IMG/VR virus record: IMGVR_UViG_3300028925_006118
Location: 1 to 23,571 of that record
Reading direction: 5' to 3' (one strand)
Origin: a virus
DNA length: 23,571 nt
The position numbers were made by a program, and so were the translations under genes. The notes beneath the pieces are model-generated. The model worked only from the letters and a program-made list of their open reading frames with translations, was not told where the DNA came from and did no database searches. Shown here piece after piece: positions 1 to 23,571 of the stretch (position 1 is its first letter; every line of letters starts with the position of its first letter).

Positions 1-1
1 G

Positions 2-94
2 GAAGCGGCGTCTAAATGGTGTCAACGACAAGGACTAAATTTTAGAATTGTTACTGAATCAGATATATTTCACCAAGGTAAGAAACATAGATAA
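2..94 (+). CDS. 4: Head completion protein (gp4-like), C-terminal fragment
   Basis: An open frame enters from the left edge and ends at TAA 92-94, giving about 30 residues. The segment contains KWCQRQGLNFRIVTES. This matches the C-terminal pattern (K-W/Y-C-x-x-x-G-x-x-F-x-I-x-T-E) that I recall from the T4 gp4/gp50 head-completion protein, a nuclease-fold protein that acts on filled heads before tail joining. The neighbouring packaging gene gp16 fits. Only the last strand and helix are visible, so no catalytic residue can be checked. Another endonuclease-fold phage protein with the same ending cannot be excluded. Confidence 0.55.
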   Translation, partial: EAASKWCQRQGLNFRIVTESDIFHQGKKHR

Positions 95-103
95 GTAATA
101 ATA

Positions 104-262
104 ATGTATAAAACATGTGAATTGTGTGATAAAGAATTTACTTGTAACCCTGATACATCAGGATGGCATGTTTGTTGGTGTCATAAAGAACCTAGAGGTA
201 AAATCAACTATGAATATAAAGATTGTATTTGTAGAGATTGTTTAAGAGAAACACATGACTAA
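104..262 (+). CDS. Small Cys-rich putative zinc-binding protein, 52 aa
   Basis: ATG 104 to TAA 260-262 encodes 52 residues with seven Cys and three His. CxxC pairs lie near the N-terminus (residues 5-8, CELC) and C-terminus (CICRDC), with an HVCWCH cluster between. The spacing suggests one treble-clef or zinc-ribbon knuckle. The gene starts nine bases after the gp4-like stop and overlaps the gp16 start by eight bases, so it sits in a packaging operon and may be translationally coupled. No good Shine-Dalgarno is visible. I do not recognise the family. The regular Cys pattern argues against a chance frame. A regulator or nucleic-acid-binding accessory is possible but not shown. Confidence 0.6.
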   Translation: MYKTCELCDKEFTCNPDTSGWHVCWCHKEPRGKINYEYKDCICRDCLRETHD

Positions 263-725
263 AAAATTAGAAGAATTGTTCGACTTAGAAGATGAAGACA
301 ATCCGGTAGACGAACAACCAAAAGAGGCACTTACAATAACTCAACTTAACACTACATTAGATAGTGTTAGTAAGATTGATGCCGCATTGCCAACTGTAAG
401 AGATTTAGAAACTACAGATGCTGAACTAGATGACATTGCCGAAACTGCTAGACAAACCTTTCAAGACTTAATGGACTTAGGAATGAATGTAGAGGCTAGA
501 TTTGCAGGAGAGATATTTAATAATGCAAGTAGAATGTTAGATACTGCATTGACTGCTAAAACTAGTAAAGTTAATAAAAAACTTAAAATGGTAGATTTAC
601 AAATTAAAAAAGCAACACTAGATCTTAAAAATAAACAAAATGCCCCTGATACTCCTGCAGACGGACAAGGAATGGTAGTAGATCGTAATACTCTTCTTAA
701 CGAAATTCTAGGCAAAAATGTATAA
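255..725 (+). CDS. 16: Terminase small subunit (gp16)
   Basis: This 156-residue protein has the layout of T4-type gp16: an acidic variable N-terminus (about residues 1-60), a central helical pair (about 58-125) able to form the coiled coil that builds the small-terminase ring, and a variable tail. The DIAETARQTFQDLMDLG segment and the following long amphipathic helix are typical of marine T4-like gp16. Family knowledge: it recognises phage DNA and stimulates the gp17 ATPase during packaging. In T4, genes 16 and 17 are adjacent. Here about 3 kb with several other genes lies between 16 and 17, as I recall for other marine T4-like phages. The start overlaps the Cys-rich gene by eight bases, and the stop runs into a late-type promoter. 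Confidence 0.75.
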   Translation: MTKKLEELFDLEDEDNPVDEQPKEALTITQLNTTLDSVSKIDAALPTVRDLETTDAELDDIAETARQTFQDLMDLGMNVEARFAGEIFNNASRMLDTALTAKTSKVNKKLKMVDLQIKKATLDLKNKQNAPDTPADGQGMVVDRNTLLNEILGKNV

Positions 726-728
726 ATA
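721..728 (+). promoter_or_regulatory. T4-type late promoter, TATAAATA
   Basis: This is an exact match to the T4 late -10 octamer TATAAATA, overlapping the end of gp16. By the T4 rule, transcription would start about six bases downstream (near 734), just before AGGA (740-743) and ATG 752. No -35 element is apparent, as expected for late promoters read by the sliding-clamp and gp55 machinery. Confidence 0.65.
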
Positions 729-751
729 CACTATAATATAGGATGACAATT

Positions 752-1258
752 ATGAAACCTTTCAAACATTACTTAACAGAAAGTGAAAGAACTTATAACT
801 TTAGAATCAAAATAGCCAATATGATTGAAGATGAAGTTATGGATAAACTAGAGGATGCACTTGGTAAATTCGAGTTAAAAAGTCTTAGTAAGCCTAAGAA
901 AACTCCTATTCAAGAACACCCAATGGACTTTCAAACGTTAACTAATTCAGAAGTTTATATGATGGATGCAGAGATGGGTTATCCAGTTACTGCAAACACA
1001 TTATACGAATATCTTAAACATGCAATCGGTATTGCTCCAAATGAGATAGTTGTAATTAATAAAGATCATCCAGAAGAAATTGCTAGAGAAGAAGCTGTCA
1101 AAGAAGAAGGTGAAATATATTCTGCAAAGTTAGATGACGCAGAATACAAAGACCAAAAAGAAATAAAAGTCGACAGTCTTTACGGCGACAAATATAACGA
1201 GAACATGTTAAAAACTATCGAAACTCGTAAATACGAATTTGCAAAAGAAGGAAAATAA
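752..1258 (+). CDS. Probable prohead-internal or virion protein with capsid-targeting-like N-terminus
   Basis: Starting at ATG 752 gives 168 residues. An upstream in-frame ATG at 743 overlaps the likely Shine-Dalgarno AGGA (740-743), which has ideal spacing only to 752. The N-terminus then reads MKPFKHYLTES. This resembles the capsid-targeting peptide of T4 internal proteins (MKTYQEFIAE-A), and L8-T9-E10|S11 fits the gp21 prohead-protease consensus (L/I)-x-E|(A/G/S). The body is acidic and lysine-rich with no recognised catalytic motif. An exact late promoter lies just upstream, and the next gene starts two bases after this stop. The role as an internal or scaffold-associated protein is inference. 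It could also be a conserved structural protein of unknown place. Confidence 0.55.
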   Translation: MKPFKHYLTESERTYNFRIKIANMIEDEVMDKLEDALGKFELKSLSKPKKTPIQEHPMDFQTLTNSEVYMMDAEMGYPVTANTLYEYLKHAIGIAPNEIVVINKDHPEEIAREEAVKEEGEIYSAKLDDAEYKDQKEIKVDSLYGDKYNENMLKTIETRKYEFAKEGK

Positions 1259-1259
1259 A

Positions 1260-2765
1260 ATGCATATGATTGATGTAATGAAAAAACTATCTGAAATAGC
1301 AGAGAATTACGATAACGAAGATATACAAGCAGGCATTGTTGCTGCAGGTAAAACTCATAGTGTAGTTGCTGAAGAAACTGTTCAAGAAGGCGCAGTAAAA
1401 GACATGATGCAGGATGTTGAAGAAGGCATGACTAAAGCAGAATTTGAGAAAAAATATCCAGGTCAAGACTATGATGCTATCAAAAAAGACATCGAAGAAA
1501 AGATGGATGAAAGCAAAGAAGCAAATGTTGAAGAAGTGCATGAAGATGTAGAATCTGATGAAACAGAATTAGATCGTATGCTTTATTTAGGTGGTGTTAT
1601 GGGTTCAAGTAGTAACAACATTATGATTAAAGAAAATATTGAAGAAGCAAGTGTAGAAGAAGCAGCTCAGGATGGTGTTGTTGAAATTGGCTATGATGCA
1701 AATAGCACAACATTCAAAACACCATATGGTGAAGTAACTGCTAATTATTCTTCTAATTCAAGAGCATATGATGATTTTGATGCAGATAATAACCAATTAG
1801 GTGACGTTCTTAATAACATGGACCAACACCCATCCTTCGATATGAGTGATGGAATAAATCATGATAATGTTGAGGATTACATAACAATGTCCGTGAAAAA
1901 AATGTCTTCAATGGACGAAGCAGACGTACAAGAAACAGTAGAAGATGCAGTTGAAGAAGGCGCAGTTGAAGAAGCAAGTCTCGATGAAGAAGAATATGGG
2001 AATCATGGACGAGCGGCTGCAGATATTTTATCTGATAGATCAAGTGTAACACTTGATATGGTTGCACCAGCAATCAAAAAAATGTACGCCGAATATAAAG
2101 CAGACGCTGAGGAATGGCATGGCAACTACAAAGAAATGGAAAATGAGATTAGAGCAAACGATCCAAACATTTCAGATAAGGCATTACAACGAGAAATTCG
2201 TGATATGGATGATGATATTGTAAGTTATGTCAACGTTAATGACCTTGAAGGTAAGATAGATGCAATAGAATACCTTATGAAAATGGACAATGCCGATGGT
2301 AATGATATTGTTGGCCTTATAGATGACGGACCTCCTGATACCGCCGCAAGAGAACAGTTTAGTGGAGAACTTAAACGTGCAATCAATCAAAATCATCCAG
2401 AAGTCTATAGCAAATTGTTTATGTATGGTGTCGATGAATCTGTAGAAGAAGGCGCCGTTGAAGAAGCAAGTGTAGAAGTTCCAGTACAAGAACTACAGGA
2501 CATATTACAATTAGCAGGGTATGAAAACTATGCAGAAAAGATTGAAGAATATGCTAACGAGCCTGACGAAGAATACGGAGATGCACAAGAACAAATGGTT
2601 GGATTAAGTGGAGGACTAAACGGTCCCAAGACACATTATCCAGCAGCCGCAGGTGGAGACAATCCAATGGCTGTTAAAGCATTAAAAGTTACAGATGATG
2701 TGTACGAAGGTTTCTATAGCAAATACGACAAATTTGTAAAAGAATTTAACGAAGAAAACAAATAA
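1260..2765 (+). CDS. Large acidic modular protein with VEEG/VEEA linker repeats
   Basis: I chose ATG 1260, preceded by GAAGGA, over an in-frame TTG at 1239. This gives 501 residues, strongly acidic and almost without Cys. Short globular-looking segments are joined by linkers carrying (V/I)-x-E followed by G or A: after residues 43, 55, 129, 134, 233, 238, 397 and 402. Two linkers (DNA 1953-1979 and 2445-2471) are near-identical at the base level. Two short helices of the type ELxxxLxLAG occur (ELDRMLYLGG and ELQDILQLAG). The linkers resemble gp21-type cleavage sites with V in place of L/I, so a polyprotein-like scaffold or internal head protein is possible. I do not recognise a named family. 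The tail (DDVYEGFYSKYDKFVKEF) may bind a partner. Confidence 0.6.
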   Translation: MHMIDVMKKLSEIAENYDNEDIQAGIVAAGKTHSVVAEETVQEGAVKDMMQDVEEGMTKAEFEKKYPGQDYDAIKKDIEEKMDESKEANVEEVHEDVESDETELDRMLYLGGVMGSSSNNIMIKENIEEASVEEAAQDGVVEIGYDANSTTFKTPYGEVTANYSSNSRAYDDFDADNNQLGDVLNNMDQHPSFDMSDGINHDNVEDYITMSVKKMSSMDEADVQETVEDAVEEGAVEEASLDEEEYGNHGRAAADILSDRSSVTLDMVAPAIKKMYAEYKADAEEWHGNYKEMENEIRANDPNISDKALQREIRDMDDDIVSYVNVNDLEGKIDAIEYLMKMDNADGNDIVGLIDDGPPDTAAREQFSGELKRAINQNHPEVYSKLFMYGVDESVEEGAVEEASVEVPVQELQDILQLAGYENYAEKIEEYANEPDEEYGDAQEQMVGLSGGLNGPKTHYPAAAGGDNPMAVKALKVTDDVYEGFYSKYDKFVKEFNEENK

Positions 2766-2779
2766 TCAAAACATAACTT

Positions 2780-2805
2780 AATAGCACCTTAATGGTGCTA
2801 TTCTT
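2780..2805 (+). terminator. Intrinsic terminator after the acidic protein gene
   Basis: A perfect 9-bp stem (AATAGCACC 2780-2788 with GGTGCTATT 2794-2802) has a 5-base loop and is followed by CTT. It lies 15 bases after the stop of the preceding gene. The U tract is short, so it could equally be an RNA 3'-end stabiliser. Confidence 0.6.
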
Positions 2806-2815
2806 ACGATTGACG

Positions 2816-2823
2816 ACTAAATA
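2816..2823 (+). promoter_or_regulatory. Late-type promoter, ACTAAATA
   Basis: This octamer shares the TAAATA core of the T4 late consensus and lies in a noncoding gap just after a terminator. The same octamer recurs upstream of gp32 (9277) and on the minus strand at 14273-14280. The predicted start near 2829 leaves an 80-base leader before a strong AAAAAGGAG ribosome site. Confidence 0.45.
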
Positions 2824-2908
2824 CTATGTGCTCATCAAAGTGTGAGACTTATGGAGACTAAACTCTGTAGACCTAGGACGTCGTAAACTCTAAAAAGGAG
2901 AAAACAAA

Positions 2909-3538
2909 ATGGCTTTAAGAAAAATTCGTGGTAAGGTTATTAATCAAGCAATCGCATCACACACAGGAAAAGACGGAGACTTGTTCTTCGATGATTCAAC
3001 AAACAGTTTTAAAATTTCAGACGGAGCAACAGCCGGTGGTGTTAGCATCATCAACAGTCCAACTGGAATAATGGGTGCAAGTTTAACTGCTAAGGTACAG
3101 TTAGCAAATGGTTTTAATGATGGACTAACTGCAAATACACATGTGTTAACCGCGGCTAATGGTAATGCTGTAACAGCGACTTTGCCAACAGCGGCTAATT
3201 CATCATTAGGTGATGTTATCATCATTGAGTATCATGTAAAAGGAAGTAATGGTCAAACTATGAAGATTGGTACTGCTGGTGAGTTTTATATGCCTAAATC
3301 AGCAATATACAAACCAGTTGGTGCAACAAGTAGTTTAGTAGGATTAAACTATGCAGTTGATATTGCTGATGGTACAGCTGATGACTTTGCTAATTTAGTT
3401 GGTTTAAATAATGCAGGCCCAGGAGTTGGTAGTTATGTAATTTGTACTTTTAACGGCTCAGTATGGAGATTAGAAGCAAGATTAACAAGTTCAGGTACTT
3501 CTGTCGTTAACGGCACATCAGTATTTGCACAATCATAA
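2909..3538 (+). CDS. Probable head-decoration or fibre-type virion protein
   Basis: This 209-residue protein is rich in Gly, Ala, Ser, Thr and Asn. Its N-terminus (residues about 1-48) includes GDLFFDDSTNSFKISDG, resembling the short beta-hairpin repeat at the N-terminus of phage receptor-binding and tropism-type proteins (G-D-L-x-x-D-x-x-x-x-x-x-I-x-D-G). The rest is predicted beta-rich and ends in hydrophilic beta strands. There is no signal peptide, membrane segment or catalytic motif. The gene has a strong AAGGAG, its own late-type promoter and terminators on both sides, which fits an abundant virion protein made independently. Head fibre, decoration protein and small tail fibre are all possible. 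The exact location is not shown. Confidence 0.5.
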   Translation: MALRKIRGKVINQAIASHTGKDGDLFFDDSTNSFKISDGATAGGVSIINSPTGIMGASLTAKVQLANGFNDGLTANTHVLTAANGNAVTATLPTAANSSLGDVIIIEYHVKGSNGQTMKIGTAGEFYMPKSAIYKPVGATSSLVGLNYAVDIADGTADDFANLVGLNNAGPGVGSYVICTFNGSVWRLEARLTSSGTSVVNGTSVFAQS

Positions 3539-3567
3539 GATACATTAATCTTAAAAAATACTTTATT

Positions 3568-3600
3568 AAACGGTGTCTATGTTTTAGACACCGTTTTATA
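3568..3600 (+). terminator. Strong intrinsic terminator after the virion protein
   Basis: A 12-bp perfect stem (AAACGGTGTCTA 3568-3579 with TAGACACCGTTT 3585-3596) has a 5-base loop, followed by TTATATTTAA. It lies 29 bases after the stop at 3538. Confidence 0.75.
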
Positions 3601-3624
3601 TTTAAACAGAGCAAGGAACAGAAA

Positions 3625-3795
3625 ATGGCTATAATTGAATGGGTAAAAGCAAGAACAACAGAACGAACTTCATGGGATGGAGCAGTAATAATTGCAATTA
3701 GTGCAGTAGCATTAATGGCTAGTCCAATTATTAAATGGATTGCTATCGCAGGACTAGCATATGGTATCTTTAGTATCTATAAGAAAGAAGACTAG
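3625..3795 (+). CDS. Small two-helix membrane protein next to gp17, 56 aa
   Basis: ATG 3625 to TAG 3793-3795 encodes 56 residues. A polar amphipathic N-terminus (MAIIEWVKARTTERTSWDG) is followed by hydrophobic stretches at about residues 20-33 and 34-52, split by P34 and K37, and a charged tail KKED. This suggests a helical hairpin in the inner membrane. An AAGGA site lies eight bases upstream. It lies between the decoration-type protein and gp17. I recall similar small membrane proteins beside gp17 in marine T4-like phages, function unknown. A holin-like role is conceivable from size and topology but has no direct support. The coding pattern and context make it a real gene. Confidence 0.65.
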   Translation: MAIIEWVKARTTERTSWDGAVIIAISAVALMASPIIKWIAIAGLAYGIFSIYKKED

Positions 3796-3818
3796 AATCA
3801 ACTACAATAAGTACTAGT

Positions 3819-5390
3819 ATGAGCAAAAGTTTAGATGGCGTATTAATTAAAAAGGCCCACCAAAAAGAATCATTTACAAATGATGAGATACTAGAGTTTG
3901 CAAAGTGTGTAGACTCTGCAACTGGTCCTTTATATTTTCTAAAAAATCACTTTCATATTCAACATCCAGTTCAAGGTCAAATAAAATACGACCCATACGA
4001 GTATCAGCAAAAATTATTAGATACTTATCACAACTACAGATTTAACATTAATATGTTGCCTAGGCAAACAGGCAAAACTACAACTGCGGCTGGATACTTA
4101 TTATGGAGGGCTATGTTTGTTCCTGATAGTATTATCCTTATTGCGGCACATAAGTACGCAGGTGCACAAGAGATTATGCAACGTATACGTTATGCATACG
4201 AGTTATGTCCTAACTCTATTCGAGCAGGAGTTATTAGTTATAATAAAGGTAGTATCGAATTTGAAAACGGAAGTCGTATTATAGCACAAGCAACTACTGA
4301 GAATACAGGAAGAGGTTTAAGTATATCATTGTTGTACAGTGATGAGTTTGCATTTGTTCGTCCTACTATTGCTAAAGAATTCTGGACTAGTATTTCTCCT
4401 ACTCTAGCAACAGGTGGTAGTGCTATTATTACAAGCACACCTAACAGTGATGAAGATCAATTTGCTATTATTTGGAGAGATGCAAATAAGAATTTTGACG
4501 AACACGGACACGAACTGCCAGGTGCAGTTGGAGTAAACGGATTTAAAGCATACCGTAGTTATTGGCACGAACATCCAGATAGAGACGAACAATGGAAAAA
4601 AGACGAACTAGGTCGTATTGGAGAAGAACGGTTTAGACGTGAACATGATTGTGAATTCATTATTAATGATGAAACTCTTGTTGATAGTTTAGTTCTGACA
4701 GGTATGCGAGGAGAAGATCCTATTAGCAAACAAGGAACTGTTAGATGGTATGCGAATCCTAAACAAGGAATGACATACTTAGTAGCACTAGATCCTAGTC
4801 TCGGAACAGGTGGGGATCCAGCAGCCATACAGGTACTAGAGGTTCCTAGTATGATACAAGTTGCAGAATGGAGACATAATAAAACTCCTATACCTCAACA
4901 AATACAGATAATGCGACAAATTATAACATTTATTGTAGAAGATACGCAAGATGCTAACAGCGTATACTATAGTGTTGAGAATAATAGTATAGGAGAAGCG
5001 GCATTAGTAACTATTGCAGAAATAGGAGAAGAAGCAATTCCTGGAGTATTTTTAAGTGAAACTAGAACACATGGCAATAGTAAACAGTTTCGTAAAGGAT
5101 TTAACACTACACAAAGAAGTAAAATAACTGCATGTAGTAAACTAAAAACATTAGTTGAAAGTAGTAGATTAAAAGTTAACAGTAAGTTATTAGTTAGCGA
5201 ACTTAAATGCTTTGTTGCTAGTGGAGGTAGTTATGCAGCCAAAACAGGAGAAACAGACGACTTAGTTATGAGTCTTATACTTTCTTTAAGAATGGCTAAC
5301 GAACTAAAGAACTATCTCCCTGAATTAGATACACAAATGAGCGACGGAAGTGACTACGATATGCAACCAATGCCATTTGTAATAATGTAA
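3819..5390 (+). CDS. 17: Terminase large subunit (gp17), packaging ATPase-nuclease
   Basis: This 523-residue protein has both domains of T4 gp17. In the ATPase half, Walker A is PRQTGKTT (81-88), Walker B is LLYSDE (171-176) with catalytic Glu176, and the coupling motif is TSTPN (205-209). In the C-terminal RNase H-fold nuclease, acidic residues lie at D325 (VALDPS), E387 (YSVENN) and D480/D481 (ETDDLV). It pumps DNA into the prohead at the portal and cuts the concatemer. It is somewhat shorter than T4 gp17 (about 610 residues), and the N- and C-terminal extensions appear reduced. No clear Shine-Dalgarno precedes ATG 3819. All key residues are present, so it should be active. Confidence 0.95.
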   Translation: MSKSLDGVLIKKAHQKESFTNDEILEFAKCVDSATGPLYFLKNHFHIQHPVQGQIKYDPYEYQQKLLDTYHNYRFNINMLPRQTGKTTTAAGYLLWRAMFVPDSIILIAAHKYAGAQEIMQRIRYAYELCPNSIRAGVISYNKGSIEFENGSRIIAQATTENTGRGLSISLLYSDEFAFVRPTIAKEFWTSISPTLATGGSAIITSTPNSDEDQFAIIWRDANKNFDEHGHELPGAVGVNGFKAYRSYWHEHPDRDEQWKKDELGRIGEERFRREHDCEFIINDETLVDSLVLTGMRGEDPISKQGTVRWYANPKQGMTYLVALDPSLGTGGDPAAIQVLEVPSMIQVAEWRHNKTPIPQQIQIMRQIITFIVEDTQDANSVYYSVENNSIGEAALVTIAEIGEEAIPGVFLSETRTHGNSKQFRKGFNTTQRSKITACSKLKTLVESSRLKVNSKLLVSELKCFVASGGSYAAKTGETDDLVMSLILSLRMANELKNYLPELDTQMSDGSDYDMQPMPFVIM

Positions 5391-5395
5391 AATGT

Positions 5396-5403
5396 AATAA
5401 ATA
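5396..5403 (+). promoter_or_regulatory. Late-type promoter, AATAAATA
   Basis: A one-mismatch match to TATAAATA lies in the 20-base gap between gp17 and the next gene. By T4 spacing, transcription would begin near 5409, only about two bases before ATG 5411. Confidence 0.5.
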
Positions 5404-5410
5404 CAGTATC

Positions 5411-8098
5411 ATGATAGACTCAACATCACAAGACTTATTCAGTAAGTTAAAAGGACAATTTAAGAACTTAACCCTAGGAAGAGAAGACGGGTCGCAGACA
5501 CTAGTGCCTGGCGAAGCAGTTTTCTTTGAGTTTGATTTTAGTGCCGAAGGAGAAAGACTAGGCAGTGTAGTAGTTAGTATAGTTGATACTGGCATACTAA
5601 AGGTTTACTTCTCTAACGATATAACTGACAATGTTAATATAAAACTTAAAAACAAATGGTATGATTTCTTAAAAGGACTAAGTAAATTCTCTGCTCGTAA
5701 TATGCTTAATTATCAAACAAAGAATATTTCCAAAGCAAGACTAGATAAAAAAGATTTTGCGTTTCTATCAAAACAGAATAAAACAGAGGAAGAACTTACC
5801 ATGGAAAGCAAATTATACGGAAGTAAGCAAAAAAGTTACCAGAATCTTAATGATGCAAAACTAATTGTACAACACAACAAAACAGTTGATGAAGATAAGA
5901 TGGGTGCTAGAAGCAGAAACATAAAAACAATTTACATTGAAAATTCTCAAGGAGAACGATTTAAGTTTGAGAATAACTACTTACCAGGCGCAAGAGCAAT
6001 GGCAAGACATGTAAGTAATGGTGGATATCCTAGAGACGAACACGGACAACATATTAGTGAAATTATGTCTGAGATGGCACAACTTAAAACGTTTGTTAGA
6101 GGTGTTAAAAGTCAAAGTTATGTAAACGAAGATGCACAAGATATAATTGAAAAAGCAACAGGCAGATATTACGGACTTAAGAATACACTAGAGGCAGTAA
6201 GTAAACAAAAAGGATATGTTAATTATTTTGAAGCATATAAACCATCAGACATTGAAGTTTCAGAAGATGATATAAATGATCTTAAAGCAAAATTAACTAG
6301 AAATGTATTTGATGAAAAACTAGCAGATAGTTTAGGCGTAGTGGGGAAAGCAATGAAAATTACAGAAAAGAAACAAGGCGAGTTCTTCGACTATGGTAAA
6401 TGGATGAGAAGTGCAGAGAGTGCTGGAGCAGAAGTTATTGGTGATGTAAAGAGTGCAACTGCAATGAAAGACGGCGAAGAGATTGGTAGTTGGAGTCAAG
6501 ATGCACAAGACCTAGAAGCAAAATATGGTAGTGATGTTAAGGAACCTGGGTACGGTGAAGTTAACATGGGTATGGGAGACAGGAGTGAAACTCCAGAAAG
6601 ACCATTCGATGTGCCAGAGAGACTAGAGTTAGCACAAGGTGAAAACATTCTAAAAAATGTAAAATACAGAAGTAGCAACGACTTACTTAACTTAATATTA
6701 GTTGATATTGGTGAGAGAGCAATAGATGACGGTGTAAAAACTTTTGCTGAAGTAATGGCAGAAAAAATTGGAAGCATAGGAAGTGTTTTTGGACAACAAG
6801 AAGAAGATCCAGAATTTCAAGCAAACAAAGGCAAGGCAGTAAAACTTGCAGGTATGTATATTAAACAAATGAAAGATAAAAAAGAATCTTTAGAGAATAA
6901 CGTATTAACTACTGTAGAAAATACAAGTGGTGAACGTCATGTAGTTGAAGTTCCGATGGACCATTTTAAAGTTTACGAGAGTTCGATAGATAGACTTGTT
7001 GAAGGTACTTGGAATTTACCAGGTGACCAAGACACCGCACAAAAAGTAATAGACTTAATGCAAAAACCTATACCATTAGGTGATGGCGGTGAAGGTGCAA
7101 CAGGTGCAATTGGTTTTGCTTTTGGTGATGATATGTTGTTCGATGAACTAGGAGATGCAGGAGATAAAGATCCAACTGCAGATGCTAGACCAATAATATT
7201 AAATTGGATAGAAAGTTCAATAGATAATTTTGCAGATTCAGAGTATGCTACGTATTTAGATATGATATTCGATGAGTTAACATATGGACAAGATAGTGCA
7301 ATGAGTCCAGCACAAGGGGAACTACCATTAGATGTTCCAATGGATAATAAAAATGTAAAACAATCTAACCCTGATAATTATAAACCTTTTAAAAAAGAAG
7401 GTGTAGTACAAGAAGGGTTTGTTAGTGAAGAAGAAAAACTTGTACATCAAATGGCACAAGAAGATAATGCATTCGATGTAATATATAAGGCATCTGGCAA
7501 CGACGACCAAGTTGGAAAATACATACAAGAACAAATGGAAGAAGTTGCACAGAATCAATTCGGTGGTGTTATTGGCGAAAATATAGAAGCAATCATTGAT
7601 GAAATTATTGAAGACCATTATGAGATCGATGAGTCAATCGAAGAAGGACATATGAAAGACTACATGGATTACAAATGTAAAGATTGTGGAGATACAATGC
7701 ATAGTCCTACTACAAACTGTCCGCACAATGTTGATGATGAAAGTGGCGATTGGTGGATAGATAAAAACGGAAATGGCGTAAAAGATATGAACGAGACCGA
7801 CGTCGAAGAAGCAGACGTCGAAGAAGGAAATAAATTCACTGGTGAACTCGAAGATGCAAGAGACGAAGGCAAAGATGAATTTGAAGTTGATGGCAAAAAA
7901 TTTAAAGTTCAAAAAGAAGATGTGTCTCAGGAAGCAGTTGACCAAGAACTTCAAAAACTTAAAGAGATGGCAGGAATAGGTTCAGGAGCAAAAAGTAACT
8001 TTGGAATTTATCCAGGCGAAGAAGGATATAGAATTACCCCAAGAAGTTTAGTGGCAAGAGAAATAAACAAATTAAGAGACATAGAAAACAAAAAATAA
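5411..8098 (+). CDS. Large conserved marine-myophage protein, probable virion or core component, 895 aa
   Basis: The protein has no recognised enzymatic motif. The N-terminal part (about 1-120) is beta-rich and includes LVPGEAVFFEFDF and KFSARNMLNY. Residues about 150-235 carry IENSQGERFKFENN and GARAMARHVSNGGYPRDE, a block I recall from hypothetical proteins of cyanophage and pelagiphage myoviruses. The middle is acidic and helical. Near the C-terminus a small CxxC...CxH element (C756, C759, C770, H772) could bind zinc. Flanking it are IEE-G (after 745), VEE-A (after 800) and VEE-G (after 805) linkers like those in the 1260-2765 protein, and an ELQKLKEMAG helix follows. It is monocistronic: late-type promoter in front, terminator behind. 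A virion or prohead role is inferred from position and linkers. There is no visible Shine-Dalgarno. Confidence 0.6.
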   Translation: MIDSTSQDLFSKLKGQFKNLTLGREDGSQTLVPGEAVFFEFDFSAEGERLGSVVVSIVDTGILKVYFSNDITDNVNIKLKNKWYDFLKGLSKFSARNMLNYQTKNISKARLDKKDFAFLSKQNKTEEELTMESKLYGSKQKSYQNLNDAKLIVQHNKTVDEDKMGARSRNIKTIYIENSQGERFKFENNYLPGARAMARHVSNGGYPRDEHGQHISEIMSEMAQLKTFVRGVKSQSYVNEDAQDIIEKATGRYYGLKNTLEAVSKQKGYVNYFEAYKPSDIEVSEDDINDLKAKLTRNVFDEKLADSLGVVGKAMKITEKKQGEFFDYGKWMRSAESAGAEVIGDVKSATAMKDGEEIGSWSQDAQDLEAKYGSDVKEPGYGEVNMGMGDRSETPERPFDVPERLELAQGENILKNVKYRSSNDLLNLILVDIGERAIDDGVKTFAEVMAEKIGSIGSVFGQQEEDPEFQANKGKAVKLAGMYIKQMKDKKESLENNVLTTVENTSGERHVVEVPMDHFKVYESSIDRLVEGTWNLPGDQDTAQKVIDLMQKPIPLGDGGEGATGAIGFAFGDDMLFDELGDAGDKDPTADARPIILNWIESSIDNFADSEYATYLDMIFDELTYGQDSAMSPAQGELPLDVPMDNKNVKQSNPDNYKPFKKEGVVQEGFVSEEEKLVHQMAQEDNAFDVIYKASGNDDQVGKYIQEQMEEVAQNQFGGVIGENIEAIIDEIIEDHYEIDESIEEGHMKDYMDYKCKDCGDTMHSPTTNCPHNVDDESGDWWIDKNGNGVKDMNETDVEEADVEEGNKFTGELEDARDEGKDEFEVDGKKFKVQKEDVSQEAVDQELQKLKEMAGIGSGAKSNFGIYPGEEGYRITPRSLVAREINKLRDIENKK

Positions 8099-8120
8099 GT
8101 TAGTAATTGCAAAATCGATC

Positions 8121-8150
8121 AAGTAGCACCACTTTTAAGTGCTACTTTTT
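8121..8150 (+). terminator. Intrinsic terminator after the 895-aa gene
   Basis: A 9-bp stem (AAGTAGCAC 8121-8129 with GTGCTACTT 8139-8147) is followed by a T run reaching 8150. It lies 23 bases after the stop. Confidence 0.75.
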
Positions 8151-8158
8151 GCCACTTC

Positions 8159-8166
8159 AATAAATA
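8159..8166 (+). promoter_or_regulatory. Late-type promoter for the porin, AATAAATA
   Basis: The octamer matches the one at 5396-5403 and sits just after a terminator. The predicted start near 8172 leaves a 55-base leader to ATG 8227. Confidence 0.5.
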
Positions 8167-8185
8167 AACATGAGCAATGCTAACA

Positions 8186-8201
8186 CGGAATATTTATTCC
8201 G
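8186..8201 (+). promoter_or_regulatory. Hairpin in the porin mRNA leader
   Basis: The leader contains a perfect inverted repeat CGGAATA/TATTCCG around two bases, followed by a C6 run (8203-8208), unusual in this AT-rich sequence. The AAGGA ribosome site lies just downstream at 8215-8219. It may stabilise the mRNA 5' end. A regulatory role is only inferred. Confidence 0.35.
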
Positions 8202-8226
8202 ACCCCCCAACCTTAAGGAAAATAAA

Positions 8227-9189
8227 ATGAAAAAACTAGCAATCAGTGCAGTGGCCACTGCACTATTAAGTACTTCTGCATTAGCAGAAGTATCAATCTC
8301 TGGAACTACAGAGTTCTACTACAAGAGTGTCGACTCAGAAATTACTGCTAACAACGGTACTTCAATGGGAAACTCCGACAACGAAATTAAATTTACTTTT
8401 TCAAATAAAACAGACACAGGCTTAGAATATGGATATGTTGCTGAATTAACAACAGTCGGTGATTCAACTACAACTGTTGACGAATCATCTTTATATATCT
8501 CAGGCAGTATGGGTAAAATCATACTAGGTGGAAATGACGCAGTAACTGATAACTTTGGTATTGGTGAAGCAGACATAATGTCTGAAGAAGTAGGCGGTAC
8601 ATACACTAGTGCTACTATACAAACAAATGCAGGCGAAAAGACATATGGTGCAGATTTAACTAAAGCATCTTATATTTCTCCAGTAGTTGGTGGTTTTCAA
8701 GCAGGTGTAAGTTATATGGATTCAGGTGCTGCAGGTACAACTGATTCAACATCATTTGGTGCAAGTTATACAATTGATGCATTAAAAGTAGCATATACTA
8801 ATGGAATGCAAGAAGTTGCTAGTGCAATCGACAACGAGTCACAGAACATTGGTGCTAAATTGTCATTAGGTAAAACTACATTAATTGCGGCTATGAGTAA
8901 AGTCGAAGGTGCTGATGAAGATATTGATACAATAGGTGCAGGAGTAAGTTATAAACTTACTGCTACAACAACTATTGCAGTATCAACAATGGAATCAGAA
9001 GATGCATTAGATGTTTCTGGAACTGAAAAAGAAAACCTAAAGCAACACATGCTAGAAGTTAAAAGAAATATTGCTCCAGGATTAAACTTATTTGTAAACT
9101 ATACAGACTACGAATATAAGAACGGTGGCGAAGCATCAACAGACGATGATGGTTCAGTAATACAGATGAAAGTGGCTGCTTCATTCTAA
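8227..9189 (+). CDS. Outer-membrane porin
   Basis: ATG 8227, preceded by AAGGA, gives 320 residues and a classic Sec signal peptide MKKLAISAVATALLSTSALA cleaved before EVSISG. An upstream in-frame ATG at 8170 would bury the signal. The mature part is a series of alternating beta strands separated by acidic, Gly/Ser/Asp-rich turns. Examples are TGLEYGYVAEL, SLYISGSMGKIILGG, GFQAGVSYMD, FGASYTI, NIGAKLSLGKTTLIAAMSK and NLFVNYTDYEYKNGG. It ends MKVAASF, with the C-terminal Phe that BAM recognises. The size and Y-G/G-x-I-x-L-G pattern fit general porins of the Gram-negative porin family, which form trimeric 16-strand channels for small solutes. It would act in the host outer membrane. The gene is monocistronic between phage genes, so it is phage-borne. 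Substrate selectivity cannot be read. Confidence 0.8.
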   Translation: MKKLAISAVATALLSTSALAEVSISGTTEFYYKSVDSEITANNGTSMGNSDNEIKFTFSNKTDTGLEYGYVAELTTVGDSTTTVDESSLYISGSMGKIILGGNDAVTDNFGIGEADIMSEEVGGTYTSATIQTNAGEKTYGADLTKASYISPVVGGFQAGVSYMDSGAAGTTDSTSFGASYTIDALKVAYTNGMQEVASAIDNESQNIGAKLSLGKTTLIAAMSKVEGADEDIDTIGAGVSYKLTATTTIAVSTMESEDALDVSGTEKENLKQHMLEVKRNIAPGLNLFVNYTDYEYKNGGEASTDDDGSVIQMKVAASF

Positions 9190-9214
9190 AAAATCATTTA
9201 CCCAAGTGATAGAC

Positions 9215-9244
9215 AAAATAGCATCTTCGGATGCTATTTTTTTT
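9215..9244 (+). terminator. Strong intrinsic terminator with UUCG loop
   Basis: An 11-bp perfect stem AAAATAGCATC/GATGCTATTTT (9215-9225 and 9230-9240) is closed by the stable TTCG tetraloop and followed by T's to 9244. It ends porin transcription. The A run on the other side could also stop minus-strand transcripts. Confidence 0.85.
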
Positions 9245-9269
9245 AAGTCAAAAAAGATGAATTTTTTTA

Positions 9270-9298
9270 TTGACATACTAAATACAATATCGTATACT
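9270..9298 (+). promoter_or_regulatory. sigma70 promoter of gp32
   Basis: TTGACA (9270-9275), a 17-base spacer and TATACT (9293-9298) match the bacterial sigma70 consensus at 11 of 12 positions. The expected start is near 9305. The late-type octamer ACTAAATA (9277-9284) lies inside the spacer. An inverted repeat CGTATAC (9291-9297)/GTATACG (9312-9318) covers the -10 and start region and could be an operator or a 5' RNA stem. Confidence 0.75.
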
Positions 9299-9321
9299 AT
9301 ATAAACAGTGTGTATACGTTA

Positions 9322-9363
9322 TAGGCACATAAAACAAAAACAAAACAGGCTACTAGGCACATA
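9322..9363 (+). promoter_or_regulatory. A-rich unstructured gp32 leader between TAGGCACATA repeats
   Basis: Direct repeats TAGGCACATA (9322-9331 and 9354-9363) flank an A/C-only stretch of CAAAA units (9331-9348) just upstream of the GGAG ribosome site. T4 gp32 represses its own translation by cooperative binding to an unstructured leader. This stretch has the right place and composition for the same control, which is inferred. Confidence 0.35.
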
Positions 9364-9374
9364 GGAGAAATACA

Positions 9375-10379
9375 ATGGCATCTTTAGCAGAAATTAGAGC
9401 AAAACTTAAATCCCAAGAAACTCGTTCAGAGAATAGAACAGGCGGCGGCGACAACGCAATTTACCCACATTGGAATATACCAGAAGGCAGTACAACTGTA
9501 CTACGTTTCCTTCCGGATGCAGATCCCAGCAACACATTCTTTTGGATGGAAAGACTAATGATTAGACTTCCATTCCCAGGTGTTAAAGGAGACATGAATA
9601 GCAAACCAGTTGTTGTTCAAGTACCTTGCGTAGAAATGTGGAACGAAACTTGTCCAGTACTTTCAGAAGTACGTGGTTGGTTCTCTGACAAATCTCTTGA
9701 AGACATGGGTCGTAAATATTGGAAGAAGAGAAGTTATATCTTCCAAGGGTTTGTAACTGAAAACCCATTAGTAGATGACAATACACCTGAGAATCCAATT
9801 CGCAGATTTGTTATCTCTCCAAGTATCTTTAACTTAATTAAAGATGCATTAATGGATCCAGATATTCAGGAACTTCCAACTGATTCTAGCAAAGGATTAG
9901 ACTTCCGTATTACTAAAACTACAAAAGGTCAGTATGCTGATTATAGTACTAGTAAGTGGTCTAGGAAAGAAACTGCATTAACTGAAGCACAAAATGCGGC
10001 AGTTGAGAGTTTTGGATTACATAACTTAGGAGACTTTCTTCCTAAGAAACCAACAGAAGTTGAACTTGCAGTAATAAAAGAGATGTTTGAAGCAAGTGTA
10101 GATGGACAACCATATGATGTTGAGAAGTTTGGGCAATACTATAGACCATATGGTATTCAAGCACCTGAAGGAACTAAAGCACCTGCTCTAGTAGCAGTAG
10201 CGGCTCCAATAGCAACATCTACTCCAGTAGTAGAAACTGCACCAGCACCAGTAGCAACTCCACAAGAGATGGGAGCAACACCAACTGCTCCTACTCCGAT
10301 AGCGACACCTGCACCCGAAGGAAATAATAAGAGTGCAGAAGACATTCTTGCAATGATACGCAGTCGACAAGCAAACTAA
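9375..10379 (+). CDS. 32: Single-stranded DNA-binding protein (gp32)
   Basis: This 334-residue protein has the gp32 architecture. The basic N-terminal segment MASLAEIRAKLKSQ is for cooperative binding. The OB-fold core (about 30-250) contains TTVLRFLPDAD, PCVEMWNETCPVLSEVRGWF and MGRKYWKKRSYIFQGFV, typical of marine T4-like gp32. A long Ala/Pro/Thr-rich linker (about 265-315) follows, then a short tail SAEDILAMIRSR that takes the place of the acidic partner-binding tail. Of the T4 zinc ligands (one His, three Cys), only two Cys (85 and 93) are seen, so the zinc site may be altered or lost. It coats ssDNA during replication, recombination and repair. It is transcribed from a strong sigma70 promoter and followed by a hairpin. 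The start has GGAG upstream. Confidence 0.93.
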   Translation: MASLAEIRAKLKSQETRSENRTGGGDNAIYPHWNIPEGSTTVLRFLPDADPSNTFFWMERLMIRLPFPGVKGDMNSKPVVVQVPCVEMWNETCPVLSEVRGWFSDKSLEDMGRKYWKKRSYIFQGFVTENPLVDDNTPENPIRRFVISPSIFNLIKDALMDPDIQELPTDSSKGLDFRITKTTKGQYADYSTSKWSRKETALTEAQNAAVESFGLHNLGDFLPKKPTEVELAVIKEMFEASVDGQPYDVEKFGQYYRPYGIQAPEGTKAPALVAVAAPIATSTPVVETAPAPVATPQEMGATPTAPTPIATPAPEGNNKSAEDILAMIRSRQAN

Positions 10380-10389
10380 AATATAAAGA

Positions 10390-10420
10390 GGGCGGCAGCA
10401 ATGTCGCCCCTAATTCTTTT
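10390..10420 (+). terminator. Hairpin with GCAA loop after gp32
   Basis: GGGCGGCA (10390-10397) pairs with TGTCGCCC (10402-10409) including one G-U pair, closed by the GNRA-type loop GCAA. The sequence TAATTCTTTT follows. It is GC-rich against the background. It could be a terminator or partial terminator between gp32 and the next genes. Confidence 0.6.
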
Positions 10421-10436
10421 AAAAAGGTTAAGATAA

Positions 10437-11291
10437 ATGCTTTTTCATCTTGAATTTGAGAATTCTAATGATATACTATCGTTTGAATCAGATACAAATA
10501 GTGATATTTTGACCTATTATGTTGACAATCTCAATAAACAAGATCGAAATAAATTTAAATCTAATAAAACGTTTACGAATCAAAATTTAACGCCTCTTAT
10601 AAATGAAATAAATGAATATTTTGAATATTATACAGATTGCAAATTTGACGTATACGAAGATTATGACTATTTCAATCAGCATGTGTTAAACAAGTTACAT
10701 GCTGATTGGACCCACTCACAATATAATATTAAGGTAGACGTAAAAAGTAAAGGGTTGCTGGATTATTATTCTGACGATAGTCTATTTCCAAATTGGAATG
10801 ATGTTTTATACAAAATTGGAAAAGAAGAACATTACAACAGTCTAAATACTAGAATACACAAGTTAGAAAATCAAGTTAATAACATACGTTACAACACAGA
10901 CGACAACTATTTGCACATGGATATGCACATGGATAATCCGTTTTCTAAGGATAGATGTACAAATGACATTTGTAATTTTAAACTAGCATTTAACCATTTA
11001 GGCAGAACATTATACAACAAATTTAATACATTGGATGATACTTTACAAGCCAATGATGAGAATACATTTAATGAATTACTTGGATGTGTTGAAATTAGTT
11101 TATGCAGACCGCAAACTATTCCTCTTAGTAAGGAATATATTGAATGGTGCAACAAACTAAACAAAATACCAAGCGGAGATTTTTTAAATATTGGCAACCT
11201 AATAGATTATAAAAATAAATTAACAGAATATAAGCAAATAGTGTATAATAATAAGAGTAATAGTTTTACAATTAAAATAGAGGAAAAGTAA
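10437..11291 (+). CDS. Uncharacterised protein between gp32 and UvsX, 284 aa
   Basis: The gene is preceded by AAGG and ends one base before the UvsX start, so it is co-transcribed with uvsX. The protein is rich in Asn, Asp, Tyr and Lys with no membrane segment or signal peptide. Two LNxLHxxW/IHxLE-type helices are visible (NKLHADWTHSQ near residue 87 and NTRIHKLENQVNNI near 137-150), plus a C-terminal HLGRTLYNKF motif and ISLCRPQTIPLSKEY. I have a loose recollection of similar hypothetical proteins with an N-x-x-H-x-L-E pattern in marine myophages. No function can be assigned. Adjacency to recombination genes may be incidental. Confidence 0.6.
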   Translation: MLFHLEFENSNDILSFESDTNSDILTYYVDNLNKQDRNKFKSNKTFTNQNLTPLINEINEYFEYYTDCKFDVYEDYDYFNQHVLNKLHADWTHSQYNIKVDVKSKGLLDYYSDDSLFPNWNDVLYKIGKEEHYNSLNTRIHKLENQVNNIRYNTDDNYLHMDMHMDNPFSKDRCTNDICNFKLAFNHLGRTLYNKFNTLDDTLQANDENTFNELLGCVEISLCRPQTIPLSKEYIEWCNKLNKIPSGDFLNIGNLIDYKNKLTEYKQIVYNNKSNSFTIKIEEK

Positions 11292-11292
11292 C

Positions 11293-12393
11293 ATGGGAAG
11301 ACCATTTGACGTAAGCAAATTTAGAAAAGATGTAACAAAGTCTATCGAAGGACTTAGTGTAGGGTTTCATGATCCAACAGATTGGATTAGTACAGGTAGT
11401 TATGCACTTAACTATCTTGTTAGTGGTGATTTCCATAAAGGTGTACCGATGGGAAAAGTAACAGTATTTGCTGGTGAATCTGGTGCAGGCAAGAGTTACT
11501 TTGCAAGTGCTAATATTGTGAGAAATGCACAAGAGCAAGGTATATTTGTAGTATTAATTGACTCAGAGAATGCATTAGATGAAGCATGGCTGAAAGCACT
11601 TAATGTCGACACAGATGATAGTAAGTTACTTAAATTAAGTATGAGCATGATTGATGATGTTGCTAAAACAATATCATTGTTTATGAAAGACTATAAAGCA
11701 ATGCCAGAAGAAGAACGTCCCAAAGTGTTATTTGTAATTGATAGTTTGGGTATGTTACTAACACCTACTGATGTTAATCAGTTTGAAGCAGGTGACATGA
11801 AAGGTGATATGGGTCGTAAGCCTAAAGCACTAACAAGTCTTGTTCGTAATACAGTTAACATGATCGGTAGTTATAACGTAGGTATTGTGTGTACAAATCA
11901 TACATATGCATCACAAGATATGTTTGACCCAGATGATAAGATTTCAGGTGGACAAGGTTTTATATACGCATCAAGCATTGTTATTGCTATGCGTAAACTT
12001 AAACTTAAAGAAGACGCAGACGGCAATAAGACTACGACAATAAATGGTATAAGAGCAGCATGTAAAGTTATGAAAACTAGATATGCAAAACCCTTTGAAG
12101 CTGTACAGGTTAAGATACCTTATGAAACAGGAATGGATCCTTACAGTGGATTAGTAGAATTATTTGAAGCAAAAGGCATGTTAACAAAACAAGGCAATAG
12201 GTTAAAATATACTACACTTGCTGGTGAAGAAATGCTTGAGTTCCGTAAAGGGTGGACAGGCGAAAAACTGGAATCCATTATGGTAGATATCTCTACTGGT
12301 GCATTAGATAAAACGGATGACACAGATGACACAGAAGAGGTAAATACACCCGTAGACGAACCTATTGTAGATGAATTACTAAAGGAAGCATAG
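11293..12393 (+). CDS. uvsX: UvsX, RecA-like recombinase
   Basis: This 366-residue protein has the RecA core. Walker A is GESGAGKS (61-68), LIDSENALDEAWL (about 88-100) holds the catalytic Glu region, and Walker B is VLFVIDSLGML (145-155). NHTYASQDMFDPDDKISGGQGFIYASS covers the loop and DNA-binding L1/L2 area. A C-terminal acidic tail rich in Asp/Thr (about 340-366) is typical of UvsX. It forms filaments on gp32-coated ssDNA and drives strand exchange and recombination-dependent replication. It follows the unknown gene by one base and is followed by the 70-aa gene and UvsY. AGAGGA lies upstream of the start. All key motifs are intact. Confidence 0.95.
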   Translation: MGRPFDVSKFRKDVTKSIEGLSVGFHDPTDWISTGSYALNYLVSGDFHKGVPMGKVTVFAGESGAGKSYFASANIVRNAQEQGIFVVLIDSENALDEAWLKALNVDTDDSKLLKLSMSMIDDVAKTISLFMKDYKAMPEEERPKVLFVIDSLGMLLTPTDVNQFEAGDMKGDMGRKPKALTSLVRNTVNMIGSYNVGIVCTNHTYASQDMFDPDDKISGGQGFIYASSIVIAMRKLKLKEDADGNKTTTINGIRAACKVMKTRYAKPFEAVQVKIPYETGMDPYSGLVELFEAKGMLTKQGNRLKYTTLAGEEMLEFRKGWTGEKLESIMVDISTGALDKTDDTDDTEEVNTPVDEPIVDELLKEA

Positions 12394-12394
12394 T

Positions 12395-12607
12395 ATGGAT
12401 GAAGAAGACATTCTTATCGAAACATGGACAGTACTAAAACAGTATATTAAGGATAAACAAAGTGCGGCTGATCAATGGGTAGGAATACTTATTGATGCAG
12501 GCGTAAGCGAAGAAACATTCCATGGTCTTGCCGCAGTTGACAAATATCTTGAGAACGCAGTAAAGTACAATGTTGAAATCGAAGAAGAAGAATATGATGA
12601 TGATTAA
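12395..12607 (+). CDS. Small acidic protein between UvsX and UvsY, 70 aa
   Basis: It starts one base after uvsX with AAGGA upstream and ends two bases before uvsY. It has about 55 residues of predicted helices (ETWTVLKQYIKDKQSAADQWVGILIDAG) and an EEEEYDDD acidic tail. It has no Cys and no recognised motif. The tight spacing on both sides argues for a real gene of the recombination operon. An acidic tail is common in proteins that contact gp32 or UvsX, but a role there is speculation. Confidence 0.65.
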   Translation: MDEEDILIETWTVLKQYIKDKQSAADQWVGILIDAGVSEETFHGLAAVDKYLENAVKYNVEIEEEEYDDD

Positions 12608-12609
12608 TA

Positions 12610-13068
12610 ATGACTAACTGGTATTCAAAAGTTACATATGACATGGGAGCGATTCCTGACTTTATAGCACACTTCGAAGATGAGTTACTACAGGCTCGCA
12701 AAGAAGTGGGTATATCTGGACTTGTAGAAAAAAGTATAAAAGAACTGCCAGCAGTAACTGAAATACGTTTTGGACAATTACAAGAGGTCGAAGCAGTTCT
12801 AAATTACTTAAACATACAACTTAGAAAAATAAGAAGGAAGCACTTTACTAAGTACCTAGAAAACTACAACAGAGCATTGAGTAGTAGAGATGCAGAAAAA
12901 TATGTAGATGGCGAAGATGAAGTAGTAGACTTCGAAACGATAATTAATGAAGTAGCATTGTTAAGAAATAGATGGCTAGGCATTATGAAAGGCTTAGACA
13001 GTAAACAATGGATGAGTGGACATATTGTAAGACTTCGAACTGCAGGTATGGAAGATGTACAGGTTTAA
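12610..13068 (+). CDS. uvsY: UvsY-like recombination mediator
   Basis: This 152-residue, helix-rich protein has the marine-phage UvsY pattern. The N-terminal part is acidic (FIAHFEDELLQARKEVG). The centre holds LPAVTEIRFGQLQEVEAVL, KHFTKYLENYNRALSSRDAEKYVDG and the C-terminal LRNRWLGIMKGLDSKQW-RLRTAGMED. T4 UvsY (137 residues) forms a heptameric ring that helps UvsX displace gp32 from ssDNA. Its position downstream of uvsX supports the call. No strong Shine-Dalgarno precedes ATG 12610, so translation may be coupled to the gene before it. Confidence 0.8.
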   Translation: MTNWYSKVTYDMGAIPDFIAHFEDELLQARKEVGISGLVEKSIKELPAVTEIRFGQLQEVEAVLNYLNIQLRKIRRKHFTKYLENYNRALSSRDAEKYVDGEDEVVDFETIINEVALLRNRWLGIMKGLDSKQWMSGHIVRLRTAGMEDVQV

Positions 13069-13071
13069 AAA

Positions 13072-13395
13072 ATGGATAAAGAGAAACGAGTCTTTGAACT
13101 TTTAGAAAGAATAGGAAAGTTAAAAGAATTGTACGAAATCGAAAACCAAAAGATGCTTAAGATTATTAGAGAAACAAATACTGCAAATCAACAAAACTGG
13201 CAAAACTATAACGAACTTAAAAAACTTTTTAGTACTGCTAACAAATATTTAAATGAAGCACATTCTGTAGCACTACTCGCAACAAAAAGACCTACATATA
13301 AAAGCATATCAGATATAGAAAATAAGTTAATAATTTTTGATGATACTTGGCAAAATGCAAGACATTATTCGATGATAGGTATGCTAACTAGATAG
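13072..13395 (+). CDS. Uncharacterised coiled-coil protein, 107 aa
   Basis: It starts three bases after uvsY and is the last gene of that operon. The first 75 residues are predicted helical with heptad-like leucines (RVFELLERIGKLKELYEIENQKMLKII), followed by a shorter segment with FDDTWQNARHYSMIG. No motif or family is recognised. Its stop lies only four bases from the stop of the convergent minus-strand gene. Confidence 0.6.
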   Translation: MDKEKRVFELLERIGKLKELYEIENQKMLKIIRETNTANQQNWQNYNELKKLFSTANKYLNEAHSVALLATKRPTYKSISDIENKLIIFDDTWQNARHYSMIGMLTR

Positions 13396-13399
13396 TTTA

Positions 13400-14245
13400 T
13401 TAAAGTTTCCCTCTAATACGTTTCCACTGCTCTTGAATCTCATCTGCAAACCATTCTGTATAACTCATACGTCTTAACCAATTACTTCTTCCTGGTTTTG
13501 CTAATGGTTCTAACATTTCACTGCCGACATCATATGCTAAACTATGTTCACTAACAACTGCTGGTACTCCGGCTATTATGCTATTAATGCCAGCATTGCT
13601 ACTGTGGCTAACAGTAAAGTAAGTATGCTCTAGCATTGTCTCTAAGTCAAAACTATCATAAGTTTGTTGTAATTTTTTAGGAACATTCCAAGTACAATTT
13701 TGAGACTGAAACCATTCTTTATCGTATGTAAAACTACTAAAACGAGGATGGTTACGAAGTATAATGGGTTTATCAGTAATAGTACGAATCTTTTCAACTG
13801 TTTGTTTATAGTACTCTCCCATAGTAGGCATGTTACTCCATTGTTGACTATCTCCATGTTGTCCACAAACTAAAACATACTCACCAGTATGCTTCCATGG
13901 TTGTTTAATTAATCCTAACTTAACAAGTCTGTCACTACCTTCATATGTATCTACTGCAAAGTCAGCATCTCTATTGACTCCATTAATTCCTAGTTTCCAA
14001 GTTTTATTTCGAATTAGTCCACCTACCTCGATAACAATCACAGGCTTTCCTTGCTTACGATAATGATCCCAAACTTTCTTATTCTCAGACATTTTACCAG
14101 ACCATAACACACTCCATATCAGAGCAACATCTGCATCCATATTGTCTTCTACAAGTGTATCTGTTGACTTAATTGCTTCTATTAGTTGAGGATAAACCAT
14201 GTTTGCATTAATGGGTAAGTTTTGTGGGTAGTGTGAAACTTGCAT
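13400..14245 (-). CDS. Capsule-type glycosyltransferase (KpsS/KpsC-like fold)
   Basis: This is the only minus-strand gene of the window, 281 residues. The C-terminal half shows a GT-B pattern of capsule polysaccharide synthesis proteins: LVCGQHGDSQQW (about 125-136), IILRNHPRF (161-169) with the His-Pro motif, and SHSSNAGINSIIAGVPAV (213-230), the nucleotide-sugar-binding signature, followed by SEHS. The N-terminal half is a second Rossmann-like half with VIVIEVGG. It would transfer sugar from a nucleotide sugar in the cytoplasm. Two other genes (17412 and 18178) share the C-terminal signature. It is preceded by AAGG and a minus-strand late-type octamer. Acceptor and sugar are unknown. Confidence 0.65.
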   Translation of the reverse strand: MQVSHYPQNLPINANMVYPQLIEAIKSTDTLVEDNMDADVALIWSVLWSGKMSENKKVWDHYRKQGKPVIVIEVGGLIRNKTWKLGINGVNRDADFAVDTYEGSDRLVKLGLIKQPWKHTGEYVLVCGQHGDSQQWSNMPTMGEYYKQTVEKIRTITDKPIILRNHPRFSSFTYDKEWFQSQNCTWNVPKKLQQTYDSFDLETMLEHTYFTVSHSSNAGINSIIAGVPAVVSEHSLAYDVGSEMLEPLAKPGRSNWLRRMSYTEWFADEIQEQWKRIRGKL

Positions 14246-14253
14246 GATAAATA
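14246..14253 (+). promoter_or_regulatory. Late-type promoter of the glycan operon, GATAAATA
   Basis: A one-mismatch match to TATAAATA lies in the 46-base divergent gap. The expected start near 14259 leaves about 33 bases with AAGGA before ATG 14292. Confidence 0.45.
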
Positions 14254-14261
14254 CCTTTATA

Positions 14262-14273
14262 ATATACGTATAT
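14262..14273. promoter_or_regulatory. 12-bp palindrome in the divergent intergenic gap
   Basis: ATATACGTATAT is a perfect palindrome centred between the two divergent genes and between two opposed late-type octamers. It could be an operator or simply AT-rich sequence. It shares TATACG with the inverted repeat at the gp32 promoter. Confidence 0.3.
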
Positions 14274-14280
14274 ATTTAGT
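14273..14280 (-). promoter_or_regulatory. Late-type promoter of the minus-strand glycosyltransferase, ACTAAATA
   Basis: Read on the minus strand, 14280 to 14273 is ACTAAATA, identical to the octamers at 2816 and 9277. The expected start near 14267 is 22 bases before the ATG at 14245. Confidence 0.45.
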
Positions 14281-14291
14281 TAAGGAATTAC

Positions 14292-15179
14292 ATGAAATTA
14301 TCAGTTTTTAGTACTTGGCATCCAGCAGGATACGATAAGTATGGCAGAAATTTTATACAAGGATATATTAATTGTTGGCCAAAAGAGGTACCTCTAACAA
14401 TATATGCTGAAGATCATATACCAGAAGTTCCTAACTATATAAACATTTTAGATCAAAGAACAACACTGCAAGACTTAAAAGCATGGCAAGAGAGACATAA
14501 AGACAATCCACATGCACACGGTCATAACAAAGATATGACAAAGAAAAGTTTTCTCTGGGATGCCAGTAGATTTGCAAATAAAACATTTGCACTTTGGCAT
14601 TTCGCAAAACACACAGACTCAGATGTAATGATCTGGTGTGATGCTGATGTCAGAACGCACACTACAATGAGTCTACAATTTTTACAAGACATATCGCCTA
14701 ACGAAGACCAACTAGTAACATACTTAGGTCGTAAGACCTGGCCTGAATGTGGATGGATGATGTTTAATAGAAAGCATCCAAAGTTTCAAGAGTTTATAGA
14801 TCTATGGCGTTGGATATACGAAAGTGATGACATATTTAAACATGCAGAGTATCATGATAGTTTTATATTTGGAGAATTAGTACAAGAATATAAACGCAAC
14901 GGAACATTGTTTAATAACCTAGGAAGTGATAGTTCTGGAGGACATATTTTTATTAATAGTGTACTAGGAAGATATATGGATCATTTAAAAGGATTCAGAA
15001 AAGAAGTAGGAAAAAGTTTAGCAAGAGACTTAGTTGGTAGTTTCCAACATAAGGATAACGATTGGTGGCAAGATTTACGGCATGTAACAAAAGCAGAAGT
15101 TAAAGAAGAGAAACGAAAGAACCCACACGAGTATGATGCAACACAACAACATACTAGTAAAGGTATAAAAAATGAATAA
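14292..15179 (+). CDS. GT-A type glycosyltransferase
   Basis: This 295-residue protein has a metal-binding DxD motif in VMIWCDADV (DAD at 117-119), preceded by a Rossmann-like N-terminus MKLSVFSTWHPAGYDKYGRN. GWMMFNRKHPKFQEF and an aromatic stretch WRWIYESDD follow. This is the pattern of cytoplasmic nucleotide-sugar-dependent transferases. The C-terminal about 40 residues are Lys/Glu-rich. It begins the seven-gene operon and overlaps the next gene by eight bases. AAGGA precedes the start. Family and sugar cannot be named more closely. Confidence 0.65.
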   Translation: MKLSVFSTWHPAGYDKYGRNFIQGYINCWPKEVPLTIYAEDHIPEVPNYINILDQRTTLQDLKAWQERHKDNPHAHGHNKDMTKKSFLWDASRFANKTFALWHFAKHTDSDVMIWCDADVRTHTTMSLQFLQDISPNEDQLVTYLGRKTWPECGWMMFNRKHPKFQEFIDLWRWIYESDDIFKHAEYHDSFIFGELVQEYKRNGTLFNNLGSDSSGGHIFINSVLGRYMDHLKGFRKEVGKSLARDLVGSFQHKDNDWWQDLRHVTKAEVKEEKRKNPHEYDATQQHTSKGIKNE

Positions 15180-15840
15180 GATATTCCCTCTTATATTTAA
15201 AAAAGACCTTTACTTAGATTACGAAGATCATTTATTTGCACACAACAAAATTGACAGAGTCCCTAATCAATTAAATAAACATTATCGTTATGTAAAACAG
15301 TATTGGGAATTAACTAAAAAAAGAACTGCTATTGATATTGGTTGTAGATTTGGCGAGTATACACATTACCTAGTAAAACACTTTGATAATGTGAAATGTT
15401 TTGAACCTAGAGAAAATTGTTTAAACTATCAGTTTAACCGAAACGTACCAAAAGATAAAGTTACTGTTTATCCATATGCACTTGGAGAGAATAACGGAAC
15501 AGTAGAGATGTATGGTGGAGCAATATTTAACCAAACAATTAGAGACACAATAAAAGAGAAAAACATAAAAAGATGTCCAGTCTATACATTAGATACTTTT
15601 CAATTTGATGATGTTGATCTTATTAAAATTGATGTAGAAGGATACGAAACTAAAGTAATACACGGTTCATTGGCAACAATAGAGAAGCACAGACCATTAA
15701 TGATAATAGAACAAAACGGTAGTGATCTATTATGGGGGTGGGAAAATAAAGAAAACGAAACTGTAGAATTACTACAAAGTTTAGACTACGTTATAGTTGA
15801 TAAAATTAAAAATGATTATGTTTTAAGGAGTAATAAATGA
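15172..15840 (+). CDS. FkbM-family SAM-dependent methyltransferase
   Basis: Its 222 residues have a class I methyltransferase fold with AIDIGCRFGEYTHYL (53-67) as SAM motif I, CFEPRENC (76-83) with the acidic ribose-binding Glu, and the FkbM signature VDLIKIDVEGYE (148-159). FkbM proteins mostly O-methylate sugars. In this setting methylation of a glycan made by the neighbouring transferases is likely. It overlaps the gene before by eight bases and the gene after by four (ATGA), with AAAGG upstream of the start. No truncation is seen. Confidence 0.8.
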   Translation: MNKIFPLIFKKDLYLDYEDHLFAHNKIDRVPNQLNKHYRYVKQYWELTKKRTAIDIGCRFGEYTHYLVKHFDNVKCFEPRENCLNYQFNRNVPKDKVTVYPYALGENNGTVEMYGGAIFNQTIRDTIKEKNIKRCPVYTLDTFQFDDVDLIKIDVEGYETKVIHGSLATIEKHRPLMIIEQNGSDLLWGWENKENETVELLQSLDYVIVDKIKNDYVLRSNK

Positions 15841-16610
15841 ATAATCTAAGTGTACTACAAAATGTGAAGCAAGTATTTAATACCCCGTATCCACATGTAT
15901 GTGTTGAAGATGCTTTGCCAGAACACATATATAAAGAATTAGAAGAAACATTTCCAGAGGCACTTGTTACTAACACAATACCACATGATGGTGGGATAAC
16001 ATACAGATACAAATGTAAAGAAGCAAAAGAAGGAGTGCTACCTCCTATATGGCAAGACTTTTTTGCTTATCATACAAGTCCAGAGTACTTCAAGTCATGT
16101 ATCAGTTTATTTGGTAATAGCATAGAAACTTATTATACTCAGTATAGAGACTTACTTAATGCAGATAATGTTACTGTTAGAGACATTGATAATAGTGGAT
16201 CGTATGTTACTGATTGTCAGTTTGTAATACACGAGCCAGTTGCTGAAACAGGAACTAGCCGTACGCCACATCTGGATAACCCTGTGGAAATTTATGCAGG
16301 ATTGTTATATATGAGAAAGATAACCGACACTAGTGCAGGAGGCAACTTTACGATACACGAGCAAACTGGAACTATTCAAGAAGTAAACAAAACACTTGGT
16401 AGACAGGTTGCTAACAATCTACATAAGCCGATCAAAGAAGTGCCGTACAAAGCAAATAGTTTTTGTATGTTTCTAAATGTAATGGGAAGTATACATAGTG
16501 TAACTCCAAGAATAAATCCAATAGAACATAGACGTAGTATTAACATTATCGGAGAGTATAACCGTAACGGCAAGATGTGGAAAGTACAGGAAATTAAGAA
16601 TGGCTTTTAA
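15837..16610 (+). CDS. 2OG-Fe(II) oxygenase, prolyl-4-hydroxylase-like
   Basis: The 257-residue protein holds the 2-His-1-Asp iron triad in a double-stranded beta-helix: HLD (H145, D147) and the distal His in GSIHSVTPR (H220), with Arg225 or R232/R233 for 2-oxoglutarate. A typical GGNFTIHE loop (about 168-175) follows the first motif. Members hydroxylate proteins, sugars or small molecules using 2-oxoglutarate and O2. Such enzymes are common in marine phages beside glycan genes, with targets mostly unknown. It overlaps the FkbM gene by four bases and the next methyltransferase by eleven, and has AAGGAG. Confidence 0.75.
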   Translation: MNNLSVLQNVKQVFNTPYPHVCVEDALPEHIYKELEETFPEALVTNTIPHDGGITYRYKCKEAKEGVLPPIWQDFFAYHTSPEYFKSCISLFGNSIETYYTQYRDLLNADNVTVRDIDNSGSYVTDCQFVIHEPVAETGTSRTPHLDNPVEIYAGLLYMRKITDTSAGGNFTIHEQTGTIQEVNKTLGRQVANNLHKPIKEVPYKANSFCMFLNVMGSIHSVTPRINPIEHRRSINIIGEYNRNGKMWKVQEIKNGF

Positions 16611-17412
16611 CAATATAATGCAACTAGCAACTGCAAAACTAGTTAAAGATTTTAAACCAAATGCAACAGTAGTCGAATGGGGTAATCAAAGATTTAGATA
16701 CAACGAGGTCTGGACAGAAAAACTAAAAGAAGTTAGTGGTAAACAAATTCGTAAGCCTGTTAAATATGTTTGGGAATACTTTGAAGATTTAGGATTTAGT
16801 GACTACCTTGCTATTGACATTAATACAGAACTTCGTGCTATTGCAATGGACTTAAACTTTATCTTAAAAGACAAATACGACTACACAACTGAATTTGATT
16901 ATGTAACAAATAACGGCACAGGTGAGCACATATTTGATCAACGTACAGTATTTGAGAACATGCATAATTTGTGTAAACCAGGCGGTATAATGATTAATGT
17001 ATTGCCTTTTGCTCCTTGGTTTAACCATTGTTTTTATAGTTACCATCCAGGTTTGTTCCGTGACATAGCCGCAGCAAATGGATATAAATGGAAGTTTATG
17101 TGGCTTGCACAAAACACAGGAAAGTATATTGAAGCACCGACAGATATTAATAGTTGGGGATTCTTTGAACAGAAAAAAGCAAGGACTCCAATAAGTGATT
17201 TAGAAAAAGCATACGACGAACTACACCAAAGAGATAGTGCTAAACCTCAAAACATTAGTATTGTTACTGCTTATCAAAAAGTCTTAGACAAGCCATTTCA
17301 GATACCTTTCCAAGGACGTTATGTAAACGATATCGTAGAGAACTTAAAATCAGAATATAGTGAAGATAATATAGATGTTAGACAAACAAACCATAAGAGT
17401 GCAACCTACTAA
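16600..17412 (+). CDS. Class I SAM-dependent methyltransferase
   Basis: The 270-residue protein has a glycine-poor motif I (VVEWGNQRF, about 24-32), DYLAIDINTELRAIAMDL at the adenine-ribose site and FDYVTNNGTGEHIFDQ. The post-motif block FENMHNLCKPGGIMINVLPF is typical of methyltransferase_11/23-like enzymes. The C-terminal half (about 170-270) is helical and not recognised. It belongs to the overlapping glycan operon (starts 11 bases before the previous stop, one-base TAATG overlap with the next). A role in methylating a sugar or lipid-linked glycan is inferred. Motif I departs from the usual E/DxGxGxG. Confidence 0.65.
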   Translation: MAFNNIMQLATAKLVKDFKPNATVVEWGNQRFRYNEVWTEKLKEVSGKQIRKPVKYVWEYFEDLGFSDYLAIDINTELRAIAMDLNFILKDKYDYTTEFDYVTNNGTGEHIFDQRTVFENMHNLCKPGGIMINVLPFAPWFNHCFYSYHPGLFRDIAAANGYKWKFMWLAQNTGKYIEAPTDINSWGFFEQKKARTPISDLEKAYDELHQRDSAKPQNISIVTAYQKVLDKPFQIPFQGRYVNDIVENLKSEYSEDNIDVRQTNHKSATY

Positions 17413-18185
17413 TGACATTACATTATAATATATCTAATCCTAACAGTAAATGTAATTGGGTTATGGACAGTCTTAAGAAAGGTTGGTCGGATGATAGTAA
17501 TCATTATTGGGGGTTCATACAAGACAACGATAGACTTATTAGGAACCATCAGGATCAGTTTGAAGATTTTTACTTCTGGGATATGCCTTACTATGGAAGG
17601 TATGGAGTTGTGGATGACCACTATTGGAGAGTTAGTAAAAATGGGATACACCCTACCAAGGTAACCAGTAGACCAACTGACAGATTTGAAAAATGGAACA
17701 TAGATATTAAAGACTGGGATAAACAAGGAGAAGAGATACTTGTTTGTCCTAGTAGTAACACAATGTCATATTGGTGTACTAGTCAACACGAAAGAGTATG
17801 GACACAACAAACAATAGCAGAATTATCAAAGCATACTGATAGACCTATTAGAGTTAGATCAAAACCAAGAACAGAAAAGACTAGCGGACCAGTAGCACAA
17901 AAGGAACTAGGGCTACCTAGTGTGCAAGAAGATATACAAAATGCTTTTGCAGTTGTAACTAGTGTAAGTCTAGTAGCAGTAGAAGCAATAACAAACGGAA
18001 TACCAGTATTTTGTCATCCTCTTAGTTTTGCTAGTCCTATTAGTAGTGTAGACATAAGTAAAATTGAAAATCCAATATACAGTGATAAACGATTGGAATG
18101 GCTAAGTCATTTAGCATATTGTCAATTCACAGAAAAAGAAACGTCTAACGGAATTGCATATGAGTCATGGAGAACTTATGTCTAA
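17412..18185 (+). CDS. Capsule-type glycosyltransferase, tandem copy 1
   Basis: This 257-residue protein is related to the next gene. Both have a W-R/L-R/L-V/L-SKN segment, a TSRPTDRFEKW/KTPKTGRWEEK block, an ILVCPSS/ILVIPPT strand-loop and an R-x-K-P-R/N turn (IRVRSKPR, about 146-153). Both also carry the nucleotide-binding patch (VVTSVSLVAVEAITNGIPVFCHP, about 181-203) of capsule polysaccharide transferases. It starts in a TAATG overlap. It is slightly shorter at the N-terminus than its neighbour. Substrate unknown. The CHP sequence replaces the usual Ser/Glu after GIP. Confidence 0.6.
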   Translation: MTLHYNISNPNSKCNWVMDSLKKGWSDDSNHYWGFIQDNDRLIRNHQDQFEDFYFWDMPYYGRYGVVDDHYWRVSKNGIHPTKVTSRPTDRFEKWNIDIKDWDKQGEEILVCPSSNTMSYWCTSQHERVWTQQTIAELSKHTDRPIRVRSKPRTEKTSGPVAQKELGLPSVQEDIQNAFAVVTSVSLVAVEAITNGIPVFCHPLSFASPISSVDISKIENPIYSDKRLEWLSHLAYCQFTEKETSNGIAYESWRTYV

Positions 18186-19101
18186 AAATTTAGTTATATA
18201 TACTACTGCAAGAGCAAGAACATCAAAGTTAATGTTCTTATTTGCAGATGGAGTCGCTGAACAAACACCCAACGAATGGGATATCAAAATAATATCTATT
18301 GATAGATTTTTAGAAAGTTCAGCACATCCTAAAGATACAAATGCAATCGCATGTTTTGGAATACTTAGAGGTACCGGCATGGCATTACAGGAAGCGGCTA
18401 GACTAGGTATAGACAGATACTTTATAGATCATGCTTACTTTAGTAGAGGGTATGGAGGAGAAGGATGGCTACGTCTTAGTAAGAACAGACATACATTAAA
18501 TTATATTAAGACACCTAAAACTGGCAGGTGGGAAGAAAAGTTTGCCAGAGAGTATGAACATCAAATTAAACCTTGGAAACATAAAGCAAGTAGAGGAGAT
18601 AAAATATTAGTAATACCTCCGACACATGCGATAAAATGGTACTTTGGGTGTCATAATTGGGAAAAAGAGATACTTGTAAAATTAAAAAAATACTTGCCAG
18701 AATATCTGCATTGTAAGATTAAAATAAGACCAAAGCCAAACGAGCCTATTGTAGATAAACTAGGCAACTTACTTCGTTTTGACAAGACGGTTCCTGAAGA
18801 TGCAGTGTCGTTAGAACAAGACTTGACAGAAGCCAATATAGTAATAGCATACAATAGCAACGTAACATTAGAGGCAACTAGATTAGGCATACCAGTAATT
18901 ACTACTCGACATAATAGTTGCTATCCGATAAGTTTTAAAATAGAAGACTTAATGATTAATTTTCATAATCCAAAGTTTGATGTAGAGCCTGACAGGTTAA
19001 CTTTGTTTAGATGGCTGGCTAATAATCAATTTACAAAACAAGAATTTAGAACAGGATATGCTTGGAAAATAGTTAATCAGTTTCAAGGAGATGCAACATG
19101 A
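18178..19101 (+). CDS. Capsule-type glycosyltransferase, tandem copy 2
   Basis: ATG 18178, eight bases inside the previous gene with GGAG upstream, was preferred to an upstream in-frame TTG at 18154. It encodes 307 residues. Motifs are ILVIPPTHAIKWYFG (about 143-157), IKIRPKPNEP (181-190) and IVIAYNSNVTLEATRLGIPVIT (221-242), then WLANNQFTKQEFRTG at the end. The layout equals copy 1 and more loosely the minus-strand gene at 13400-14245. The C-terminal HNSCYPISF differs from the copy-1 CHPLSFASPI, so acceptor or donor use may have diverged. It overlaps the next gene by four bases (ATGA). Confidence 0.6.
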   Translation: MSKNLVIYTTARARTSKLMFLFADGVAEQTPNEWDIKIISIDRFLESSAHPKDTNAIACFGILRGTGMALQEAARLGIDRYFIDHAYFSRGYGGEGWLRLSKNRHTLNYIKTPKTGRWEEKFAREYEHQIKPWKHKASRGDKILVIPPTHAIKWYFGCHNWEKEILVKLKKYLPEYLHCKIKIRPKPNEPIVDKLGNLLRFDKTVPEDAVSLEQDLTEANIVIAYNSNVTLEATRLGIPVITTRHNSCYPISFKIEDLMINFHNPKFDVEPDRLTLFRWLANNQFTKQEFRTGYAWKIVNQFQGDAT

Positions 19102-19781
19102 ATAATATCTACGTTGGGTGGGATAGCAGAGAAGACATTGCGTATCAAGTATGTGAGCATAGCATTCTAAGAAGAACATATCGTGGCTTTACTAATGTAA
19201 CCCCTCTAAAGCAAAACGAACTCAGAGACCGTAAGTTATACTGGCGTGAGACAGATAAACTTTCTAGTACAGAATTTACATTTACAAGATTCTTGGTTCC
19301 TCATTTAAATGAATACAAAGGATGGGCTGTATTCTGTGATTGCGATATGGTTTGGTTAACTGATGCTAGTGATCTATTTTTAAACAAGGATCCTAGTAAA
19401 GCAGTGTATGTTGTTAAACACGATTATACTCCGCCTGAGGGCACTAAGATGGATGGACAACTACAGTTACCTTATCCTCGTAAAAATTGGAGTAGTTTTA
19501 TATTATGGAATTGTGAACATCCTAAGAACAAACTACTAGACTTAGAAACAGTTAACAATCAAGCAGGGCAATGGTTACATAGATTTAGTTGGTTAGATGA
19601 TGAAGACATAGGCGAACTAAATCTAGAATGGAATTGGTTAGTAGGACATTATACTGCACCAGCAGACGGCGAACCTAAAGTATTACATTATACAGAAGGA
19701 GGCCCTTGGTTTGAGAATATGCGTGATTGTGAATATGATCATATATGGAAGAAGGAAGTTATTAACTTATATAGTTCTTAA
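19098..19781 (+). CDS. GT8-like glycosyltransferase
   Basis: This 227-residue protein begins with a nucleotide-binding strand (MNNIYVGWDSREDIAYQVCEHS), has a metal-binding FCDCDMVW motif (DCD 81-83) and a C-terminal LHYTEGGPWF motif (about 196-205). The last is a variant of the HxxGxxKPW block of GT8 enzymes. It acts in the cytoplasm on nucleotide sugars. It is the last gene of the overlapping operon, with AAGGAG before the start. Family naming is from motif order, and the specific sugar is unknown. No terminator follows clearly before the next promoter. Confidence 0.7.
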   Translation: MNNIYVGWDSREDIAYQVCEHSILRRTYRGFTNVTPLKQNELRDRKLYWRETDKLSSTEFTFTRFLVPHLNEYKGWAVFCDCDMVWLTDASDLFLNKDPSKAVYVVKHDYTPPEGTKMDGQLQLPYPRKNWSSFILWNCEHPKNKLLDLETVNNQAGQWLHRFSWLDDEDIGELNLEWNWLVGHYTAPADGEPKVLHYTEGGPWFENMRDCEYDHIWKKEVINLYSS

Positions 19782-19798
19782 AACTAATTAATAAAAAC

Positions 19799-19827
19799 TT
19801 GATATTCTAACATTTTTATGTTACACT
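19799..19827 (+). promoter_or_regulatory. sigma70-like promoter of the purine cassette
   Basis: TTGATA (19799-19804), a 17-base spacer and TACACT (19822-19827) match the consensus at 9 of 12 positions with ideal spacing. The expected start is near 19834, leaving an 86-base leader. The -35 is weaker than that of gp32. Confidence 0.5.
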
Positions 19828-19859
19828 TATAACTAAGTACTAACTTAAAGTACTAAAAA

Positions 19860-19896
19860 AGGCAGAGTCGATCCTGCCTGTTCTTACAAGAAGAAC
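19860..19896 (+). promoter_or_regulatory. Two adjacent hairpins in the BMP gene leader
   Basis: AGGCAG (19860-19865)/CTGCCT (19874-19879) forms a 6-bp stem with an 8-base loop. Directly after it, GTTCTT (19880-19885)/AAGAAC (19891-19896) forms a second. AAAGGA and ATG 19920 follow. The pair could be a translation-control element or riboswitch-like leader, but no known riboswitch core is recognised. Confidence 0.4.
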
Positions 19897-19919
19897 TAAC
19901 ACCCTCGAAAGGATAATCG

Positions 19920-20987
19920 ATGAAACTATTAAAACTGTTGGCAGTTGCACTGTCAGTTATGTTTTTCAGTACTGCGTATGCTGAAGACAAAGTAAAAGTT
20001 GGTTTTATCTATGTTGGCCCTACTGGCGATCATGGATGGACTTATAGACACGATATAGGAAGACAAGATGTTGAGAAGCATTTTGGAGACAAAGTAGTTA
20101 CCAAGTACATTGAATCGGTAGAAGAAGGCCCCGATGCCGCAAGAGTTATGCGGGCAATGGCAAGCGAAGGTATGGATATTATATTTGCAACATCATTTGG
20201 TTATATGAATCAAATGGTAAAAGTAGCAAAAGAATTTCCAAACGTAAAGTTTGAACATGCTACAGGATACAAACAAGGACCTAACTTAGCAACATACGGA
20301 TTAAGATTATACCAAGCAAGACACGTACAAGGTGTAATTGCAGGGTTGATGACAAAGACAAATAAAATTTGTTACGTTGGTGCATTTCCAATTCCAGAAG
20401 TTATTCGTGAAATTAACACGTATTACTTAGGTGCAAAGAGTGTAAATCCAGATGTTGATATTGACATTGTTTGGGTAAACACTTGGTATGACCCAGGCAA
20501 AGAAGGACAGGCTGCAGAAGTGTTAATTGCAGACGGTTGTGATATGGTTGCTCAGCATACTGATTCACCTGCTCCATTACAAACTGCACAAAAGTTAGGT
20601 AAACTAGGTTTTGGACAAGCATCAGATCAAATGAGGTTTGCTCCTAAGGCTCAGTTAACTGCAACTATTGACAACTGGTCACCTTACTATATTGCAAGAG
20701 TACAAGCAGTATTAGATGGTACATGGAAGTCAGGAGACTACTTTGGTGGTATGATTGATGGCACCGTTGGAATGGCACCGTTTGCAAATATGCCTGCAGA
20801 CGTTGAAGCGAAGGCGGCTAAGATCAAAGACGATATTAAGAATGGCAAGTACCATGCTTTTACTGGACCTATCAAAGACAACAATGGTAAGTTACAATTA
20901 AAAGACGGTGAGATTGCAAGTGACGCACAACTAAACAGCATGATGTACTACGTTGAAGGCATCGACGCTAAAGTGCCAGGTATGTAA
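19920..20987 (+). CDS. BMP-family periplasmic substrate-binding protein (purine-type)
   Basis: Its 355 residues start with a Sec signal peptide MKLLKLLAVALSVMFFSTAYA, cleaved before EDKVKVGF. There is no lipobox Cys, so it would be soluble in the periplasm. The mature part is a BMP/Med (basic membrane protein) family binding protein. GFIYVGPTGDHGWTYRHD (28-45), FATSFGYMNQMVKVAKEFP (about 89-108), VIREINTYYLGAKSVNP and DMVAQHTDSPAPLQTAQ mark the two lobes and hinge. BMP proteins bind nucleosides or purines for ABC importers. Some alphaproteobacterial members are reported bound to adenine (recalled, not verified). Apt lies two genes downstream, which fits. AAAGGA precedes ATG. Confidence 0.8.
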   Translation: MKLLKLLAVALSVMFFSTAYAEDKVKVGFIYVGPTGDHGWTYRHDIGRQDVEKHFGDKVVTKYIESVEEGPDAARVMRAMASEGMDIIFATSFGYMNQMVKVAKEFPNVKFEHATGYKQGPNLATYGLRLYQARHVQGVIAGLMTKTNKICYVGAFPIPEVIREINTYYLGAKSVNPDVDIDIVWVNTWYDPGKEGQAAEVLIADGCDMVAQHTDSPAPLQTAQKLGKLGFGQASDQMRFAPKAQLTATIDNWSPYYIARVQAVLDGTWKSGDYFGGMIDGTVGMAPFANMPADVEAKAAKIKDDIKNGKYHAFTGPIKDNNGKLQLKDGEIASDAQLNSMMYYVEGIDAKVPGM

Positions 20988-20988
20988 T

Positions 20989-21855
20989 ATGAGTATTCCC
21001 ATAATTGATTTTAAAGACCCTCAGTTATTGGAAAAGATTCGCGAGGCCTACACAACAGTGGGCTTCGCAGTTTTTACTAATGCACTTCAACCAGAACAAC
21101 AAGAAGTCTATAATAGATGGTTTGATATTGGAAAACGATTCTTTGATTTAGACTTAGAGATAAAACACAAATATAACTACAGTGGTGTTGAACTGAATAC
21201 AGGTTACACTGGGTGGATGAAAGAAAACGTTGACCCTAACGCACCAAAAGACATGAAAGAAAGTTTCAACTACAACGATACTCGTATGAACAAAAAGTTA
21301 TGGCCCAAAGAGATTCCTGAATTTAAATCTACTGCATTAGACACTATAAAAATAGCAAATTGGTTAACACTACATATACTTAAACTTTTTGATGTTATAT
21401 TAGAATCAGGCACAACATTACATGACTGTCATATTGAAAATTATAGCACAACAAGAATCATTCACTACCCTGCTTACAAAGGCCCGATAGAGGACAGACA
21501 GAACAGAATAGGCAAGCATAGTGATTATGGAACAATAACATTACTATGGCAAATAAATGATGTGCCAGGACTTATGGTAAAAGACATACACGATATGTGG
21601 CATCATGTTCCTTACGCAAAGAACGGAGTCATTGTAAACATAGGCGATTTGTTACAACGTTGGACAAATGATTATTTTGTTAGTACTGAACATCAAGTAG
21701 TAAATACACACATAGATCAACCAAGATATAGTATGCCTCATTTTGTAGATCCTAAGCCTGGAACAATGGTATGGAACCTAAGAAATGATGCTCCTAAGTA
21801 TGATCCAATCGAAAGTTTAGAATACCTTACTTGGCGACTAGCACAGAGTTATTAA
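20989..21855 (+). CDS. Isopenicillin N synthase-family 2OG-Fe(II) oxygenase
   Basis: The start chosen is ATG 20989, one base after the BMP gene (a longer in-frame start at 20953 lies inside it). The 288-residue protein has the DIOX_N lead MSIPIIDFKDPQ and VGFAVFTNA (about 24-32). The beta-helix core has H177 and D179 (KHSDYGTITLLWQ), distal H235 (STEHQVV) and the RxS motif R246-Y-S248 for 2-oxoglutarate. The catalytic set is complete. Substrate is not known. The position between a purine-type binding protein and Apt suggests a purine or nucleoside substrate, which is inference. It is unrelated in layout to the oxygenase at 15837. It overlaps apt by one base. Confidence 0.75.
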   Translation: MSIPIIDFKDPQLLEKIREAYTTVGFAVFTNALQPEQQEVYNRWFDIGKRFFDLDLEIKHKYNYSGVELNTGYTGWMKENVDPNAPKDMKESFNYNDTRMNKKLWPKEIPEFKSTALDTIKIANWLTLHILKLFDVILESGTTLHDCHIENYSTTRIIHYPAYKGPIEDRQNRIGKHSDYGTITLLWQINDVPGLMVKDIHDMWHHVPYAKNGVIVNIGDLLQRWTNDYFVSTEHQVVNTHIDQPRYSMPHFVDPKPGTMVWNLRNDAPKYDPIESLEYLTWRLAQSY

Positions 21856-22370
21856 TGATAAAAGAATATATTAGAAGTTATAAAGACTTTCCGGTTAAAG
21901 GAATTGACTTTAAAGATACAAGCAGTTTATGTAATAGCAAAGGTTTTAATATTGCAAATAACTTTATGTATAGCGAACTATTAAAGTATATGCCTTGCGA
22001 TAAGATAGTAGGCATAGATGCTAGAGGGTTTATATTTGCTAGTGTACTTGCGTTTCGTACTAGACAACCACTAGTACTATGTCGTAAACAAGGAAAACTA
22101 CCTGGACCAACGGTTAGCAAAGAGTTTGATTTAGAGTACGGAACTGATAAACTTGAAATACAAAGTGACGCAATAAGTCGTGGAGATAGAATTATTATCG
22201 TAGATGACTTAATGGCAACCGGTGGAACCATGTGTGCAGTAATTGATATGATAAAAGAATTTGATGCTGAAGTAGTAGCAGTAAGTTGTGTAATTAACTT
22301 AAATACACTGGGTGGTGCAGACAAGATGCACGAACAAAAAATACCGTTCTATGCCGCCGTACAATACTGA
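21855..22370 (+). CDS. apt: Adenine phosphoribosyltransferase
   Basis: Starting at ATG 21855 (TAATG overlap; a longer frame from 21831 is less likely) gives 171 residues, the normal Apt length. The N-terminal FPVKGIDFKDTSSL (12-25) and GIDARGFIFASVLA (53-66) recognise adenine and its hood. RKQGKLPGPTVSKEFDLEYGT covers the flexible loop. IIIVDDLMATGGTM (113-126) is the PRPP-binding signature. It makes AMP and PPi from adenine and PRPP in the cytoplasm, and all diagnostic residues are present. With the upstream BMP protein it forms a probable salvage cassette. Confidence 0.92.
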   Translation: MIKEYIRSYKDFPVKGIDFKDTSSLCNSKGFNIANNFMYSELLKYMPCDKIVGIDARGFIFASVLAFRTRQPLVLCRKQGKLPGPTVSKEFDLEYGTDKLEIQSDAISRGDRIIIVDDLMATGGTMCAVIDMIKEFDAEVVAVSCVINLNTLGGADKMHEQKIPFYAAVQY

Positions 22371-22381
22371 TTGGAAAAGCA

Positions 22382-23571
22382 TTGCAGAAAATACTACTAG
22401 TACAACCAAATTTTAAAATTGGAGTAGGCAGTTTACAAGGGTATTGGTTGCCTTATAGTGTTGGTTGTTTATGGTCATACGCAAAACAATTTGATTTTGT
22501 TAATGATAACTTTGAATTAGTAGACATAATATTCCGAAGAGAAAATATAGAAACATTATTAGAACGTGTAGGGAATATAGATATATGTTTTCTTAGTTGC
22601 TATATGTGGAATTGGGAATATAATAAGACACTTGCACAAGAAATAAAAAATAAGTATCCTAGTTGTAAAGTGATAATGGGCGGGCCACAAATAACCGACA
22701 AACCTGATAATAGATTCTTCAATAGATTTAATTTTGTTGATACTGTTTGCTTAACAGAAGGTGAAGAAACTTTTGTAAAGATACTACAATCTATAGTAGA
22801 CGATGAGCCCTTAGAAAAAATTTATAAAGGCGATCGTTTGCACCATTTAGATATACCCAGTCCATATCTATCTGGAGTATTTGATCTTATCTTAAAAAAC
22901 AATCCAGGGTTTGTATTTAATGCTACACTAGAAACAAACAGAGGATGTCCTTTCCAATGTACTTTTTGTGATTGGGGAAGTTTGACTTATGCAAAAATTC
23001 GCAAGTTTCCTATAGAAAAAGTGTTTGAAGAATTAGAATGGATAGCACATAATAAGATAGATTACCTTAGTATCGCTGATGCTAACTTTGGTGTGTTCTA
23101 TGATAGAGATATGGAAATAACTGACAAACTTGTATCACTACAAACTGAGTATGGGTTTCCTAAAGTAGTAGACGCAACTTGGTATAAGAATAGTAGTGAG
23201 AAAATATTAAAAATTGTTAAAAAGTTTGCGGCGAGTGGGTTTAACAGAGGACTTACTTTAAGTGTACAGAGTATGGACGAATCAGTACTTACAGAAATTA
23301 AACGTACGAATATGGAAATGAGTAGTTTAAAAGATATATTTGCTAAATGCAATGCTGAAGGAATACAGAGTTATACTGAACTTATACTTGGATTACCACA
23401 AGAAACATACGACAGTTGGTGTAATGGGTTATGCGAAGTAATAGGTGCAGGTCAACACGGAGCAATAGAAAGTTGGCTTACACAACTATTAGAGAACGCA
23501 GAACTTAATACTGATTATCAAAGAGAACTACACGGACTGCAAACTGTTATTGCAAGTGACTATGTAAGTGG
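22382..23571 (+). CDS. Radical SAM protein with B12-binding-like N-terminus, partial
   Basis: The frame is open from TTG 22382 to the window end (at least 396 codons, no stop), starting 11 bases after apt. No ATG lies near the start, so TTG with GGAAAA just upstream is the probable start, giving (M)QKILLVQPNF. The first about 135 residues look like the Rossmann-type cobalamin-binding domain (VQPNFKIG, YSVGCLWSYAK, CYMWNWEYNK, VIMGGPQIT), but no DxHxxG is seen. The radical SAM core has the cluster-binding CxxxCxxC in NRGCPFQCTFCDWGS, followed by YLSIADANFGV and GLTLSVQSMDESVL and SYTELILGLPQET. Class B-type methylation or rearrangement is possible. Substrate is unknown. The C-terminus is missing. 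Confidence 0.75.
   Translation, partial: MQKILLVQPNFKIGVGSLQGYWLPYSVGCLWSYAKQFDFVNDNFELVDIIFRRENIETLLERVGNIDICFLSCYMWNWEYNKTLAQEIKNKYPSCKVIMGGPQITDKPDNRFFNRFNFVDTVCLTEGEETFVKILQSIVDDEPLEKIYKGDRLHHLDIPSPYLSGVFDLILKNNPGFVFNATLETNRGCPFQCTFCDWGSLTYAKIRKFPIEKVFEELEWIAHNKIDYLSIADANFGVFYDRDMEITDKLVSLQTEYGFPKVVDATWYKNSSEKILKIVKKFAASGFNRGLTLSVQSMDESVLTEIKRTNMEMSSLKDIFAKCNAEGIQSYTELILGLPQETYDSWCNGLCEVIGAGQHGAIESWLTQLLENAELNTDYQRELHGLQTVIASDYVS

Follow-up and report, generated by a model that had tools for sequence, protein, structure and literature searches.

A phage-borne gene cassette predicted to capture and salvage nucleobases

A compact three-gene cassette behind a structured leader

The DNA examined in this study (hereafter the window) comes from a large marine bacterial virus and corresponds to an IMG/VR record with a length of 23,571 bases. 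It encodes T4-like UvsX, UvsY and single-strand binding protein, along with a terminase large subunit whose nearest kin (~51%) belong to jumbo phages, among them PA5oct and Sinorhizobium phage Phosso. Near its 3′ end, at positions 19920-22370, three intact open reading frames (ORFs) run in the same direction on the plus strand. The encoded proteins are a predicted BMP/PnrA-type periplasmic purine-binding protein of 355 amino acids (BMP; 19920..20987), a 2-oxoglutarate (2OG)-Fe(II) oxygenase with a thymine-7-hydroxylase-like fold (OGox; 20989..21855), and an adenine phosphoribosyltransferase (Apt; 21855..22370). The tight packing reported in the initial annotation is evident, since the oxygenase ATG at 20989 lies one base past the BMP stop codon and the Apt ATG at 21855 overlaps the oxygenase stop (TAATG). 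The ORF finder listed a TTG at 21831 as the Apt start, which we rejected in favor of this ATG. Downstream of Apt, an open B12-radical SAM frame runs off the window end. An outer-membrane porin (Porin_4, E 9e-31; 8170..9189, plus strand) is encoded elsewhere in the window, away from the cassette; it has a signal-like N terminus and a likely start near position 8227.

A structured leader (fold z = -3.7), which the initial annotation did not mention, precedes the BMP gene on the plus strand and belongs to a type common to related phages. It comprises a hairpin that we call type B, GGCAG-AGTCGATC-CTGCC (19861..19878), an extra hairpin GTTCTT-ACAAG-AAGAAC (19880..19896) whose place is taken by a different hairpin in L068 and L202, and a conserved tail TAACACCCTCGAAAGGA that carries the ribosome-binding site (19897..19913). 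Upstream of the leader is a promoter-like match, TTGATA-17-TACACT (19799..19827, plus strand), with 9 of 12 consensus positions and a TG before the second hexamer. Such matches number 17, versus 13.8 +/- 3.8 in shuffled sequences, and because they are no denser than in the shuffles, this match is no evidence by itself for the sigma70-like promoter that had been assigned to the genes.

A probable adenine-type pocket in the binding protein

The BMP protein matches Pfam Bmp (PF02608) with 174.9 bits, relative to a cut-off of 24.1. Its N terminus, MKLLKLLAVALSVMFFSTAYA (19920..19982, plus strand), appears Sec-like by inspection of the translation, ending in TAYA-ED and carrying no lipobox Cys. Among proteins of known structure, it is most similar to 3s99 (E 1e-119) and AtzT (6pi5; E 1e-105). 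The former was deposited with adenine, the ligand having been modelled by the depositors (PMC6834077), whereas AtzT contacts its base through Y45, S97, F98, E165, W194, N218 and N220 and has an affinity of 110 nM for guanine and 2.5 uM for adenine (PMC6834077). As AtzT, a close relative of 3s99, binds guanine most tightly, related pockets can differ in the purine they prefer.

The seven corresponding residues of the viral protein (W40, S92, F93, E160, W189, H213 and D215) are invariant in 68 of 68 viral BMPs. The pocket comparison with an adenine-bound homologue that had been proposed earlier finds all seven ligand contacts equal to those of 3s99, and the assignment as a BMP-type binding protein is upheld by both family match and pocket. 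Three positions differ from AtzT (its Y45, N218 and N220), and the viral proteins carry a second-shell Glu164 that is absent from 3s99. Relatives with E below 1e-80 are present in 80 of 385 alphaproteobacterial genomes, and of eight examined among the nearest, seven have the same pocket. The closest cellular BMPs (54-62%) adjoin BMP-type permeases and an ATPase, and several of the nearest share an operon with an adenosine-deaminase family gene and with XdhB and XdhC of xanthine dehydrogenase. Pocket identity and these operons are the strongest evidence that the ligand is a purine. As to the earlier link to adenine, a purine is supported and adenine is its most likely identity given the 3s99 pocket and the cellular purine operons, although we infer the exact ligand, well supported as it is, from these same similarities.

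The oxygenase resembles thymine-7-hydroxylase

The oxygenase, which had been called intact, has a full-length ORF containing the Pfam domains DIOX_N and 2OG-FeII_Oxy. All of its catalytic residues, comprising the H177-x-D179...H235 triad and R246-x-S248, are invariant in the aligned viral and distant sequences. For the AlphaFold2 model (pLDDT 96), the best PDB matches are all thymine-7-hydroxylase (T7H) from Neurospora (E 2e-23), which is also the best match by sequence (E 3e-25). The base in T7H is contacted by N87, E122, R190, Y217, F292 and N294 (PMC4787775). Sequence alignment indicates that R190, Y217, F292 and N87, which contact 2OG or the base, are kept as R156, Y180, F252 and N70, but the full set is not preserved, as two polar contacts, E122 and N294, are replaced by N94 and D254. 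We do not take the retained residues as proof of a nucleobase substrate because several of them are common features of the IPNS-like family.

Distant cellular relatives of the oxygenase lie among importer and deaminase genes. The gene order is BMP, oxygenase, adenosine deaminase in Thalassolituus, and NMT1, oxygenase, permease, amidohydrolase in Herbaspirillum (the next-best family for the last being 8-oxoguanine deaminase), whereas in a cyanobacterium the oxygenase lies beside a cytosine-deaminase-like gene. These neighbors support an oxygenase that would act on an imported nucleobase, without naming which base.

The Apt protein, also described as complete, has an intact ORF and an entire PRPP loop, IIIVDDLMATGGT. 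It scores 184.7 bits against NF002636 (cut-off 125) and 175 against TIGR01090, which is below that model's cut-off of 185.85.

BMP and oxygenase genes form the core of the cassette

Searching 2.9 million viral contigs with BMP revealed 287 stretches that encode a relative. Among the best 80 of these, an oxygenase lies downstream of BMP in all 76 loci that have room for one. The two genes directly adjoin in 71 of these loci; in three they are separated by two genes (ClpP-like and class II tRNA-synthetase-like), and in two by four genes, an NMT1 importer set plus an arylsulfotransferase-like gene. The reverse scan with the oxygenase, again reading the best 80 loci, yielded 62 further loci, 61 of which have BMP upstream (47 immediately, 4 near, and 10 at a cut end). 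The last 10 are from the 11 oxygenase loci that lack room. Among the best loci from a scan with Apt (at least 50% identity, with room), 51 of 66 include the oxygenase, which is directly upstream in 43. Some loci were recovered by more than one of the three scans, so these counts are not fully independent. The IMG/VR records are fragments.

Pairwise divergences are correlated for BMP and OGox (r 0.34; permutation maximum 0.19) and for OGox and Apt (r 0.70; permutation maximum 0.21). The BMP-OGox pair is found after lysozyme, after the c4 gene in a group that spans lysozyme to DNA polymerase, after FolE in jumbo-like groups, and beside a radical SAM gene. Occurrence in such different contexts indicates that the pair has been moved or kept together as a unit.

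About half of the cassettes have no Apt gene, and we rejected it as an obligatory partner because there are ten Apt-only viral records that lack the oxygenase, a count that includes some fragments and comes from a search with no positive control. Since Apt is optional and is also found in other phages without the other two genes, BMP and the oxygenase constitute the core. Where 3 kb of flanking sequence is available, a phosphoribosyltransferase motif is present downstream in 19 of 52 cassettes, versus 1 of 53 upstream, and the recurrent genes are Apt, a small PRT-like gene and a xanthine-PRT-like gene. Rather than being unlinked and single in all relatives, an outcome that would have spoken against a cassette, the genes are truly linked, and the order BMP-oxygenase-apt is seen in many related phages.

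Two types of leader RNA precede binding-protein genes

Two leader types were recognized. Type A consists of GGGUG-AAGCAUUUUAGUUAAAGAA-CACCC shortly 5′ of the ribosome-binding site, whereas type B, the type in the window, consists of GGCAG-AGUCGAUC-CUGCC followed by UAACACCCUCGAAAGGA. A pattern scan for type A across all 2.9 million viral contigs gave 63 matches, and every stem-bearing match with a readable downstream gene precedes a BMP or an NMT1-type binding protein. Only the N terminus of NMT1 is visible downstream in L292, and a short broken frame resembling NMT1 follows in L313. Some phages carry two leaders: type A precedes both BMP and NMT1 in L052, whereas in L048 type B precedes BMP and type A precedes NMT1.

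In the type A stem, 98.7% of alignment cells are paired, and one pair exhibits three double changes (GC to AU and CG) where slid controls exhibit none, although this test is limited because most stem pairs hardly vary. The pattern argues that type A is a structured RNA whose stem is kept through compensatory changes. Of 19 phage records searched over their full length with a covariance model of type A, 15 contain a single copy and four contain no copy; in cells, the model matches strongly only at SAR116 cassettes. The next-best matches in other alphaproteobacterial genomes that we inspected (L347 and L350) fall inside coding genes, and the rest were treated as chance. For type B, compensatory changes occur at two of the five pairs among ten leaders. 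Viral matches to its core lie before BMP when they include the tail, and an extra hairpin can stand between hairpin and tail, as in the window and L068. Wherever the tail is followed by an ORF in the loci examined, that ORF is BMP.

Neither type reaches the gathering score of any family in Rfam 15, for which low-threshold scans gave only chance-level matches, and thus we assign no Rfam identity. A pseudoknot pairing the type A loop with sequence upstream of the ribosome-binding site was dropped from consideration, as it looks possible by eye in some sequences, such as L040 and L149, and not in others. No leader was found for many cassettes that sit directly behind lysozyme or the c4 gene. We hypothesize that these RNAs are riboswitches, and a protein-bound operator is equally possible.

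A type A leader also heads a parallel gene group in L332, where it is followed by an NMT1 binding protein, an ATPase, a permease, a 2OG oxygenase, an arylsulfotransferase-like gene, PurA and a queuosine-precursor transporter; a xanthine-PRT-like gene lies farther along. This oxygenase is distinct from that of the window (29%). That an importer, a 2OG oxygenase and an enzyme of purine anabolism recur behind the same leader adds weight to a salvage function. The arylsulfotransferase-like neighbor (c125) was rejected as a pathway clue because its relatives in cells are distant and lie in gene neighborhoods that offer no information.

Cellular carriers and a partner importer

The initial annotation pointed to SAR11 or rhodobacterial genomes as possible carriers. 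Among 84,980 species genomes, close cellular relatives were instead found only in SAR116 (five genomes) and in a single unclassified alphaproteobacterial bin, and BMP adjoins the oxygenase in all six. The carriers fall in two places within viral diversity in a quick, unbootstrapped maximum-likelihood tree whose outgroup branches are long. Their nesting among viral sequences points to virus-to-cell transfer, and thus the pair in SAR116 was apparently acquired by bacteria from viruses.

No BPD_transp_2 permease, the family that partners BMP proteins, was found in 11 viral contigs of up to 328 kb, 10 of which have the cassette, although these contigs may be incomplete. Two SAR116 genomes each encode 10-12 such permeases. 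Moreover, the SAR116 genomes that carry the pair hold a second BMP (53%), which resides in a full importer operon in the two genomes read gene by gene. The absence of the permease from viral contigs and its presence in SAR116 suggest that the phage BMP most likely loads an importer of the host, for which SAR116 is a plausible candidate. Like the window, both of the largest BMP-bearing contigs (328 and 316 kb) encode a porin, which was not found in eighteen smaller or partial records. Jumbo forms might possibly therefore supply their own route across the outer membrane.

Discussion

We consider it reasonably probable that this cassette is a viral module for nucleobase capture and salvage, and the linkage of BMP to the oxygenase and the adenine-type pocket both favor the purine-capture role first proposed for it. 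BMP would be exported to the periplasm of an infected Gram-negative host, where its pocket, on well-supported grounds, should bind purine bases. The loaded protein would then dock on a BMP-type ABC importer that belongs to the host rather than to the phage. In the cytoplasm, the oxygenase is expected to act on this base once imported, or on a modified version, most likely by hydroxylation or oxidative N-dealkylation of a methylated purine to yield a usable base. Apt where present, or another phosphoribosyltransferase, is then predicted to join the base to PRPP, converting adenine to AMP in the case of the window, to provide nucleotides for phage DNA. In many members, the small RNA leader before the ribosome-binding site probably tunes expression.

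This proposal must be weighed against others that account for some of the same genes. One is that 2OG oxidation opens a path of purine breakdown for nitrogen, with Apt as a side branch. The cassettes without Apt fit such catabolism, as do the xanthine dehydrogenase and deaminase operons that hold the nearest cellular BMPs and the deaminases beside distant OGox relatives. However, no ring-opening enzyme was recognized in the viral cassettes examined, phosphoribosyltransferases recur downstream, and L332 includes the anabolic enzyme PurA, leaving catabolism rather unlikely. We have greater doubt that the module serves DNA or RNA hypermodification by importing or making an unusual base alongside 7-deazaguanine genes. 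The idea draws on FolE and QueD, named by eye from sequence, which flank BMP-OGox in several jumbo-phage groups, and on the queuosine-precursor transporter in L332, but such genes are absent near the cassette in the window and in the lysozyme-BMP-OGox and lysozyme-c5-c4-BMP-OGox-apt groups, and the pair occurs in contexts that lack them.

Purines are exuded by Prochlorococcus, SAR11 and SAR116 carry purine-use genes, and adenine lowers the DNA content and growth of SAR11 strain HTCC7211, as described in a study whose main text refers neither to an oxygenase or BMP nor to phages (PMC11698098). This effect raises the prospect that BMP and Apt chiefly buffer free adenine, which slows SAR11 DNA synthesis, instead of feeding nucleotide pools, and Apt would indeed use up adenine and PRPP. 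Yet a binding protein that feeds an importer would raise intracellular adenine rather than lower it, and the oxygenase would be left unexplained, making adenine removal very improbable. We assign a chance slighter still to the genes being unrelated passengers, clustered by accident or by a common hitchhiking element. Although mobile cargo is common in large phages and Apt also occurs alone, the near-universal BMP-OGox linkage across several genomic contexts, the conserved catalytic and pocket residues, and the overlapping stop and start codons are difficult to reconcile with such a history.

Nucleobase capture and salvage thus remains our preferred explanation. A more ambitious version, in which marine jumbo and T4-like phages possess a nucleobase uptake path (porin, purine-binding protein, oxygenase and phosphoribosyltransferase), a new class of tiny purine-sensing riboswitch that governs its importer genes, and a new oxygenase that converts modified purines to adenine, is tentative and as a whole rather doubtful. 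Among 50,697 phage records no BMP relative exceeds 38% identity and the oxygenase has a single weak relative (25%), PHROGs includes no family for BMP, and we found no report of the trait in the text of open-access literature. Hence, it appears to be undescribed despite the 287 viral contig stretches noted above.

It is known that viruses supply phosphate-binding proteins to hosts short of nutrients. If our proposal is correct, virus-borne nutrient-binding proteins extend to the nitrogen-rich nucleobases that pass between Prochlorococcus and its heterotrophic neighbors. The cassette also offers an enzyme and a new leader RNA that can be tested, and an apparent case of virus-to-bacterium transfer in SAR116.

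Each component has a familiar counterpart. The viral BMP shares its family and length with the purine subgroup of PnrA/BMP proteins (3s99 from Brucella with adenine, and AtzT 6pi5 with guanine), but unlike the cellular proteins it has no permease or ATPase of its own and includes the second-shell Glu164. The oxygenase has T7H (5c3p; PMC4787775) as its best match in both structure and sequence, sharing the metal triad, the 2OG Arg/Ser, the stacking Phe/Tyr and the equivalent of Arg190, whereas overall identity is 30-31% and two base contacts differ. Viral Apt has the NF002636 family match and PRPP loop of cellular adenine phosphoribosyltransferases while scoring under the TIGR01090 cut-off. Similarly, the leaders resemble small translational riboswitches and other leader RNAs in that a short hairpin immediately precedes the ribosome-binding site of an importer gene, although they match no Rfam family.

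At the level of the whole cassette, two systems are most alike. Cyanophage PstS, like other virus-borne periplasmic binding proteins, is likewise a lone binding protein that would load an importer of the host, whereas the predicted ligand here is a purine base and the gene is locked to a 2OG oxygenase. The purine assimilation genes of SAR11 and SAR116, an importer and a purine phosphoribosyltransferase (PMC11698098), follow the same logic of uptake and then phosphoribosyl transfer, to which the viral cassette adds an oxygenase.

The pair formed by the BMP-type purine-binding protein gene and the 2OG oxygenase gene is also present in cellular loci, namely in SAR116 bacteria and in one alphaproteobacterial bin (L082-L087). 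The chromosomal site of the pair differs among these six loci, and their sequences nest inside the viral tree. The type-A leader, a small hairpin RNA, is found in all five of the SAR116 loci.

Type-A leaders also precede phage genes for NMT1-type ABC importers (L332:417-8823, L048:9068-12546 and L052:9123-13657). All three sets are accompanied by genes for a 2OG oxygenase and an arylsulfotransferase-like protein, and L332 additionally carries PurA, a queuosine-precursor transporter and a xanthine-PRT-like gene. In three other phage loci, a transfer-messenger RNA of the alphaproteobacterial permuted type lies a short way upstream of BMP (L219:1512-1844, L217:3686-4005 and L148:1697-2026).

Apt also occurs at L214:6001-6516 and L204:1666-2178, among genes that these phages share with the 14292-19098 block of the window. 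Neither BMP nor the oxygenase was seen in the stretches examined around these Apt genes, and a search of the entire L214 record found no oxygenase. The genes of cluster c46 (L065:9930-10343 and relatives) are small, carry the PRPP-like motif VMVVDDVYTTGTS and repeatedly adjoin oxygenase and Apt; they match the phosphoribosyltransferase family only weakly.

Within the window, positions 13400-19781 hold a gene block in which most members lack Pfam matches. Methyltransferases, some of them FkbM-type, belong to it, as does a second, weakly matched 2OG oxygenase (15837-16610). An open frame at 22370-23571 is related to B12-binding radical SAM proteins, and its KedN5-like relatives in L065 and L068 stand immediately upstream of BMP. 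Positions 8170-9189 encode a phage-borne Gram-negative porin (family match to Porin_4, E 9e-31), whose relatives at 68-100% identity occur in 20 viral loci, among them a 328 kb contig carrying BMP-oxygenase.
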